Of a DNA stretch of 64,000 nucleotides, positions 1 to 64,000 are shown piece after piece. The translations under genes were made by a program, and so were the position numbers. Source of the stretch: Clostridia bacterium (lineage in GTDB: Bacteria > Bacillota > Clostridia > Christensenellales > Aristaeellaceae); contig JAFXRG010000005.1 of the NCBI GenBank assembly GCA_017526525.1, positions 1-64,000 on the forward strand, in the 5' to 3' direction. Numbering within the stretch: position 1 is the stretch's first letter; the number at the start of each line of letters is the position of its first letter. The notes beneath the pieces are model-generated. The model ran no database searches, was not told where the DNA came from, and saw nothing but the letters and a program-made list of their open reading frames with translations.

Positions 1-15
1 ATCGTCGTCGTCATC

Positions 16-639
16 TTACAGGGGGGCGAAATACAGCGGCTTGCCGTTTTCGATGACATCCAGGATGAAATCCGGTTCCATTTCATCCCAGGGGGTGGTG
101 ATGATCCGGGCGTCGGGATGGGCTTCCGCAATCAGCTGGCGGCTCTTTTCCACCCGGGCCGCATCCAGCAGCTGGGTGCGGCTGAAGATGACCGTGGAGG
201 CGCTCTTTACCTGATCCAGGAAAAACTCACCGAAGTTTTTCATATACATACGGCATTTGCCCGCGTCCACGACGGTGGCGCTGCCGCCGACTTCGATATC
301 GGGATGACGGGTTTTCGCCTTTTCCACGGCAGAAAGAATCTCACTGAGTTTGCCGACACCGGTGGGCTCCACCAGGATCCGGTCCGGATGATATGTGTCG
401 ATCAGCTGGTCCACCGCGGCCTGGAAATCCCCGGCCAGGGTGCAGCAGATGCAGCCTGCGTTCAGCTCGGTGACGGTGATTCCGGCGTCCTTCATGAAGC
501 CGCCGTCGATGCCGATTTCACCGTATTCGTTTTCGAGAAGCACCACCTTTTCCTTGCGGAGGCTGCCGGTGAGCAGCTTGCGGATCAGCGTGGTTTTTCC
601 GGCTCCGAGGAAACCGGAAATGACATTGATTTTTACCAT
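16..639 (-). CDS. CobW/G3E-family GTPase, short form
   Basis: Cytosolic G3E P-loop GTPase of the CobW/HypB/UreG group, which deliver metal cofactors to target proteins. Visible motifs are the P-loop GFLGAGKT (residues 9-16), the metal-binding CxCC motif (C63-I-C65-C66) and EPTGVGK. The usual NKxD guanine motif appears as SRTQ, a variant I regard as a feature of this subgroup. At 207 residues the protein has only the GTPase domain and lacks the CobW C-terminal domain. The start at MVKINV follows an AAAGAAGG site; a longer frame with Met 18 codons upstream has no good site. Its own promoter lies just upstream. The metal and client are not evident from the neighbours. Confidence 0.85.
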   Translation of the reverse strand: MVKINVISGFLGAGKTTLIRKLLTGSLRKEKVVLLENEYGEIGIDGGFMKDAGITVTELNAGCICCTLAGDFQAAVDQLIDTYHPDRILVEPTGVGKLSEILSAVEKAKTRHPDIEVGGSATVVDAGKCRMYMKNFGEFFLDQVKSASTVIFSRTQLLDAARVEKSRQLIAEAHPDARIITTPWDEMEPDFILDVIENGKPLYFAPL

Positions 640-681
640 ACTTAAAACCTTCTTTCCTGCCGGACGTTTTCCGGCCTTCCT

Positions 682-710
682 TATATAATACACTCCGGGA
701 AAACTGTCAA
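682..710 (-). promoter_or_regulatory. Promoter of the CobW-type GTPase gene
   Basis: On the minus strand a perfect -35 TTGACA (705-710) is followed after 17 bp by TATATA (682-687), about 45 bp before the GTPase start. It lies between the stop of the deacetylase gene and the GTPase start, so the GTPase can be transcribed independently. No clear terminator was seen between the two genes. Confidence 0.65.
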
Positions 711-737
711 CAGGGGGAAGCCCAAATTGTTCTTTTT

Positions 738-2477
738 TCAGGGAATGTTTTCAAAAAAATCATTTAATCCCGTATCCTCTCCCACCGTGGAGGAGAACAG
801 CCCGAAGCAGCGGTTGTCATACAGATCCCCGTAGGTTTCCATGGAAAAATAGTCCTGCTGGGAAACATGTTTGTCGAAGGCCTCGGCGGCGAGGAACCAC
901 GGGGTGAAAACCGGCTGTTCCGGGTTCAGGGGCCGGCTCCAGTCAAAGAACAGCTGCCGCTTCTCATACAGATGAAAATAGAGCTTTTTCACTTCCCAGG
1001 GAGAGAGCTCCCCGTCGGTGTCGCAGGAAGAATCCGCGGCCAGCCGGACGGCCTCCGGCAGCAGGCGGGCGGTGAGCCGGTGCTGAATGTTTCCGTATTC
1101 CCCGTTGAAATCGTGGGTAACCACCACATCGGGGCGGTACTGCCGGATCAGGCGCGCAAGGTATAGAGCGGGATCGGAGCAATTGTCCCGTTTCCACAGG
1201 CCCAGGGCGAGATCCACCCGGTGGTGCATTTCCGACGTGCCGTTGTTCCAGCCCACAAAGACCGGGTGATATTTCAGCCCCATGGTCCAGAGGCCGTCCA
1301 GCGCTTCATGATAGCGTTCCCGGCCGTCATTGGTCAGGTAAACGACCGCGACGGTTTTTCCGGCGGAAGCATAATAGGGAATGATCCCTCCGAAAAAGAG
1401 TTCTTCGTCATCCTCGTGGGCAGAAAAAAGCATCAGGTCCACCTTGTCCGGAAGCGGCTGCCAGCGCTGTACGGCAAAGGCCGGATAATCCGCGGCGTAG
1501 ACCCGCACCGTGCTCAGGGAGCAGCGGCGGCCTTCCGGTATCAGGCAGACGGAAGCAATCCGGTCGTTCAGTTCCACGCTGTCAAGCCGGAACCCGGTTT
1601 CGCGGGTTTCCTCGGAAACCAGGCTGCCGCCGCGGTCAAAAAAGCGAAGGGTAAAGCGGCGAGGCGGAACATACCATTCCAGCGTCAGTAGTCCGGCGCC
1701 GGCATTCTCCGGAATGCCGATGGTCAGGGAGGGCACCGAATCGTTCGGGGTCCAGCGGGTGCGGATCCGGTTGTCGTCCAGCACGTCCGGAATGCTCAGG
1801 GTGCAGCGGCCGGTGATATGAGCCGGTTCTTCCGCGGCGCCCCGGACGGCGAAAACCAGACGGGCCAGGACGGAGCTTTTTCCGCCTGCCGTGCTCTGCA
1901 CCACCAGTGTTTTTCTGCCGGGCCGGAGTTCCCCCGCATGAACCAGGCCGCTCAGCATTTCTCCGCCGATCCGGTCCGAAGGGTGATCCAGCCGGAGACA
2001 GAGGCTTTTCTCAAGGGACATGGAAAGCTCGTCCCAAAAGAAAAAAAACAGCGTTTTTCCGGAATCCGGCAGGCGCAGGGTTCCCGTGAATTCGAGCGGA
2101 TCCGCCTCCGCGTGCCGGGGAAGCGGGTTCACAAAGGCCAGGGAACCGGGAGCGGGGAGCCCGGTTTTTTTCAGGAGGCGGCTCCGGGGACTGATCCGCT
2201 GCCGGAGGACAGAACAGGCCCGCCCGCCCGGCATTCCCCGGAAAAACGGTTCGTCCGCCCCGGTGATAAACACGGCGGTTCCGGAAGGGGCCGGAATCCC
2301 ACGCTCCTCCCGGGGCGCGGAACGCCGGAGAGCCGGAACGCCGCCGGGAACCTGCCCCTCCGGCAGGAAAGCGTCCGGACAGGAGGAAACAAAAGAATAC
2401 TCCGCGGAGGCGGAGAAAAGGGCAGGGAGAAGAAGAAGCAGCAGCGCTGCGGCAATCAGGCGTCTGAAGGGTTTCAC
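738..2477 (-). CDS. Secreted PIG-L/LmbE-family deacetylase
   Basis: Predicted exported 579-residue protein with an N-terminal signal peptide (positively charged MKPFRR, a leucine-rich core, cleavage near SASA). The first ~340 residues look beta-rich and unassigned. The C-terminal part is a PIG-L (GlcNAc-PI de-N-acetylase, LmbE-like) domain with the zinc/catalytic motif AHEDDE near residue 350 and a later H-rich NIQHR segment. The family removes N-acetyl groups from GlcNAc-type sugars; the substrate here is unknown. The start is GTG at 2477 with a GGAG site about 9 bp upstream. It lies 52 bp downstream of the GntR gene on the same strand, so the two may be co-transcribed. Confidence 0.8.
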   Translation of the reverse strand: MKPFRRLIAAALLLLLLPALFSASAEYSFVSSCPDAFLPEGQVPGGVPALRRSAPREERGIPAPSGTAVFITGADEPFFRGMPGGRACSVLRQRISPRSRLLKKTGLPAPGSLAFVNPLPRHAEADPLEFTGTLRLPDSGKTLFFFFWDELSMSLEKSLCLRLDHPSDRIGGEMLSGLVHAGELRPGRKTLVVQSTAGGKSSVLARLVFAVRGAAEEPAHITGRCTLSIPDVLDDNRIRTRWTPNDSVPSLTIGIPENAGAGLLTLEWYVPPRRFTLRFFDRGGSLVSEETRETGFRLDSVELNDRIASVCLIPEGRRCSLSTVRVYAADYPAFAVQRWQPLPDKVDLMLFSAHEDDEELFFGGIIPYYASAGKTVAVVYLTNDGRERYHEALDGLWTMGLKYHPVFVGWNNGTSEMHHRVDLALGLWKRDNCSDPALYLARLIRQYRPDVVVTHDFNGEYGNIQHRLTARLLPEAVRLAADSSCDTDGELSPWEVKKLYFHLYEKRQLFFDWSRPLNPEQPVFTPWFLAAEAFDKHVSQQDYFSMETYGDLYDNRCFGLFSSTVGEDTGLNDFFENIP

Positions 2478-2529
2478 AGCGAATCTCCGATATCAGAAGG
2501 CGTCAGAGGAGAACGGAAGGGCAGGCCGC

Positions 2530-3222
2530 TTACGACTCGTCTCCTTCATCCTCCAGAAATACATTGCGGGCATTCCGGTTGGTATCCAGTACATAATGAA
2601 CGATGGCCAGCTTTGAGTTTTCAATATGTTCAAGCATCAGGCGGGAGGCCTGGGCCCACTCGCCCCGGATGCAGCAGGCCGCGATTTCATAATGCTCCTG
2701 CTGGGCCACTTCGTCCCGGGGACCGTTAGCGGTCAGCACCCGGTAACGCAGCACCTGATCCGCGATCATGGCATAAACCGAGCGGAAATAGCGGTTGTTG
2801 GAGGCCGTAATAAACATCTGATGGAATTCATCGTCCACCCGGTACAGCTCCTCGGTGGGCAGATTCCTGCGCCTGAACTGTTGGGTATAGCGGGCGTAAT
2901 CCTCATCCGGAATCCGGTTTCCGTATTTCAGAACCGCAGCGGGCTCCAGGAGACACCGGACCTCAAACAGCTCCTTGATGCTGTTCATGGAAACCCGATT
3001 GACCCGGATGCCTTTTTTCGGTTTGATGGAAACGAGATGCTCCTGCTCCAGCCGGGAAACGGCATCCCGAACCGGGGTGCGGGACGCATTCAGCATTTCA
3101 CAGAGCATATCCTCCGTCAGCGTGGAGCCGGGCAGAATTTCACAGGCGACGATTTTATGCTTCAGCGTTTCATACGCCAGCTGTTTCAGGCTTTTGGAAA
3201 GGGATGTTTCGTTTTCCGACAT
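2530..3222 (-). CDS. GntR/FadR-family (FCD) regulator of the uronate locus
   Basis: Cytosolic transcription factor of 230 residues. An N-terminal winged HTH (about residues 10-75, with SRTPVRDAVSRLE) is followed by an FCD ligand domain whose metal/ligand residues are visible as DDEFH, QEHYE and MLEHIE. FCD-GntR proteins such as ExuR, UxuR and related regulators commonly sense uronates or their metabolites. The start MSENET has a GAAAGGAAG site; the frame could extend 27 codons upstream without an RBS. It is divergent from uxaB, and inverted copies of a GTATAC-centred site lie in both promoters, which implies control of the uronate operon and autoregulation. The ligand is inferred. Confidence 0.87.
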   Translation of the reverse strand: MSENETSLSKSLKQLAYETLKHKIVACEILPGSTLTEDMLCEMLNASRTPVRDAVSRLEQEHLVSIKPKKGIRVNRVSMNSIKELFEVRCLLEPAAVLKYGNRIPDEDYARYTQQFRRRNLPTEELYRVDDEFHQMFITASNNRYFRSVYAMIADQVLRYRVLTANGPRDEVAQQEHYEIAACCIRGEWAQASRLMLEHIENSKLAIVHYVLDTNRNARNVFLEDEGDES

Positions 3223-3308
3223 AGAAAAACTTCCTTTCAGTAGGATCCTCCGGGGCGCAGAAGAAAAGAGAGGAGGTCGGGACCCAAACCGTCCCGCATT
3301 CACCTTGC

Positions 3309-3337
3309 ATTATATTGATGTATACAACAAAAGTCAA
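3309..3337 (-). promoter_or_regulatory. Promoter of the GntR gene with embedded operator
   Basis: On the minus strand TTGACT (3332-3337) and TATAAT (3309-3314) are separated by exactly 17 bp. The spacer contains the site ATGTATACAACA (3318-3329), so repressor binding would occlude RNA polymerase. This supports autoregulation by the GntR protein. Confidence 0.75.
3318..3329 (+). promoter_or_regulatory. GntR operator copy 1
   Basis: ATGTATACAACA, centred on the palindrome GTATAC, lies between the -35 and -10 of the GntR promoter. Its inverse appears about 90 bp away as TGTTGTATACTT (reverse complement AAGTATACAACA), matching at 11 of 12 positions. Two near-identical sites in opposite orientation, each in one divergent promoter, are what a regulator binding site for this locus should look like. 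Confidence 0.7.
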
Positions 3338-3390
3338 CAACGAAATGAAAACGGGCGGAATTTCAATATAAAATCATATAAAACACCATA

Positions 3391-3420
3391 TTGACAGATA
3401 TATACAGCCTGTTGTATACT
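3391..3420 (+). promoter_or_regulatory. Promoter of the uxaB-led uronate operon
   Basis: TTGACA (3391-3396) and TATACT (3415-3420) with an 18-bp spacer, about 50 bp upstream of the uxaB start. The -10 is overlapped by operator copy 2. No further strong promoter was seen inside the gene run to kduD, so this is probably the main promoter of the eight-gene operon. Confidence 0.72.
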
Positions 3421-3421
3421 T
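3410..3421 (-). promoter_or_regulatory. GntR operator copy 2
   Basis: TGTTGTATACTT on the plus strand, the inverted near-copy of the site at 3318-3329. It covers the -10 hexamer of the uronate operon promoter, the expected position for repression released by a uronate-derived inducer. Confidence 0.7.
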
Positions 3422-3472
3422 CAGATGAACGGCCGGTGAAGCCGAAAAGGGAAACCGGGAGGAAAATAAAAA

Positions 3473-4960
3473 ATGAAACAGCTGAATTACAAGGTTCTGA
3501 AGGAATCCGGGTACGATGGATACGTTCTGGAAAAGGGAACGGAGAAAATTCTGCAATTCGGGGAAGGAAACTTCCTCCGCGCGTTTGTGGACGACTTTGT
3601 GGACCTGGCGAACGAACGGGTTGGATACAATGGAAAGGTCATCCTGGTTCAGCCCATTGCACAGGGACTGACCGAACTGATCAACACCCAGGAAGGCCTC
3701 TATACCCTTTACCTCCGGGGCAGCGAAAACGGCCGGAAGGTAGACGACAAACGGGTGATCAGCTGTGTCAGCCGCTGCGTGAATCCTTACGGGGAATGGG
3801 ACAAGGTGCTGGAAGCAGCCCGGAGTGAAGACCTGGAGATCGTGGTGAGCAACACCACGGAAGCCGGTATTGTCCATGAAAACGAAAGCCGCTTTGACCA
3901 GAAACCGCCGGTCAGTTTCCCCGCGAAGCTGACCCGGGTGCTTTATGAACGGTGGCAGGCCGGACGGAAGGGCCTGATTATCCTCAGCTGTGAACTGATT
4001 GACAACAACGGACGCGAGCTGCTCCGGTGCGTCAATCAGTACATTGACGACTGGAAGCTGGACAACGGTTTCCGCCGCTGGGTCAACGAGGAAAACATTT
4101 TCTGCTCCACCCTGGTTGACCGGATTGTGCCCGGCCGGATCCGGGATCCCGAAGAGGTAAAACGCCTGGCGGAAGAAAACGGCTATGAGGATCCGCTGAC
4201 GGACGTGGGCGAAGTGTTCGGCATCTGGGTCATCGAGGGGCCGGACGGCCTGGAAGACCGGCTGCCCTTCAAAAAGGCCGGCGTTCCGGTGATTGTTGTG
4301 CCGGACGTGACGCCTTACAAAAAAAGAAAGGTCCGCATCCTGAACGGGGCCCACACAGGCTTTGTGCTGGGGGCGTACCTGGCCGGATTCGATATCGTGC
4401 GGGACTGCATGCACGATGATACGGTCCGCGGCTTCATGAATAAAATGCTGAACGAGGAAGTGATTCCCACCCTGCCGCTGGACAAAAAGGACCTGGATGA
4501 ATTTGCCAGGGCGGTACAGGACCGCTTCAACAATCCCTTTGTGAATCACGAGCTGATGAGCATCAGCCTGAACTCCACCTCCAAATGGCGGGCCCGGAAT
4601 ATGCCCTCCTTCCTGGAGTACCTGGAAGAAAAGAAACAGCTGCCGGTCTGCCTGACGGCCAGCCTGGGAGCCTACATCGCTTTCTATTCCAATGACATTC
4701 AGGAACTGAACGATAAGGGCCTTGTATGCCGCCGGCCGAAGGGAAACGAATACACGGTGAGCGATGACCGGGATGTGCTTGAGTTCTACTGGGCACACCG
4801 GGAGGACAGCGCGGCGGAGCTGGTGCACGCGGTGCTGGGCAATGAAAAGATGTGGGGTCGGGACCTGACCGCAATTGAAGGACTGGAGAAGGCTGTGACC
4901 GGCGCGGTGGAAACGATCCGCCGGGACGGTGCGCTGGCACTGTACAAAAGCTGCCTGTAA
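3473..4960 (+). CDS. uxaB: Tagaturonate reductase (altronate oxidoreductase)
   Basis: NADH-dependent reduction of D-tagaturonate to D-altronate in galacturonate catabolism. The 495-residue protein has the UxaB signature segments FGEGNFLRAFVD near the N-terminus, NTTEAGI, the active-site stretch CSTLVDRIV, and KERKV-like KKRKVRILNGAH, in the order known for the mannitol dehydrogenase family. The match to UxaB rather than UxuB (fructuronate reductase) fits the altronate dehydratase gene 18 bp downstream. It is the first gene of the operon, behind the operator-controlled promoter. ATG start with GGGAGGAAAA upstream. Confidence 0.93.
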   Translation: MKQLNYKVLKESGYDGYVLEKGTEKILQFGEGNFLRAFVDDFVDLANERVGYNGKVILVQPIAQGLTELINTQEGLYTLYLRGSENGRKVDDKRVISCVSRCVNPYGEWDKVLEAARSEDLEIVVSNTTEAGIVHENESRFDQKPPVSFPAKLTRVLYERWQAGRKGLIILSCELIDNNGRELLRCVNQYIDDWKLDNGFRRWVNEENIFCSTLVDRIVPGRIRDPEEVKRLAEENGYEDPLTDVGEVFGIWVIEGPDGLEDRLPFKKAGVPVIVVPDVTPYKKRKVRILNGAHTGFVLGAYLAGFDIVRDCMHDDTVRGFMNKMLNEEVIPTLPLDKKDLDEFARAVQDRFNNPFVNHELMSISLNSTSKWRARNMPSFLEYLEEKKQLPVCLTASLGAYIAFYSNDIQELNDKGLVCRRPKGNEYTVSDDRDVLEFYWAHREDSAAELVHAVLGNEKMWGRDLTAIEGLEKAVTGAVETIRRDGALALYKSCL

Positions 4961-4978
4961 TACCGGAGGGAAAACAGA

Positions 4979-6460
4979 ATGAACGATATGGTACGCATTG
5001 CTCCGCAGGACATGGCGGCCGTTGCGCTCCGGCCCCTGAAAGCCGGGGAAACCGTGGACTGGGGCGGCGGAAAGCTGACGCTCCGGGAGGATATTCCCAT
5101 GGGCCACAAGGCTGCCCTGCGGGAAATCCGGAAAGGGGAAGCCGTGATCAAATACGGTTTTCCGATCGGGGAGGCCACGGAGGACATTCCGGAAGGGGCT
5201 CACATTCATACGCATAACCTCCATACGCTGCTGAGCGGGGGGAAGGAATACGAATGGCATCCGACTCATCCGGAAACAAAGAAAACCGCCCCGGCGGTAT
5301 TCCGGGGGTATCCCCGGGCAAAAGGCCGTCCGGGAATCCGGAACGAGCTCTGGATCCTGCCGACGGTGGGCTGCGTAAACGACGTGGCGAAGGCACTGGT
5401 GCAAAGGGCCGGGAAGCTGGCCGGCGGAAGTGTGGAGGGGGTTTACGCTTTCCCGCATCCCTACGGCTGCAGCCAGCTGGGGGATGACCAGAACAACACA
5501 CGGAAAGTGCTGGCAAACCTGGCAGTCCATCCCAACGCCGGAGGCGTGCTGATCGTCGGGCTGGGCTGCGAAAACAGCGGAATCGAACAGATTAAACCCT
5601 ATATGGGAGACTACGATACAAGCCGGGTTCGTTTCCTGGTCTGCCAGGAAGAGGAGGACGAACTGGAAGCCGGCATGAAGCTGCTGGAGGAACTGGCGGA
5701 ACGCATGCGGCAGGACCGGCGGGAAGAATGCTCCGCGGATCAGCTGGTTATCGGCCTGAAATGCGGCGGTTCCGACGGGCTCAGCGGTATTACCGCCAAT
5801 CCCACCATCGGGGTGTTCAGCGACCTGCTGACCGGAATGGGAGGCACCACCATCCTGACCGAGGTTCCGGAGATGTTCGGTGCGGAAACCATCCTGATGA
5901 ACCGGTGCGAAAATGAGGAACTGTTCCGGAAAACGGTCCGGCTGATCAACGATTTCAAGGGGTACTTTGAATCCTACCATATGCCGGTGTACGAGAATCC
6001 GTCCCCGGGAAACAAGGCGGGAGGCATCACCACCCTGGAGGACAAGGCACTGGGCTGCACCCAGAAAAGCGGCTCTTCCGCCGTGCGCGGCGTACTGGCT
6101 TACGGGGAAAAGGCGGAGACGGCAGGCCTGAACCTGCTGTCCGCGCCGGGAAACGATCTGGTGGCATCCACCGCGCTGTCGGTTTCCGGGGCCCAGATGA
6201 TTCTGTTTTCCACCGGCAGGGGAACGCCCTTCGGGTGCCCGGTGCCTACGGTCAAGATTGCATCCAACACGCCGCTGGCCCAGCGGAAAAAGAACTGGAT
6301 TGACTTTGACGCGGGCCGCCTGCTGGCCGGCAGGACACTGGAGGAGCTGGGCGCGGAGCTGATGGACAAGGTACTGCGGACCGCCTCCGGGGAACCGACC
6401 CGGAACGAGGAAAACGGGTTCCATGACCTGGCTATTTTCAAACAGGGCGTTACCCTTTAA
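4979..6460 (+). CDS. uxaA: Altronate dehydratase
   Basis: Iron-dependent dehydration of D-altronate to 2-keto-3-deoxy-D-gluconate (KDG). The 493-residue protein has an N-terminal SAF-type domain (about residues 1-95, with AHIHTHNLHT) and a C-terminal UxaA domain containing RNELWILPTVGCVN, GCSQLGDD, GLGCENSG, KCGGSDGLSG and CTQKSG. Length and motif order match full-length UxaA. It follows uxaB by 18 bp with a GGAGGG site and its product feeds the downstream kdgK and eda. Confidence 0.93.
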   Translation: MNDMVRIAPQDMAAVALRPLKAGETVDWGGGKLTLREDIPMGHKAALREIRKGEAVIKYGFPIGEATEDIPEGAHIHTHNLHTLLSGGKEYEWHPTHPETKKTAPAVFRGYPRAKGRPGIRNELWILPTVGCVNDVAKALVQRAGKLAGGSVEGVYAFPHPYGCSQLGDDQNNTRKVLANLAVHPNAGGVLIVGLGCENSGIEQIKPYMGDYDTSRVRFLVCQEEEDELEAGMKLLEELAERMRQDRREECSADQLVIGLKCGGSDGLSGITANPTIGVFSDLLTGMGGTTILTEVPEMFGAETILMNRCENEELFRKTVRLINDFKGYFESYHMPVYENPSPGNKAGGITTLEDKALGCTQKSGSSAVRGVLAYGEKAETAGLNLLSAPGNDLVASTALSVSGAQMILFSTGRGTPFGCPVPTVKIASNTPLAQRKKNWIDFDAGRLLAGRTLEELGAELMDKVLRTASGEPTRNEENGFHDLAIFKQGVTL

Positions 6461-6474
6461 GAAACCGGAAAAAA

Positions 6475-6504
6475 GGAGACGGCGCTGCAGAAGCCGCTGT
6501 CTCC
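6475..6504 (+). other. Intercistronic hairpin between uxaA and eda
   Basis: GGAGACGGCG pairs with CGCTGTCTCC (9 of 10 positions) around a 10-nt loop. No T-run follows, so it is more likely an mRNA processing or stability element, or a weak attenuator, than a terminator. The RBS of eda (GGGAGGG) lies just beyond it. Confidence 0.45.
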
Positions 6505-6531
6505 GGCGACAATGAACGGGAGGGATTAATC

Positions 6532-7170
6532 ATGACGGAAATGATGAAAAAGCTTCAGAAAACCGGTATTGTGCCGGTGGTGGTGCTGGACCGGGCAGAG
6601 GATGCGCTTCCCCTGGCGGAACGCCTGATGAAAGGCGGCCTGCCCTGCGCGGAGGTGACCTTCCGGACCGCGGCGGCGGAGGAATCCATCCGGAAAATGG
6701 TCAAAGCCTATCCGGAGATGATCGTCGGAGCGGGTACGGTGCTGACTACGGAACAGGCGGACCGGGCCATTGATGCCGGCGCGAAATTTATTGTCAGCCC
6801 CGGCTTCAACCCGAAGGTGACGGAGTATGTGCTGAAGAAGGGCGTGCCGATGACGCCCGGCGTATGCACGCCCACCGAGATTGAGGCGGCGCTGCAGTTT
6901 GACCTGGACGTGCTCAAGTTCTTCCCGGCGGAACCGGCGGGCGGCCTGAAAATGATCAAGGCCCTGGCGGCTCCCTATGTGGGCGTGAATTTCATGCCCA
7001 CCGGCGGGATCAGCGCGGCCAACGTGAGGGAATACCTGGCCTATGACCGGATCGTGGCCTGCGGCGGCAGCTGGATGGTCAGCGGCAAGCTGGTGCGGGA
7101 AGGCAAGTTTGACGACATTGAAACACTCGTGCGGGAAGCCGCGGACATTGTGAAAGAAATCAGGGGGTAA
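6532..7170 (+). CDS. eda: 2-keto-3-deoxy-6-phosphogluconate aldolase (KHG/KDPG aldolase)
   Basis: Cleaves KDPG to pyruvate and glyceraldehyde 3-phosphate, the last step of uronate degradation. The 212-residue length is typical for this class I aldolase. Visible are GIVPVVV at the first strand, EVTFRT with the catalytic Glu, GAGTVLT, and the Schiff-base lysine in VLKFFPAE, followed by the phosphate-binding MPTGGI. It lies between uxaA and kdgK, in the order expected for a KDG-processing module. Confidence 0.93.
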   Translation: MTEMMKKLQKTGIVPVVVLDRAEDALPLAERLMKGGLPCAEVTFRTAAAEESIRKMVKAYPEMIVGAGTVLTTEQADRAIDAGAKFIVSPGFNPKVTEYVLKKGVPMTPGVCTPTEIEAALQFDLDVLKFFPAEPAGGLKMIKALAAPYVGVNFMPTGGISAANVREYLAYDRIVACGGSWMVSGKLVREGKFDDIETLVREAADIVKEIRG

Positions 7171-7174
7171 GAAA

Positions 7175-8272
7175 ATGAACCTTAATCTGAAACCGGCTGA
7201 AGAATGCCGCTACGATGCCCTGTCTCTGGGAGAAATCATGCTGCGCCTGGATCCCGGCGAGGGCCGGATCCGTACCGCCCGGGAGTTCAAAGCCTGGGAA
7301 GGCGGCGGGGAATACAACGTGGTTCGCGGCCTGCACAAGTGCTTCGGTCTCCGGACCGGCGTGCTGACCGCTTTCGCGGATAACGAAGTGGGCAAGCTGC
7401 TCAAGGACCTGATTGAACAGGGCGGCGTGGATACCAGCCTGATCTGCTGGAAGAAAACGGACGGAATCGGCCGGATCTGCCGCAACGGACTGAACTTCAC
7501 TGAGCGCGGCTTCGGAATCCGCGGCGCCGTGGGATGCTCCGACCGGGCCAACACCGCCATCTCCAAGGTGACCACGGAAGATTTTGATTTTGAGTATATT
7601 TTCGGAAAACTCGGCGTCCGGTGGCTGCATACCGGCGGCATCTACGCGGCACTTTCCGAACAGAGCTGCGAAACGGTTATTGCCGCCTGCAAGGCCGCGA
7701 AGAAGTACGGAACGATTGTTTCCTACGACCTGAATTACCGGCCTTCCATGTGGTCCGCCATCGGCGGTCTGGAAAAAGCCAGGGAAGTGAACCGGGAAGT
7801 TGCCGGATACGTGGACGTCATGATCGGCAACGAAGAGGACTTTACCGCCTGCCTGGGACTGCAGGTGGAAGGAAACGATGAAAACCTGAAGGAGCTGAAC
7901 CTGGACGGTTATTACAAAATGATTGCGGAAGCCGCCCGGCAGTATCCGAACTTCAAGGCGATCGCCACGACGCTGCGCACGGTGAAAACCGCCACGGTCA
8001 ATGACTGGAAAGCCATCTGCTGGGCGGACGGGAAAGTCCATATGTCGAAGGCCTTCGACAACCTGGAAATCCTGGACCGCGTGGGCGGCGGAGATTCCTT
8101 TGCCTCCGGCCTGATTTACGGTCTGATGACTACCGGCGATCCGGAACAGGCGGTGAATTACGGCGCCGCCCACGGAGCGCTGGCAATGACCACCCCCGGC
8201 GATACCAGCATGGCCAGCCGGGAAGAGGTTGAATCCATTATCAAAAACGGCAGCGCCCGCGTGAAGCGGTAA
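7175..8272 (+). CDS. kdgK: 2-keto-3-deoxygluconate kinase (PfkB family)
   Basis: ATP-dependent phosphorylation of KDG to KDPG. The 365-residue PfkB/ribokinase-fold protein has the N-terminal LSLGEIMLRLDP, a GGGEYNV sugar-binding segment, YDLNYRP, and the C-terminal catalytic motif GGGDSFASG (GAGD box with the base Asp). Sugar kinases of this family are hard to assign alone, but placement 4 bp after eda and before uxaC makes KDG the expected substrate. Confidence 0.88.
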   Translation: MNLNLKPAEECRYDALSLGEIMLRLDPGEGRIRTAREFKAWEGGGEYNVVRGLHKCFGLRTGVLTAFADNEVGKLLKDLIEQGGVDTSLICWKKTDGIGRICRNGLNFTERGFGIRGAVGCSDRANTAISKVTTEDFDFEYIFGKLGVRWLHTGGIYAALSEQSCETVIAACKAAKKYGTIVSYDLNYRPSMWSAIGGLEKAREVNREVAGYVDVMIGNEEDFTACLGLQVEGNDENLKELNLDGYYKMIAEAARQYPNFKAIATTLRTVKTATVNDWKAICWADGKVHMSKAFDNLEILDRVGGGDSFASGLIYGLMTTGDPEQAVNYGAAHGALAMTTPGDTSMASREEVESIIKNGSARVKR

Positions 8273-8312
8273 GCCCTTTTGACGAAACTGAACAGCGGGG
8301 AGGAAAACTCAA

Positions 8313-9728
8313 ATGAAAGCGTTCCTGGACCGGGATTTTCTGCTGAATACGGAAGCGGCAAAGAGACTTTTCCATGAAGCGGCGGAAAACCAGCCGATTA
8401 TTGATTATCACTGCCACCTGAGCCCCCGGGAGATCTGGGAAGATATCCGGTACGACAATATTACCCAGGTCTGGCTGGGCGGAGACCACTACAAATGGCG
8501 CCTGATGCGCTCTGCCGGCGTGCCGGAGAAATACATCACCGGAGATGCCTCCGACCGGGAGAAATTTGAGAAATACGCAGAGGTGCTGGGCAAGGCCATC
8601 GGCAATCCCCTGCATCACTGGAGCCACCTGGAACTGCGGAGATTTTTCGGCTATGAGGGAATCCTGAACCGGGAAACCGCCGGGGAAGTCTGGGAAATCG
8701 CCAACGCGAAGCTTCGCAGCGAGGGATACTCCGCCCGGGGACTGATCCGGATGAGCAATGTGGAAACCATCTGCACCACGGATGACCCGGCGGACACGCT
8801 GGAGTGGCATGAGAAGCTGGCGGCGGACAAAACCTTCCCGGTGACGGTGCTGCCGGCCTGGCGGCCGGACAAAGCCATGAACCTTGAGAAGGAGACCTAC
8901 CCGGAGTATATTGCACAGCTGGGCAAAGCGGCGGGCATGACCATTGCGTCCTTCGCGGATCTTAAGCTGGCGCTGCACAAGCGGCTGGACTTCTTTGCCG
9001 CCCACGGGTGCAAACTGAGCGACCACGCCCTGAACTATGTGATGTATGCCCCGGCAACGGAAGAAGAAACGGAACGGATTTTCAGCGGCCGGATGAACGG
9101 AATCCTGCCGGACGCGGAAGCGGAAGCCCGGTTCAAGTATGCCTTCATGACCGCCATGGCGGCGGAATACGCGGAGCGGGGCTGGGTTATGCAGCTGCAT
9201 TACGGATGCCGGCGGGACAACAACCCCGTCATGTTCCGGGCCATGGGCCCCGATACGGGCTTCGACTGTGTGGACAATTACGCGCCCAGCGCCCAGACGG
9301 CTGCGTTCCTCGGGGCGCTTGAAGAAGCCGGAAAGCTGCCGAAGACCATTCTGTACAGCCTGAACACCAACGACAACGCGGCCATCGATACGATTCTGGG
9401 CTGCTTCCAGAACGATACGGCGGCCGGACGGATTCAGCACGGTTCCGCCTGGTGGTTCAACGATCATTTTGACGGAATGAGCGAACAGCTGAAGAGCCTG
9501 GCGGCGCTGGGATACCTGGCCGGATTTGTGGGAATGCTGACGGACAGCCGGAGCTTCCTGAGCTATCCGCGGCACGAATATTTCCGCCGGATTCTCTGCC
9601 GGATTTTCGGCGAATGGGTGGAAGAAGGATTCTATCCGGAAGATTATGATACACTTAAGGAGATTGTGGCGGATATCAGCTGCAATAACGCCAGGAAATA
9701 TTTCGGATTTGAGACCAAAAAGGTCTGA
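8313..9728 (+). CDS. uxaC: Glucuronate/galacturonate isomerase
   Basis: Isomerises D-galacturonate to D-tagaturonate (and D-glucuronate to D-fructuronate), the entry step for saturated uronates. The 471-residue amidohydrolase-fold protein has the metal-binding DYHCHLSP near residue 30, STDDPAD-like TTDDPAD, QLHYGCRRDNN, and the C-terminal LTDSRSFLSYPRHEYFRR, all characteristic of UxaC. It starts with a GGGGAGG site 40 bp after kdgK. Confidence 0.94.
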   Translation: MKAFLDRDFLLNTEAAKRLFHEAAENQPIIDYHCHLSPREIWEDIRYDNITQVWLGGDHYKWRLMRSAGVPEKYITGDASDREKFEKYAEVLGKAIGNPLHHWSHLELRRFFGYEGILNRETAGEVWEIANAKLRSEGYSARGLIRMSNVETICTTDDPADTLEWHEKLAADKTFPVTVLPAWRPDKAMNLEKETYPEYIAQLGKAAGMTIASFADLKLALHKRLDFFAAHGCKLSDHALNYVMYAPATEEETERIFSGRMNGILPDAEAEARFKYAFMTAMAAEYAERGWVMQLHYGCRRDNNPVMFRAMGPDTGFDCVDNYAPSAQTAAFLGALEEAGKLPKTILYSLNTNDNAAIDTILGCFQNDTAAGRIQHGSAWWFNDHFDGMSEQLKSLAALGYLAGFVGMLTDSRSFLSYPRHEYFRRILCRIFGEWVEEGFYPEDYDTLKEIVADISCNNARKYFGFETKKV

Positions 9729-9736
9729 GGAGCCAC

Positions 9737-11287
9737 ATGAAAGAATTATGCATCACATCCCGCAGCTGCAGCGTACTGCTGGATCCGGAAGGCCGCTACC
9801 AGGCCGGAGAAAAACGCGACCTGTTCCTGAACGGGGAAGCCTGGGGAACGGAATACCGGTCGGTGACATCCCTGTTTGACCTGGAACCGGATACGGAATA
9901 TACGCTGGAGAGCCGCACGGAGGAAGGAAAAACGGAAAGTCTTTCCTTCAGGACCCGGAAGGAACTCTGCACCCTGGACGTGCGGGATTTCGGCGCCAAG
10001 GGAGACGGGGAAACGGACGATACCGCCATGCTCCAGGCAGCGATTCTCTGCTGCCCGGAAGGCGGAAGGGTGCTGATTCCCCCGGGAACCTACGCAACAG
10101 GGCCCCTGTTCCTGAAAAGCCACATGACGCTGGAGATTGCCGACGGGGCGACCCTGGCGCTGCTGACGGACCGGAAGCGTTTTCCGGTGCTGCCGGAGAT
10201 CATTCCCGCGGACAACCCGGAGGGCGAGGTGCTGATGGGCCTGTGGGAAGGCGACAGCGAGGAGGGCTTTGCTTCGGCGCTGACCGCCATTGATGTAACA
10301 GATACCGCCGTCATCGGTGAAGGGGTTATCGACGGACGGGGCGGGGAAGGCGACTGGTGGGTCGAACCGAGGGTAAAGCGGATTGCCCGGCGGGGCAACC
10401 TGCTGTATACCCAGCGGTGCCGAAACCTGCTGTTCCAGGGGCTGACCTTCCTGAACAGCCCCAGCTGGAACCTGCATCCCGCCTACAGCGAAAAGCTGGA
10501 TTTTATTGATCTCCAGATCCGGGCGCCCTGGGACAGTCCCAACACGGACGGTTTTGATCCGGAAAGTTGCCGGGATGTCCGGCTGCTGGGAACGGAGATT
10601 TCCGTGGGGGATGACTGCATTGCCCTGAAATCCGGCAAAATCCGGCTGGGAAAGAAATACCACCGGGCCTGTGAGAATGTGGAAATCGCCTGGTGCGCCA
10701 TGCTGGACGGACACGGGGGCGTGACGCTGGGGAGCGAAATGGCCGGCGGCATCCGGAACGTGAAGGTGCATCACTGCTATATGCGGGGCAACGACCGGGG
10801 GCTGCGGGTGAAAACCCGGCGGGGACGCGGCAAGGACGGCGTCATTGACGACATCCTGTTTGAAAAGGTTCAGATGGACGGGGTGAAAATGCCCCTGATT
10901 GTGAACAGCATGTATTTCTGCGATCCGGACGGACACAGCGAATGGGTTCAGAGCCGGGAAAAGAAACCCGTGGACGAAACGACCCCGAGAATCGGAACCG
11001 TCCGGTTTGAACAGGTGGAAGCAGTAAACTGCAAAGCCTGTGCAGGGTATGTGCTGGGATTGCCGGAACAACCGATGGAGCACATTGCCCTCAAAGACTG
11101 CTTCTTCAGCTTTGATCCGGAGGCGGAAGCCCTGGTGCCGGTTATGGCGGAGCAGGTGGAACCCTGCCGGAGACGGGGAATGATTCTGAAAAACGTCCGG
11201 AAGGTTACGCTGGACCACGTTCGCTACGAGGGTGTGGACGGCGACTGGATTGACGCGGAAAATACGGAAGAAATCACGGAACAATGA
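9737..11287 (+). CDS. GH28 polygalacturonase-type glycoside hydrolase
   Basis: Hydrolyses alpha-1,4-linked galacturonic acid in pectin or its oligomers. The 516-residue protein has a short N-terminal beta domain (about 1-80), then the GH28 beta-helix beginning at VRDFGAKGDG. Catalytic motifs are NTDG (Asp271), GDDC (Asp292-Asp293), GHGG (His326) and the RGLRVKTRRG substrate-binding stretch. There is no signal peptide, so it likely works inside the cell on imported oligogalacturonides as an exo-enzyme. It sits between uxaC and kduI. Exact specificity (homogalacturonan or rhamnogalacturonan) is not determinable here. Confidence 0.9.
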   Translation: MKELCITSRSCSVLLDPEGRYQAGEKRDLFLNGEAWGTEYRSVTSLFDLEPDTEYTLESRTEEGKTESLSFRTRKELCTLDVRDFGAKGDGETDDTAMLQAAILCCPEGGRVLIPPGTYATGPLFLKSHMTLEIADGATLALLTDRKRFPVLPEIIPADNPEGEVLMGLWEGDSEEGFASALTAIDVTDTAVIGEGVIDGRGGEGDWWVEPRVKRIARRGNLLYTQRCRNLLFQGLTFLNSPSWNLHPAYSEKLDFIDLQIRAPWDSPNTDGFDPESCRDVRLLGTEISVGDDCIALKSGKIRLGKKYHRACENVEIAWCAMLDGHGGVTLGSEMAGGIRNVKVHHCYMRGNDRGLRVKTRRGRGKDGVIDDILFEKVQMDGVKMPLIVNSMYFCDPDGHSEWVQSREKKPVDETTPRIGTVRFEQVEAVNCKACAGYVLGLPEQPMEHIALKDCFFSFDPEAEALVPVMAEQVEPCRRRGMILKNVRKVTLDHVRYEGVDGDWIDAENTEEITEQ

Positions 11288-11298
11288 GGAGGAACAAA

Positions 11299-12141
11299 AT
11301 GGACATTCGTTACAGCTGCAATCAGCGGGATTTCAAACGATACACCACGGAAGAGACCCGGAAGGAATTCCTGATCGAGAAGCTCTTTACGCCGGACGCG
11401 GTGGAAGCGGTTTACAGCCATGTGGACCGGATGGTTACCATGGGCATCATGCCTGTGAAGGAAACAGTATCCATCGACAAAGGCATCGATATCTGGCATA
11501 ACTTCGGAACGGAGTATTTCCTGGAACGCCGGGAGTGCGGCATGTTCAACGTAGGCGGCGCCGGAAAGGTGACTGTGGACGGCACTGTGTACGAGCTGGG
11601 CTACAAGGACTGCCTGTACATTACGAAAGGCGCCCGGGAAGTGCTTTTCTCCAGCGACAGCGCGGAAAAGCCCGCCAAGTTCTACCTGGTTTCCGCCCCG
11701 GCTCACTGCAGCTACGAAAACCGGCTGATCAGGATTGCGGACGCGGCCAAGAAACCCTGCGGCGACGCTTCTACCAGCAACAAGAGGGTCATCAACCAGT
11801 TCATTCATCCCTCCGTGCTGAAGACCTGCCAGCTGAGCATGGGCATGACGGTGCTGGAAAGCGGAAGCGTCTGGAACACCATGCCGGCCCATACCCATGA
11901 GCGGCGGATGGAAGTTTATTTCTACTTTGAAGTACCCCAGGACAACGTGGTGTTCCACATGATGGGCGAAGGACAGGAAACCCGCCATATTGTGATGCAG
12001 AACGAGCAGGCGGTCATCTCCCCCAGCTGGAGCATTCATGCCGGCGCGGGTACCAGCAACTACACGTTTATCTGGGCTATGGGCGGAGAAAACCAGGCCT
12101 TCGACGATATGGACAACATTCCCACAACGGAACTGAGATAA
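11299..12141 (+). CDS. kduI: 5-keto-4-deoxyuronate isomerase
   Basis: Converts 4-deoxy-L-threo-5-hexosulose uronate, formed from unsaturated galacturonate ends, to 3-deoxy-D-glycero-2,5-hexodiulosonate. The 280-residue cupin-fold protein has the Zn-binding PAHTHERRMEVYFYF and the conserved N-terminal GTEYFLERRE. A start at 11284 overlaps the previous stop, but GAGGAGG at 11286-11292 is correctly spaced for the ATG at 11299. Its presence with kduD shows that lyase or GH105 products are also used. Confidence 0.93.
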   Translation: MDIRYSCNQRDFKRYTTEETRKEFLIEKLFTPDAVEAVYSHVDRMVTMGIMPVKETVSIDKGIDIWHNFGTEYFLERRECGMFNVGGAGKVTVDGTVYELGYKDCLYITKGAREVLFSSDSAEKPAKFYLVSAPAHCSYENRLIRIADAAKKPCGDASTSNKRVINQFIHPSVLKTCQLSMGMTVLESGSVWNTMPAHTHERRMEVYFYFEVPQDNVVFHMMGEGQETRHIVMQNEQAVISPSWSIHAGAGTSNYTFIWAMGGENQAFDDMDNIPTTELR

Positions 12142-12156
12142 GGGAGGAACAGGAAA

Positions 12157-12954
12157 ATGGATATGAATGCTTTCAGCCTCAAGGGAAAAAATGCGTGGAT
12201 TACCGGAGCAAGCTACGGAATCGGATTTGCCATTGCGGAAGCCTACGCGGCCGCCGGCGCCAGGATCATTTTCAACGACATCAACCAGGAACTTGTGGAT
12301 AAAGGCCTGAAGGCCTATGCGGAAAAAGGAATCGACGCAAAGGGCTATGTCTGCGACGTGACCAATGAGGAAGCGGTCCAGGCCCTGGTGAAGCAGATTG
12401 AGCAGGAAGTCGGCACCATTGATATCCTGGTGAACAACGCGGGCATCATCCGCCGGATCCCCATGATCGAAATGAGCGCCGCAGAATTCCGCAAGGTGAT
12501 TGACGTGGACCTGAACGCTCCGTTTATCTGCGCCAAGGCAGTGATTCCGTCGATGATCGCCAAGGGACACGGAAAGATCATTAACATCTGCAGCATGATG
12601 AGTGAACTGGGCCGTGAGACCGTATCCGCCTACGCGGCGGCCAAGGGCGGCCTGAAAATGCTGACCCGGAATATCTGCTCCGAGTACGGCGGGCACAACA
12701 TTCAGTGCAACGGCATCGGACCCGGCTATATCGCGACCCCCCAGACCGCCCCGCTGCGGGAACGGCAGCCCGACGGCAGCCGCCATCCCTTCGATCAGTT
12801 CATTATTGCCAAGACGCCCGCGGCCCGCTGGGGAAATCCGGAAGACCTGCAGGGACCGGCCGTCTTCCTGGCCTCCGATGCCAGCAACTTCGTGAACGGA
12901 CACATCCTGTATGTGGACGGCGGCATCCTGGCCTACATCGGCAAGCAACCCTGA
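12157..12954 (+). CDS. kduD: 2-keto-3-deoxy-D-gluconate (5-keto) dehydrogenase, SDR family
   Basis: NAD(P)H-dependent short-chain dehydrogenase that reduces 3-deoxy-D-glycero-2,5-hexodiulosonate to KDG, completing the unsaturated-uronate branch. The 265-residue protein has the Rossmann motif GASYGIG, NNAG, and the catalytic YAAAK, with the C-terminal DGG segment of SDRs. It is 15 bp after kduI and last in the uronate operon. Annotation as gluconate 5-dehydrogenase would be the alternative, but KduI-KduD pairing is diagnostic. Confidence 0.9.
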   Translation: MDMNAFSLKGKNAWITGASYGIGFAIAEAYAAAGARIIFNDINQELVDKGLKAYAEKGIDAKGYVCDVTNEEAVQALVKQIEQEVGTIDILVNNAGIIRRIPMIEMSAAEFRKVIDVDLNAPFICAKAVIPSMIAKGHGKIINICSMMSELGRETVSAYAAAKGGLKMLTRNICSEYGGHNIQCNGIGPGYIATPQTAPLRERQPDGSRHPFDQFIIAKTPAARWGNPEDLQGPAVFLASDASNFVNGHILYVDGGILAYIGKQP

Positions 12955-12982
12955 AAAAAATTACAAAGAATGTAAAAAAGTC

Positions 12983-13012
12983 TTTACGACCCCATACATC
13001 TTTGGGTATAAT
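12983..13012 (+). promoter_or_regulatory. Promoter of the pectin transport operon
   Basis: TTTACG (12983-12988) and a perfect TATAAT (13007-13012) spaced by 18 bp, in the 109-bp gap after kduD. It precedes the six-TM protein and ABC transporter genes. No copy of the GTATACAAC operator seen upstream of uxaB is evident here, so regulation may differ. Confidence 0.6.
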
Positions 13013-13063
13013 TAATTGGGATCCAAACCTGAACAATCAGCATAGAACCACGGGGGTGGCGCC

Positions 13064-13633
13064 GTGCAGAGGCGTATGTCAGTGAATCGCTACCGCACTG
13101 TGGATTTGTCTCTGTTCGCGATCATCCTGATCGTATTCGAAACAATCCTGGTGCGGGCAGCCAACGAATGGTTTCCACGGGAACCCTGGACGGTATCTGT
13201 TACCGCGGCAGTCACTGCCGTGGTGATGGTCCGATGGGGCCCCTGGTGTGCGATTCACGCGGTGGTCGGCGGGATTGTGACGGTACTGGTTTCAAAGGGA
13301 ACGGGGCAGCAGTTCCTGATCTACGGACTCGGAAACCTGGCAGCCCTGGCCGTCTGGCCGCTGGAGCGCCGGTGGGGATGGGAAAAGCTGAGGAGCAATA
13401 TCCTGGTCAATTTCCTGTTTGCCTTCCTGGTGCTGCTGGCCATGCAGGCCGGACGCACCCTGACGGCGCTTGCGCTGGGAGCCCTGTCAGGCGATTTCCT
13501 GATCTTTATTACATCGGATTCGGTTTCCTATATTTTTACCCTGGCGATTCTCTGGATCGTGTCCAGGCTGGACGGCATGCTGGAAGATCAGATTCATTAC
13601 CTGAAACGTCTCAGTCAGGAGACGGAGCATTAA
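13064..13633 (+). CDS. Six-TM membrane protein of unknown function
   Basis: Integral membrane protein of 189 residues with about six hydrophobic segments (near 13-30, 43-60, 62-80, 85-98, 108-135 and 148-170) and a short charged tail. The size and topology resemble ECF transporter S components, but I cannot recognise a family. The start is GTG at 13064 preceded by GGGGGTGG; an in-frame ATG at 13076 is also possible. It is the first gene of the transport operon, 15 bp before the permease, so a link to oligosaccharide transport is likely but unproven. Confidence 0.7.
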   Translation: MQRRMSVNRYRTVDLSLFAIILIVFETILVRAANEWFPREPWTVSVTAAVTAVVMVRWGPWCAIHAVVGGIVTVLVSKGTGQQFLIYGLGNLAALAVWPLERRWGWEKLRSNILVNFLFAFLVLLAMQAGRTLTALALGALSGDFLIFITSDSVSYIFTLAILWIVSRLDGMLEDQIHYLKRLSQETEH

Positions 13634-13648
13634 GGAAGGGGTTCTGGG

Positions 13649-14716
13649 ATGAAAAGGAAAGCAGATGATTACCTGATTCTGGACGAAGCCACAGGCACCT
13701 ATCGGGAAGACCCTGAACAGGTGGTTCGGGACGATGTGGAAAAGCACTACTGGCTGAACGTGGGGCGCACGATTCTGAAGGACTGGCGGCTTTATGTGAT
13801 GCTGGTTCCGATGCTTCTTGTGTTCCTGTTCTGGCGGTATATGCCGATGTATGAACTGCTGGGCTCCTTCAAGGTGGACGATGTGGTGAAGCCGGTGGCC
13901 GATCAGTACTTTAAGGGCTTTTCCAATTTCAAGGGCCTGCTGATGGGCACGGGAACCTATTCCGGACTGAGCGTGGATTTCTGGCGGGCCATGCGGAATA
14001 CCTTCCTGCTGAGCTTTTACGGACTGCTCTTCGGATTCCCGATGCCGATCATCCTGGCGCTGTTCTTCAACGAGGTTCGCTCCAACGCAGCCCGCAGCGC
14101 GCTCCAGGTGATGACCTACCTGCCGAAGTTCATGTCCACGGTGGTTATGACCTCCCTGGTGGTGATGCTGATCAAGCAGGGAAGCGCGGCCAGCAATACG
14201 CCTCCCGGAATCCTGTCCCAGGCGCTGGCATCCCTTGGGCTCATCTCTGCCGAGACAGCCCAGAACGGCCTGCTGAACAATCCGGACTACTTCCGCGCAA
14301 TCTACCAGGTCTCGGGAATCTGGGAAACGGCCGGATATGACAGCATTGTATTCTTTGCGGCGATCATTGCCATTTCGCCCACCAGCTACGAGGCGGCGCA
14401 GATTGACGGCGCAGGCAAGTGGGCCCAGATGCGCTATGTGGTGCTGCCCAGCATCCTTTCCACCATCGTGATCATGCTGATTACCCGGATCGGCTCCATG
14501 CTTTCCATCGGCTACGAAAAAGTACTGCTGCTGAGCGAGGGAAGAATCGCATCCTACCAGACCGCTGAAGTGGTTTCCACTTTCGCCTGGCGGGTCAAAG
14601 GCAGCCAGAGCGGACTGGCATCGGCGGCGGAAATGATGAACAACGTAATCGGAATGCTGTTGGTCATCGGAGCGAACACCATTGCACGCAAGGCCTCCAA
14701 CGTGAGCCTGTACTGA
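13649..14716 (+). CDS. CUT1 ABC transporter permease (LplB-type)
   Basis: Inner-membrane permease subunit of a carbohydrate ABC importer, 355 residues. After a ~45-residue charged N-terminus come six predicted TM segments, with the EAA loop YEAAQIDGAGKWAQMRYVVLP that contacts the ATPase, and the first-TM motif FLFWRYMPMYELLGSF typical of LplB/YtcP-type permeases. It pairs with the next permease and the large binding protein. The surrounding uronate enzymes indicate oligogalacturonide or rhamnogalacturonan oligomers as substrate. Confidence 0.9.
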   Translation: MKRKADDYLILDEATGTYREDPEQVVRDDVEKHYWLNVGRTILKDWRLYVMLVPMLLVFLFWRYMPMYELLGSFKVDDVVKPVADQYFKGFSNFKGLLMGTGTYSGLSVDFWRAMRNTFLLSFYGLLFGFPMPIILALFFNEVRSNAARSALQVMTYLPKFMSTVVMTSLVVMLIKQGSAASNTPPGILSQALASLGLISAETAQNGLLNNPDYFRAIYQVSGIWETAGYDSIVFFAAIIAISPTSYEAAQIDGAGKWAQMRYVVLPSILSTIVIMLITRIGSMLSIGYEKVLLLSEGRIASYQTAEVVSTFAWRVKGSQSGLASAAEMMNNVIGMLLVIGANTIARKASNVSLY

Positions 14717-14736
14717 TGAGAGGAGGCTTTTGAAAG

Positions 14737-15627
14737 ATGAAACGGAAGCTTGAAATATCAGAACTGATCTTCAAGATTCTCGCGTATACCTTCCTGACGG
14801 TTTTCGCACTTCTGTGCCTGTATCCTTTCCTGTACGCGATCTCCGCTTCCATCAGCGGAAGGCACGCGGTGGAATACAAGGAAATCATCCTTCTGCCGAA
14901 GGCTGTGCAGTTTGATGCGTTCGCCGCCATGTTCGGCAGCAACGAGTTCTGGAATTCCTATTCCAACACCCTGTTCCTGACCATCTACGGAACGATCTGG
15001 TCCCTGGTGGTGGCCATCCTGGGCGGTTATGCGCTGAGCAAGAAGCGGCTGCTGTTCCGTAAATCCCTGAACTTCTTCCTGGTGTTCACCATGTGGTTCA
15101 GCGCCGGTATCGTTCCCCAGTACCTGAACTATATTGCTACCAAGCAGGTGTTCAACGGCGTCGGCATTATGGATGACAAATGGCTGGTGGTCATTGCCAT
15201 GGGTATGGCGGCCATGAACATCATCCTGCTGCGGAACGCCTTTGAGAATGTGCCCAGCGAAATTGAGGAAGCGGCGATCGTGGACGGAGCCACGGAAATG
15301 CAGGTGCTGAGCAAGGTTTACATCCCCATGAGCAAGAGCACCATTGCCACGGTGGCCCTGTTCTTCGCCATCAGCCGGTGGAACGGATACTTCTGGGCCC
15401 GGCAGATGATTTCCAACATCAACGAACAGCCGCTGCAGGTGTTTATCCGGAACAGGCTGGAACAGTATACGGACCTGGAGCAGCTGGCGACCTGGACGGA
15501 GAACTACGCGGCGGATTCCCTGATTTTCGCACTGATTGTCTGTTCCATCATTCCGATCCTGATTATCTATCCCTTCATCCAGAAGTATTTTGCGAAGGGT
15601 ACCAACGTGGGCGGCGTGAAGGAATAA
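14737..15627 (+). CDS. CUT1 ABC transporter permease (YtcP-type)
   Basis: Second permease subunit, 296 residues, six TM segments. The EAA loop reads EEAAIVDGATEMQVLSKVYIPMSK and the C-terminus ends YPFIQKYFAKGTNVGGVKE, the characteristic end of this family. It follows the first permease by 20 bp with a GAGGAGG site and forms the heterodimeric channel with it. Confidence 0.92.
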   Translation: MKRKLEISELIFKILAYTFLTVFALLCLYPFLYAISASISGRHAVEYKEIILLPKAVQFDAFAAMFGSNEFWNSYSNTLFLTIYGTIWSLVVAILGGYALSKKRLLFRKSLNFFLVFTMWFSAGIVPQYLNYIATKQVFNGVGIMDDKWLVVIAMGMAAMNIILLRNAFENVPSEIEEAAIVDGATEMQVLSKVYIPMSKSTIATVALFFAISRWNGYFWARQMISNINEQPLQVFIRNRLEQYTDLEQLATWTENYAADSLIFALIVCSIIPILIIYPFIQKYFAKGTNVGGVKE

Positions 15628-15702
15628 TCTGTATCGTATTACTACATCCGTGGGGGATTCCTTCCGGATGCGGGAATATAAAAAAAATTAGGAGGAAAAA
15701 AC

Positions 15703-17739
15703 ATGAAAAAACTTCTGTCTCTGGTTCTGTGCGTTACGATGATGATCTCCCTGATCGCCGTCGCGGGCGCGGAAGATGTTACGCTGCGGATGGCCACCGG
15801 CTACAACAGCGCCAAAACCGGCATCACCTTTGATGCCGAAACCGCCGGCGAAGGCGTTACCCTGGCTGACGGAAAAACCTACAACACCGGCGATCTGAAA
15901 CCCACCTGGCAGGCCCTGGAAGAAATCCTGGGCGTGAAATTCGAAAGCAAGTACCAGGGCAACGGCTCCGCCAAGGAGTTTGAGTACTGGAAAGACCGCC
16001 TGGCGGAAGTGGATATGGTTTCCGGACCTGCCACCACGCTGAATGAGTACGGTGAGACCGGACTGCTGGTCAACCTGGCCGAGTACATGGACAAGCTGCC
16101 CAACTTCAAGGCTTACCTGGATGCCAATCCCATCGTGCGGCTGTCCATCATGGGCAACACCAGCACCGGCGCCATTTACTTCAGCCCCTACTTCGACGGC
16201 GTCAACGACATCGAACGGATGCCCCTGATGCGGGTGGACTACGCTGCGAAGCTGCTGGACGGCGAAGGCGCGTTCACCGCGGATGCCTGCAACAAGCTGG
16301 CGGCTCCGGTTTATCAGCCCTATATGCCCACCTCCGGCAAGGTAGAGATTGAAACCCCCACCCTGGACGGTACGGCCACTGAAGTTGTGACCAAGGATTA
16401 CGATGCTTACGGCAATATCGTTGCGAAGATGAACGAGGCCGGTGAGCTGGACGGTGTGGCCGCGGTCAACATGCTGCGTGAATACATCGACAAGACCTAC
16501 AACGGATATTACGGAACCGCCCGCAGCAACCTGTTCATCGGACAGAACGCTGCCTGGGATGCGGACGAACTGGTTGCGCTGCTGCGCTGCGTGGTGGCAA
16601 ACCCCCAGAGCCTGAACGGCACCGACTCCATCCAGGGCCTGTTCTCCCGTGAGGACAACAACAACCAGCGCCGGGTGGACATGTACCGGCTGGCCGGCCA
16701 TCTGTTCGGCGTCCGCGGTATGGAATCCCGCCAGGACTACCTGTATTTTGAAACCGACGGAAAGCTGCATGACGCCCGCCAGGAAGCGGTGACCTTCACG
16801 GCCCTGGGCAGAATGCACGACCTGGTTGCTGAAGGACTGATCTCCAAGGCGTTCGTGGATGCCGCGGAAGAAAACTCCTCCACCTACCTGGAGAACGACA
16901 ACGGCTTCATGTCCTATGACTACAACCAGACCCAGACCGTTATGAACGCCACCAAGCTCCAGAGCGAGAACGGTGAGAAGTACATGGCGATTATGGTGCC
17001 GGTAGCCAAGTGGTTCGACGGCACCGAGGGCGGCGTGTTCATGCGGTTCACAGAGAGCTGGCGTTCCGTGAAGACAGACGCTTGGGCCATCTCCAAGGCC
17101 GGTGTGGAAGCGAACCCCGGCGCCCTGGATAAGGCCCTGGCCCTGATCGACTATGCCTACTCTCCGGAAGGCCAGATCCTGATGAGCTACGGCCCTGCCG
17201 CGTTCATCAAGGAAGGCGCCACCTTCCTGTTCAACGGCAAGGAAATGCCCGTGATTGCGGACGCGACCTACGCTGAACTGTGGGAGAAAGCAAAGGGCAA
17301 CTATACCAACTATGCCCGTCAGTACCTGGGATCCACGCTGAGCTTCGTGAAGAGCCAGGCCTTCGAGTACCAGTGCACGCATGAAGTCGGCCGCGAAGGC
17401 GCCGGATACATTTCCACCGCCATCGGCCTGGGCACCATCAAGCATCCGCTGCTTGAGATCGCCGAGAATCCCTGGTACACCTCCATTCCCACCGTGCTGC
17501 CGAACTCCAAGACCGAGATGGATATGATCAACTCCTATGTTGAGCTGAGCGCCAACGGCAAGTTCTCTGCTGCCAAGGGCGGAGAAAACCTGTTCGTGGA
17601 CATCATCGTGAACGGCCTGAACGGCACGGCGGAAGAAAACGCCGCCATGATTACCGATGACTGGCACGGCAAGCAGTACCTGGCCCTGCGTGAGAGCGCC
17701 TGGAAGAAGCTGGCCGCGTATTACGAAACCCTGAAGTAA
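15703..17739 (+). CDS. Large extracellular solute-binding protein (LplA-type)
   Basis: Oligosaccharide-binding protein of 678 residues, exported by a signal peptide that ends near AVAGA-ED. Long binding proteins of this type accompany LplB/YtcP permeases in oligogalacturonide and rhamnogalacturonan systems. The signal peptide has no lipobox: the only nearby Cys (residue 10) is too early, so lipid anchoring is not evident. A strong AGGAGG site and a 15-bp hairpin just after the stop suggest high, stabilised expression relative to neighbouring genes. Confidence 0.88.
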   Translation: MKKLLSLVLCVTMMISLIAVAGAEDVTLRMATGYNSAKTGITFDAETAGEGVTLADGKTYNTGDLKPTWQALEEILGVKFESKYQGNGSAKEFEYWKDRLAEVDMVSGPATTLNEYGETGLLVNLAEYMDKLPNFKAYLDANPIVRLSIMGNTSTGAIYFSPYFDGVNDIERMPLMRVDYAAKLLDGEGAFTADACNKLAAPVYQPYMPTSGKVEIETPTLDGTATEVVTKDYDAYGNIVAKMNEAGELDGVAAVNMLREYIDKTYNGYYGTARSNLFIGQNAAWDADELVALLRCVVANPQSLNGTDSIQGLFSREDNNNQRRVDMYRLAGHLFGVRGMESRQDYLYFETDGKLHDARQEAVTFTALGRMHDLVAEGLISKAFVDAAEENSSTYLENDNGFMSYDYNQTQTVMNATKLQSENGEKYMAIMVPVAKWFDGTEGGVFMRFTESWRSVKTDAWAISKAGVEANPGALDKALALIDYAYSPEGQILMSYGPAAFIKEGATFLFNGKEMPVIADATYAELWEKAKGNYTNYARQYLGSTLSFVKSQAFEYQCTHEVGREGAGYISTAIGLGTIKHPLLEIAENPWYTSIPTVLPNSKTEMDMINSYVELSANGKFSAAKGGENLFVDIIVNGLNGTAEENAAMITDDWHGKQYLALRESAWKKLAAYYETLK

Positions 17740-17773
17740 TTCCTTTCCGGTAACCTGACCCAAAGGAAATGAT

Positions 17774-17809
17774 CCCTTTCCCTCCCGCCTGCGAGCGGGA
17801 GGGAAAGGG
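17774..17809 (+). other. Perfect 15-bp intercistronic hairpin after the binding-protein gene
   Basis: CCCTTTCCCTCCCGC (17774-17788) pairs perfectly with GCGGGAGGGAAAGGG (17795-17809) around a 6-nt loop. No uridine run follows. Such hairpins after binding-protein genes are known to protect the upstream mRNA segment and lower downstream expression. Confidence 0.6.
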
Positions 17810-17837
17810 AGACCTGAAAAAAGCGAGGAGTATCATC

Positions 17838-18434
17838 ATGTACAGGAAGCAAGTGAAGCTCCAGAGGATCATCTGCATTTTTGCGCTGATCGCTGCCGCG
17901 GTGTTGTTTGTTTACTCTCTGGGGATGCTGACGGATCTTTATGACAGCCTTTATCCCATGATGAGAAACCCGGATAATTTGGAAGAAACCGATGTACCCG
18001 GTTCCATCATTTATTATGACATGCAGTCGTTCAACCACCAGCTCCTGATTTCCGCGCTTGTGCTGATTGTGCTGGCGGCGTTCCTGTTTGTCACAAACAC
18101 CAGTTCCCGCAGGAAATACTATATCGGGAACTACACGATGACAGCCGTCAACGTCATTGCGGAAATCGGCGTTGCGGTGTGGGCCCATCTGCAGGTGAAC
18201 GCGTTCAGGACACAGTTTATCACGACGGTGGATTTTGAAGCGCTGGAGATGTGGTCCGAGATCTGGGAGACCCCGGCGATGACCGCCGGCTCCACTTTCT
18301 GGTTTGATATCCATTACCTGGCCTGCGGACTGCTGATTGCGGCCGCGGTGCTGCTGATTGTGAATGCAATCTGGAAGAGAAGGCTCATGCAGAGTGAAAG
18401 ATCTCTCTTGGCCGGAAAGGCGGTGTCCGCATGA
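17838..18434 (+). CDS. Four-TM membrane protein, unknown (pair 1, first)
   Basis: Membrane protein of 198 residues with four hydrophobic segments near 10-31, 67-87, 98-117 and 156-178, and an extracytoplasmic loop of about 35 residues after TM1. No family recognised. The start ATG at 17838 follows GCGAGGAG; a longer frame from 17769 would run through the hairpin and is rejected. It overlaps the next gene by 4 bp, so the two are translationally coupled and probably interact. The position between the binding protein and the ATPase suggests a transport-associated role. Confidence 0.72.
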   Translation: MYRKQVKLQRIICIFALIAAAVLFVYSLGMLTDLYDSLYPMMRNPDNLEETDVPGSIIYYDMQSFNHQLLISALVLIVLAAFLFVTNTSSRRKYYIGNYTMTAVNVIAEIGVAVWAHLQVNAFRTQFITTVDFEALEMWSEIWETPAMTAGSTFWFDIHYLACGLLIAAAVLLIVNAIWKRRLMQSERSLLAGKAVSA

Positions 18435-18904
18435 ACGAAGCAACCACGCGTCTGGACCGGATGCGTTATACCAAAAATACCACCTCCTCCCGACTGGCGC
18501 TTCTGGCGATCGTCTGCAATGTGCTGTTCTTTATCAGTCTTTATAAATCCGATGTCGGAACGTATTATTACACGATCCTGATCGGTGCATCCATTATTTA
18601 CAACCTGGTGTTCATGCTGGCCACCTTCCTGGCTTCAGAAGGCGTCAAGAACTACCAGAAGGGTTATACCTGGCTGCTTCTGGTGCTGGGATGCGGACAG
18701 ATCCTCCGGATTTTCATCTATCCCATGCAGGGACATAACACCATGATCGGCGGGGCGCCGGTTATCGGGAACGGCCAGTTTATCCGCATGATCATCTATC
18801 TTTCGCTGTCCGCGGCCTGCCTGTTTGTCAGCGCCGTGATCAACTGGCGGAAGAGCCGGGCGCTCACAGCCCATATTGCTTCTGTGGAAGCAGTGAAGGC
18901 ATAA
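18431..18904 (+). CDS. Four-TM membrane protein, unknown (pair 1, second)
   Basis: Membrane protein of 157 residues, four hydrophobic segments near 21-41, 47-67, 80-96 and 120-138, with a charged N-terminus and a short cytoplasmic tail. The family is not recognised. ATGA-type overlap with the preceding gene and a 12-bp gap to the ABC ATPase place it firmly within the transporter operon. Confidence 0.72.
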   Translation: MNEATTRLDRMRYTKNTTSSRLALLAIVCNVLFFISLYKSDVGTYYYTILIGASIIYNLVFMLATFLASEGVKNYQKGYTWLLLVLGCGQILRIFIYPMQGHNTMIGGAPVIGNGQFIRMIIYLSLSAACLFVSAVINWRKSRALTAHIASVEAVKA

Positions 18905-18916
18905 GGAGGAAGCAAC

Positions 18917-19990
18917 ATGGCAGAGCTTCAACTGCAACACCTGGACAAGATCTATGACAACAACGTACAGGCGGTGTATGATTTCAACCTGGATGTCAAA
19001 GACGGAGAGCTGATCGTGCTGGTCGGTCCTTCCGGATGCGGAAAATCCACCACCCTGCGGATGGTGGCCGGACTGGAGGATATTTCCCGGGGAGCCCTTC
19101 TGCTGGACGGAAAGGATATTACCCAGGCGCCGGCCAAGGACCGGGATATGGCCATGGTGTTCCAGAACTATGCACTGTACGGCCATATGACCATTTATGA
19201 AAACATGGCGTTTTCCCTGACCCTGCGGAAGGAAGATCCCAATGTGATTCATAAAAAGGTTCTGGCGGCCGCGGAAATCCTGGACCTGACGAGCCAGCTG
19301 AACAAGAAGCCGTCCCAGCTTTCCGGCGGACAGCGGCAGCGGGTCGCCATGGGCCGCAGCATTGTGCGGAACCCGAAGGTTTTCCTGTTTGATGAACCGC
19401 TGAGCAACCTGGACGCCAAGCTGCGCAGCGCCACACGGAGGGAAATCCTGCTGCTGCACAAAAGGCTGAATGCAACGATCCTGTATGTGACCCACGACCA
19501 GACGGAAGCCCTGACGCTGGCGGACCGGATTGTCTGCATGAGCATGGGCCACGTGCAGCAGGTCGGAACGCCCCTGGAGCTTTATGACCGGCCCAACAAC
19601 ATTTTTGTGGCGACGTTTATCGGCCTGCCGCCCATGAATATGTTCGAGACGGTTTTCGAAGACGGCCAGCTGAAAGGAAAGGGATTCAGCGTGGAGCTGA
19701 CAGATGAACAGAAGCAGCTCCTGTCCGGCTATGTGCACAGGAAGATCACATTGGGGGTGCGCCCGGAGGACATTGCCGAGGGAGGCAGCCTGGAGATCCG
19801 GGTGACCAACAACGAAAACCTGGGAATGAACACCCTGGTGCACGGGTTCCTGGGGGATAACTTCCATATTACGGCCAAGCTTCGCGGATGGAGCGACAAC
19901 AAGGCCGGGGATTCCCTGCCGGTACATTTCAAACGGATGCATTTCTTTGATCCGGAGACGACCAATGCCATCCGAAAGGAGGCGGAATGA
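18917..19990 (+). CDS. ABC transporter ATPase, MsmK/UgpC type
   Basis: Cytosolic ATPase of a CUT1 sugar importer, 357 residues. Walker A GPSGCGKST, Q-loop VFQNYALYGHM, signature LSGGQRQRVAMGR, Walker B FLFDEPLSNLDAKL and the H-loop VTHDQTEA are intact, followed by a C-terminal TOBE/regulatory domain. It should energise the two permeases upstream and may also serve the second permease pair at 41.8-44.3 kb, which has no ATPase of its own. Confidence 0.93.
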   Translation: MAELQLQHLDKIYDNNVQAVYDFNLDVKDGELIVLVGPSGCGKSTTLRMVAGLEDISRGALLLDGKDITQAPAKDRDMAMVFQNYALYGHMTIYENMAFSLTLRKEDPNVIHKKVLAAAEILDLTSQLNKKPSQLSGGQRQRVAMGRSIVRNPKVFLFDEPLSNLDAKLRSATRREILLLHKRLNATILYVTHDQTEALTLADRIVCMSMGHVQQVGTPLELYDRPNNIFVATFIGLPPMNMFETVFEDGQLKGKGFSVELTDEQKQLLSGYVHRKITLGVRPEDIAEGGSLEIRVTNNENLGMNTLVHGFLGDNFHITAKLRGWSDNKAGDSLPVHFKRMHFFDPETTNAIRKEAE

Positions 19991-20550
19991 CCATGACAAA
20001 GAATCCGAACGGTGTCCGTGAATTTTTCCGGAAGCGCGTGGTTGCGCTGAAGCGCAAGCCGCAGACGATTCCGCTCTTCGTCCTGGTAATTGCCTTCCTT
20101 TACTATTCCCTGAACCTGACGCAGATTTCCAATACCACGGCGCTGATCAACGGCCAGAACATGGGCCTGACGGAGTTCGTGACCATGCTTCTTTCCGTGC
20201 TGGGCCTGGTTTGCTTCCTGAACGCATTTCCGCACCGGAAAAAGGTCAACATTCCGATGCTGGTGCTGATGATCCTGATGGTCGGCGTGCTGATTTACTG
20301 CGACATCTATTACGGAGGCTGCATCACCCGTGCCGTAACCCGCGAAACCAACCGGATCGATCCCACCGGAAAGAATATTTTCGTGACGAATGCCAGGAAC
20401 ATGCTGAATGTGCATAAGATTATCCTGATTGTCGGACTTGCGCTGACCGCCCTGCTGCCCGTATACGCCCCGATAATCCGGAAAATCAAAACCAGCATTG
20501 AGGTGGAAGGCACCGGCGATATCGCAGCGATTGATATCTCCCAGGAATAA
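19987..20550 (+). CDS. Four-TM membrane protein, unknown (pair 2, first)
   Basis: Membrane protein of 187 residues with a basic N-terminus (RKRVVALKRKP), hydrophobic segments near 25-45, 59-78, 88-108 and 143-163, and an acidic C-terminal tail. No recognised family. It overlaps the ATPase gene by 4 bp, suggesting coupled synthesis and perhaps a stable complex with the transporter. The size and topology recall pair 1, but sequence similarity is not obvious by eye. Confidence 0.72.
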   Translation: MTMTKNPNGVREFFRKRVVALKRKPQTIPLFVLVIAFLYYSLNLTQISNTTALINGQNMGLTEFVTMLLSVLGLVCFLNAFPHRKKVNIPMLVLMILMVGVLIYCDIYYGGCITRAVTRETNRIDPTGKNIFVTNARNMLNVHKIILIVGLALTALLPVYAPIIRKIKTSIEVEGTGDIAAIDISQE

Positions 20551-20555
20551 CGGCT

Positions 20556-21263
20556 ATGAAGAAGGGAAACAAGAGCGCCGGGGACCGCCATCAAAAGCTT
20601 CCTTTTCCGCATGGGGCTTCTCTCTCTGACGACAGGAAAGTTGCAGCGGCTGAACCCCGCCGGGAAGAGGCGGATTATTACAAGCTGAAGGTCAAGGCGG
20701 TGGAGGATCTTGTTACCGCCAATCCGGAAAACTCGCCGCCGGTTTCCAAAAAGGAGCTGCGGAAATACCAGCGGGGCCCGAAGGTGAAACTGGCGGACTG
20801 GATCAAGGCGATTCTGCTGAAGTGGTGGATAGCCGGGGTAATCTGCTATTTCTTCGTCTGGGGCCTGAGTACGTTCAGAATGAACCAATGGGATCTGATC
20901 CTGATTCTCGGAGTGGTGCTGGGCCTGGCAACGAATCTGCTGACCAACAACATTTTCCGGTTCATTGAGAAGAAAAAAGGCGCCTACAACCGGTGGATGA
21001 TGTTCCCGAAGAAGGGATATATCTATTATCTGCTGGATATCCTTTACGGTATGCTGCTGGTGGTCTGCACGGTCATGAGCTATAACGGAATCAACCTGGC
21101 GGCGACGGGAGGCGTGAAGGACGCCCCGGCAGCCCTGGGGGTGGAACCGATTCTGTTCGGCGCCCTGATTACGGTGTGGGATCTGCTGTTCCTGGGCATG
21201 AAACGCCTGGGCGGGAGTATTCTTGCGGACGCCAGGGAGAAAAATCAACCGATTTCGAGGTAA
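20556..21263 (+). CDS. Four-TM membrane protein, unknown (pair 2, second)
   Basis: Protein of 235 residues with a ~75-residue charged N-terminal region, then four hydrophobic segments near 88-108, 115-135, 155-177 and 190-215. The positively charged loop IEKKKGAYNRW suggests a cytoplasmic face there. Family not recognised. It lies 5 bp after the preceding membrane protein and 3 bp before the GH105 gene, a tight operon arrangement. Confidence 0.7.
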   Translation: MKKGNKSAGDRHQKLPFPHGASLSDDRKVAAAEPRREEADYYKLKVKAVEDLVTANPENSPPVSKKELRKYQRGPKVKLADWIKAILLKWWIAGVICYFFVWGLSTFRMNQWDLILILGVVLGLATNLLTNNIFRFIEKKKGAYNRWMMFPKKGYIYYLLDILYGMLLVVCTVMSYNGINLAATGGVKDAPAALGVEPILFGALITVWDLLFLGMKRLGGSILADAREKNQPISR

Positions 21264-21266
21264 AAA

Positions 21267-22397
21267 ATGCGGGAAACGATTGAGAAGTACATTCTGGAAC
21301 TGATCCGGCGCAGCACACCCCGGCGGACCGCCTGGAACCTTGAAAAGATCCGGGAAGGCGTGGACGTCAGCTGGAACTATATTGACGGGTGCATGCTGAC
21401 CGCGCTGCTGGCGATGACGGAAATTACCGGAGATGACCGGTACGCGGCCTTTGTGGAACAGGTGGCGGACAGCTTTGTGCAGGAGGACGGGTCCATTGAC
21501 ACCTTCGATCCGGAAAAGCATGTGCTGGATGATTACAACGAAGGCCGGATCCTGTTTCCCATGTACAGCCGGACGGAAAACGAAAAATACCGGAAAGCGG
21601 CAAAGATGCTGTACAACAGCCTGCTGAAGCAGCCCCGGACCGAAGAAGGAAACTTTTGGCACAAGAGCATTTATCCCAATCAGGTGTGGCTGGACGGCGT
21701 GTATATGGCGCTGCCGTTCCTGGCCATGTACCAGGACCGCTTCGGAGACGGAGAAATCCGGGATATTATGAAACAGCTGCGGGTGGTCCGCGAAAAGATG
21801 CGGGATCCGGAAACCGGGCTGTACTACCATGGCTATGATGCCAGCCGGAAAGCTTTCTGGGCGGATCCCGCAACGGGCCTGAGCCGGAATTTCTGGCTGC
21901 GGTCCATCGGATGGTACGCACTGGCGCTGACGGACCTGATTGAAATCATCCCCCGGGGAATGGAAGAACGGGACGAACTGGCGGAAACGCTGCGGGAACT
22001 GATGGAAAGCCTGTCGGCCTTTGCTGATTCGGAAACCGGAATGTACTGGCAGGTGGTCAACCGGCCGGGAGACAAAGGCAACTACCTGGAAACCAGCGGA
22101 AGCGCCATGATTGCCTGCGCCATGCTGAAGGGAACCCGCCTGGGAGCCCTGGAGGAAAAATTCCGGAATCAGGGGAAAAAGACCTTTGAAGGGATTGTAA
22201 ACCACCACCTGAAAATCCGGGATGGAATGATCGGGCTGGACAATATCTGCCTGGTGGCAGGACTCGGACCGGAGAATAACCGGCGCCGGGACGGAAGCTA
22301 TGAATACTACATTTCGGAGCCGGTGGTTTCCGACGATGCAAAGGGAGCGGCACCATTTGTGCTCTGCTATACAGAGATCAGGCGCCTGGATATGTAA
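21267..22397 (+). CDS. GH105 unsaturated (rhamno)galacturonyl hydrolase
   Basis: Cleaves the terminal unsaturated galacturonate from pectin or rhamnogalacturonan oligomers, releasing the substrate of KduI. The 376-residue (alpha/alpha)6-barrel protein has the YteR/YesR-like pattern LDDYNEGR near residue 90, HKSIYPNQVWLDGVYM, the general-acid region, FWLRSIGWYALAL and SGSAMIACAMLKG. It lacks a signal peptide, so it acts in the cytoplasm on imported oligomers. It is embedded in the transport operon, 21 bp before the second ATPase. Confidence 0.9.
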   Translation: MRETIEKYILELIRRSTPRRTAWNLEKIREGVDVSWNYIDGCMLTALLAMTEITGDDRYAAFVEQVADSFVQEDGSIDTFDPEKHVLDDYNEGRILFPMYSRTENEKYRKAAKMLYNSLLKQPRTEEGNFWHKSIYPNQVWLDGVYMALPFLAMYQDRFGDGEIRDIMKQLRVVREKMRDPETGLYYHGYDASRKAFWADPATGLSRNFWLRSIGWYALALTDLIEIIPRGMEERDELAETLRELMESLSAFADSETGMYWQVVNRPGDKGNYLETSGSAMIACAMLKGTRLGALEEKFRNQGKKTFEGIVNHHLKIRDGMIGLDNICLVAGLGPENNRRRDGSYEYYISEPVVSDDAKGAAPFVLCYTEIRRLDM

Positions 22398-22417
22398 ACG
22401 GCAAGGAGGCAGAACGG

Positions 22418-23488
22418 ATGTACATTACCCTGAAAGACATCAACAAAATTTATCCGAACGGATATCATGCGGTGCATAATTTCAATCTGGAGATTGAGAA
22501 GGGTGAGTTTATCGTATTTGTCGGGCCTTCCGGCTGCGGGAAATCCACAACGCTGCGGATGATCGCGGGACTGGAGAACATATCCAGCGGCGAATTCCTG
22601 ATCAACGGGGTCAGGGCCAATGAAAAAGGGCCGCGGGAGCGGGAAGTGGCGATGGTGTTCCAGAGCTATGCCCTGTATCCGCAGATGACCGTTTTTGACA
22701 ACATCGCTTTCGGCCTGACGCTGCAGGGCGTGGACGAGGATGTCATCGAGGAGCGCGTACAGAAGACCGCGAAGATCCTCGGCCTGACGGACTACCTGGA
22801 CCGGCTGCCCCGAGCCCTTTCCGGCGGCCAGCGGCAGCGGGTTGCCATCGGGCGTGCCCTGATCCGGAAAGTGGGAATCTTCCTGATGGATGAGCCGCTG
22901 AGCAACCTGGACGCAAAACAGCGGGTGACCATGCGTTCGGAAATTGCCCAGATTCACAGGGAAACAGGCTCCACCACCATTTACGTGACGCATGACCAGA
23001 CGGAAGCCATGACGCTGGCGGACCGGATTGTGGTGATGAAGGACGGGTATGTTCAGCAGGTGGGAACGCCTTACGAACTGTATTTCAAGCCGGCCAACGT
23101 GTTTGTGGCCGGGTTTATCGGGGAACCGCCCATGAACTTTGCCCGGAGCAAGGTGGAGAAGGGCTGTATCCGCTTCGGAGACCAGACGGTGGACCTGACG
23201 GCCGTGCGGCCGGACGCAGCGGCCCTGGAAGGCAAAGAAGTAGTTTTCGGCTTCCGGCCTGAGGCGATTACGCTCCGGGAACAGGAAAAAGCCACCCGGA
23301 TCGACTGCCAGGTGGAACTGACAGAGATGCTGGGTGACAATACCAATGTCTATATTACTTCCGGGGAACAGCAGGCGATCCTGAAGGTGGACAGCCATGA
23401 CACGCCGGAAACGGACGCGCCGCTGCGCTTCTACATTCCCGCGGAGAGCATTTACCTCTTTGACGGGGAAACGGAGATGGTTCTGTAA
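22418..23488 (+). CDS. Second ABC transporter ATPase, MsmK/UgpC type
   Basis: ATPase of 356 residues with Walker A GPSGCGKST, VFQSYALYPQM, LSGGQRQRVAIGR, FLMDEPLSNLDAKQR and VTHDQTEAM, plus a C-terminal TOBE domain. It is a clear paralogue of the ATPase at 18917, in the same operon, and an extra copy where only one permease pair is present. It may assemble with other permeases such as those at 41.8-44.3 kb. The stop codon abuts the stop of the convergent GH4 gene. Confidence 0.92.
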   Translation: MYITLKDINKIYPNGYHAVHNFNLEIEKGEFIVFVGPSGCGKSTTLRMIAGLENISSGEFLINGVRANEKGPREREVAMVFQSYALYPQMTVFDNIAFGLTLQGVDEDVIEERVQKTAKILGLTDYLDRLPRALSGGQRQRVAIGRALIRKVGIFLMDEPLSNLDAKQRVTMRSEIAQIHRETGSTTIYVTHDQTEAMTLADRIVVMKDGYVQQVGTPYELYFKPANVFVAGFIGEPPMNFARSKVEKGCIRFGDQTVDLTAVRPDAAALEGKEVVFGFRPEAITLREQEKATRIDCQVELTEMLGDNTNVYITSGEQQAILKVDSHDTPETDAPLRFYIPAESIYLFDGETEMVL

Positions 23489-23498
23489 TCAGAACCAT
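23477..23498. terminator. Palindrome covering two abutting convergent stop codons
   Basis: ATGGTTCTG and CAGAACCAT form a perfect 9-bp stem around TAAT. The loop and stem contain both the ATPase stop (23486-23488) and the GH4 stop (23489-23491). There is no intergenic DNA; the hairpin could act as a bidirectional 3-prime end, although no clear T-run follows on either strand. Confidence 0.4.
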
Positions 23499-24868
23499 TC
23501 TCCGGGCAGATACTGCCGCTGGTTTTCAAGCATTTCACTGAAAAGTTTTTCACCTTCCGCAGGGGAGACAAAGGCAAGCTGGGGATCATTCATGAAAGTG
23601 GTGAACCCCAGCTTTCTGTCGCAGGTAAGGGCGGCGGAAAGCGTGTTTTCCTGATTCAGCACATGGCGGGTTACCAGCGGAAGGACGGAAGCGGGGGTCG
23701 CGCCGGCGAAAACGGGTTCGATCCGGTCCCGGGTGAAAAGGGCATTGGTTTCCACCACCGCGCCCATCGGGAGATCCGGAATCTGTCCCCGGTTCGGAAC
23801 GTTTACGTTTGAAATCAAGTCGCCGAGCCCCAGGAGCGCCTTCAGCAGCAGGTGACCTTCCTCCCCGGAGGGCTTCAGGTCAGGCGCTTCTTCTCCGCTG
23901 GCCAGACGGCCGGAACGGGCAAGGCGATCCTGCAGGTCCTTTTTCCGCCAGGAAACCGGGGTCAGGCTGAACATCCAGGACCGTACGGTTTCCGGGTCCC
24001 TGGTATACCAGGGTGCCACGAATTCTGCCAGGTGACGGTCACCGGCCGCGGCAATTGCCCCGTAACGGCGGAAAAGATCGAATTTAACCCGGTGCGCGCA
24101 GTTGAAATGGGAATTCATCCAGTTCTTGTCCGGAGAGGCTTCATAGCCGCTTTCAGCATACTTTTCAGCGCTGCGGGCATAAAGGGGCATCAGGTCTTCC
24201 GTGCCCCAGGAAGCTTCGGTGATCCAGGTGAAGTGGTTGATTCCGGTAACGGTGGTACGCAGGTCCTGGCGGCGGACGCCTTTGACGCCTTCTTCCGTTT
24301 CAAGCAGGCTGCAGAGCAGCTTCTGGGTGCCGAATACCTCATGGCAGCAGCCGAAAGCGTGAATTCCGGGGAAAACCTTATACAGCGTACGCACACAAAG
24401 GGACATGGGGTTGGTATAGTTGATGACCCAGGCATCCGGAGCAAAGTCGCGGATTGCTTCGGCAATGACGACGAACATGGGGATGGTCCGCATGGCCCGC
24501 ATAAAACCGCCGGCGCCGACCGTATCGCCTACGGGCTGCCAGATTCCCACCCGTTCCGGAAGATGCACATCGCTTTCCATTTCATCGAAGGTTCCGGGCA
24601 GGATCGAGATGACGACGAAATCCGCCCCGGTCAGGGCTTCTTCCAGGGTCTGGCTGACCTCGTAGGACCACCGGGAAACGGCTTCCGGACGGGCGCTGAT
24701 GAGGCCGCCGATGATACGGTTGCGCTCCGCGGCTTCCCGGTCGATATCGTAGAGACGCACCGTGCCGCACAGGTCCGGATCCAGCGCCAGGTCCGTCATG
24801 AATCCCCAGGCCCATCCGCGGGAGCCGCCGCCGATATAGGCAACTTTCAGTTCTTTTGCATTGTGCAT
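23489..24868 (-). CDS. lplD: GH4 alpha-galacturonidase (LplD-like)
   Basis: NAD- and metal-dependent GH4 glycosidase of 459 residues. The N-terminal VAYIGGGSRGWAWGF is the dinucleotide-binding motif and closely resembles LplD alpha-galacturonidase; the metal-binding Cys-His pair is visible in GCCHE, with NYTNPMS and GINHFTWI around the active site. It would split galacturonate from short oligomers in the cytoplasm. ATG start with AGGAGG upstream. It lies 16 bp after the AEC transporter gene in a minus-strand operon convergent with the transport operon. Confidence 0.88.
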   Translation of the reverse strand: MHNAKELKVAYIGGGSRGWAWGFMTDLALDPDLCGTVRLYDIDREAAERNRIIGGLISARPEAVSRWSYEVSQTLEEALTGADFVVISILPGTFDEMESDVHLPERVGIWQPVGDTVGAGGFMRAMRTIPMFVVIAEAIRDFAPDAWVINYTNPMSLCVRTLYKVFPGIHAFGCCHEVFGTQKLLCSLLETEEGVKGVRRQDLRTTVTGINHFTWITEASWGTEDLMPLYARSAEKYAESGYEASPDKNWMNSHFNCAHRVKFDLFRRYGAIAAAGDRHLAEFVAPWYTRDPETVRSWMFSLTPVSWRKKDLQDRLARSGRLASGEEAPDLKPSGEEGHLLLKALLGLGDLISNVNVPNRGQIPDLPMGAVVETNALFTRDRIEPVFAGATPASVLPLVTRHVLNQENTLSAALTCDRKLGFTTFMNDPQLAFVSPAEGEKLFSEMLENQRQYLPGEWF

Positions 24869-24884
24869 TGTTTTATTCCTCCTA

Positions 24885-25832
24885 TCAGATCAGTAATCCC
24901 AGACGGGACATGGTGTAAATAAACAGGAAAATTGTTCCCAGGGAAGCTACGGTACTGACAAAAACCAGCTGGCCGGCCAGCTCTCCGTCCCCGCCCATAT
25001 TCTGGGCCATGGGGTAGGAGGCGGTGGCGATGGGGGTGCCGAAGATCATCAGGATCAGGAAGAGTTCAACGCCCCGCAGCCCGATCAGCCAGCCCAGGGG
25101 TACCATGATCAGCGGCAGGAGCAGCAGACGAACCAGCAGGACCGCCGTAATCGTCTTCCGGTTTTTCCGGATTTCCCCGAAGACCAGGTTGGCCCCCAGG
25201 ACGATCATGGCCAGGGTGGTGGCTATGGAAGCCAGGGAGGAAACGGGGGAGGCGATAAACGCCGGCAGGCGGATCCGGAGCAGATAGAAAAGCAATCCCA
25301 CAAAGCATCCCTGCAGAAGGGGGTTTTTGACAATTCCCAGCAAGAGCTGCTTCGGATGGATTTTTCCGCCCTCCCGGAAGAGCTCCAGAACGATCACCGC
25401 GGCCGCGTTGAAGAGGGAAACCATGATCATGATCATCATGCCGCAGACGGAGGAGCGTTCCTCTCCGAATACATAGGTGGTCAGCGGAATGCCGTAAATG
25501 ATGAAATTGCTGCGGAAAATGGCCTGGATAATGACGCCGCGCCGGGGGTTTTCCTTTACGAGGCGCGGAACGATGACCAGCAGCGCCGCAATCAGAACCA
25601 CAACGGAAAGAGGGCCCGCAATCATCAGCGTTACGGACGGAAGATTCTCCGGCTTTGCGCTGTAGACGTTGTTGAACATCAGAAACGGGAAAAAGAGCTT
25701 GAAATTCAGGGCGTTCAGGCGGTTCATGAAGGCCCTGTCCGTCAGGCCGGTGCGGATGGCGAGAAAGCCGATTCCGAGGAGAATCAGAAAAGGCGATACC
25801 GCATTGACCGCAACCCAAAAGCTTTCGAGCAT
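24885..25832 (-). CDS. AEC-family (auxin efflux carrier-like) transporter
   Basis: Integral membrane transporter of 315 residues with about ten hydrophobic segments, split five plus five as is usual for the AEC family, whose members often move organic acids. NIGFLAIR-like ILLGIGFLAIRTG at the N-terminus and PIATASYPMAQ near the C-terminus fit the family. The start at MLESFW has GGAGGCGG; the open frame upstream of it lacks an RBS. Co-transcription with the GH4 galacturonidase suggests an acid sugar or an end-product such as an organic acid, but the substrate is not shown by the sequence. Confidence 0.83.
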   Translation of the reverse strand: MLESFWVAVNAVSPFLILLGIGFLAIRTGLTDRAFMNRLNALNFKLFFPFLMFNNVYSAKPENLPSVTLMIAGPLSVVVLIAALLVIVPRLVKENPRRGVIIQAIFRSNFIIYGIPLTTYVFGEERSSVCGMMIMIMVSLFNAAAVIVLELFREGGKIHPKQLLLGIVKNPLLQGCFVGLLFYLLRIRLPAFIASPVSSLASIATTLAMIVLGANLVFGEIRKNRKTITAVLLVRLLLLPLIMVPLGWLIGLRGVELFLILMIFGTPIATASYPMAQNMGGDGELAGQLVFVSTVASLGTIFLFIYTMSRLGLLI

Positions 25833-25875
25833 TTCATCCGCCTCCGTCAGGGCCGGTAACCCGGTGCCTGTAAGG

Positions 25876-25881
25876 ATTATA
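25876..25881 (-). promoter_or_regulatory. -10 element for the AEC-GH4 operon
   Basis: A perfect TATAAT on the minus strand 44 bp before the AEC start. The -35 region at the right distance reads TTTCCC and is poor, so this is a weak or activator-dependent promoter candidate. Confidence 0.4.
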
Positions 25882-25938
25882 ACAGAAGACGGAAGGCGGG
25901 GAAAGGGAAAAAATACAAATATTTCAATATCCGATCGG

Positions 25939-25968
25939 TTGACGGACAAAGGCGCAGCGCGGTATACT
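25939..25968 (+). promoter_or_regulatory. Promoter of the GGDEF-GAF gene
   Basis: TTGACG (25939-25944) and TATACT (25963-25968) with an 18-bp spacer, about 85 bp upstream of the diguanylate cyclase start. Confidence 0.6.
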
Positions 25969-26053
25969 CAAGGAAAGGGACTGAACCGAAACGGCGAAGA
26001 GAAGCCGGAACAGAACAAAAAAACGAAGCACTAGCCCTGAGAGGAAAAGACCA

Positions 26054-27112
26054 ATGTATACAAAAGAGCAGCTGGAACAATATCCTTTTTTCCGGGAAAA
26101 ACTGGACACGGTTGACATTGAAAACCTGCTGGATCCGCTGACGGGCCTGGTGTCCCGGGGACAGATCCTCTGGTTTGTCCAGTGGCTGATTGAGCATGAA
26201 ACACCGTTTTCCTTTGCGATGCTGGACCTGGACAATTTCAAGTTTATCAACGATACCTACGGCCATCATGCCGGGGATCAGGTGCTGGCCAGCGTGGCCG
26301 GCGACGTGATCAGCATCCTGGACGGAATCGGCGTGGCCGGCCGTTTCGGCGGGGACGAGTTTCTGCTGGTGAACCTGAAGGACGTCACCTACGAAGACTG
26401 TAAGGCTTTTTTTACACGTTTCTATGAGGGAAAGGTGCTCCGGAAAAATATCCGGACGGATGACTGCAGCCCCTTTGTGACCGGAACGGTGGGATGCGCC
26501 ATCTATCCCAGGGACGCCACGGATTACAACGAGCTGTTTTCCCTGATTGACAAAACCCTGTACAGGGGAAAATCCAAGGGCCGGAACTGCCACATTATTT
26601 ACGTGGAGGAAAAGCATAAGAATATCGTCATCAAACAGATCGCCAGGCACGGGATGTATACCACGCTCAGCGCACTGGTACGCCAGTTTGAATTTGCGCC
26701 GGGCATTATCAACAAGCTGCGCAGCGTGATGCCTTTGCTGATGGAAGAGCTGCAGATTTCCGACCTGTATTATGTCGGGGATAAGAACGTGATGCACGCG
26801 GTACGGAACCAGACGCTGGAGATTCCGGTGCAGGGACTGGAAGAACTGCTGCGGAGCGATGACGTTTTCGCGGACAACAGCCTGGAGGAAGTAAAGCGGA
26901 GAAGTCCGGAATTCTATCAGGTCCTGCAGAGCAGGGAAGTGGAAACCTTCTGCGTGGTCCGGATTATCCTGTCCGGGAAAAAATACGGATACCTGATCTG
27001 CGCGGAACCCAGGAACCGGCGGATCTGGCAGGAGGCCGAATGCGCCATTCTGTACTTCCTTTCCAAGATGCTGGCATCTTCCATGGCCCTGGAAGGGGAC
27101 CAGCTGGACTGA
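26054..27112 (+). CDS. GGDEF-GAF diguanylate cyclase-type protein
   Basis: Soluble 352-residue protein. The GGDEF domain occupies about residues 28-185, with the complete active-site motif RFGGDEF and the upstream FAMLDLDNFKFIND, so it could synthesise cyclic di-GMP. No RxxD inhibitory site is seen before the motif. The C-terminal ~150 residues look like a GAF sensory domain (ISDLYYVG...KKYGYLICAEP...). GGDEF before GAF is the reverse of the common order. ATG start after GAGAGGAAAAG. It is a stand-alone gene followed by a terminator-like structure. Confidence 0.85.
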   Translation: MYTKEQLEQYPFFREKLDTVDIENLLDPLTGLVSRGQILWFVQWLIEHETPFSFAMLDLDNFKFINDTYGHHAGDQVLASVAGDVISILDGIGVAGRFGGDEFLLVNLKDVTYEDCKAFFTRFYEGKVLRKNIRTDDCSPFVTGTVGCAIYPRDATDYNELFSLIDKTLYRGKSKGRNCHIIYVEEKHKNIVIKQIARHGMYTTLSALVRQFEFAPGIINKLRSVMPLLMEELQISDLYYVGDKNVMHAVRNQTLEIPVQGLEELLRSDDVFADNSLEEVKRRSPEFYQVLQSREVETFCVVRIILSGKKYGYLICAEPRNRRIWQEAECAILYFLSKMLASSMALEGDQLD

Positions 27113-27117
27113 GAACA

Positions 27118-27169
27118 AACGGCCTGACCGGCCCAAAGAAAGCGGCGGGATTTCCGGCCGTTTTTTTTT
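27118..27169 (+). terminator. Rho-independent terminator after the GGDEF-GAF gene
   Basis: AACGGCC (27118-27124) pairs with GGCCGTT (27156-27162) around a GC-rich loop, followed by an uninterrupted T-run (27161-27169). The long loop makes the stem modest, but the T-run is convincing. Confidence 0.6.
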
Positions 27170-27264
27170 ACGCCGAAAACGGAAAAGCCGCCGGGTCAAA
27201 TGTCGGATTCCGTATAAATAGGAAGGAAAAAATCTCAAAAAGGCTTTCTTTTACCAGGGAAAAG

Positions 27265-29360
<2,096 letters not shown>

Positions 29361-29423
29361 GTCCGGCCGGAGACCGGGAAAAACGGCTGAAATGAACACA
29401 GTCAGAAAAACAGGAGATAAGCG

Positions 29424-31895
29424 ATGATTCAGGATAAACTGATCCCCGTAAACCTGGAACAGGAAATGAAGAAAAGCTTCATTGCCTACGCCATGGCGGT
29501 CATTGTGGACCGGGCCCTGCCGGACGTTCGGGACGGACTAAAGCCGGTTCACCGGCGGATTCTTTACGATATGTCCGAAGAGCTGGGCATGACGCCGGAC
29601 AAACCGACCCGCAAAAGCGCCCGCGTGGTCGGCGACGTGCTCGGTAAATTCCATCCCCACGGGGACTCCTCGGTTTACGACGCCATGGTGCGTCTGGCAC
29701 AGCCCTTCAATATCCGCTACCCGCTGATTGAAGGACAGGGAAACTTCGGCAGCGTGGACGGGGACGGCGCCGCCGCCATGCGTTATACGGAAGCCCGGCT
29801 TCAGAAACTGACCATGCACCTGCTGGACGGCATTGACAAGGACACGGTGGATTTTTACCCCAACTTCGACGAAACCATGCAGCAGCCCGCGGTGCTGCCG
29901 GCACGGTTTCCGAACCTGCTGGTGAACGGATCCAACGGAATTGCCGTCGGCATGGCGACCAACATTCCGCCCCACAACCTGACGGAAGTGATCAACGGCG
30001 TCATCTGCATGATCGATAACCCGGAATGCACGGTGGAAGACCTGATGCAGCACATCAAGGGACCGGATTTCCCGACCGGCGGACTGATCCTGGGCCGCAG
30101 CGGCATCCGGGAAGCCTATACCACCGGCCATGGCCGGATTACCGTACGGGCAAAGACCAATGTGGAAGAAATGGGCGCCTCCCGGAGCCGGATTGTGGTG
30201 ACGGAAATTCCCTACCAGGTCAATAAGTCGGTGCTGGTTAAAAAAATTGCCGATCTTGTGCACGAAAAGAAAATCGAGGGCATCAGCGATATTCGCGATG
30301 AATCCAACGACCGGCAGGGCATGCGGATTGTTATTGAACTGAAAAAGGATGTTCAGCCCCAGGTGGTGCTGAATATGCTGTACAAGCATACGCCCATGCA
30401 GGAAAACTTCGGCGCGAATATGCTGGCGCTGGTAAACGGAAAACCCCGGGTGCTGAACCTGCGGGAAATGATTTACTACTACCTGGAGCACCAGAGGGAG
30501 GTTGTGACCCGCCGGACCCGGTTCGAACTGAACAAGGCCCAGAACCGGGCCCATATCCTGGAAGGACTGCTGAAAGCGCTGGATCACATCGACGAGATCG
30601 TGGCCATCATCCGGGCCAGCAAGGATACTTCCACCGCCAAGGAAGCGCTGATGCTGCGCTTTGAGTTTTCTGACCGGCAGGCCCAGGCAATCCTGGACAT
30701 GCGGCTGGCCCGCCTGACCGGACTGGAGAGGGAAAAACTGCAGGAGGAATACAAGGAACTGGAAGCGACCATTGAACGGCTGACGGCGATCCTGGCGGAT
30801 GAACACCTGCTGATGGATGTGATTAAAACCGAAATCAGCGAAATCCGGGACAAATACGGCGATGAACGCCGCAGCGAACTAACCATTGCCGAGGATGACA
30901 TTGACATTGAGGACCTGATTCAGGAAGAAAACATGGTGGTCACCATGACCCATGAGGGATACGTGAAACGGGTTTCCTCCTCCGTATACCGGGCGCAGCA
31001 CCGCGGCGGCCGCGGCGTTTCCGGCATGAACGTGAAGGAAACGGATTACACGACCCAGATGTTTGTGACCAGCACCCACCAGGAGATCATGTTCTTTACG
31101 AACCTGGGACGGGTTTACAGCCTGAAGTGCTATCAGATTCCGGAAGCCGGACGGCAGGCCAGGGGAACGGCGATTATCAACCTGCTGCAGATTGCCGGCG
31201 GGGAGAAGGTTTCCACCATGCTGCCCATGCCCAGGGAAACAGACCGGGAATACAACCTGGTGATGGCAACCCGGAACGGCATGATCAAGAAGACTTCCCT
31301 GGAAGACTTCCGCAACCTGCGGAAAAACGGGTTGATTGCCATTGCCCTGCGGGAAGGGGACGAACTGATCGGCGTACGGCTGAGCACCGGCGAGGATGAG
31401 ATGCTGGTTTCCACCCGGAAGGGCAAATGCATCCGCTTCAATGAACAGCATGTGCGCACCGTGGGACGGAACTCCATCGGCGTACGCTCCATGCGGATCG
31501 CGGAGGGCGATGAAGTGATCGATATCGCGGCCGTGGAGCCCGGCACCACCGTGCTGGCCATTACCGCCCTGGGCTACGGAAAGCGTACCGATCCGGAGGA
31601 ATACCGGGAGCAGGGACGCGGCGGCTCCGGCGTCAAGGCGATGCAGCTGACGGAAAAGACCGGGGACCTGGTGGCACTGCTGTTTGTGCACGAGGATGAG
31701 GATATCCTGCTGATTACCGACGACGGTACGATTATCCGTACCCGGGCGGCGGATGTGCGGCTGTGCGGCCGGTCCACCCAGGGTGTACGGATCATGCGGC
31801 TGGCGGAAGGCAGCACCGTGGTCGGCGTCTGCCGTGCGGAAAAGGAAGAAGAAATTTCTCCTGAAGCCGAAGACAGCGGAGAAACCAACGAGTAA
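29424..31895 (+). CDS. gyrA: DNA gyrase subunit A
   Basis: DNA cleavage/religation and wrapping subunit, 823 residues. The N-terminal breakage-reunion domain contains [41 protein letters not shown] (quinolone-resistance region with Ser and Asp) and the catalytic Tyr in AMRYTEARL. The C-terminal six-blade wrapping domain carries a GyrA box as QHRGGRG, which favours gyrase over topoisomerase IV. It forms an operon with gyrB and ends at a strong terminator. Confidence 0.96.
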
Positions 31896-31907
31896 TCACG
31901 GATAAAT

Positions 31908-31945
31908 AAAGAAACGCGGGAGCCGGGCTTCCGCGTTTCTTTTTG
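31908..31945. terminator. Bidirectional terminator between gyrA and paaK
   Basis: AAAGAAACGCGG (31908-31919) pairs with CCGCGTTTCTTT (31931-31942), a 12-bp stem with T-runs on both strands. It serves gyrA on the plus strand and the convergent ior-paaK operon on the minus strand. Confidence 0.85.
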
Positions 31946-31963
31946 CTCGGGAAACAGGAACCA

Positions 31964-33199
31964 TCAGTCGTAGCGTTCGTCAATGACACGTTTGGTTTTC
32001 TTTTCACTGCGGGGCAGGAGGCCGTTTTCCACCACCTTGACGATGGGGGTGAAACCGATGGCACTCTTGACCTTGACCGCGATCCGGTCCGCCAGGTCCT
32101 GGAAGTTGACGGAACCGCTGGCTTCGACGTAGATCCGCATGGTGTCCTTTCCATCCAGGTGAGAGATGCGGATCTGGTATTCGCTGGAAGCCTCCGGGAA
32201 GGACTGGAGCACTTCTTCAATCTGGCTGGGGAAGACGTTGACGCCCTTGATCTTCATCATATCGTCCGTGCGGCCCATGATGGTATCCAGCCGGACATGC
32301 TTGCTTCCGCAGGGGCATTCGCCGGGAATGATCCGGGAAAGATCGTGGGTGCGGTAACGGATCAGCGGCGCACCTTCCTTCACCAGGGTGGTGATGACGA
32401 TTTCGCCGAATTCGCCGTCCGGGACGGGCCTGAGGGTTTTCGGGTCAATGATTTCGATGTACAGGTAGTCATTCCAGCAGTGCATGCCGGTGTTGTACTT
32501 GCAGTTGATGCCGATACCGGGGCCGTAGATTTCGGTGAGGCCGTAAATGTCATACAGTTCAATGCCCAGAGATTCGGAAATGCGTTTGCGCATTTTATCA
32601 CTCCAGCGCTCGGAACCGATGATGCCTTTTTTCAGCTTGATTTGATTGCGGATGCCGCGCTTTTCGATTTCTTCGGAGAGAAGCAGGGCGTACGAAGAGG
32701 TGGAGCACAGGACGGTGGATTCCATATCCACCATCATTTTCAGCTGTTTTTCCGTGTTTCCGGGGCCCATGGGAATGGCCATGGCGCCGAGGAGCTCACA
32801 GCCGGCCTGGAAGCCGATTCCAGCGGTCCAGAGGCCGTAGCCGGGGGTGATCTGAATCCGGTCCCGGTTGGTGACGCCGGCATATTCGTAACAGCGCTTG
32901 AACATGATGGCCCAGTCTTCCACATCCTTCCGGGTATAGGGAATGATGACCGGCAGGCCGGTGGTGCCGGAGGAAGAGTGAATCCGGACGATCTGGTCTT
33001 CCGGGGCGGTCATCAGGCCGAGGGGGTACGCATCGCGCAGGTCGCTCTTTTCGGAAAAGGGGAGCGCTTCGAAATCATCGGCGCTGGAAATGCCGGTAAT
33101 GCCGGCGGCTTTCAGCTTTTTCCCGTAAAAATTGTCGGCGGCAATCAGCGCGTCGATGCGGCTGTTGACCTGCTGGATCTGGAAATCGGAAATGCGCAT
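31964..33199 (-). CDS. paaK: Phenylacetate-CoA ligase-family aryl-CoA ligase
   Basis: AMP-forming ligase of 411 residues that joins phenylacetate or related aryl acids to CoA. Characteristic motifs are SSSGTTGLPVIIPYT (P-loop), YGLTEIYGPGIG, the C-terminal GRTDDMMKIKGVNVFPSQIE and a final KxKRVIDER-type end with the catalytic Lys (SEKKTKRVIDER). It is the last gene of an iorA-iorB-paaK operon; IOR makes arylacetyl-CoA from aryl pyruvates, and the ligase could run either to conserve ATP or to activate arylacetates for carboxylation. Confidence 0.9.
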   Translation of the reverse strand: MRISDFQIQQVNSRIDALIAADNFYGKKLKAAGITGISSADDFEALPFSEKSDLRDAYPLGLMTAPEDQIVRIHSSSGTTGLPVIIPYTRKDVEDWAIMFKRCYEYAGVTNRDRIQITPGYGLWTAGIGFQAGCELLGAMAIPMGPGNTEKQLKMMVDMESTVLCSTSSYALLLSEEIEKRGIRNQIKLKKGIIGSERWSDKMRKRISESLGIELYDIYGLTEIYGPGIGINCKYNTGMHCWNDYLYIEIIDPKTLRPVPDGEFGEIVITTLVKEGAPLIRYRTHDLSRIIPGECPCGSKHVRLDTIMGRTDDMMKIKGVNVFPSQIEEVLQSFPEASSEYQIRISHLDGKDTMRIYVEASGSVNFQDLADRIAVKVKSAIGFTPIVKVVENGLLPRSEKKTKRVIDERYD

Positions 33200-33252
33200 G
33201 GTTCGGATACCTTCTTTCTGTATTTATCATTTTTTTAACGCGGAAAACCGGG

Positions 33253-33825
33253 TCAGGAGCAGTAATCCAGCGCCCGGAAGTTCAGTTCGTGGAATTTTTC
33301 CGGGATCAGGCGGCGGACGGCATCCTTCAGGTCCCCTGCCTCCAGCCCGAGGGCCCCGCTGTGCACGGCGGCTCCCAGGAGAATCAGATTCAGCACCTTG
33401 GGGGAGCCCACCTCCCGCAGAGCCTGTTCAGCGTCCACCACGGTGAGGCGAGAAACGCAGGATTGCAGGAAGGCGATCATTTCCTCCGCCCGGTAGCCGG
33501 TTTCGGAAAGAGCGGCGGTGACGGGCATCACGGGACGGGAGGAGACGATCATTTGTCCATCCGGTTTGAGGAAGGGCAGCAGGCGAACGGCTTCTCCGGG
33601 CTCGAAGCCCAGGATCAGGTCCGCCTCCCCCCGGGCGATCATCGGGGAATACAGGCCTTCTCCCATCCGGAGATGGCTGAAGACGCTGCCGCCCCGCTGG
33701 GCCATGCCGATGGTTTCGGCGGAAAGAACCGGAATCCTGCGGGACATGGCGGCGGAGGAAATCAGGCGGGAAGCAAGAACGGTTCCCTGGCCGCCCACGC
33801 CGCAGAGAATGATGTTTTTATTCAT
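33253..33825 (-). CDS. iorB: Indolepyruvate ferredoxin oxidoreductase, beta subunit
   Basis: Gamma-type domain subunit of IOR, 190 residues. The N-terminal ILCGVGGQGTVLASRLIS is the typical 2-oxoacid oxidoreductase gamma motif, and ETIGMAQRGGSVFSHLR is characteristic of IorB. It overlaps iorA by 8 bp, implying translational coupling and a 1:1 complex. Confidence 0.94.
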   Translation of the reverse strand: MNKNIILCGVGGQGTVLASRLISSAAMSRRIPVLSAETIGMAQRGGSVFSHLRMGEGLYSPMIARGEADLILGFEPGEAVRLLPFLKPDGQMIVSSRPVMPVTAALSETGYRAEEMIAFLQSCVSRLTVVDAEQALREVGSPKVLNLILLGAAVHSGALGLEAGDLKDAVRRLIPEKFHELNFRALDYCS

Positions 33826-35638
33826 GTGGATCGCCTCCTGAAATGGCCCCGGCGGGACACAGCTGCGCGCACAGGGAACAGCCGTTGCACTGGGCAGGAT
33901 CCGTTACGGCTTTTCCGTCCCGGAAGCTCAGCGCCGGGCAGCCGATTTCCCGGATGCATTTTTTGCAGCCGATGCAGGCATCGGGGTTCACGGTCATCCG
34001 CTTTTCCGAACGGAACAGGGCAACGCAGGGAGAACGGAAAATGATGGCCTTTACGCCGGGAAGATCCGCTGTTTTGCGGACGGTTTCCACGGCCAGGGCA
34101 TGGTTCAGGGGATCCACCGTTTCCACGCAGGTGACGCCGATCCCCTTCAGCACGTTTTCAATGCTGACCTTTTCTACCACCTGGCCCATCATGGTCCGGC
34201 CGGTGCCGGGGTGCGGCTGGTGGCCGGTCATGGCGGTGGTGGAATTATCCAGGACAATCAGGGTGAATTCCGCCTGGTTGTAAACGGCGTTCACCACACC
34301 GGGCAGGGCGGAAGCAAAGAAGGTGGAATCGCCCACGAAGGCGAAGCAGGAGCGGTCCTTTTCCAGGTGGTTCAGGCTTTGGGCAATGCCCAGGCCGGCG
34401 CCCATGCACAGGCAGGTATCCACCATGTCCAGGGGCATGGCGTTGCCCAGGGTGTAGCAGCCGATATCCCCGCAGAAAACGGTTTTCCGGCCCTTCATCG
34501 CCTGCTTGACCGCATAGAAGGAAGCCCGGTGGGGACAGCCGGCACACAGCACCGGAGGACGAACCGGCAGCGGCGGAGGCGTGAGCTCCGGCGCGGACTC
34601 CAGGGGAAGGTTCATAAAAGCGGCCACGGCGCTGTGCACGCTGTCCCGGCTGTTTTCGCCGGAGCGGGGCATATGGCCGGTAAGCTTGCCGAGGATTTTG
34701 GTCTGCAGGCCGTATTTGCCGCAGACATAAATGAGCTCCCGCTCAATGTACGGGTCCAGTTCTTCCACGCAAAGCACTTCATCCAGCCCGGAAAGGAACC
34801 GGACGGCCAGCTCTTCGGGGAAGGGAAAAGGCGTGGAGACCTTCAGCACGCGAAGGGCGCCCTGCTTAGCCCGGGCTTCCATAACGTAGGTGTAGCTGAA
34901 TCCCCCGGTGGCAATGCCTTTGCGCAGGCCGGAAAGGAGGCATTCCTCCGGTTCGATCCGGTTCAGGACGGATTCGGAAAAAACGCTGCGCAGCTGGTCA
35001 TTGCGCTCCTCAATTTTCCGGTGGTTTCCGAAGGAAAGACGGGGGAAAATCACCCAGCGGCTGCTGTCCTTCACAAAGCCTTCCGCCCGGTGAACCGTAT
35101 ATTCCTCCGGATCCTTCACAAGAATGGAGGCATAGCCGTGGGAAACACGGGTGGTGGGACGGAGGAAAACCGGCGTCCGGTATTTTTCGGACAGTTCAAA
35201 GGCTTCCTGAATCATGACGTAAGCTTCCTCGGCGGAGGAAGGATCCAGCAGCGGCACCTTGGAAAAGGCCGCAAAGGTGCGGGTGTCCTGCTCCGTCTGG
35301 GAGGAGATGGGACCCGGATCATCCGCCACCAGCACCACCAGTCCGCCTTTTACGCCGATATATTCCAGGCACATCAGCGGGTCGGACGCGACGTTGAGGC
35401 CCATCTGTTTCATGGTAACCAGGGCACGGGCGCCGGCATAGGCAGCGCCGCCGGCCAGTTCCATGGCGACCTTTTCATTGACGGACCATTCCACATAGAT
35501 GTCGGCGCCGCGGCGCTTTGCCACCGTTTCGAGCACCTCGGTGGAGGGCGTGCCGGGATATCCGCAGACCAGGTTGACCCCGGCGGCCAGTGCGCCAAGA
35601 GCGATGGCTTCGTTGCCCATCAGGAATTCAGCATGCAT
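33818..35638 (-). CDS. iorA: Indolepyruvate ferredoxin oxidoreductase, alpha subunit
   Basis: TPP- and Fe-S-dependent subunit (606 residues) that oxidatively decarboxylates aryl pyruvates to aryl-acetyl-CoA with ferredoxin, a reversible reaction. An N-terminal pyrimidine-binding domain (YPGTPSTE, VEWSVNEKVAMELA), a central linker, a PP-domain with CAGCPHRASFY and GDIGCYTLG, and a C-terminal pair of [4Fe-4S] motifs (CIGCKKCIREIGCP and CNGCSLCAQLCP) are all present. First gene of the operon, downstream of an extended -10 element. Confidence 0.95.
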   Translation of the reverse strand: MHAEFLMGNEAIALGALAAGVNLVCGYPGTPSTEVLETVAKRRGADIYVEWSVNEKVAMELAGGAAYAGARALVTMKQMGLNVASDPLMCLEYIGVKGGLVVLVADDPGPISSQTEQDTRTFAAFSKVPLLDPSSAEEAYVMIQEAFELSEKYRTPVFLRPTTRVSHGYASILVKDPEEYTVHRAEGFVKDSSRWVIFPRLSFGNHRKIEERNDQLRSVFSESVLNRIEPEECLLSGLRKGIATGGFSYTYVMEARAKQGALRVLKVSTPFPFPEELAVRFLSGLDEVLCVEELDPYIERELIYVCGKYGLQTKILGKLTGHMPRSGENSRDSVHSAVAAFMNLPLESAPELTPPPLPVRPPVLCAGCPHRASFYAVKQAMKGRKTVFCGDIGCYTLGNAMPLDMVDTCLCMGAGLGIAQSLNHLEKDRSCFAFVGDSTFFASALPGVVNAVYNQAEFTLIVLDNSTTAMTGHQPHPGTGRTMMGQVVEKVSIENVLKGIGVTCVETVDPLNHALAVETVRKTADLPGVKAIIFRSPCVALFRSEKRMTVNPDACIGCKKCIREIGCPALSFRDGKAVTDPAQCNGCSLCAQLCPAGAISGGDPHE

Positions 35639-35707
35639 ATTTTCACATCCTTATTGATTGCGCTCCGGCAGTCCGGGCGCCTTGCTGTTCCGGCAAAACC
35701 AAAGAGA

Positions 35708-35716
35708 ATCATACCA
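35708..35716 (-). promoter_or_regulatory. Extended -10 promoter of the ior-paaK operon
   Basis: On the minus strand TGGTATGAT forms an extended -10, about 70 bp before the iorA start. A clear -35 is not seen. Tex is transcribed divergently from the same gap. Confidence 0.45.
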
Positions 35717-35762
35717 TAAAACCGGTGCAGAAGCCAGAAAAAATCCCCTGAAATACAATGGT

Positions 35763-35791
35763 TTGACGAGGAGGAACAGAAGGCATACAAT
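35763..35791 (+). promoter_or_regulatory. Promoter of tex
   Basis: TTGACG (35763-35768) and TACAAT (35786-35791) with an exact 17-bp spacer, 35 bp before the tex start. Confidence 0.68.
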
Positions 35792-35825
35792 AGACAGCGT
35801 ATCCTGGAAAAACGGAGGAAGACAA

Positions 35826-37976
35826 ATGGACTATATTACTTTGCTTGCAACGGAGTTTTCCCTGCGGCCGCAGCAGGTTCGGGCAGCGGTGGAACTGCTG
35901 GACGCCGGGAACACGATTCCCTTTATTGCCCGGTACCGCAAGGAGGCCACCGGATCGCTGGACGACCAGGTGCTGCGGGAGATGGCCGAGCGCCTGGAAT
36001 ACCTTCGGAACCTGGACAAGCGGCGGGAGGAGATCCGGAAGAGCCTGACGGAGCAGAACGTGCTGACGGAGGAGCTGGAAAGCCGGCTGCAGGGGGCACA
36101 CACCCTGAGCGAGCTGGAGGACCTGTACCGTCCCTACCGGCCGAAACGGCGCACCCGGGCGACGGTGGCCCGGGAAAGAGGGCTTGAACCCCTGGCTTTG
36201 TGGCTGATGATTCAGGATCCCCGGGGGGAGCCGGAAAAGGAAGCGGAAAAATATATTGACCCGGAAAAAGAGGTTCCGGACGCGGAAAGCGCCCTGGCCG
36301 GAGCCCGGGACATTCTGGCGGAAACCGTAAGCGACGACGCGGACGTGCGGAGGGAGCTGCGGGAAATGATGACCCGGGAAGGCGTGCTGGTGACCCGGGC
36401 GGCCAAGGAAGAGGAAAGCGTTTACAGCATGTACTACGATTTCCGGGAGCCGGTGCGGACCATGGCGCCCCACCGGATCCTGGCGGTGAACCGGGGAGAA
36501 CGGGAAGAATTCCTGAAAGTGACGCTGGAGGTGCCGGAAGAAAAGGCCCTTGCCGCCGTCCGGAAAAGCTATGTGCGGGGCAGCAGCCCCTCCTCCGCCC
36601 AGGTTACGGCGGCCTGCGATGACGCATGGGAGCGGCTGATTTTCCCCTCCCTGGAGCGGGAAATCCGCGGTGAACTGACGGACCGGGCCAATGTTTCCGC
36701 CATCCGGGTGTTTTCACAGAACCTGCATCAGCTGCTGATGCAGCCGCCCATCAAGGGAAAGGTGACGCTGGGGGTGGACCCCGGATTCCGGACCGGCTGC
36801 AAGCTGGCGGTGGTGGATGAAAACGGCAAGGTGCTGGATACGGGCGTCGGATACTTTACCCTTCCGGGAAACGAGGCCGGCAAGGCGGCCGCCGCCCGGC
36901 TGATCAGGGGAATGGTGAAAAAATACGGCGTAACGGCTATTGCCATCGGAAACGGGACCGCCAGCCGGGAAAGCGAACAGTTTATCGTTTCCCTGCTGCC
37001 CGAAATGCCGGGTACCGCCTATATGATTGTCAGCGAGGCCGGCGCCTCCGTATATTCCGCCAGCAAACTGGCGGCGGAGGAATTTCCGGATTTTGACGTC
37101 ACGCAGCGGAGCGCGGTTTCCATTGCCCGGAGAATGCAGGATCCCCTGGCGGAGCTGGTGAAAATCGATCCGAAGGCCATCGGGGTGGGCCAGTACCAGC
37201 ACGACCTGAAGCAGAACGAGCTGACAGAAGCGCTGGACGGCGTGGTGGAGCAGTGCGTGAACCAGGTGGGTGTTGAGGTGTCCACCGCCTCGGCGGAACT
37301 GCTGAGCCACGTGGCGGGCATCGGACCGGCCCTGGCAAAGAACATTGTGGCATACCGGGAGGAAAACGGCATCCCGGCCCGGCAGGCCCTGAAAAAGGTT
37401 CCGAAGCTCGGCCCGAGGGCCTTTGAGCAATGCGCCGGTTTCCTGCGGGTGGCGGACAGCAAAAATCCCCTGGATGCCACAGGGGTTCACCCGGAAAGCT
37501 ATGAGGCGGCCAAAGCGCTGCTGGAAAAACTGGGATATGACCTGAAGGACCTGAAGCGGGGCGGCCTGCCGGAAATTGCCCTGAAGGCAAAGGCCTATGG
37601 CGAGGAAAAGCTTGCGGCGGAAATCGGCACGGGACTCCCCACGCTGCGGGACATGCTGGCGGAACTGCAGAAGCCGGGACGGGATCCCCGGGATGAACTG
37701 CCCCGGCCGGTGCTGCGGACGGACGTGCTGGATATCAAAGACCTGACACCGGGTATGGAACTGACGGGAACAGTGCGCAATGTGATTGATTTCGGCGCTT
37801 TTGTGGATATCGGCGTGCATCAGGACGGCCTGGTCCATATTTCCAGGATGGCAGAAAAATACATCCGCCATCCGTCGGAAGTCGTCCGGGTGGGGGATGT
37901 GGTAAAGGTCTGGGTTGTCAGTGTGGATGAGAAAAAGAACCGGATTGCGCTGACGATGGTCAAGGGAAAAAACTGA
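35826..37976 (+). CDS. tex: Tex family S1 RNA-binding protein
   Basis: Cytosolic transcription accessory protein, 716 residues. Domain order is as in known Tex: N-terminal HTH-like region with RYRKEATGSLDDQVLR, a YqgF/RuvC-like domain (TLGVDPGFRTGCKLAVVD near 310), tandem helix-hairpin-helix motifs (VAGIGPALAKNIVAYREENG), and a C-terminal S1 domain (FGAFVDIGVHQDGLVHISRM). The start at MDYITL has GGAGGAAGA; the open frame extends 56 codons upstream through the promoter and is not used. Confidence 0.94.
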   Translation: MDYITLLATEFSLRPQQVRAAVELLDAGNTIPFIARYRKEATGSLDDQVLREMAERLEYLRNLDKRREEIRKSLTEQNVLTEELESRLQGAHTLSELEDLYRPYRPKRRTRATVARERGLEPLALWLMIQDPRGEPEKEAEKYIDPEKEVPDAESALAGARDILAETVSDDADVRRELREMMTREGVLVTRAAKEEESVYSMYYDFREPVRTMAPHRILAVNRGEREEFLKVTLEVPEEKALAAVRKSYVRGSSPSSAQVTAACDDAWERLIFPSLEREIRGELTDRANVSAIRVFSQNLHQLLMQPPIKGKVTLGVDPGFRTGCKLAVVDENGKVLDTGVGYFTLPGNEAGKAAAARLIRGMVKKYGVTAIAIGNGTASRESEQFIVSLLPEMPGTAYMIVSEAGASVYSASKLAAEEFPDFDVTQRSAVSIARRMQDPLAELVKIDPKAIGVGQYQHDLKQNELTEALDGVVEQCVNQVGVEVSTASAELLSHVAGIGPALAKNIVAYREENGIPARQALKKVPKLGPRAFEQCAGFLRVADSKNPLDATGVHPESYEAAKALLEKLGYDLKDLKRGGLPEIALKAKAYGEEKLAAEIGTGLPTLRDMLAELQKPGRDPRDELPRPVLRTDVLDIKDLTPGMELTGTVRNVIDFGAFVDIGVHQDGLVHISRMAEKYIRHPSEVVRVGDVVKVWVVSVDEKKNRIALTMVKGKN

Positions 37977-37980
37977 GCGG

Positions 37981-38790
37981 TTATTCTGTCTGATTTGCGA
38001 AAACAATATCATCCCGCAGGCGGTAGAGCGTGGCGCCGCGCTTCTTCTGGCAGAAGGCGTCCACCCACCAGTCTATGGTTTCAACGGCATCAAACTGGAC
38101 TTTTCCGTACCGGATGCCGTTGATTTTTTTTCCGGCCATATTGCTGTCCATCCAGTGGACGGAATTGGTTTCGGGATCATAATCTGAAATCATGATGGCG
38201 GAATGGGCGCCGGTGCCGTGGGAGTAGTTGGCGGACATCTGAAAATAATCACCGCGCTTAACCTGCTTCATGAACTCCAGGGCCAGGGTCCGGTTTTCTT
38301 CCTTGGAAAGGCTTGCGTCATAAATAAACTGGGCGGCTGTTTCAAAGGGGTTGCCTTTGGCGGCGGGGACATCTTCCCAAATGATGCCGTAGGCCTGGCC
38401 CAGCTTTTTGCACTTTTCATTCGGAAGGTTGTTGGGGATAACCAGCGATGTATCCGGAAATTCCGCCATGCGGTATGCGTCCCGGGTCTGGCGGAAAAGG
38501 TAAACGGTAAAGTTTTTGCAGACGTAGATATCCCCTTTGTAATGCGCCCGCTGGAGCTTTCCGTTGGCTTTGATGTACAGCTGCTCGCCCAGCGCGATAA
38601 TGTCCTCAATAAAAGATTCCCGGGCGGTTGAAACGGTGGTTTCCATCGGAAGGGAATCCGGGGTTTCCGGAAACTCGTTCATTTCGATTTCTTCCATTTC
38701 GGCGCCTTCCGGGAAAGCGGACTCCGCCGGAGCGGCGGAAAAAACGAAGAGCGCGAGGAGGCTAAGCAGGAAAGCAAAAAGACGTTTCAT
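37981..38790 (-). CDS. Secreted protein with papain/NlpC-like features
   Basis: Exported 269-residue protein; signal peptide MKRLFAFLLSLLALFVFSAAPAES. After an acidic spacer, the segment IYVCKNF offers a candidate nucleophilic Cys and TGAHSAIMISDYD a candidate His, spaced and ordered as in NlpC/P60 or related papain-fold hydrolases; WMDSNM follows. This is suggestive only, and the true function is unknown. The start is the ATG at 38790 with GGAGGAA; an upstream ATG at 38808 lacks a site. The gene is convergent with tex with a 4-bp gap. Confidence 0.68.
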   Translation of the reverse strand: MKRLFAFLLSLLALFVFSAAPAESAFPEGAEMEEIEMNEFPETPDSLPMETTVSTARESFIEDIIALGEQLYIKANGKLQRAHYKGDIYVCKNFTVYLFRQTRDAYRMAEFPDTSLVIPNNLPNEKCKKLGQAYGIIWEDVPAAKGNPFETAAQFIYDASLSKEENRTLALEFMKQVKRGDYFQMSANYSHGTGAHSAIMISDYDPETNSVHWMDSNMAGKKINGIRYGKVQFDAVETIDWWVDAFCQKKRGATLYRLRDDIVFANQTE

Positions 38791-38855
38791 CGGGTTCCTC
38801 CGGATCATGGGGATTTCCCGCGGACCAGACGCGGGAGCAAAGGAAGATCAGGAGA

Positions 38856-38884
38856 ATTATAAGGCAAAACGGGCCTGAATGCAA
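38856..38884 (-). promoter_or_regulatory. Promoter of the secreted papain-fold-like gene
   Basis: On the minus strand TTGCAT (38879-38884) and a perfect TATAAT (38856-38861) are spaced by 17 bp, about 65 bp before the gene start. Confidence 0.55.
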
Positions 38885-38998
38885 ATGGCCGGAACGGGAA
38901 GGAATGCAAAGAAAGAAAAGGTTTGCGCGAATTTCAGGGCATAAATCCACAACAGGAAGATCTGGAATAAAAATACATAAAAAAACACAAATTTGTGA

Positions 38999-39027
38999 TT
39001 GACAACCGTTCACTATTGCGCTACGAT
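38999..39027 (+). promoter_or_regulatory. Promoter of the LacI-family regulator operon
   Basis: TTGACA (38999-39004) and TACGAT (39022-39027) with an exact 17-bp spacer, 55 bp before the regulator start. A LacI-type palindrome begins 6 bp after the -10. Confidence 0.65.
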
Positions 39028-39032
39028 ATGCG

Positions 39033-39046
39033 TGCAAACGATTGCA
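39033..39046 (+). promoter_or_regulatory. LacI-type operator
   Basis: TGCAAACGATTGCA is a 14-bp near-perfect palindrome with the central CG typical of LacI/GalR-family sites. It covers the expected transcription start of the regulator gene, so it probably mediates autoregulation of this locus. A further half site TTGCA follows at 39051-39055. Confidence 0.6.
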
Positions 39047-39081
39047 AGGTTTGCAATTTCTCGGAAACGGAGGCGATGGGG

Positions 39082-40083
39082 ATGGTCAGACTCAAGGACA
39101 TAGCGGAGGCCTGCGGCGTTTCCGTCGCGACGGTATCACGGGCGCTGAACGGTGTGACCAACGAAGGAAAAGAACGAACTGCCCTGATCTGCCAGACAGC
39201 CCGGGAGATGGGCTATTATCCGAATGCCGCGGCGCGGACGCTGAAAACCAGCCGCTCCAACAATATCGGGATTCTGTATGAAGACCGGATGAACCATGAA
39301 TACTTCTCCTCCCTGATGGACGCTTTGCGGTCCGAAGCGGAGAAACGGGGATATGACCTGACCCTGATCGGCCGGAGAAGCGGCCAGAACGGGGAAAGCT
39401 ATTACGACCACGCCAGGAGACGGAATCTGGACGGGGTCGTGGTGATCCAGGCGGACTTCGACTCCGCCAACGTGATTCGCCTGGCCAGCAGCGACATGCC
39501 AACGGTGGTGATCGATCATAACTATGAAGGCTGCGACTGCGTGAGCAGCGACAACCGGATCAGCGTGGAGCGGATTGTCCGGTATGCCTGGGAAAACGGA
39601 CACCGGCTGATTGCCTTTATCACCGGACAGCCAGGCGCTGTCAGCCGGGAACGGCTGGCCGGTTTCTACAAGATCTGCGCCGAACTGGGAATCCGGGTTC
39701 CGGAAGGGTTTGTGCAGGAAGGCAAGTATCACGATCCGGAAGGCTGCGCCGGGATTGTGCACGGGCTGCTGAAGGCGCCTGAGAAGCCTACCTGCATCCT
39801 GTGCCCGGATGATTACAGCTGCCTGGGCGCCCTGTGGGCCCTGAAGGCGGAAGGCGTCAGAATCCCGGAGGAAGTGAGCCTGGTGGGCTATGACGGAATC
39901 CGGATGACCCGGATGATTCAGCCGACCCTGACCACCTACCGGCAGAACGCGGAATCCATTGCCGCGGAAGTGATCCGGCTCCTGGCCGAAGCCATTGAGA
40001 CACCGGAGGAGCATGTGCCCCGCCAGATTACGGTGGAAGGCATGCTGCTGGAAGGGGATACCCTGAAGAAGCTTAACCGCTGA
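39082..40083 (+). CDS. LacI/GalR-family transcriptional regulator
   Basis: DNA-binding sugar-responsive regulator of 333 residues. N-terminal HTH VRLKDIAEACGVSVATVSRALNG is followed by the hinge and a Peripla_BP_3 ligand domain (SNNIGILYED to C-terminus, with LVGYDGIRMTRMIQP, a typical conserved segment). Start ATG 39082 is 8 bp after GGAGG; an ATG two codons upstream is too close. It heads a locus of transport and beta-glucan-degrading genes, so a beta-glucan oligosaccharide is the likely inducer. Confidence 0.9.
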   Translation: MVRLKDIAEACGVSVATVSRALNGVTNEGKERTALICQTAREMGYYPNAAARTLKTSRSNNIGILYEDRMNHEYFSSLMDALRSEAEKRGYDLTLIGRRSGQNGESYYDHARRRNLDGVVVIQADFDSANVIRLASSDMPTVVIDHNYEGCDCVSSDNRISVERIVRYAWENGHRLIAFITGQPGAVSRERLAGFYKICAELGIRVPEGFVQEGKYHDPEGCAGIVHGLLKAPEKPTCILCPDDYSCLGALWALKAEGVRIPEEVSLVGYDGIRMTRMIQPTLTTYRQNAESIAAEVIRLLAEAIETPEEHVPRQITVEGMLLEGDTLKKLNR

Positions 40084-40143
40084 AAAGCGGAAGCGATAAA
40101 AACGGTTTCTGTGATGAAACATATTTACGAAGGAGGAAGAAAC

Positions 40144-41685
40144 ATGAAGAAGGTCCTGTCTCTCATCCTGTGCCTGGCGCTGGCTATCAGCCTGCTGGGT
40201 ATCATCCCCGCCTCCGCCGAGGAAGCGGCTCCCGTTGAAGCGTATATCATGTACGCCAACAGCGACTGGTCGGTTCAGTACTGGAACGACGGCTCCGACA
40301 ACCCGGTAAAGGCAACCAACGCCACCATTACCGGCGACGGCAGCTATACGGTCGCCCTGGACTTTACCGGGGCTGCTGAAGACGGTGTGGACACCGCTTT
40401 CAACGCGCTGGGCGTAAAGGGCGCCATCGAAGCGTTCCCCAAGATGTGCCTGAAGATTACCGCCATCCGCATCAACGGCGAAAACGTCGAATTCACCAAG
40501 GGCTACACCAACGATGAAGACGGCGCAACCCGCATGAACATCTACAACGAATGGGTGAGCAGCGTGCCCGCCGACGGCCGTTCCTGGGACGGAGACACCT
40601 CTGATGCTTCCGCCCAGATCGTGGCCAAGGATGTTTTCACCGGCGTGAAAACCATGGAAGTGGACTTTGACGTGGTGACCCTGAAGGTCAGCGCGGCCAT
40701 CGTGATGGCTGATTCGGCCTGGGGCGTGCAGTACTGGAACGACGGCAGCCAGACGGACATTACCGCCACCAATGCCGACATCAAAGGCGCCGGCACCTAC
40801 ACCGTGGGCCTTGAGTTCCCGGAAGCGGTGAACGGCCTGGCCTTTGCGGCACTCAAGATCAACAACGGCAACGTGGCCTATCCCGGATACTTCATCGACC
40901 TGAAGGAAGTGAAAGTGAACGGGGAAGCCATCGAACTGGCCAAGGGCTACACCAGCTCTGACGACAAGGTTGAAATGCGCTACAACCTGTACAACGAATG
41001 GGTTACCGAGCTGCCGCCCGATGCCCGCCGGGCGGACGGAGACCTGGAAGGCGCTTCCGCCATCGTGATCAAGCAGGAAGCGGTCAGCGCGATGAAGTCC
41101 ATTGAAGCCACCTTCGAGTTCATCTACGGCGAGCCCCCGGTGGAGGAATCCGAAACCATTACGGAAGAAGAAGCCAAGGCGCTGAAGGATGCTGGCTTCC
41201 ATGCCTACATCGGCGTGCAGGGCAAGGATACCTACGTGTTCCGGAATGCCTGGAATGACAACTACGGCCTGAACGACACGGAGAACCCCTTCTTCAACCG
41301 CCTGACCGGCTGGGACAGCGACAACAACGCGGTGGACTACGGCGGAACCTTCCAGGATGTTGAAATCAAGGGCGACGGCGAATACACCGTTACACTGACT
41401 ACCGGCGACATGGGCTTCGGCACCACCGAGGCGTTCAACCTGCTGTTTGTCTCCACAGATATCCCCAACAAGCTGATGAAGAGCGGCTTCCTGACCATCA
41501 GCGATGTGAAGACCAAAATCGGCAGCGGTTCCACCCAGAGCGGCGCCACCGTCAACATCGAAGAAGGCGATTATGCCCGGATCGATGTAATCAACACCTA
41601 CGCCCAGAGTGAAGATCCCTTCGGCTATACCGTGCCTGCCGCCGGTGAGACCATTGAGATCACTTTCACCGTCAGCGGATGGTAA
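40144..41685 (+). CDS. Secreted protein of three related beta-rich modules (candidate glycan-binding)
   Basis: Exported protein of 513 residues with a signal peptide ending near IIPASA-EE. Residues ~32-181 and ~182-325 are two copies of one module with shared motifs W(S/G)VQYWNDG, G.GTYTV.L.F, VNGE and NxYNEWV; residues ~346-513 are a more diverged copy (AYIGV, AWNDNYG, KGDGEYTVTL). The same module is at the C-terminus of the GH5 enzyme in this locus. Attachment to a glycanase and the exposed Trp/Tyr motifs suggest carbohydrate binding. No catalytic domain or lipobox is seen. It follows the LacI gene by 60 bp with GGAGGAAG. Confidence 0.75.
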   Translation: MKKVLSLILCLALAISLLGIIPASAEEAAPVEAYIMYANSDWSVQYWNDGSDNPVKATNATITGDGSYTVALDFTGAAEDGVDTAFNALGVKGAIEAFPKMCLKITAIRINGENVEFTKGYTNDEDGATRMNIYNEWVSSVPADGRSWDGDTSDASAQIVAKDVFTGVKTMEVDFDVVTLKVSAAIVMADSAWGVQYWNDGSQTDITATNADIKGAGTYTVGLEFPEAVNGLAFAALKINNGNVAYPGYFIDLKEVKVNGEAIELAKGYTSSDDKVEMRYNLYNEWVTELPPDARRADGDLEGASAIVIKQEAVSAMKSIEATFEFIYGEPPVEESETITEEEAKALKDAGFHAYIGVQGKDTYVFRNAWNDNYGLNDTENPFFNRLTGWDSDNNAVDYGGTFQDVEIKGDGEYTVTLTTGDMGFGTTEAFNLLFVSTDIPNKLMKSGFLTISDVKTKIGSGSTQSGATVNIEEGDYARIDVINTYAQSEDPFGYTVPAAGETIEITFTVSGW

Positions 41686-41705
41686 GCAACAGACCTGCCT
41701 CACTT

Positions 41706-41739
41706 CCGGGGAACGCCTGAAAAGGCGTTCCCCGGTTTT
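41706..41739 (+). terminator. Hairpin with short T-run after the modular protein gene
   Basis: CCGGGGAACGCC (41706-41717) pairs perfectly with GGCGTTCCCCGG (41724-41735) around TGAAAA, followed by TTTT. A partial terminator here would make the secreted modular protein more abundant than the downstream permeases. Confidence 0.7.
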
Positions 41740-41742
41740 CCC

Positions 41743-41792
41743 CGGAATACGGGGACAGCTCCCGGAATGGCGGAGGCTGTCCCCGTATTCCG
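41743..41792. repeat. REP-like palindrome with 17-bp arms
   Basis: CGGAATACGGGGACAGC (41743-41759) and GCTGTCCCCGTATTCCG (41776-41792) are perfect inverted arms around a 16-nt spacer. GGGGACAG/CTGTCCCC arms are typical of REP elements mobilised by Y1 (IS200-like) transposases in many bacteria. No T-run follows and it directly abuts the terminator hairpin. Only one copy was seen in this window, so the repeat-family assignment is inference. Confidence 0.55.
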
Positions 41793-41819
41793 AAATTATA
41801 AACGGAGAGGGATGGCTTC

Positions 41820-43307
41820 ATGGAGGAAAGAATTCTTCGGAAAAAACCGGCGGAACAGGTGCCGGCGGTCCGGCGGATTCCGCTGTGGCTTTTCCGGATT
41901 GCGGCGCTGGTTGCGGGAATGGCCATGTTTTTCCCGCCGGCGAACCCCGGACGGATCAGTGAAAAAATCAACGAATCCGCCAGCCTGTTTACCACCGGGA
42001 TCAGCTACGGCACCATTACCAACAGCATGGGCCGGATTCTCCGGTCCCAGTGGATTCAGAACAGCGACATTACGCTGCTGATGATTGCCTGCTGCGTGGT
42101 GATGGCGGGAATCCTGATCTGCGCCGTGGGCGCCTGCATGAGCCTGGGAAACCGGAAAATGTGCCGCCGGGGACTGGTGCTGCCGCTGATCGGCGCGCCG
42201 GTGATGGGCGGAGGCCTGGCGCTGATTCACCGGGCTTATAGCAACATGATCGCCCACGGGGAAGAGGTCGGAAAGCTGGACATCATCAAAATCCAGCTGC
42301 CGGGCGCCTTTACGGTATTCTGCGTTTTTGCGGGGATCCTGTTTGTCACGGCGCTGGCGGCTTTCCTGGCCGCGGAGAAGGAAACGAACCCGGAAACCCG
42401 GATGGAGATGGACGAAAAATATCGCCTGTTCCTGATGATGCTTCCGGTGATCCTGCTGGCTTTTGTGTTCTGCTACCTGCCGATCTGGGGCTGGCGTTTC
42501 GCCTTCTTTGACTATACCCCGGGCGGAAACGTGGGACCGGAAAACTACGTGGGATTCAAGTGGTTCTCCTTCCTGTTCAACGATCCGGCCAACGCGAAAG
42601 ACCTGGTGCGCGTGCTGCGCAACACGCTGGTGATGAGCGGCCTCGGCATCGCCACATCCTGGCTGCCCATCGCTTTCGCCGTGCTGCTGGCGGAAGTGCG
42701 CAGCACGAAATTCCAGCGGTTTGTACAGACCTTTACCACGATTCCGAACTTCATTTCGTGGGTGCTGGTTTACGCCATCGCCATCTGTATCTTTTCAACG
42801 GACGGATTTATCAACAGCTTCCTGACCAACGTGATGCACGTGTCGGGCGCCAACACCAATTACCTGCAGATTGCCGACCACACCTGGCTGAAAATGCTGC
42901 TGTGGGGAACCTGGAAGGGCATCGGATGGAGCGCTATTGTGTATATCGCCGGCATTGCGGGCATTGACCAGCAGTTGTATGAGGCCGCCCGGGTGGACGG
43001 TGCCAACCGGTTCCGCTGCATCTGGCACATTACGATTCCCGGGCTGATGCCGACCTATATGGTGATGCTGCTGATGAGCATCGGCGGAATCCTCAGCAAC
43101 GGCATGGAACAGTACCTGGTGTTCTCCAATGCCATGAACAAGGATGTTATCGAGGTGCTGGACCTGTATGTGTACAACATCGGTATCGGCCAGAACCAGA
43201 TTTCCCTGAGCACGGTGGTAGGTGTTTCCAAATCCCTGGTGGGGATTATCCTGCTGTTTACCGCCAATGGCATTTCCAAAGCCATCCGCGGTGAAAGCAT
43301 CATATAA
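41820..43307 (+). CDS. CUT1 ABC permease with extra N-terminal membrane domain
   Basis: Permease of 495 residues. The C-terminal ~300 residues are a standard LplB-type permease (MLPVILLAFVFCYLPIWGW; EAA loop YEAARVDGANRFRCIWHITIPG). The first ~190 residues add three to four hydrophobic segments not found in the neighbouring permeases at 13.6 and 43.3 kb, ending in a charged linker KETNPETRMEMDEK. The extension has no recognised fold. ATG start 27 bp after the REP-like palindrome. It pairs with the next permease and binding protein; the operon has no ATPase. Confidence 0.87.
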   Translation: MEERILRKKPAEQVPAVRRIPLWLFRIAALVAGMAMFFPPANPGRISEKINESASLFTTGISYGTITNSMGRILRSQWIQNSDITLLMIACCVVMAGILICAVGACMSLGNRKMCRRGLVLPLIGAPVMGGGLALIHRAYSNMIAHGEEVGKLDIIKIQLPGAFTVFCVFAGILFVTALAAFLAAEKETNPETRMEMDEKYRLFLMMLPVILLAFVFCYLPIWGWRFAFFDYTPGGNVGPENYVGFKWFSFLFNDPANAKDLVRVLRNTLVMSGLGIATSWLPIAFAVLLAEVRSTKFQRFVQTFTTIPNFISWVLVYAIAICIFSTDGFINSFLTNVMHVSGANTNYLQIADHTWLKMLLWGTWKGIGWSAIVYIAGIAGIDQQLYEAARVDGANRFRCIWHITIPGLMPTYMVMLLMSIGGILSNGMEQYLVFSNAMNKDVIEVLDLYVYNIGIGQNQISLSTVVGVSKSLVGIILLFTANGISKAIRGESII

Positions 43308-43321
43308 GGGAGGGAAGCACG

Positions 43322-44278
43322 ATGAGCAAAAAAGAGAAAGCAGTGACCCTCCACATCCGCCGCAGCACGGGAGACTGGGTTTTCGACATCGCACTGATTG
43401 TTTTCTTCTGCGTTTTTACCTTTATCTGCATTTTCCCCTTCTACTATCTGCTGATCAACACCATTTCCGATAACGATCTGGTCACCAGCGGACGGGTCAA
43501 TTTCTATCCCCTGGTCCGGAACGCGGAGGGGCAGGCGGTTTTCGGAGCGCATTTCAGCAATTACACCGCCCTGCAGAACGTGCAGGACCTGGGAAGCAGC
43601 GTTATCGTGACCGTGTCCCGCACGATCCTGGGCACGGCGCTGATGGTGCTGACATCCGCCTGGGCGGGGTACCTGGTGACCAAGCAGAAAATGTGGAAAC
43701 GATCCTTCTGGTACCGTTTCCTGGTGGTAACGATGTATTTCAACGCCGGCCTGGTTCCCTGGTACATGAACATGCTGATGATGGGCCTGACGGACAATTT
43801 CCTGGCCTACATCATCCCGGGCCTGGTGGCGCCGTACAATATTATCCTGGTGAAGACATACATCGAATCCATTCCGGCCTCCCTGGAGGAAAGCGCGGTG
43901 ATTGACGGTGCCTCCACGGTGACGGTGTGGCGGAAGATTATCCTGCCGCTGTCCATTCCGATCCTGGCGACGATTGCTATTTTCGGCGCTGTGGGAAACT
44001 GGAACTCCTTCCAGGACTCCCTGCTGCTGATGAACAACCGCCCGGACCTGTATACCCTGCAGCATCGGCTGTATATTTACCTGAATTCCTCCAGCAACCT
44101 GGGGGCCATGATGAGCCAGGGCGGAACCATCAGCGAGCAGGCCGCACAGAGCATGCTGAACCAGCGGGTAATCCAGTATACCGTTTCCATGGTCAGCATT
44201 ATCCCGATTCTGCTGGTGTATCCGTTTATGCAGCGCTATTTTGTGAAAGGCATCATGCTCGGCGCGGTGAAGGGATAA
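43322..44278 (+). CDS. CUT1 ABC transporter permease (YtcP-type)
   Basis: Partner permease of 318 residues with six TM segments, the EAA loop EESAVIDGASTVTVWRKIILPL and the family-typical end YPFMQRYFVKGIMLGAVKG. It is 14 bp after the first permease with GGGAGGGAAG. With a LacI regulator and a GH5 glycanase nearby, beta-glucan or mannan oligosaccharides are the probable cargo. Confidence 0.92.
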   Translation: MSKKEKAVTLHIRRSTGDWVFDIALIVFFCVFTFICIFPFYYLLINTISDNDLVTSGRVNFYPLVRNAEGQAVFGAHFSNYTALQNVQDLGSSVIVTVSRTILGTALMVLTSAWAGYLVTKQKMWKRSFWYRFLVVTMYFNAGLVPWYMNMLMMGLTDNFLAYIIPGLVAPYNIILVKTYIESIPASLEESAVIDGASTVTVWRKIILPLSIPILATIAIFGAVGNWNSFQDSLLLMNNRPDLYTLQHRLYIYLNSSSNLGAMMSQGGTISEQAAQSMLNQRVIQYTVSMVSIIPILLVYPFMQRYFVKGIMLGAVKG

Positions 44279-44314
44279 AAAAATATTGATAAATAAAAAG
44301 GAGGAAATGGAAAA

Positions 44315-46078
44315 ATGAGAAGGATCCTGGCAACCATCCTGGCGGTCATGCTGGCCGCAACCCTGCTGACGGGCATTTCTGCGGCAGCGGCGGAAGACAA
44401 GACCATCTATGACAAGCTGGCGGAGATCGGCGTTTACGACGGCGAGCCGATTACCATCAACGTCTACAGCCAGCTGGCCAACTACAGCGGCCTGCAGGGC
44501 CACTGGAGCGCAGACCTGCTGCTGGATATGTTCAACGTGAAAATCAACATTATTCCGGATTCCGACGGCACCTATGCCACCCGGATGGAGAGCAAGAACC
44601 TGGGGGACATCGTGGTGTGGGGCGCGGACGGCGACCTGTACAAGGACGCGGTGAAACAGGGCCTGCTGCTGGACTGGGAGGAAGACGGCCTGTGCGAGGA
44701 ATACGCACCCTATATCTGGGAACACTACCAGACCGCACTGAACTCCAACCGGGCCAAGAGCGGCGACGGCAAAATTCACGGTTTCGGCCATAACGTGGCC
44801 CTGAGCGCCGGCAGCCATGAAAACTTCTTCTATACCTGGGACCTGCGCTGGGATCTGTACAAGCAGCTGGGATATCCCCAGGTCAAAAACCTGGACGAAA
44901 TGGTTGAGCTTTTCAAAAAGATGAAGGAAATCTGCCCCACGGATGAGAACGGCAACCCAACCTATGCGGTTTCCCTGTGGCCGGACTGGGACGGCAACAT
45001 GGTCATGTATGTCAAATCCCTGGCCACCGCCTACTACGGATGGGACGAGTTTGAACAGGGACTGATCAGCACGGAAACCGGTGAATTCCAGGGCTGCCTG
45101 GAGCCGGACGGCATGTATATCCAGATGCTGAAATTCTTCAATACCCTGTACCGTGAAGGCCTGCTGGATCCCGACTCCTCCAGCAACACCTTTGACAAGA
45201 TGAGCGAAAAGGTGAAGGCCGGCGGCACATTCTGGAGCATCTTCAACTTTGCCGGTTCCAGCATTTACAATACAGCGGAACACATGGCGGAAGGCAAGTT
45301 CATGGGCACCATGGTGCCCGATGAGGGAACGCCCATCTGCTACGGCGCATCCACGGCCGGCGGAAACCGCCTCTGGACCATCGGCGCGGACGCGGAATAT
45401 CCCGAACTGTGCCTGGCGATCATTGATTACCTGGCAACGCCGGAAGGCAGCCTGACCATGTGGTACGGCCCGAAGGGCATGACCTGGGATTACAACGCGG
45501 AAGGCGGCGCTTATTTCACCGAGCTGGGTGAGCTGACCAACAAGGATCCCAAGCACGACATGACGGGCACCACCCTGATCGGACCGCGGACCGGCAAGGA
45601 GTATCCCCAGAACGGCACCTACAACGACGGCGCGCTGCAGATCAACAACACGACGCTGACCGCCAGCCAGCTGAACCCGGACAGCACGAAGCAGGAAACC
45701 CTGGACAAGGAAGGGTGGGTCAGCGTGGTGAACAGCTCCCTGACCCCCATCCAGCAGGACTGGTGCACCTGGTCCGGCGTGGACACGCTGCAGCAGTACC
45801 TGGAGAACCATCCCTACAAGATGATGCTCTCCAGGGGAAATTATGCTCCCGGCGAGATGGATTCCGAGCTGAAAGCCAAGAGCAAGATGATCATGACCTC
45901 CGTGAAGACCTACAGCTGGCGGGCGATTTACGCCAAGAACGACGGGGAATTCAACTTCCATGTGACCACCATGATCAACGAATGCAAGGCCAACCGCTAC
46001 GACGATTATGTGAAGTGGTGCGAGGATGAAGCCGCAAAATGCTGGGCGGCCCAGCAGGAACAGGCAGCCCTGAAATAA
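44315..46078 (+). CDS. Extracellular solute-binding protein for oligosaccharides
   Basis: Exported binding protein of 587 residues; signal peptide MRRILATILAVMLAATLLTGISAAAA. It has the long-form architecture of LplA-type binding proteins (opening NVYSQLANYSG, aromatic-rich WDLRWDLYKQLGYP). No lipobox Cys is present, as with the other binding protein in this window. It follows the permeases by 36 bp with AAGGAGG and is separated from GH5 by a terminator-like hairpin. Confidence 0.87.
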   Translation: MRRILATILAVMLAATLLTGISAAAAEDKTIYDKLAEIGVYDGEPITINVYSQLANYSGLQGHWSADLLLDMFNVKINIIPDSDGTYATRMESKNLGDIVVWGADGDLYKDAVKQGLLLDWEEDGLCEEYAPYIWEHYQTALNSNRAKSGDGKIHGFGHNVALSAGSHENFFYTWDLRWDLYKQLGYPQVKNLDEMVELFKKMKEICPTDENGNPTYAVSLWPDWDGNMVMYVKSLATAYYGWDEFEQGLISTETGEFQGCLEPDGMYIQMLKFFNTLYREGLLDPDSSSNTFDKMSEKVKAGGTFWSIFNFAGSSIYNTAEHMAEGKFMGTMVPDEGTPICYGASTAGGNRLWTIGADAEYPELCLAIIDYLATPEGSLTMWYGPKGMTWDYNAEGGAYFTELGELTNKDPKHDMTGTTLIGPRTGKEYPQNGTYNDGALQINNTTLTASQLNPDSTKQETLDKEGWVSVVNSSLTPIQQDWCTWSGVDTLQQYLENHPYKMMLSRGNYAPGEMDSELKAKSKMIMTSVKTYSWRAIYAKNDGEFNFHVTTMINECKANRYDDYVKWCEDEAAKCWAAQQEQAALK

Positions 46079-46085
46079 AAAACAA

Positions 46086-46121
46086 CCGAAAACCCCTTCC
46101 GGCACGGGAGGGGTTTTTCGG
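46086..46121 (+). terminator. Hairpin between the binding protein and GH5 genes
   Basis: CCGAAAACCCCT pairs with AGGGGTTTTTCGG (one bulge). The pyrimidine arm contains a T-run and the GH5 start is only 21 bp further, so it may be a partial terminator or attenuator reducing GH5 relative to the binding protein. Confidence 0.5.
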
Positions 46122-46142
46122 AACCGGGAAAGGAAAGGTACC

Positions 46143-47927
46143 ATGAAAAAGATGATGATCATGCTGCTGTGCGCGGCCCTGCTGGCGATCTGCGGCACCG
46201 CAGGGGCGGAGGAAACGGCGCTGCCGGAGGAGCTGACCGCGGTGGAAATGACCCGCCTGATGGGGAACGGCATCAATCTGGGAAATACCATGGAAGCCTG
46301 CGATGCCAGCAACCGGGGCGGTTTCACCGTTGACGTGCCCAAACATTACGAAACCATGTGGGGACAGCCGGTTACCACGCCGGAAATGATGCAGGGAATG
46401 AAAGCCGCGGGCTTTGATACCATCCGGATTCCGGTGGCCTGGATGACCAACGCCACCCATCTGAACCAGGGAGACTATACCATTTCCGGCGCCTATATGG
46501 ACCGGGTGGAGGAAATTGTCCGTTACGCACTGGATGCCGGGATGTTTGTGATTCTCAACGACCACTGGGACGGCGGCTGGTGGGGAATGTTCGGTTCGGA
46601 CAGCGCCGAAACCCGGGAGCTGGCCATGAAGGCTTATACGGGAATGTGGCAGCAGATTGCGGACCGGTTTTCGGACTTTGACAACCGGCTGATCTTTGAA
46701 AGCGCCAACGAAGAACTGGGAGCCCGGTTTGATGAAAACTCCGCGCTGTACTGCCAGGACTCGCTGGCCCACCTGATGGGCGACAACGACCGGTACGCGC
46801 TGACCAACGAGATCAACCAGGTGTTTGTGGACACCGTCCGGGCAGCGGGCGGCTGTAATGAAACGCGCTTCCTGCTGATTGCGGGATACGGTACAAACAT
46901 TGACCAGACCTTTGACAACCGGTTCCGGATGCCGAAGGACAGCGCGGAGAAAAAGCTGATGATTTCCGTGCATTACTATGATCCGTGGAGCTACTGCGGC
47001 GCCACCACGGCCAAGGGCGCGACGCTCTGGGGCAAAGCGGATGACTACCGGAACATGTATGCGACCCTGAGCAAAATGCAGAAATTCACCGGCGCCGGCT
47101 ATGGCGTGGTGATCGGGGAATACGGAGCGCTGCCGGGCAGCGACGGCGTGATGAAGGAAAACGCCCCGGCCTATCACAAGGCCTTCCTGGACTGCTGCGA
47201 CGCGCTGGACATGACCGGGTGCCTGTGGGACTGCAGCGGATTCTTTATCCGGCGGGAAGGAAAAATAACGGAGCCGGAAATGGCGGCCGTTTACGCGGGG
47301 CGCAACGCAGCGTCCGAAGCGGGGCGGGATTATGCGGAGATTGCGGCAGCCGGAAAGGCCGCCCTGGAGGCAGCGGCGGATGCGGCGCCTGAAACGCTGC
47401 GGAAAGATGCGCTTCCGGTTTCCGCGGACAGCTGCGTGGCCTGGCTCATGTTCAGCGGCGGCGACTGGGCTTCCAGCTACAGTGTGGGGGACACCTACAC
47501 ACCGGATTCCCTGACGCCGGGACTGGTGCCGACGGACGTGGAGATCAAGGGGCCGGGCACCTATACGGTGGCGCTGGACTTTACGGGCACGGAGGCGGGA
47601 TATGCATCGAATACCGCTTTCTGCGCGGTAGGCATTTCCAACGGCGAGGACAAATTCCCCGGCTACTGCCTGATGATTACGGAGGTGAAGGTGAACGGGG
47701 AAGCCGTGAAGCTGAAGGGCAGGAATTATACCTGCTCGGACGACGGCCACTGCACCCGCGCCAATCTGTACAACGAATGGGTGGATATCAGCAGCGCCCG
47801 CAGCGGGGCCCGGGTCCTGATGGGGGACCTGACCGGGATTTCCGCAACCCTGCTGGACCGGGAAGCGGAAGCCATGCAGAAGATCCGCACGCTGGAAGTA
47901 ACATTCCGGTATGACGCAAAAAAATAA
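46143..47927 (+). CDS. Secreted GH5 endoglycanase with C-terminal binding-type module
   Basis: Exported retaining beta-glycanase of 594 residues. Signal peptide to about TAGA-EE; GH5 (beta/alpha)8 barrel about residues 30-400 with GINLGNTMEA, DTIRIPVAW, NDHWDGGWWG, the acid/base Glu190 in ANEELG, HYYDPW, and the nucleophile Glu326 in IGEYGAL. Residues ~430-594 are the same beta-rich module found three times in the upstream secreted protein. Cellulase or mannanase activity is likely; subfamily not determinable here. It is the last gene of the LacI-linked locus. Confidence 0.9.
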   Translation: MKKMMIMLLCAALLAICGTAGAEETALPEELTAVEMTRLMGNGINLGNTMEACDASNRGGFTVDVPKHYETMWGQPVTTPEMMQGMKAAGFDTIRIPVAWMTNATHLNQGDYTISGAYMDRVEEIVRYALDAGMFVILNDHWDGGWWGMFGSDSAETRELAMKAYTGMWQQIADRFSDFDNRLIFESANEELGARFDENSALYCQDSLAHLMGDNDRYALTNEINQVFVDTVRAAGGCNETRFLLIAGYGTNIDQTFDNRFRMPKDSAEKKLMISVHYYDPWSYCGATTAKGATLWGKADDYRNMYATLSKMQKFTGAGYGVVIGEYGALPGSDGVMKENAPAYHKAFLDCCDALDMTGCLWDCSGFFIRREGKITEPEMAAVYAGRNAASEAGRDYAEIAAAGKAALEAAADAAPETLRKDALPVSADSCVAWLMFSGGDWASSYSVGDTYTPDSLTPGLVPTDVEIKGPGTYTVALDFTGTEAGYASNTAFCAVGISNGEDKFPGYCLMITEVKVNGEAVKLKGRNYTCSDDGHCTRANLYNEWVDISSARSGARVLMGDLTGISATLLDREAEAMQKIRTLEVTFRYDAKK

Positions 47928-47970
47928 AAAAAAAGATTTCAGTCCGGAACTTTTCCTCCTTCCGTACGTC

Positions 47971-47979
47971 TGATATAAT
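47971..47979 (+). promoter_or_regulatory. Extended -10 promoter of the SIMPL gene
   Basis: TGATATAAT is a perfect extended -10, 40 bp before the gene. The -35 region (TTTTCC) is weak. Confidence 0.55.
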
Positions 47980-48018
47980 GAGGTTCGGAACAGAACCCGG
48001 AAAGAGGAGGTAAAACCC

Positions 48019-48735
48019 ATGAAAAATACGATGCGGAAACTGACAGCGTTCCTGGCGGCAGCGGTGCTGCTGATGACAGCGTCCTTTGCACTGGCGGATA
48101 CGAAAATCACGGTGACCGGCAACGGGGAAACCCAGGTCAGCGCGGACACGGCGATTGTATCCCTCGGCGTAAGCGCCCGGGACAAGGATGTACTGAAAGC
48201 CCAGCAGGAGGTAAACCGGGTGATCGCAGCCATTCGCGAAAGCCTGATTGCCAAGGGCGTGGCGGAGGAAAACATCAACACGGACTACATGAACATTTAC
48301 GCGATCTATGACTACAATGAGGACCAGGAGCAGATCAAGGCTTACAACGCCAGCTCCACCCTGGCCATCAAGGTCACGAAAATGGACGACGTGGGCGCGG
48401 TGATCGATGAAGCCTTTGCCGCTGGCGCCAACACGCTGAACGGCATTACCTTCTCCGCCTCCAATACGGACGAGGCACGGAGCGAATCCATGAAGGCCGC
48501 GGTGGCGGAAGCCCGGACCAAGGCGGAAGTGCTGGCGGAAGCCGCGGGCATGAAGATTACCGGAATCAAGGAGATTTCCGAAGGCGGCGTGTTCAGTTAT
48601 GACAACACGGTGGGAAACTTCTCCGCCAAATCCATGGATCGGGAGGAAGCCGCCGATATAACGTATGGAACCGTGGTACAGGCTGCGAAGCTGCTGGTGA
48701 CCGCCAGTGTGACCATCATTTTTGAGGCAGAGTAA
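48019..48735 (+). CDS. SIMPL-domain (DUF541) exported protein
   Basis: Predicted secreted protein of 238 residues; signal peptide to about FALA-DT. The rest is one SIMPL domain: it starts ITVTGNGETQVSADTA and continues with VSARDKDVLKAQQEVNRVI and the C-terminal AAKLLVTASVTIIFE strand, as in the BP26/YggE family. These proteins are implicated in stress tolerance and can form ring oligomers; a specific role here is unknown. It has its own promoter and ends at a terminator. Confidence 0.86.
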   Translation: MKNTMRKLTAFLAAAVLLMTASFALADTKITVTGNGETQVSADTAIVSLGVSARDKDVLKAQQEVNRVIAAIRESLIAKGVAEENINTDYMNIYAIYDYNEDQEQIKAYNASSTLAIKVTKMDDVGAVIDEAFAAGANTLNGITFSASNTDEARSESMKAAVAEARTKAEVLAEAAGMKITGIKEISEGGVFSYDNTVGNFSAKSMDREEAADITYGTVVQAAKLLVTASVTIIFEAE

Positions 48736-48751
48736 AGAAACAAACGGATTC

Positions 48752-48788
48752 AAAAGAAGCGGGCCGCGTCAGCGGCCCACTTTTCTTT
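48752..48788 (+). terminator. Terminator after the SIMPL gene
   Basis: GGGCCGC (48761-48767) and GCGGCCC (48772-48778) form a stable stem with loop GTCA, flanked by an A-rich 5-prime side and ACTTTTCTTT on the 3-prime side. It overlaps the last codons and stop of the convergent GGDEF gene. Confidence 0.75.
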
Positions 48789-50625
48789 CAGCTTTGATAT
48801 TGTACATCAGGACGTCGGCCTCCCGGATGCAGTCTTCCAGGGAGCGCTTCTGCTTTCGCTCGGAAAGGACGCAGCCCACGGAAAGCCCCAGCCGGAAAGG
48901 CTGGCCGGAGGTTTTGTTCCAGTCCTCGGCCGAGGCGAGAATGTCTTCCTGCAGAAAGGTTTTTTCCCCAGCGGCGATGACGACAAACTCATCCCCTCCG
49001 TAGCGCATGATAAAGTCTTCCTCGGAACAGTTTTTCCGCAGGATTTCCGCCACGGCGCAAAGGGCAGTATCGCCGGCTTCGTGCCCCCAGGTGTCATTGA
49101 TGATCTTCATATCGTCCATATCCGTGAACAGCACCAGCGCGCCGCCGTATTTCCGGATCATGCGGCTGTAGGTCTCCAGCCCGAAGCGCTGCAGGCCGAA
49201 ACGGTTATACAGCCCGGTGAGGCCGTCATGCACATACAGGTCGTCCAGCATTTCGTTGAAACGGCGGAGCAGCTCCTTTTTCCGGATGTTTTCAATGGCG
49301 ATTTCCAGGAAGTTGAAGATGCTTTCGTGCAAATTCATCTTTGCGGCTTCGCTCAGGCCGTCCATGGCAATATATCCGATGGAATAGGTGTTGTAATGCA
49401 GGGGATAGAAGATCAGGAAACGCTCCCGGGAAAGGTAGGGTTCCGGCAGCAGCTGCCGGGTGGGGAAACGCATATAATTGCGGCTGGCCAGTACCATTTC
49501 CTCGCCGTAGTCTTCAGAATCCTGGATCCATTCCGCTTTTTCGTAATTGTCAAAATAGTAATCGTTGAAGCAAAGAAAGATATCATGGCAGCCGAAGATC
49601 GACCGGTTCCGGAGCACCGCGGAGGTCAGGTCCTTCAGATTGTTGGCCTCAAAGAGCTCTTCAGCCAGCTGGCCCTGCGTCAGGTAGAAGGAACGGAGGA
49701 AACGGGTCTGCTGGAAATAGCGGTCCCGGATCATGCCGGGACGGGAGGAATCCGGACATCCGCAGGATTCAGAGGGGATGACGGCATGCTCCCCGTAAAT
49801 GACGGAGGGAACCCGCTGCCCTTCAATCATCCCGATCAGGGTTTCCATGGCCTGGAGATTCAGCAGGCGGTAATCGCAGAAAACAGAGGAAAGCCGGGGA
49901 CAGGAAAGCTCCGCGCTGTCCAGGTTGTCATAACCGGTAACGATCACATCGCCGGGAACGGAGATGTTGTTTTCCTGCAGGGCTCCCAGCATGCCCAGCG
50001 CCATTTCGTCATTGGCGCAGATGAACGCGTCGGGAAGCGGCAGGTCTTCCTCCAGCCACTGGCGGACCGTTTCCGTTCCATCGGTGGTCCGCCAGGTTTT
50101 TTCGAGAACCTGGATATCCTCCGAGGAAATACCGTTTTCCAGGCAGGCATCATGAAAACCGTTCAGCCGGTCTTTGGCTTCGGGGCAGTTGTTGTACAGG
50201 TTGCCGGTGAGGTAAACCAGCCGACGGGCGTGATGTTCCCGGATGACATGACTGACAATATCCCGCTGGGCCGACCGGTTGTCGTGAACAATGGAGACGC
50301 AGCCAGGCAGGGGACACCCGATGGACACGGCGGGAATGCCGGCCTCGTCAATCCTGCGGACCAGTTCATTCCGGACCCGCTCGAGAATAATCTGGTTTCC
50401 GAGAATGACCACACCGTCAAAGGTGTGCAAATCCGGAAGGGAAAAGATCCGGTATTCGCTTTTGTCCTTGGAATTGTCCTGATCTGTGCCGAAACAGTCA
50501 AAAATACGGAGGAACACATTCCGGTGAGCATCCGAGTACTGCTTCAGGCCGTGAAGGGTCTGGTCGACCAGCTCATAGTTCCAGTCGACGGCAAAATATG
50601 CAATCCGGTACGATCTGCCCGCCAA
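48769..50625 (-). CDS. Sugar-receptor (Peripla_BP-like)-GAF-GGDEF fusion
   Basis: Cytosolic 618-residue protein. Residues ~8-280 resemble the ligand domain of LacI regulators (YRIAYFAVDWNYE, DGVVILGNQ, CANDEMALGMLGAL, VTGYDNLDSAE) but there is no HTH. A GAF-like region follows (~300-440), then a GGDEF domain (~455-615) with intact RYGGDEF; the inhibitory RxxD site is absent (SEED). No signal peptide or TM is seen. I place the start at TTG 50625, 9 bp after GAAAAGAGG; the frame further upstream runs into the promoter. It probably couples a sugar or related ligand to cyclic di-GMP. Confidence 0.82.
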   Translation of the reverse strand: MAGRSYRIAYFAVDWNYELVDQTLHGLKQYSDAHRNVFLRIFDCFGTDQDNSKDKSEYRIFSLPDLHTFDGVVILGNQIILERVRNELVRRIDEAGIPAVSIGCPLPGCVSIVHDNRSAQRDIVSHVIREHHARRLVYLTGNLYNNCPEAKDRLNGFHDACLENGISSEDIQVLEKTWRTTDGTETVRQWLEEDLPLPDAFICANDEMALGMLGALQENNISVPGDVIVTGYDNLDSAELSCPRLSSVFCDYRLLNLQAMETLIGMIEGQRVPSVIYGEHAVIPSESCGCPDSSRPGMIRDRYFQQTRFLRSFYLTQGQLAEELFEANNLKDLTSAVLRNRSIFGCHDIFLCFNDYYFDNYEKAEWIQDSEDYGEEMVLASRNYMRFPTRQLLPEPYLSRERFLIFYPLHYNTYSIGYIAMDGLSEAAKMNLHESIFNFLEIAIENIRKKELLRRFNEMLDDLYVHDGLTGLYNRFGLQRFGLETYSRMIRKYGGALVLFTDMDDMKIINDTWGHEAGDTALCAVAEILRKNCSEEDFIMRYGGDEFVVIAAGEKTFLQEDILASAEDWNKTSGQPFRLGLSVGCVLSERKQKRSLEDCIREADVLMYNIKAERKVGR

Positions 50626-50668
50626 GAAACAGTACCTCTTTTCTGTCCGCAAATGGACTTTTTTTCTT

Positions 50669-50697
50669 ATTTTACGTGGTTTTGCGGAACTTGTCAA
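50669..50697 (-). promoter_or_regulatory. Promoter of the receptor-GGDEF gene
   Basis: On the minus strand TTGACA (50692-50697) and TAAAAT (50669-50674) spaced by 17 bp. Because the -35 lies at the apparent 5-prime end of the open frame, translation must begin further down, supporting the TTG start at 50625. Confidence 0.65.
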
Positions 50698-50725
50698 TTC
50701 TGACGCTTTTCCTTTACTTTCCTAT

Positions 50726-50731
50726 TATACT
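50726..50731 (+). promoter_or_regulatory. -10 element upstream of rnfC
   Basis: TATACT about 97 bp before the rnfC start in a T-rich stretch. A convincing -35 at the right distance was not found, so this is a tentative promoter for the rnf operon. Confidence 0.35.
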
Positions 50732-50827
50732 CTGCTAAAATGAAGAACGAAATTGCGGCGGCGCAAGGGGTATTTCATATGTATAAAAGCCGCAGTGCGG
50801 CATAACGTGAAAGGAGTCGGGAAGACT

Positions 50828-52177
50828 GTGAGAAACACTTTTCGCGGCGGAGTTCATCCGGAAGAGCACAAGGAGCTGAGCCGGGACGCGAAGCTGCGCC
50901 AGTTTGACCCGCAGGGAGAAATGGTATTTCCCCTGCAGCAGCACATCGGGAAACCCGCAAAAACAATTGTCCAGAAAGGGGATACCGTGCTGGTCGGCCA
51001 GCGGATTGCCGAGGCGGACGGCTTTGTGTCCGCGCATATCCATTCCAGCTGTTCCGGCAAGGTAAAGGCTGTGGAAAAACGGAGAGTGCTTACCGGCGGC
51101 ATGGCGGAATGCATCGTAATCGATAACGACCGGGAGTTTACTCCGTTCGCCGATTATTCCGTCCGCGACGATGAAGGCAACCTGTCCGAAAACGATATCA
51201 TCCAGAGGGTGCAGGACGCGGGCATTGTCGGCCTCGGCGGCGCGGGATTCCCGACGCATGTAAAACTGAAGCCGAAAGATCCGGAGGCTATTGAATACGT
51301 GATTGCCAACGGCGCGGAGTGTGAACCGTACCTGACCTGCAACGATCAGCTGATGCGGACCCAGGCGCCTGCCATCGTGGAAGGCCTGGAGCTGGTCCTG
51401 CGGCTGTTTCCCAATGCAACGGGCGTGATCTGCATTGAGGACAACAAGCCGGAGGCCATTCATGCCATGGAAATCGCCGCCTCCGGGAAAGCACGCATCA
51501 AGGTGCAGGCCATGATTACCAAGTATCCCCAGGGCGGTGAACGCAGCCTGATCCAGGCGGTAACGGGCATTGATTTCCCGATCAGCAAGCTGCCGGCGGA
51601 TGTGGGCTGCATTGTCCAGAACGTGGGAACCCTGATGGCCATCCAGCGGGCGGTGCTGTATCATGAACCGCTGTTCAGGCAGTGCTTTACCATGACCGGC
51701 GAAGCGGTCAGTGAGCCCTCCAATTTCATGGTCCGGGTGGGCACCTCCTATGCGGAGCTGCTGGAGGCCTGCGGCGGCATCAAACCCGGAACGGAAGCGG
51801 TCAAGGCGCTGGCGGGCGGACCCATGATGGGCATCGCCATGGGCAGCCTGGATGTTCCGGTGCAGAAGCAGAACAACGGCCTGACCCTGCTTGCGGAAGA
51901 CCCGGTGGCAGAAGCGGAAAAGATGATGACTGCCTGCCTGCACTGCGGCCGGTGTACAACGGTTTGCCCGGTGGGACTGATGCCCCAGCTGATGGCGGAC
52001 GCCGCCATTGCGGGGAACCTGGAAAGGTATGAGAAAAAACTGTACGGACTGGAATGCATTCAGTGCGGAAGCTGCACGGTGGCCTGCCCCGCAAAGCGGC
52101 CGCTGATGCAGACCTTCAAGCAGGCAAAAGCGGAAATTCAGGAGAAGAAAAAGCGTGAAGGAGGCGGTCAGAAATGA
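50828..52177 (+). CDS. rnfC: Rnf complex subunit C
   Basis: Membrane-associated NADH-binding, Fe-S subunit of the ion-translocating ferredoxin:NAD oxidoreductase, 449 residues. The N-terminus FRGGVHPEEHKEL, the GxGG NADH/FMN site GLGGAGFPTHVKL and two [4Fe-4S] motifs (CLHCGRCTTVCP, CIQCGSCTVACP) are diagnostic. I take GTG 50828 as start, after AAAGGAG; an upstream frame to 50753 lacks a site. Typical RnfC length supports this. First gene of the operon, overlapping the next by 4 bp. Confidence 0.92.
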   Translation: MRNTFRGGVHPEEHKELSRDAKLRQFDPQGEMVFPLQQHIGKPAKTIVQKGDTVLVGQRIAEADGFVSAHIHSSCSGKVKAVEKRRVLTGGMAECIVIDNDREFTPFADYSVRDDEGNLSENDIIQRVQDAGIVGLGGAGFPTHVKLKPKDPEAIEYVIANGAECEPYLTCNDQLMRTQAPAIVEGLELVLRLFPNATGVICIEDNKPEAIHAMEIAASGKARIKVQAMITKYPQGGERSLIQAVTGIDFPISKLPADVGCIVQNVGTLMAIQRAVLYHEPLFRQCFTMTGEAVSEPSNFMVRVGTSYAELLEACGGIKPGTEAVKALAGGPMMGIAMGSLDVPVQKQNNGLTLLAEDPVAEAEKMMTACLHCGRCTTVCPVGLMPQLMADAAIAGNLERYEKKLYGLECIQCGSCTVACPAKRPLMQTFKQAKAEIQEKKKREGGGQK

Positions 52178-53712
52178 ACGGTGTTCTGAATATCTCTTCA
52201 TCGCCTCATACGCGGGACAGATGGACCACTCCGTATATTATGCGCATGGTGGTCCTGAGCCTGCTGCCGGCGACTGTGGTGGGCATTGTGGTTCACGGAT
52301 GGCAGGCCTTCGGGATCATCGCGCTGGCCGTTGTGTCCGCGGTGGCCTCCGAGTGGGTTTTCAACAAGATCTGCCACAAACCGGATACCATCTGGGACGG
52401 CAGCGCGGCGGTTACGGGACTGCTGCTGGCCTTGTCCCTGGGACCGAAAACCCCGTTGTATATTCCGGTGATCGGTTCCGTGTTTGCCATTGTTGTGTGC
52501 AAGGGCTGCTTCGGCGGACTGGGCAAGAACTTCATTAACCCGGCGCTGGCCGCCCGGTGCTTCCTGCTGATTTCCTTTGCAAACGCCATGACCATCAAGC
52601 CCTCCCTGGACGCGGTTGCATCGGCAACCCCCGTGGGCGCGCTGAAAGCCCTGGAGCAGGTGGATATCACAAAGATGTTCCTGGGAACGGCGGACGGCGT
52701 CATCGGCAGCTCGATCCTGGCGCTGCTGGTGGGCGGTTTGCTGCTGTGGAGCCTGGATATCATTCACGGCCAGATTTGCTTCTCGGTGCTGATCGGCTTC
52801 ACGCTGCTGATCGGCCTGTTCGGCGGGGAAGGATTCAACCCGCGGTTCCTGCTGGCGCACCTGTGCGGCGGCGGCGTGGTGATGGGCGCCTTCTTTATGG
52901 CCACGGACTATGTGACCAGCCCGGTGAGCCGGCTGGGACAGTTTATTTACGGCTGCCTGATCGGCGTGCTGGGCGGTATTTTCCGCCTTTGGGGCAACAC
53001 GGCGGACTCCTTCAGCTATGCGATTATTATCGGCAATGTCTGCACGCCCCTGATTGACACGTATATTGTCCAGAAGCCCCTGGCATACCGGAAAGTCGGG
53101 AAGACCCGGCCGGTGAAGAAAGAACCTTTCCGGATTCCGCGGCCGGTGATTGCACTGACCATTATCGCGGCGCTGGCTGGACTGGCGCTGAGCGGAGTCT
53201 ATTCTGTCACCAAGGGCACCATCGAAGCCCAGGAGATTGCGAAGGAAACGGAAGCCTACAAGGCGGTCTGCCCCGACGCGGCATCCTTTGCCAACGCGGA
53301 CCAGGCGGAGAAAGCCCTGAAGGAATATGAAGGAAAAACCACCCGCGTCAACAAGGCGTATATCGCGAAGGACGCTGCCGGAAACACCATCGGATACGCG
53401 CTGAACGTGTCCTCCAAGGGATTCGGCGGAACCGTGACCCTGGCCATGGGCCTGACGGCAGACGGAAAGATTATCGGTATTTCCTTCACCGAACTGAATG
53501 AAACGGCCGGCCTGGGTATGAAGGCGGATGAACCTGCCTTCAGGGAACAGTTTAACGGCCGGGGCGGAGAGCTGATCCTGGTCAAGGGGACGGCCTCCGG
53601 TGAACAGGAAATCTGCGCGATCACCGGCGCATCCGTCACGTCCAACGCCGTGATCAGCGCCGTGAACGCCGGTCTCGACCTGTATGAGACAACGCTGAAA
53701 GGAGGCAACTAA
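52174..53712 (+). CDS. rnfD-rnfG: RnfD-RnfG fusion protein
   Basis: One continuous 512-residue frame. Residues ~1-315 are the RnfD membrane protein (about ten TM segments, DGSAAVTGLLLAL, FMN-acceptor region SATP with Thr152, GCFGGLGKNFINPA). Residues ~325-512 are an RnfG: one TM anchor (VIALTIIAALAGLALSG) followed by an exported FMN-binding domain with GFGGTVTLAMGL and the flavin-acceptor motif TGASVT (Thr489). In most rnf operons these are separate genes. The fusion keeps gene order C-(D/G)-E-A-B. No stop or frameshift is seen at the junction. Confidence 0.92.
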   Translation: MNGVLNISSSPHTRDRWTTPYIMRMVVLSLLPATVVGIVVHGWQAFGIIALAVVSAVASEWVFNKICHKPDTIWDGSAAVTGLLLALSLGPKTPLYIPVIGSVFAIVVCKGCFGGLGKNFINPALAARCFLLISFANAMTIKPSLDAVASATPVGALKALEQVDITKMFLGTADGVIGSSILALLVGGLLLWSLDIIHGQICFSVLIGFTLLIGLFGGEGFNPRFLLAHLCGGGVVMGAFFMATDYVTSPVSRLGQFIYGCLIGVLGGIFRLWGNTADSFSYAIIIGNVCTPLIDTYIVQKPLAYRKVGKTRPVKKEPFRIPRPVIALTIIAALAGLALSGVYSVTKGTIEAQEIAKETEAYKAVCPDAASFANADQAEKALKEYEGKTTRVNKAYIAKDAAGNTIGYALNVSSKGFGGTVTLAMGLTADGKIIGISFTELNETAGLGMKADEPAFREQFNGRGGELILVKGTASGEQEICAITGASVTSNAVISAVNAGLDLYETTLKGGN

Positions 53713-53714
53713 CC

Positions 53715-54443
53715 ATGAAAAAATACTGGGAACGCCTCTGGAACGGCCTGGTCAAGGAAAACCCGGTGCTGGTGCTGATGCTGGGCATGTGCCCGGCACT
53801 GGCGGTTTCCACCCAGGCGGCCAACGGCATCGGCATGGGCCTGAGCACCCTGGCGGTGCTGGTGCTGAGCAACCTGGTAATCAGCTGCCTGCGGAAGGTA
53901 ATTCCGGACCAGGTCCGGCTGCCTGCGTACATTGTGATTGTGGCCAGCCTGGTGACGGTGACGGAACTGCTGATCAAGGCATACCTGCCTTCTCTGTATG
54001 AGGAACTGGGAATCTACATTCCCCTGATTGTTGTTAACTGCATTATCCTGGGCCGGGCGGAAGCCTATGCCAACAAGCATACGCCTGTGCTGTCCATGCT
54101 GGACGGCATCGGCATGGGCCTGGGCTTCACGGCGGCGCTGACCCTGGCCGGCGCAATCCGGGAACTGCTGGGAACCGGAAAGATTTTCGGAGCCCAGCTG
54201 CTGCCGGAAGGCTTCGGTATGACGATTTTCATCCAGCCTCCGGGAGCTTTCCTGGTGTTCGCGCTGATTATCGCGGTGATGAATGCCATCGGCATCAAAA
54301 CCCGCCAGCGCAAACTGGTGGAAAGCGGGTGCGACGGGAACTGTTCCCTGTGCGCTTCCGCCGCCTCCTGTGACACGAAGTCCGCAGAGGAGAAAAAACC
54401 GGATCCGGACCGGAAGGATGCGAAAGGAGGAGAGCAGAAATGA
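53715..54443 (+). CDS. rnfE: Rnf complex subunit E
   Basis: Integral membrane subunit, 242 residues, about six TM segments, with NPVLVLMLGMCPALAVSTQA at the N-terminus and VNCIILGRAEAYANK, typical of RnfE/NqrD. The conserved Cys residues that hold the intramembrane Fe-S cluster with RnfA are in GMCPAL and VNCIIL. A charged C-terminal tail of ~35 residues with several Cys (CDGNCSLCASAASC) is an unusual addition. It overlaps rnfA by 4 bp. Confidence 0.93.
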   Translation: MKKYWERLWNGLVKENPVLVLMLGMCPALAVSTQAANGIGMGLSTLAVLVLSNLVISCLRKVIPDQVRLPAYIVIVASLVTVTELLIKAYLPSLYEELGIYIPLIVVNCIILGRAEAYANKHTPVLSMLDGIGMGLGFTAALTLAGAIRELLGTGKIFGAQLLPEGFGMTIFIQPPGAFLVFALIIAVMNAIGIKTRQRKLVESGCDGNCSLCASAASCDTKSAEEKKPDPDRKDAKGGEQK

Positions 54444-55018
54444 AAAGCCTGATTATGATTATCATTGCGGGCGCGCTGATCAACAACGTTGTGCTGAATC
54501 AGTTCCTGGGCATCTGCTCCTTCCTGGGCGTCAGCAAGCAGATGAAAGCCTCCATCAGCCTGGGCGGAGCCGTGATTTTCGTGATCACCATTGCCTCCGC
54601 CGTGGCCAGCCTGCTGTATGACTATGTGTTGCAGCCGCTGGGCATGGACTTCATGAAGACGATTATCTTCATCCTGGTGATTGCGGCCCTGGTCCAGATT
54701 GTCGAAATGTTCCTGAAAAAGAAATCCCCCGCGGTTTACAATGCGCTGGGAATCTACCTGCCCCTGATTACCACCAACTGCGCGGTGCTGGGCGTGGCCC
54801 TGACCAATGTGCAGGACGGATACAACTTTATTCAGTGTGTGGCAAGCGGCTTCGGAACAGCCGTGGGGTACACCATTGCCATCGTGCTGCTGGCGGGCAT
54901 CCGCAGCCGGATCAACGAGAAGGACCTTCCGGCGCCGCTGCGGGGCGCTCCCATCGTGATGATTGCCGCGGCCCTGATGTCCATCGCGTTTATGGGCTTT
55001 GGCGGACTGAATCTGTAA
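54440..55018 (+). CDS. rnfA: Rnf complex subunit A
   Basis: Integral membrane subunit, 192 residues, six TM segments, with NNVVLNQFLGICSFLGVS and TTNCAVLGVAL, the two Cys-bearing segments conserved in RnfA/NqrE. It forms the inner membrane core with RnfE and RnfD and lies between rnfE and rnfB with overlapping start. Confidence 0.95.
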   Translation: MKSLIMIIIAGALINNVVLNQFLGICSFLGVSKQMKASISLGGAVIFVITIASAVASLLYDYVLQPLGMDFMKTIIFILVIAALVQIVEMFLKKKSPAVYNALGIYLPLITTNCAVLGVALTNVQDGYNFIQCVASGFGTAVGYTIAIVLLAGIRSRINEKDLPAPLRGAPIVMIAAALMSIAFMGFGGLNL

Positions 55019-55031
55019 GGAGGGTCGGGAA

Positions 55032-55823
55032 ATGGATATTATCTGGATTACGACCCTGGTAATTGCCGTGATCGGTATCGTGGTTGCGGCCGGCCTGGTC
55101 TTCACGGGAAAAAAGTTTGCCGTGAAGGTGGATGAAAAAGTGGTGGCGGTTCGTGAAAAACTGCCCGGAAACAACTGCGGCGCCTGCGGATATGCCGGCT
55201 GCGACGCCCTTGCGAATGCCATCGCGAAGGGAGAGGCGGAAGTGAACGCCTGCCCGGTGGGCGGCGCGCCGGTGGCGGAGGCCATCGGATACATCATGGG
55301 GAAAACCGCCGGAACGATGGAACGGAAAACGGCCTTTGTTGCCTGCAAGGGCACCTGCAACGTAACGAAGAACCAGGGCAATTACATCGGAATCAAAGAC
55401 TGCCGGGCCGCCGTGCTGTCCGGAATGAATGTAACGGACTGCACCTATGGATGCCTGGGCTTCGGCAGCTGCGCGGAAGTTTGTCCGGAACAGGCTATTT
55501 CCGTCCAGAACGGGGTGGCGGTTGTGAACCGGAGCCGCTGCGTGAGCTGTGGCCTGTGCGCCAAGGTATGCCCCAGGGGACTGATCTCCCTGATTCCGGA
55601 AAGCCGGATTATCCGCGTACAGTGCTCCAACCGGGACAAGGGTCCGCAGGTCAAGAAGGTCTGTGCGGCCGGCTGTATCGGATGCGGCCTCTGTGCGAAG
55701 CAGTGTGAATCGGATGCGATTGAGTTTGACGGAACCCTGGCACGGGTCAATCCTGAAAAATGTACGCTGTGTGGGAAGTGCGTGGCGAAGTGCCCGGCAA
55801 AAGTCATTACGACCCCGGTCTGA
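55032..55823 (+). CDS. rnfB: Rnf complex subunit B
   Basis: Ferredoxin-interacting subunit, 263 residues. A single N-terminal TM segment is followed by the Rnf Fe-S domain with CGACGYAGCDALA, then ferredoxin-type clusters CTYGCLGFGSCAEVCP, CVSCGLCAKVCP, CIGCGLCAKQC and CTLCGKCVAKCP. It receives electrons from reduced ferredoxin or returns them. RBS AGGAGGG. The next gene begins 20 bp downstream. Confidence 0.95.
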   Translation: MDIIWITTLVIAVIGIVVAAGLVFTGKKFAVKVDEKVVAVREKLPGNNCGACGYAGCDALANAIAKGEAEVNACPVGGAPVAEAIGYIMGKTAGTMERKTAFVACKGTCNVTKNQGNYIGIKDCRAAVLSGMNVTDCTYGCLGFGSCAEVCPEQAISVQNGVAVVNRSRCVSCGLCAKVCPRGLISLIPESRIIRVQCSNRDKGPQVKKVCAAGCIGCGLCAKQCESDAIEFDGTLARVNPEKCTLCGKCVAKCPAKVITTPV

Positions 55824-55842
55824 GCGGAAAGGGGAGAAAAGC

Positions 55843-57084
55843 ATGAACGAGTTTAAGAAAAAGCAGTGGGCCAGAATCGGGCTGAGCCTGATTGCCCTGA
55901 TCGCTGCGTCCCTGTTTCTGACCGGACTGGCGGGCGGAAAAAACATGACGTACAGGATCGGGGACGGAGCCCCGGAGGTTACGGCCAGCGAACAGGGCTT
56001 CGGCGGCAAGGTGACGGTGCACGCGGTGCTGAACGGGGACAAGACCATCAAAACCCTGAGCATTGATACGCCGGACGAAACCGCGGGACTCGGGCAGCGG
56101 GCGTCGGAGGAAGAGTTTACCGGCCAGTTTATCGGCAAGGCAGGTCCCTTTGCTTTCGGCGAAGACGGCATTGAAGCCCTGAGCGGTGCAACGGTCACGT
56201 CCAACGCGGCCCTGAAGGCGCTCAACAACGTGCTGTCGGGAGAGCCGGCGGAAGAGAAGCCCGCAGAGGAAAAGCCTGCGGAAGAGAAACCGGCGGAAGA
56301 GAAACCGGCGGAAGAGAAGCCCGCAGAGGAAAAACCCGCAGAGGAAAAACCAGCGGAAGAGAAGCCCGCGGAAACGGCCGGGGAGGATGCGATGACGCTT
56401 TCCTCCAGCGCCCAGGGCTTCGGCGGAAAAGTGACAGTGCACGCGGTGCTGAAGGATGACAATACCATTCAGAGCCTGACCATTGATACACCGGACGAAA
56501 CCGCGGGCCTGGGCCAGCGGGCGTCGGAAGAAGCGTTTACGAGCCAGTTCATCGGCAAGACCGGGCCTTTCACCTACGGCAAGGACGGCATTGAAGCGCT
56601 GAGCGGCGCAACGGTCACTTCCGAAGCGGCCCTGAAGGCCATCAACATCGCGGTGGCGGGAGAGACCGGGGAAGAGAAACCCGCGGAGGAAAAGCCCGCA
56701 GAAGAAAAGCCCGCGGAAGAGAAGCCTGAGGAAGAGAAACCCGCGGAAGAAAAAAACGCGGAAACGCCTGCCGCCGTCGAAAAGGCTGAAAAGACGCCGG
56801 CGATGTTCGGCGGATATCTGTCGGTGAAAGAAACGGAATACAGCGTGATCCGGGTGATTGTCAGCACGAAGAACGGCGTCATCACCGGCTGTACCATTAC
56901 TTCCGAGGAAAAGAGCAAGGGCAGCGATTTCCTGAAGGATTCAATCCGGAAAGAGTGGGCGGATGCCATTGTCGCCGCGCAGACCGCGGAGACGGACGCG
57001 ATCACCGGCGCCACCCTGAAGCTTTCTTCCGCGGCTGTGCGGGAAGCTGTTGCAGAGCTTCTTGAGACCATCGGCGGAAAGTAA
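55843..57084 (+). CDS. Membrane-anchored protein with three FMN-binding-type modules
   Basis: Exported, N-terminally anchored protein of 413 residues (TM about 10-30). Modules 1 and 2 (about 36-130 and 180-270) are RnfG-like FMN-binding domains that are close copies, both with GFGGKVTVHAVL, DETAGLGQRASEE and the flavin-acceptor motif SGATVT (Thr119 and Thr259). Module 3 (~315-413) is diverged and its motif TGATLK has Lys where the acceptor Thr should be. Linkers are AEEKP repeats. The start MNEFKK follows AAAGGGGAG. As the sixth gene of the rnf operon it probably carries electrons outside the membrane. Flavin attachment would need an ApbE, not seen here. Confidence 0.85.
   Translation: MNEFKKKQWARIGLSLIALIAASLFLTGLAGGKNMTYRIGDGAPEVTASEQGFGGKVTVHAVLNGDKTIKTLSIDTPDETAGLGQRASEEEFTGQFIGKAGPFAFGEDGIEALSGATVTSNAALKALNNVLSGEPAEEKPAEEKPAEEKPAEEKPAEEKPAEEKPAEEKPAEEKPAETAGEDAMTLSSSAQGFGGKVTVHAVLKDDNTIQSLTIDTPDETAGLGQRASEEAFTSQFIGKTGPFTYGKDGIEALSGATVTSEAALKAINIAVAGETGEEKPAEEKPAEEKPAEEKPEEEKPAEEKNAETPAAVEKAEKTPAMFGGYLSVKETEYSVIRVIVSTKNGVITGCTITSEEKSKGSDFLKDSIRKEWADAIVAAQTAETDAITGATLKLSSAAVREAVAELLETIGGK
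56245..56370 (+). repeat. 15-bp coding tandem repeat (first AEEKP linker)
   Basis: About eight tandem copies encode Ala-Glu-Glu-Lys-Pro, with synonymous GAA/GAG and CCC/CCG changes between copies. It links FMN modules 1 and 2. The reading frame is preserved throughout. Confidence 0.85.
56671..56760 (+). repeat. 15-bp coding tandem repeat (second AEEKP linker)
   Basis: About five to six further copies, with one changed unit, link FMN modules 2 and 3. The repeat period and composition match the first linker, consistent with module-plus-linker duplication. Confidence 0.82.
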
Positions 57085-57099
57085 AAAAGAAACGAACGG

Positions 57100-57135
57100 C
57101 GGAGACTGCGGGAGAAACCGCGGTCTCCGGTTTTT
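57100..57135 (+). terminator. Rho-independent terminator of the rnf operon
   Basis: CGGAGACTGCGG (57100-57111) pairs with CCGCGGTCTCCG (57118-57129), one G-T wobble, loop GAGAAA, followed by GTTTTTC. It lies 15 bp after the last rnf-operon stop. Confidence 0.85.
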
Positions 57136-57167
57136 CGGGGGAAACGAACGGAACGGAGGAGTATCTG

Positions 57168-58391
57168 ATGATGAAAAAAATCCTGGCAGTCCTGGTGTGC
57201 CTGACGCTGATCACAGGAGGGGTTACGGCAATGGCGGAATACAAGGAGGAAGCCTGGTACACGAACGCGATGAAGGAGTGCGAGGTGTCCCTGGGGAATA
57301 ACCTGCGGCTGAAAAAGGTGATTGAACGGGCTCAAAGCGGGGAACAGATTACCATCGGCACGGTGGGCGGATCCATTACGGAAGGCGCCCTGGCGTCGAA
57401 ATACGATGAGTGCTGGGCCATGCGGTTCGCGAAGCTGTTCGGGGAAACTTACGGAACCGAAGGCGGAACAAATGTGGTCCTGGTGAATTCCGGGGTGGGA
57501 GGAACCCCTTCGCCTTTCGGATATATGCGTTACGGCCGGGATATTCTTGACCGGGTTCCGGAGACGGATCCGGACGGATATCCGGATATTGTGGTGATCG
57601 AATATGCCGTGAACGACTGGGCGGAGCCCACCGGCTGCCGCTGCTATGAGTCCATGGTGAAGGAAATCCTGGGCCAGCCCAACGAACCGGCGGTGATCCT
57701 CCTGTTCTCAGCGAGAAACGACGGATGGAACGTGCAGAATGAGCTGCAGAAAATCGGCAGCCGCTACGACCTGCTGATGGTGTCCGTGCGGGACGGCATC
57801 TATCCCCACCTGGACAAGGATTATCCGAAAAAGAACTTCTATGCGGATGAATACCATCCCAGTTCCATCGGCCACGGCATGATGGCGGACGCCATGATGC
57901 AGGCGATCGCGGATGCCAGCGCCGCAGAGACCGCCGCGGCGGACATCAATCCGGATGTGAAGCCGGTATACGGAACGGATTTCATGGGGCTGAAAACCAT
58001 TTACGGGGAAGGCAAAACGGAAGGCGTTACCGTGGTGCGCGGAAGCTTTGACAAGATCGACAAGACCGCGTACAGCAACACGCCGGTGGGCCTGGTCTGC
58101 GGCAAGAATTTCTGCCACGGCGTTTCGTCGGGAACGGATCCCATGACCGTGACCGGGGTGTTTGCGAAATGCCTGATCGCCTGGAAGGCTGCCGCCGAGG
58201 ATACGTACGGCACCGCCGAGGTATATGTGGACGGCACCCGGAAGGCGACGCTGCGCGGCGGAAACGGGAAATGGGGCCAGAGCGAGGTTGTGCTGGTGCT
58301 GGACGATGCGGAAGCCGCGGAACACACGGTGGAAATCCGTGTGGTCGGGCAAGGCAAACGGTTTACGGTGACCGCTGTGAGCGTCCTGTAA
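57168..58391 (+). CDS. Secreted SGNH/GDSL-type esterase
   Basis: Exported serine hydrolase of 407 residues; signal peptide to about VTAMA-EY. SGNH blocks are GGSITEG (nucleophilic Ser, block I), SGVGGTPS (block II Gly), YAVNDW (block III Asn) and DEYHPSSIGH (block V Asp-His). Residues ~265-407 form a beta-rich C-terminal region, perhaps a binding module. Enzymes of this type often deacetylate pectin or xylan, which suits the window, but the substrate is not shown. ATG at 57168 or 57171; GGAGGAG lies upstream. It stands alone between the rnf terminator and the T-box. Confidence 0.83.
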   Translation: MMKKILAVLVCLTLITGGVTAMAEYKEEAWYTNAMKECEVSLGNNLRLKKVIERAQSGEQITIGTVGGSITEGALASKYDECWAMRFAKLFGETYGTEGGTNVVLVNSGVGGTPSPFGYMRYGRDILDRVPETDPDGYPDIVVIEYAVNDWAEPTGCRCYESMVKEILGQPNEPAVILLFSARNDGWNVQNELQKIGSRYDLLMVSVRDGIYPHLDKDYPKKNFYADEYHPSSIGHGMMADAMMQAIADASAAETAAADINPDVKPVYGTDFMGLKTIYGEGKTEGVTVVRGSFDKIDKTAYSNTPVGLVCGKNFCHGVSSGTDPMTVTGVFAKCLIAWKAAAEDTYGTAEVYVDGTRKATLRGGNGKWGQSEVVLVLDDAEAAEHTVEIRVVGQGKRFTVTAVSVL

Positions 58392-58440
58392 AGACGGAGA
58401 AGCGGGTACAGCAAAAATGCATTCCGAAACGGGAAAAGGC

Positions 58441-58470
58441 TTGACAACCGGTTTTGAGGAGTGTTAGAAT
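58441..58470 (+). promoter_or_regulatory. Promoter of the T-box/acyl-CoA ligase transcription unit
   Basis: TTGACA (58441-58446) and TAGAAT (58465-58470) with an 18-bp spacer. Transcription would start near 58477, just before the T-box stem I. Confidence 0.72.
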
Positions 58471-58477
58471 ACGCGTA

Positions 58478-58737
58478 ATTTCATACAAGGCGATGACGAA
58501 GACGGAACAGCAGGAGGTCCCACAGAGAGCCGGGAACGGTGTGAACCGGCGGACTGAAGCTTCATCCCATCACTTCCGAGCCGGAGATCCGAACGGTTCT
58601 GCTCAGTAGGCGTCTCCCGTGAATGCTGCGTGAATGCATAGGGCATGTCAGTGCCTGAAGAGGTGTGGAAAACACACAATTTGAGTGGTACCGCGAGTCA
58701 TATGACCCGTCTCAAAGAAGAGACGGGTCATTTTTTT
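58478..58737 (+). ncRNA. T-box riboswitch upstream of an acyl-CoA ligase
   Basis: A full T-box leader. Stem I contains the AGAGA bulge (58524-58528) and the distal element GGTGTGAACCGGC. The antiterminator has the conserved TGGTACCGCG (58686-58695), with TGGT available to pair with an uncharged tRNA NCCA end. The terminator is a 12-bp stem 58702-58713/58720-58731 with a T-run to 58737. Uncharged tRNA should turn on the downstream gene. The best specifier codon is TTC (Phe) at 58561-58563, because it follows the GA of the specifier loop and is followed by a purine; I could not fold stem I fully, so the identity is uncertain. Confidence 0.92.
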
Positions 58738-58752
58738 GAAAGGAGAACCCCT

Positions 58753-61023
58753 ATGAATACTCAGACCGATCTCAGCCAGCTCAGCGCCATCGCATCCCGA
58801 CTGAGGGAAATGCGGGAAATTATGGGCTGGACCGTGGAGGAAATGGCGGCCAAAACGGAGGTTTCCGCGGAGGATTACCGGCTGTATGAAGCCGGCAGGA
58901 CCGATATGCCCTTCACCTTCATTTACAAATCCGCCCAGGCCTTCAACATGGAACTGACGGAGCTGCTGGAAGGACACAACGCGTTCCTGTCTTCCTATAC
59001 GGTTACCCGCCGCGGCAAGGGTGAATCCACCGCCCGGGAGGAAGGCATCGCCATTTCCAACCTGGCGCCCAAATTCCGGGACAAGATTGCGGAGCCCTAC
59101 TGGGTCCGGTATGAATATTCCGAAAAACAGCAGCAGGAACCGATTCACCTGACCACCCACCGGGGACAGGAGTTCGACCTGGTGCTGCAGGGAAGCCTGA
59201 AGGTGCAGGTGGGGGATCACACGGAAATCCTGCACGAAGGCGACAGCATTTATTACAATTCCTCCCTGCCCCACGGCATGATCGCCGTGGAAGGAAAGGA
59301 CTGCGTTTTCTGCGCGGTGGTGCTGCCCGGGGAAGGAACGCAGGTCGAAGAAGCTGCAACGGCCCAGCCGGTCCCGGCCCGGACGGAACAGCACCTGATT
59401 GCCGAAAAGTTTGTGGACGCCACGGAGGACGAACAGGGACGCCTGACCGCCATCCGGTTCCTGCATGAGGATACCTTCAATTTCGGCTTTGATATCGTGG
59501 ATGAAATTGCCCGGAAATATCCGGACAAGCTGGCCATGCTCTATGTGGATAAACACCATCAGGAACGCCGGTTTACCTTCAAGGATATCAAGGACGCCTC
59601 CAACCAGTGCGCCAACTACTTTACTTCCCTGGGCATCCGCCGGGGAGACCGGGTGATGCTGGTGCTGAAACGCCACTATCAGTTCTGGTTCTCCATGGTG
59701 GCGCTGCACAAGCTGGGAGCCATTGCCATTCCGGCCACCAACCAGCTGAAGGAACACGACTTTGAATACCGCTTCAAATCCGCCGGCGTGAAGGCCCTGA
59801 TCTGCACGGCGGACGGGGATACGGCGGAGATTGCGGAGCGGGCCGCCGCCGGCTGCCCGACGGTGCAGACGCTGATCATGGTGAACGGAAACCGGGAAGG
59901 CTGGCACAGCTTCAATGATGAATATCCGCTGTTTACCCGCCGCTTCCATCGCCAGGAGGACAGTTCCTGCGGCAATGACATTGCCCTGATGTTCTTTACT
60001 TCCGGCACCACCGGCAACCCGAAGATGGCGGCCCACAAGCATACCTACGCGCTGGGCCACTATGTGACGGCCAAGTACTGGCACTGCTGCGAGCGGGAAG
60101 GACTGCACCTGACCATCTCCGATACGGGATGGGGCAAGTCCCTGTGGGGCAAGCTTTACGGACAATGGATGTGCGAAGGCGCGGTGTTTGTTTATGACTT
60201 TGACAAGTTTGACGCCGCGGACATCCTGCCGATGTTCGCAAAGTATAACATTACAACCTTCTGCGCGCCGCCGACCATGCTGAGGATGCTGATCAAGGAA
60301 AACCTGGCCAACTATGACCTGTCCTCCATTCACCACATGACCACCGCCGGCGAGGCGCTGAACCCGGAGGTGTTCCGGCAGTTTGAAAAAGCCACGGGAC
60401 TGAAAATCATGGAAGGCTTCGGCCAGACGGAAACCACCCTTACCATCGGCAACCTGTACGGAGGCGTTCCGAAGATCGGTTCCATGGGAAAGGCCAATCC
60501 CCAGTACAAGGTGGACATCGTGGATCCGGACGGAAATCCGGTGGCCAACGGCGAGGTTGGCGAAATCGTGATTCATACGGACGAGGAAACGCCCTGCGGC
60601 CTGTTCCGCGAATACTACCTGGATGGGGAAAAAACCGCGGATGCATGGCACGACGGCCTCTATCATACCGGAGATACGGCCTGGCGGGATGAGGACGGCT
60701 ATTTCTGGTATGTGAGCCGGATTGACGACGTTATCAAGTCTTCCGGATACCGGATCGGGCCGTTCGAAATCGAAAGCGTCATCATGGAGCTGCCCTATGT
60801 GCTGGAGTGCGGCGTATCCGCCGAACCGGACGAGATCCGCGGACAGATTGTGAAGGCTTCCATTGTGCTGACCAAGGGAACGGTGGGCACGGAGGAGCTG
60901 AAAAAGGAAATCCAGCAGTATGTCAAGCAGCATACCGCTCCCTACAAGTATCCCCGGAAGATTGTTTTCCGGGACGAGCTTCCCAAAACCATTTCCGGCA
61001 AGATCCAGCGCAACCTGCTGTGA
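58753..61023 (+). CDS. XRE-HTH/cupin/AMP-forming acyl-CoA ligase fusion
   Basis: Protein of 756 residues. Residues ~12-73 are an XRE-type HTH (LREMREIMGWTVEEMAAK), ~110-195 a cupin (HRGQEFDLVLQGSLKVQ), and ~215-756 an AMP-forming acyl-CoA synthetase with TSGTTGNPKMA (about residue 416), EGFGQTET, YHTGDTAWRDEDGY and the C-terminal catalytic Lys750 in SGKIQR. The ligase part resembles medium-chain/aryl acyl-CoA ligases (MACS group). ATG start with AAAGGAG, 16 bp after the T-box terminator. Control by a T-box ties it to amino-acid supply. It is convergent with a 2-oxoacid:ferredoxin oxidoreductase operon. The acid substrate is unknown. Confidence 0.9.
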   Translation: MNTQTDLSQLSAIASRLREMREIMGWTVEEMAAKTEVSAEDYRLYEAGRTDMPFTFIYKSAQAFNMELTELLEGHNAFLSSYTVTRRGKGESTAREEGIAISNLAPKFRDKIAEPYWVRYEYSEKQQQEPIHLTTHRGQEFDLVLQGSLKVQVGDHTEILHEGDSIYYNSSLPHGMIAVEGKDCVFCAVVLPGEGTQVEEAATAQPVPARTEQHLIAEKFVDATEDEQGRLTAIRFLHEDTFNFGFDIVDEIARKYPDKLAMLYVDKHHQERRFTFKDIKDASNQCANYFTSLGIRRGDRVMLVLKRHYQFWFSMVALHKLGAIAIPATNQLKEHDFEYRFKSAGVKALICTADGDTAEIAERAAAGCPTVQTLIMVNGNREGWHSFNDEYPLFTRRFHRQEDSSCGNDIALMFFTSGTTGNPKMAAHKHTYALGHYVTAKYWHCCEREGLHLTISDTGWGKSLWGKLYGQWMCEGAVFVYDFDKFDAADILPMFAKYNITTFCAPPTMLRMLIKENLANYDLSSIHHMTTAGEALNPEVFRQFEKATGLKIMEGFGQTETTLTIGNLYGGVPKIGSMGKANPQYKVDIVDPDGNPVANGEVGEIVIHTDEETPCGLFREYYLDGEKTADAWHDGLYHTGDTAWRDEDGYFWYVSRIDDVIKSSGYRIGPFEIESVIMELPYVLECGVSAEPDEIRGQIVKASIVLTKGTVGTEELKKEIQQYVKQHTAPYKYPRKIVFRDELPKTISGKIQRNLL

Positions 61024-61056
61024 TCTCCTGCCATCAGGAAAGACGGAAACAGAAAA

Positions 61057-61095
61057 GCAGCCGGTCTCCCTTGCGGAGACCGGCTGCGGACGTTT
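61057..61095. terminator. Bidirectional terminator between the ligase and VOR operons
   Basis: GCAGCCGGTCTCC (61057-61069) pairs perfectly with GGAGACCGGCTGC (61075-61087), loop CTTGC. The minus-strand side is followed by TTTTCTGTTT, so it is strongest for the VOR operon; the plus strand has only a short TTTT. Confidence 0.78.
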
Positions 61096-61125
61096 TGAAC
61101 AGCTTCCGGACGGGTTTTCGGACTC

Positions 61126-61668
61126 TTACAGCCCGGCCACTGCCGCCTGTCCCTTTTCCATGGCCTGGCGGTTGATGGGAAGGAGATGCTCCTTCTTCGG
61201 GCCGAAGGTGGATTTCAGGGCTTCCATGGCGGAATCGATGGAGACTACGCCGGTTTTCTGCAGGATGGCGCCCAGCATTACCATGTTGGCGGTGCGGGCA
61301 TTGCCCAGCGCCTCGGCGATTCCGTTGCAGTCCACCGGGATGGCGGTAATGTCATCCCGGTCGGGTTTAATATCGATCAGGGAGGAGTTGTACAGCATGA
61401 TGCCGCCCTTTTCCATTGCGGGGGTGAACTTGATCATGCTGGGCTTGTTCATGATCACGGCGATCGGGATTTCCGTCACCAGCGGAGAACCGATGGGCTC
61501 ATCGGAAATGACCACGGCGCAGTTGGCTTCGCCGCCGCGCATTTCGGGACCGTAGGAAGGCATCCAGGAAACGTTCATGCCCTCGTGCATGGCTGCCTTG
61601 GCCAGCAGCTGTCCGATCAGCAGTACGCCCTGCCCGCCGAAACCGGCAATCAGGAATTGAGCTTCCAT
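61126..61668 (-). CDS. 2-oxoacid:ferredoxin oxidoreductase, gamma subunit
   Basis: Subunit of 180 residues with the gamma-domain opening FLIAGFGGQGVLLIGQLLA and SYGPEMRGGEANC. Four-subunit enzymes of this type (VOR/KGOR) convert 2-oxoacids, CoA and oxidised ferredoxin to acyl-CoA, CO2 and reduced ferredoxin, reversibly. Last gene of the operon, 3 bp after the beta subunit. Confidence 0.92.
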   Translation of the reverse strand: MEAQFLIAGFGGQGVLLIGQLLAKAAMHEGMNVSWMPSYGPEMRGGEANCAVVISDEPIGSPLVTEIPIAVIMNKPSMIKFTPAMEKGGIMLYNSSLIDIKPDRDDITAIPVDCNGIAEALGNARTANMVMLGAILQKTGVVSIDSAMEALKSTFGPKKEHLLPINRQAMEKGQAAVAGL

Positions 61669-61671
61669 GGA

Positions 61672-62409
61672 TTACTCAACCTCCTTTTTCACGCCCAGAG
61701 GATACTGGGGAATCATATTTGCTTCCAGCCATTTCAGGGCTTCCTGCGGGGTCATGCCCCAGTTGGTGGGGCAGGCGGAAAGGACTTCCACCAGGGAGAA
61801 ACCCTTCCGGTTGATCTGCATTTCGAAGGCTTTCCGGATGGCCTTTTTCGCTTCCATGATATGCTTGACATCGTGAACGGAGACCCGGGCAATATAGGCG
61901 GGGCCGTCCAGCGTGGACAGCATTTCACTGACGCGGATGGGATAGCCGCAGAGGCTGGGATCCCGGCCGTAGGGGGAAGTCGTGGTCACCTGGCCCGGCA
62001 GGGTGGTGGGAGCCATCTGGCCGCCGGTCATGCCGTAAATGGCATTGTTGACGAAAATCACGGTGATGTTTTCGCCCCGGGTGGCGGCGTGGGTGATTTC
62101 CGCGGCGCCGATGGAGGCCAGGTCGCCGTCGCCCTGGTAGGTGAAGACGATGTTGTTCGGATTGACCCGCTTGCAGCCGGTGGCTACGGCGGGAGCGCGG
62201 CCATGGGCGGCTTCCATCATGTCACAGTTGAAATAGTCATACGCGAAGACAGCGCAGCCGACCGGCGCGATGCCGATGGTTTTTTCCTGAATGCCGAGCT
62301 CATCAATGGCTTCAGCCACCAGGCGGTGGATAATGCCGTGGGTGCAGCCGGGACAGTAATGCAGGGGCTTGTCGGTCAGCAGCTTTGTTTTTTCATACAC
62401 AACAGCCAT
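61672..62409 (-). CDS. 2-oxoacid:ferredoxin oxidoreductase, beta subunit (TPP-binding)
   Basis: TPP-binding subunit of 245 residues. [12 protein letters not shown] at the N-terminus, GDGDLASIG and [16 protein letters not shown] (TPP/Mg and active-site loop) are the expected motifs. It is 2 bp downstream of the alpha subunit. Sequence type is closest to VOR/KGOR rather than pyruvate enzymes. Confidence 0.93.
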
Positions 62410-62411
62410 GC

Positions 62412-63488
62412 TTATTTCCCCTCCTTTGCCAGCGTTTCGACCTGGGTGATGATTTCCCGCACGGTGGGCACAATGCCGCCGGTGCGGCCGAAGAAGTGAA
62501 CGGGCTTTTTGCCTTCCACCGCCAGTTTCACATCATCCACCATCTGGCCCATGCTCATTTCCACCGTCAGGAAAGCATTGGCGTGTTCGGCGGCTTTGGC
62601 AATCGGCGCCGCGGGGAAGGGCCACAGGGTGATCGGGCGGATCAGGCCGGCCCGGATGCCTTCTTCCCGGAGCTTGCGCATGGCGCTGCGGGCAATGCGG
62701 GCGGTGGTTCCGTAGGCTACGATGACATAATCGGCGTCTTCCGTCATTTCCTCCTGCCAGCGGCATTCGGTCTGCTCCATGACGGCGTATTTTTCATACA
62801 GGTGGTTGACATGCTTTTCCAGTACGGCGGGATCGATGTACAGGGAATTGATGACCGCCCGGTCCCTGCCGCAGCCGGGCTTCCAGCCGGTGGCAGCCCA
62901 GGTTTTGGGCGGCAGATCGGTCCGCTCTTTCCGCTCGGGCATTTCCACGGGCTCCATCATCTGGCCGATGAGGCCGTCCCCCATGATGAGCACGGGATTC
63001 CGGTATTTGTCCGCCAGGTCAAAGGCTTCCTGGGTCAGCTCCACGGCTTCCTGCACGGAAGAAGGGGCCAGCACCAGCATCCGGTAGTCGCCGTGGCCGC
63101 CGCCGCGGGTGGACTGGTAATAGTCGCTCTGGGCGGGCTGGATGGAACCGAGTCCGGGGCCGCCGCGTACCATGTTGACGATGACGCAGGGAAGCTCCGC
63201 ACCGACAATATAGCTGATGCCTTCCTGCTTCAGGGAAATTCCCGGGCTGGAAGAAGAGGTCATGACCCGGGCGCCGGCACCGGCAGCACCGTAGACCATA
63301 TTGATGGCGGCAACTTCGCTTTCCGCCTGCAGGAAACAGCCGCCCTCGATTTTCGGCAGCCGTTTGGACATGTATTCGGGAATCTGGTTCTGGGGGGTAA
63401 TGGGGTAACCAAAGAAGAAGCGGCATCCGGCCTGGATGGCGGCTTCGGCGATGGCCTCATTTCCCTTCATGAGCATTTTCTGACCCAT
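62412..63488 (-). CDS. vorB: 2-oxoacid:ferredoxin oxidoreductase, alpha subunit (VorB-like)
   Basis: Alpha subunit of 358 residues with [31 protein letters not shown]-type opening, [30 protein letters not shown] and RGGPGLGS, as in VorB/KorA proteins. Branched-chain 2-oxoacid specificity (3-methyl-2-oxobutanoate) is the usual annotation for this type; arylpyruvate or 2-oxoglutarate cannot be excluded. Start ATG with GGAGGAAG. It follows the ferredoxin subunit by 15 bp. Confidence 0.92.
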
Positions 63489-63503
63489 GGATACGCTTCC
63501 TCC

Positions 63504-63707
63504 TTATTTTTCGACTTTAATGACAGCATCCGGGCACATCCGCGCACAGAAGGCACACCCGATGCACTGATCCTGCTGTTCAATCCCGATGGGATGATAA
63601 CCTTTGGCGTTGATCTCCCGGCTGAGCGCCAGAAGGTGTTTGGGACAAACCTCGGCACACAGACCGCAGCCCTTGCAGGTCTCCCGGTCGATGGTCAGTC
63701 TGGCCAT
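63504..63707 (-). CDS. 2-oxoacid:ferredoxin oxidoreductase, delta (ferredoxin) subunit
   Basis: Small 67-residue ferredoxin with two [4Fe-4S] motifs, CKGCGLCAEVCPKH and CIGCAFCARMCPD, that passes electrons between the TPP subunits and free ferredoxin. The start MARLTIDRE follows AAAGGAGGCGG; the open frame extends 25 codons upstream into the promoter. First gene of the operon. Confidence 0.93.
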   Translation of the reverse strand: MARLTIDRETCKGCGLCAEVCPKHLLALSREINAKGYHPIGIEQQDQCIGCAFCARMCPDAVIKVEK

Positions 63708-63741
63708 GGCATTCCGCCTCCTTTTGGTTGATATTAAAAGC

Positions 63742-63770
63742 ATTATAGGTTTTCCGCGTTTTTGCGTCAA
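63742..63770 (-). promoter_or_regulatory. Promoter of the VOR-type operon
   Basis: On the minus strand TTGACG (63765-63770) and a perfect TATAAT (63742-63747) with a 17-bp spacer, 35 bp before the ferredoxin subunit. Confidence 0.75.
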
Positions 63771-63810
63771 TAACGGCGGCACCGGAAAGGCAGGAAAAGA
63801 ACAGCGCGCC

Positions 63811-64000
63811 TCAGCAGAGGACTTCCTTTTTCAGCCAGTCCGCCAGAAGCAGCCCGGCTTTCCGGTTCCAGGCGGCGTTGGGATGGAAGCGGGCGCCCAT
63901 GTCCTCCTCGTGGTAATCGGGCAGCGCGAAGGAGTACAGGCCGGACATGCCTTCCTCCCGGGCCCGGCGGACGGCTACCTGCGCCAGCTCCGGACGGCAG
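63811..64000 (-). CDS. C-terminal part of an SGNH/GDSL-type hydrolase (runs off window)
   Basis: The last 63 codons of a minus-strand gene whose 5-prime part lies beyond the window. The visible segment includes MGARFHPNAAWNRKAG, which matches SGNH block V with the catalytic His, and ends LADWLKKEVLC. The preceding YSFALPDYHEEDM suits a secreted or intracellular carbohydrate esterase. Function of the full protein cannot be judged. Confidence 0.65.
   Translation of the reverse strand, partial: CRPELAQVAVRRAREEGMSGLYSFALPDYHEEDMGARFHPNAAWNRKAGLLLADWLKKEVLC

Follow-up and report, generated by a model that had tools for sequence, protein, structure and literature searches.

In the parts of the T-box literature that we examined, these switches stand ahead of genes for tRNA synthetases, amino acid synthesis and transport. 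The locus described here lies in a 64,000-nucleotide stretch of DNA from a Clostridia bacterium (hereafter, the window) and has a T-box leader ahead of an acyl-CoA ligase, which raises the question of which amino acid the switch reads and which acid the ligase would activate. The features of the locus are as follows, with coordinates, strand and supporting evidence.

50753..57084, + strand: Rnf complex genes (context; Pfam)
58441..58470, + strand: sigma-70-like promoter, TTGACA-18-TAGAAT, 11/12 matches
58484..58717, + strand: T-box leader (Rfam RF00230), cmscan 70.0 bits, E 2.7e-15
58489..58501, + strand: 5' half of the stem I base (GGC, GATGAC, GAAG), pairing with 58573-58582; we take the GATGAC to be K-turn-like
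58569..58571, + strand: specifier AUC (Ile); A 58572 and then CTTC of the closing helix (58573-58576) come next
58573..58582, + strand: 3' half of the stem I base (CTTC, CGA, GCC), from covariation and RNAalifold
58680..58717, + strand: antiterminator with the T-box bulge UGGUACC (58686-58692), from folding, with UGGU conserved
58702..58737, + strand: intrinsic terminator and T run, 12 pairs, 7 of them G-C
58753..61023, + strand: LigA, predicted 2-methylbutyrate--CoA ligase (Pfam, NCBIfam, nearest solved structure)
61126..61668, - strand: VorG-like gamma subunit of a 2-oxoacid:ferredoxin oxidoreductase (PF01558, 141 bits)
61672..62409, - strand: Vor TPP-binding beta subunit (PF02775)
62412..63488, - strand: Vor alpha subunit (NF005507, 3-methyl-2-oxobutanoate dehydrogenase subunit VorB, 565 bits, above the cut-off of 399)
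63504..63707, - strand: 2x[4Fe-4S] ferredoxin-like subunit (Fer4_7)

The T-box leader and its target

The original prediction of a T-box ahead of a ligase held up. A cmscan of 58380-58800 covered the RF00230 model from end to end (1-219 of 219, E 2.7e-15), and the leader has both a promoter and a terminator. In scans of the same interval, the promoter was the sole promoter-like site (shuffle mean 0.1) and the terminator, matched at 58702-58731, was the single match (shuffle mean 0.5). The score of 70.0 bits is under the Rfam gathering score of 93, which is why an Rfam scan of the whole window at gathering scores listed no T-box. A genome search at E up to 10 found RF00230 matches in 10 of 14 control genomes as well, so that a weak score alone is insufficient. 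Only one T-box was found on the contig of the window, and the Vor genes there are therefore not under T-box control. The target was also correctly called as an AMP-forming acyl-CoA ligase: the 756 residues of LigA comprise a helix-turn-helix (HTH; aa 15-74), a cupin (128-189), AMP-binding (250-622) and AMP-binding_C (672-750), and all four Pfam domains (HTH_19, Cupin_2, AMP-binding and AMP-binding_C) exceed the Pfam cut-offs.

The leader shares the stem I specifier loop, AG bulge, UGGN antiterminator and competing terminator of the transcriptional class of RF00230. Its antiterminator, UUUGAG-[UGGUACC]-GCG...CGUCUCAAA, is contested by the terminator over the same bases (common segment CCCGTCTCAAAG; -8.7 kcal/mol for the antiterminator segment versus -21.0 for the terminator), making the two mutually exclusive, as expected of a T-box. 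UGGU was present in 139/139 readable leaders of LigA and LigB, and is complementary to the A73 that both tRNA-Ile(GAU) and tRNA-Val carry in a relative of the window's genome (G022). For one tRNA-Val (GAC) of another genome (G000), the script gave C73 with a shifted acceptor register, which was not relied on. No tRNA-Ile was among 30 of the 34 tRNA loci scanned in the window's own, incomplete genome. Folded freely on its own, the leader yielded no T-box structure of use (z -1.16), while the alignment of homologues did. By these sequence features, the leader is a transcription-terminating T-box of a known kind on an unusual target.

The specifier in homologous leaders

The specifier had been predicted to be a TTC codon (Phe) at 58561, to be fixed by folding with the Rfam model. 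The cmscan alignment left the specifier open, and it was instead the alignment of homologous leaders that gave AUC. A scan of the collection returned at least 594 stretches, at least 590 of them from relatives, of which the best 80 were kept. The kept relatives are nearly all metagenome-assembled genomes, and animal-gut sample names are frequent among them. With loci of further relatives added, the set comprised 84 LigA genes (79 + 5) and 76 LigB genes (57 + 19) with the N-terminus present, LigB being a paralogue of LigA. The base of stem I was located by a script that looked for C...GA.NNNN paired with NNNN.GAGC or a close variant; the three bases preceding the spacer base were then taken as the specifier.

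The specifier was ATC in all 76 readable leaders of the 84 LigA genes, a sample that includes the best 80 of at least 590 relatives. The flanking bases varied: C in 45, T in 29 and A in 2 before ATC, and A in 41, C in 31 and G in 4 after it. Across the 76 LigB genes, all 63 readable leaders specified Val (GUA 55, GUC 7, GUG 1), with the variation confined to the third codon base. Eight of the 84 LigA genes had no T-box that the script could read. Two of these have a T-box core (L052, with a short leader, and L113, where ATC is readable by eye) and in the other six no T-box was found, one having only 249 bases upstream and one being a remnant. The LigB genes left unread number 13, and 5 of them have a T-box core.

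Because the script accepts a leader only when its closing helix has four pairs, the selected rows of this second helix are biased towards pairing. RNAalifold recovered the same helices with no structure given, from 46 leaders consisting of the window's own and every third of the 133 readable plus-strand leaders, with five loop bases on the 3' side (N-AUC-N or N-GUN-N). In these 46 leaders, 99.4% of the cells of the two basal helices were paired, and 5 of the 7 pairs had changes on both sides; neither value was matched in any of 500 shuffles. Further pair types, one of five covariation measures, were not above shuffles in the same leaders. Stem I has the closed specifier loop with covariation that is expected of a T-box.

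When the three frames were compared, only the AUC/GUN frame yielded one amino acid in each of the two sets. The -1 frame was dropped: it gives His 45, Tyr 29 and Asn 2 for LigA, and tRNA-His has C73. The +1 frame reads as a Ser codon (UCN) in 76 of 76 LigA leaders, and a serine switch would follow if that frame were the right one. The same frame in LigB gives a stop in 55, Ser in 7 and Trp in 1, the A of AUC is invariant although Ser does not need it, and the sole readable tRNA-Ser end has G73, which makes only a G-U pair with UGGU. In addition, AUC lies here at positions 2-4 counted from the bulge end, which the available part of the T-box database (TBDB) paper ranks first, and AUC makes up 99% of the Ile specifiers reported there (PMC7778990). 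We regard the serine frame as barely credible.

The TTC of the Phe prediction does exist, at 58561-58563, and tRNA-Phe also has A73. It lies 8 bases upstream of the specifier and outside the specifier loop, which reads AUC at 58569-58571. TTC stands at exactly that place in 2 of 76 readable leaders, and anywhere in the 12 bases before the specifier in 27 of 76. A73 cannot separate Ile from Phe; the specifier does.

A script of the same kind was run on 36 T-boxes from the window's genome and three near-complete relatives as a control, reading 20 and failing on 16, some of which could be read by eye (Trp, Thr, Cys, Leu). Readings that agree with the downstream gene include UGG, with UGGC, before trpE (L003, L177) and a Pro codon before proS (L195), and, by eye, ACC with UGGA before thrS (L006, L196) and UGC with UGGA before cysS (L176). 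In G022, tRNA-Thr and tRNA-Cys have U73, whereas tRNA-Ile, tRNA-Val, tRNA-Phe and tRNA-Pro(UGG) have A73, which are the bases that UGGA and UGGU call for. For tRNA-Pro(CGG) in that genome the acceptor register was shifted, and this tRNA was not relied on.

Paralogues, gene neighbourhood and the ilv route

LigA and LigB of the window's genome are 61% identical. A tree was built from 153 of the 160 proteins, leaving out 7 that were shorter than 700 aa. Its LigA side held 74 with an Ile specifier, 7 with none and 0 with Val, and the LigB side held 60 with Val, 12 with none and 0 with Ile, each with a branch support of 100. At E up to 1e-250, the ligase was matched in 69 of 393 sampled genomes of the class, including the window's own.

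In other gut Clostridia the two genes belong to a cluster in the order [Ile T-box] LigA, [Val T-box] LigB, ATPase, ferredoxin and VorABG, often with a branched-chain aminotransferase. When 55 LigA loci with 7 kb or more of downstream sequence were examined, VorA followed on the same strand in 48, and both LigB and VorA in 42; one of the 7 loci without Vor downstream has it elsewhere in the locus. For the 52 loci with at least 7.5 kb, we counted a ParA-like ATPase in 45, ferredoxin in 45, VorA in 45, LigB in 40, a branched-chain aminotransferase in 37, a leuA-like gene in 13 and a TIM-barrel/AMP-ligase fusion in 8. One cluster aminotransferase exceeds the cut-offs of NF009897 and TIGR01123. The arrangement in the window is different, with LigA and the Vor genes convergent, and within its genus Vor was beside LigA in 0 of 7 LigA regions from 7 relatives. 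The search of 18 genus genomes, the window's among them, nevertheless found a VorA orthologue in 17, and a homologue also occurs in 2 of 7 ligase-negative order members (63-67% identity). For Vor beta, the top NCBIfam models are those of the 2-oxoacid ferredoxin oxidoreductase beta subunit, under cut-off.

These partners bear on the anabolic role that had been predicted for the ligase, in which an activated acid is carboxylated to a 2-oxoacid and transaminated. The carboxylation and transamination parts are favored by the Vor, ferredoxin and aminotransferase genes in the cluster of relatives, while phenylacetate and Phe are not. An alternative is catabolic: Vor would oxidize branched 2-oxoacids, and the ligase would act on the products. 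Vor-type enzymes are reversible, which is compatible with this, but a switch that turns on at amino acid shortage has the wrong sign for catabolism, and AMP-forming ligases run towards the thioester. We consider the catabolic reading very unlikely.

The canonical route to the branched-chain amino acids was evaluated mainly through ilvC (PF01450), which was found in none of the 37 searched genomes of the window's genus, with a match in each of the 14 controls. Completeness is 63.7% for the window's own genome; two others (G022 and G035) are single contigs at 97%. The loss across the 37 genomes may represent a single event. Neither ilvD nor ilvC had turned up in an initial search that covered 12 genomes, namely the window's own and those of 11 relatives with the ligase. 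The ilvD family (PF00920) was present in 5 of the 37 genomes, at 359.5-372.2 bits in frames of 596-652 aa, compared to 426.0-468.1 bits for the best matches in 10 ilvC-bearing relatives, and the five proteins are probably other dehydratases of the family. Because these family members muddy ilvD, ilvC serves as the main marker.

Outside the genus, 10 of 24 order members have ilvC. These members each come from another family, and relatedness is not modelled in the p values that follow. With ligase matches at E up to 1e-100, ilvC was present in 1 and absent in 10 of the ligase-matching members, compared to 9 and 4 of the others (p 0.0045); the corresponding counts for the ilvD family were 2 and 9 against 12 and 1 (p 0.0005). 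Five of the 11 ligase-matching members lack a fused full-length form. When only the 6 fused full-length ligases were counted, the figures became 1 and 5 against 9 and 9 for ilvC (p 0.34), and 1 and 5 against 13 and 5 for the ilvD family (p 0.05). A mutual exclusion between the ligase and the ilv route is thus suggestive and depends on the cut chosen, and its lack of significance with fused ligases slightly lowers our confidence in the explanation that we favor.

Substrate, proposed route and relation to known systems

The nearest solved structure to LigA by sequence is 3etc, at 620.6 bits, with the next at 328.5. This is MacsMa, the medium-chain acyl-CoA synthetase of Methanosarcina acetivorans, whose preferred acyl substrate is 2-methylbutyrate according to the accessible part of its description (PMC10455477). 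The 580-residue chain of MacsMa in the alignment corresponds to LigA from residue 232 onwards, and the HTH and cupin at the N-terminus are additional in LigA. The top NCBIfam model for both LigA and LigB was MbcS (NF047394), the methylbutyryl-CoA synthetase of Staphylococcus aureus, at 446.7 and 430.1 bits; neither reached the equivalog cut-off of 850, and both are like MbcS rather than members of its family. The portion of the MbcS paper available to us gives an apparent Km of <10 uM for 2-methylbutyrate and isobutyrate and >500 uM for isovalerate (PMC10026030). One enzyme activates both preferred acids there, whereas here the two substrates appear to be split between LigA and LigB, with two switches.

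The Ile specifier and these nearest characterized enzymes favor 2-methylbutyrate over phenylacetate, the substrate that the Phe codon had suggested. Phenylacetate-to-Phe chemistry has precedent, and a benzoate-CoA ligase family ranked seventh among the NCBIfam matches of LigA (232.7 bits). Against a phenylacetate ligase on a route to Phe, no phenylacetate-CoA ligase model was among the best 25 of 105 NCBIfam families matched, and the cluster partners are branched-chain enzymes. Together with the position of the TTC, this leaves the Phe route extremely improbable.

The resemblance to MbcS suggests another use, since that enzyme supplies branched-chain fatty acid synthesis, as far as the part of the paper at hand describes its role (PMC10026030). 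LigA could likewise feed branched acyl-CoA to membrane fatty acids, its control by Ile being indirect. However, the T-boxes are amino-acid-specific and differ between the paralogues, Vor and the aminotransferase are co-located, and ilvC is absent from the genus; we therefore regard this reading as unlikely, though less so than the other alternatives. LigA and LigB would, in contrast to MbcS, serve amino acids, and the two uses of LigA may also run in parallel.

Our preferred reading, to which we assign a probability of roughly 0.85 on the sequence evidence, is that a tRNA-Ile T-box drives LigA for the conversion of 2-methylbutyrate to Ile, and that LigB likewise serves isobutyrate to Val. Under Ile shortage, uncharged tRNA-Ile(GAU) would pair with AUC in stem I and its A73-CCA end with the UGGU of the antiterminator, so that the terminator would not form and LigA would be made. 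LigA would then convert 2-methylbutyrate, a deamination product of other microbes, to 2-methylbutyryl-CoA, which Vor with reduced ferredoxin, working in the carboxylating direction, would turn into 2-oxo-3-methylvalerate, and a branched-chain aminotransferase would yield Ile. LigB, under its own Val T-box, would lead from isobutyrate to Val by the same route; 2-methylbutyryl-CoA and isobutyryl-CoA would each require one carboxylation and one transamination. The Rnf genes upstream of the T-box (C, D fused to an FMN-binding domain, two Rnf-Nqr membrane subunits, an RnfB-kind Fe-S subunit and an FMN-binding protein) could supply the reduced ferredoxin.

That rumen anaerobes reductively carboxylate branched-chain acids was reportedly described by Robinson and Allison in 1969 and by Allison and Peel in 1971. 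The same acid-to-amino-acid pairs, isoleucine from 2-methylbutyrate and valine from isobutyrate, have been known in rumen anaerobes for about half a century, according to the accessible portions of two papers (PMC2812497, PMC7356843); what we add as a proposal is which genes carry out the route in these Clostridia and how they are controlled. The T-box and the reaction route are each known, and their pairing, as well as the two paralogues with two specifiers in one cluster, was found in no searchable paper and is unlike the T-boxes in the literature examined. Among the matches listed, no paper joined T-boxes with such ligases by title or abstract, and an earlier mention in Vitreschak 2008 or Gutierrez-Preciado 2009 is possible. 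The main texts of PMC2494555, PMC7778990, PMC11477304 and PMC12452182 contain no word starting with CoA, and the part of PMC2700814 available describes a T-box only before leuA. If the preferred reading is true, these bacteria would rebuild Ile from a waste acid of other microbes (2-methylbutyric acid), a new enzyme type would join the T-box targets, and the need of such bacteria for the branched acids of their neighbors would gain a sequence-based account. The amino acid named by each switch points to the likely acid of each ligase, and the candidate route genes are directly testable.

The ligases are fused to an apparent XRE-cupin transcription factor, and the same polypeptide may therefore make the acyl-CoA and sense the acid. 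Control would then be double, with the RNA answering to the product and the HTH-cupin part of the protein to the substrate. We consider this wider reading somewhat less likely than not, a rating lowered slightly since fused ligases and ilvC, taken by themselves, do not exclude each other significantly. In 20 regions with more distant ligase matches, no T-box was readable by the script; one (L210) has a T-box core without a readable stem I upstream of the ligase, and another (L201) has a core elsewhere in the region. Ten of the 20 have an HTH-cupin match immediately ahead of the ligase match; in L210 the two form a single open frame, and some of the others resemble two genes.

The leuA-like gene has a LeuA_dimer domain and does not reach the leuA cut-offs, and leuC was matched in 11 of 12 genomes, none over the cut-off, which makes it an ambiguous marker for a Leu route via isopropylmalate as against isovalerate. 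A CUC (Leu) T-box occurs in or beside the cluster at nine loci; in 5 of the 9 the leuA-like gene comes just after it, and the other 4 loci end within ~250 bases.

The HTH-cupin part and its fusion to the ligase

In LigA, the window's AMP-ligase encoded behind an Ile T-box, and in its paralogue LigB, encoded behind a Val T-box, the HTH-cupin part and the ligase form one fused protein.

Window 58753-59320, HTH-cupin part of LigA

At loci L200, L201, L204, L206, L207 and L213-L216, where the ligase has no readable T-box, tblastn placed an HTH-cupin match directly 5' of the ligase, and some of these upstream matches apparently represent a separate gene. Given this arrangement, the sequences suggest that LigA and LigB were derived by fusion of a former regulator-enzyme pair. 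At L063 (7600-8000), the T-box of the LigA gene appeared by eye to have decayed, with stem I lost and only a remnant of the antiterminator core.

The ATPase of the ligase-VorABG cluster

A ParA/CbiA-like ATPase was a cluster member in 45 of the 52 LigA loci with at least 7.5 kb downstream; the L049 copy, when searched, had no NCBIfam match.

L095 12899-13573, example of the ATPase
L134 11557-12258, example of the ATPase

Leu and Tyr T-boxes at other genes

A leuA-like gene adjoins a fusion of an AMP-ligase with a xylose-isomerase-like TIM barrel at the loci below.

L217 7306-11177, gene pair
L218 7017-10894, gene pair
L049 2249-6210, gene pair
L134 2259-6240, gene pair

Upstream of the pair, L049 and L134 carry a T-box with CUC (Leu), and a T-box in the window's genus was read by eye as CUG. 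The TIM-barrel-fused ligase may activate isovalerate. At L001 (G000:C60), a T-box read as UAC (Tyr) lies 5' of a PutP/SSS-kind sodium/solute symporter, which may carry tyrosine, with a TPP riboswitch nearby on the opposite strand.

Other genes in the window

In the protein encoded at 55846-57084, the FMN-binding domains are separated by long PAEEK-type repeats.

Window 55846-57084, FMN-binding protein, 3' of the Rnf genes
Window 52174-53712, RnfD fused to an FMN-binding domain
Window 48769-50697, minus strand, LacI-type periplasmic-binding-protein-like sensor part and C-terminal GGDEF domain in one protein
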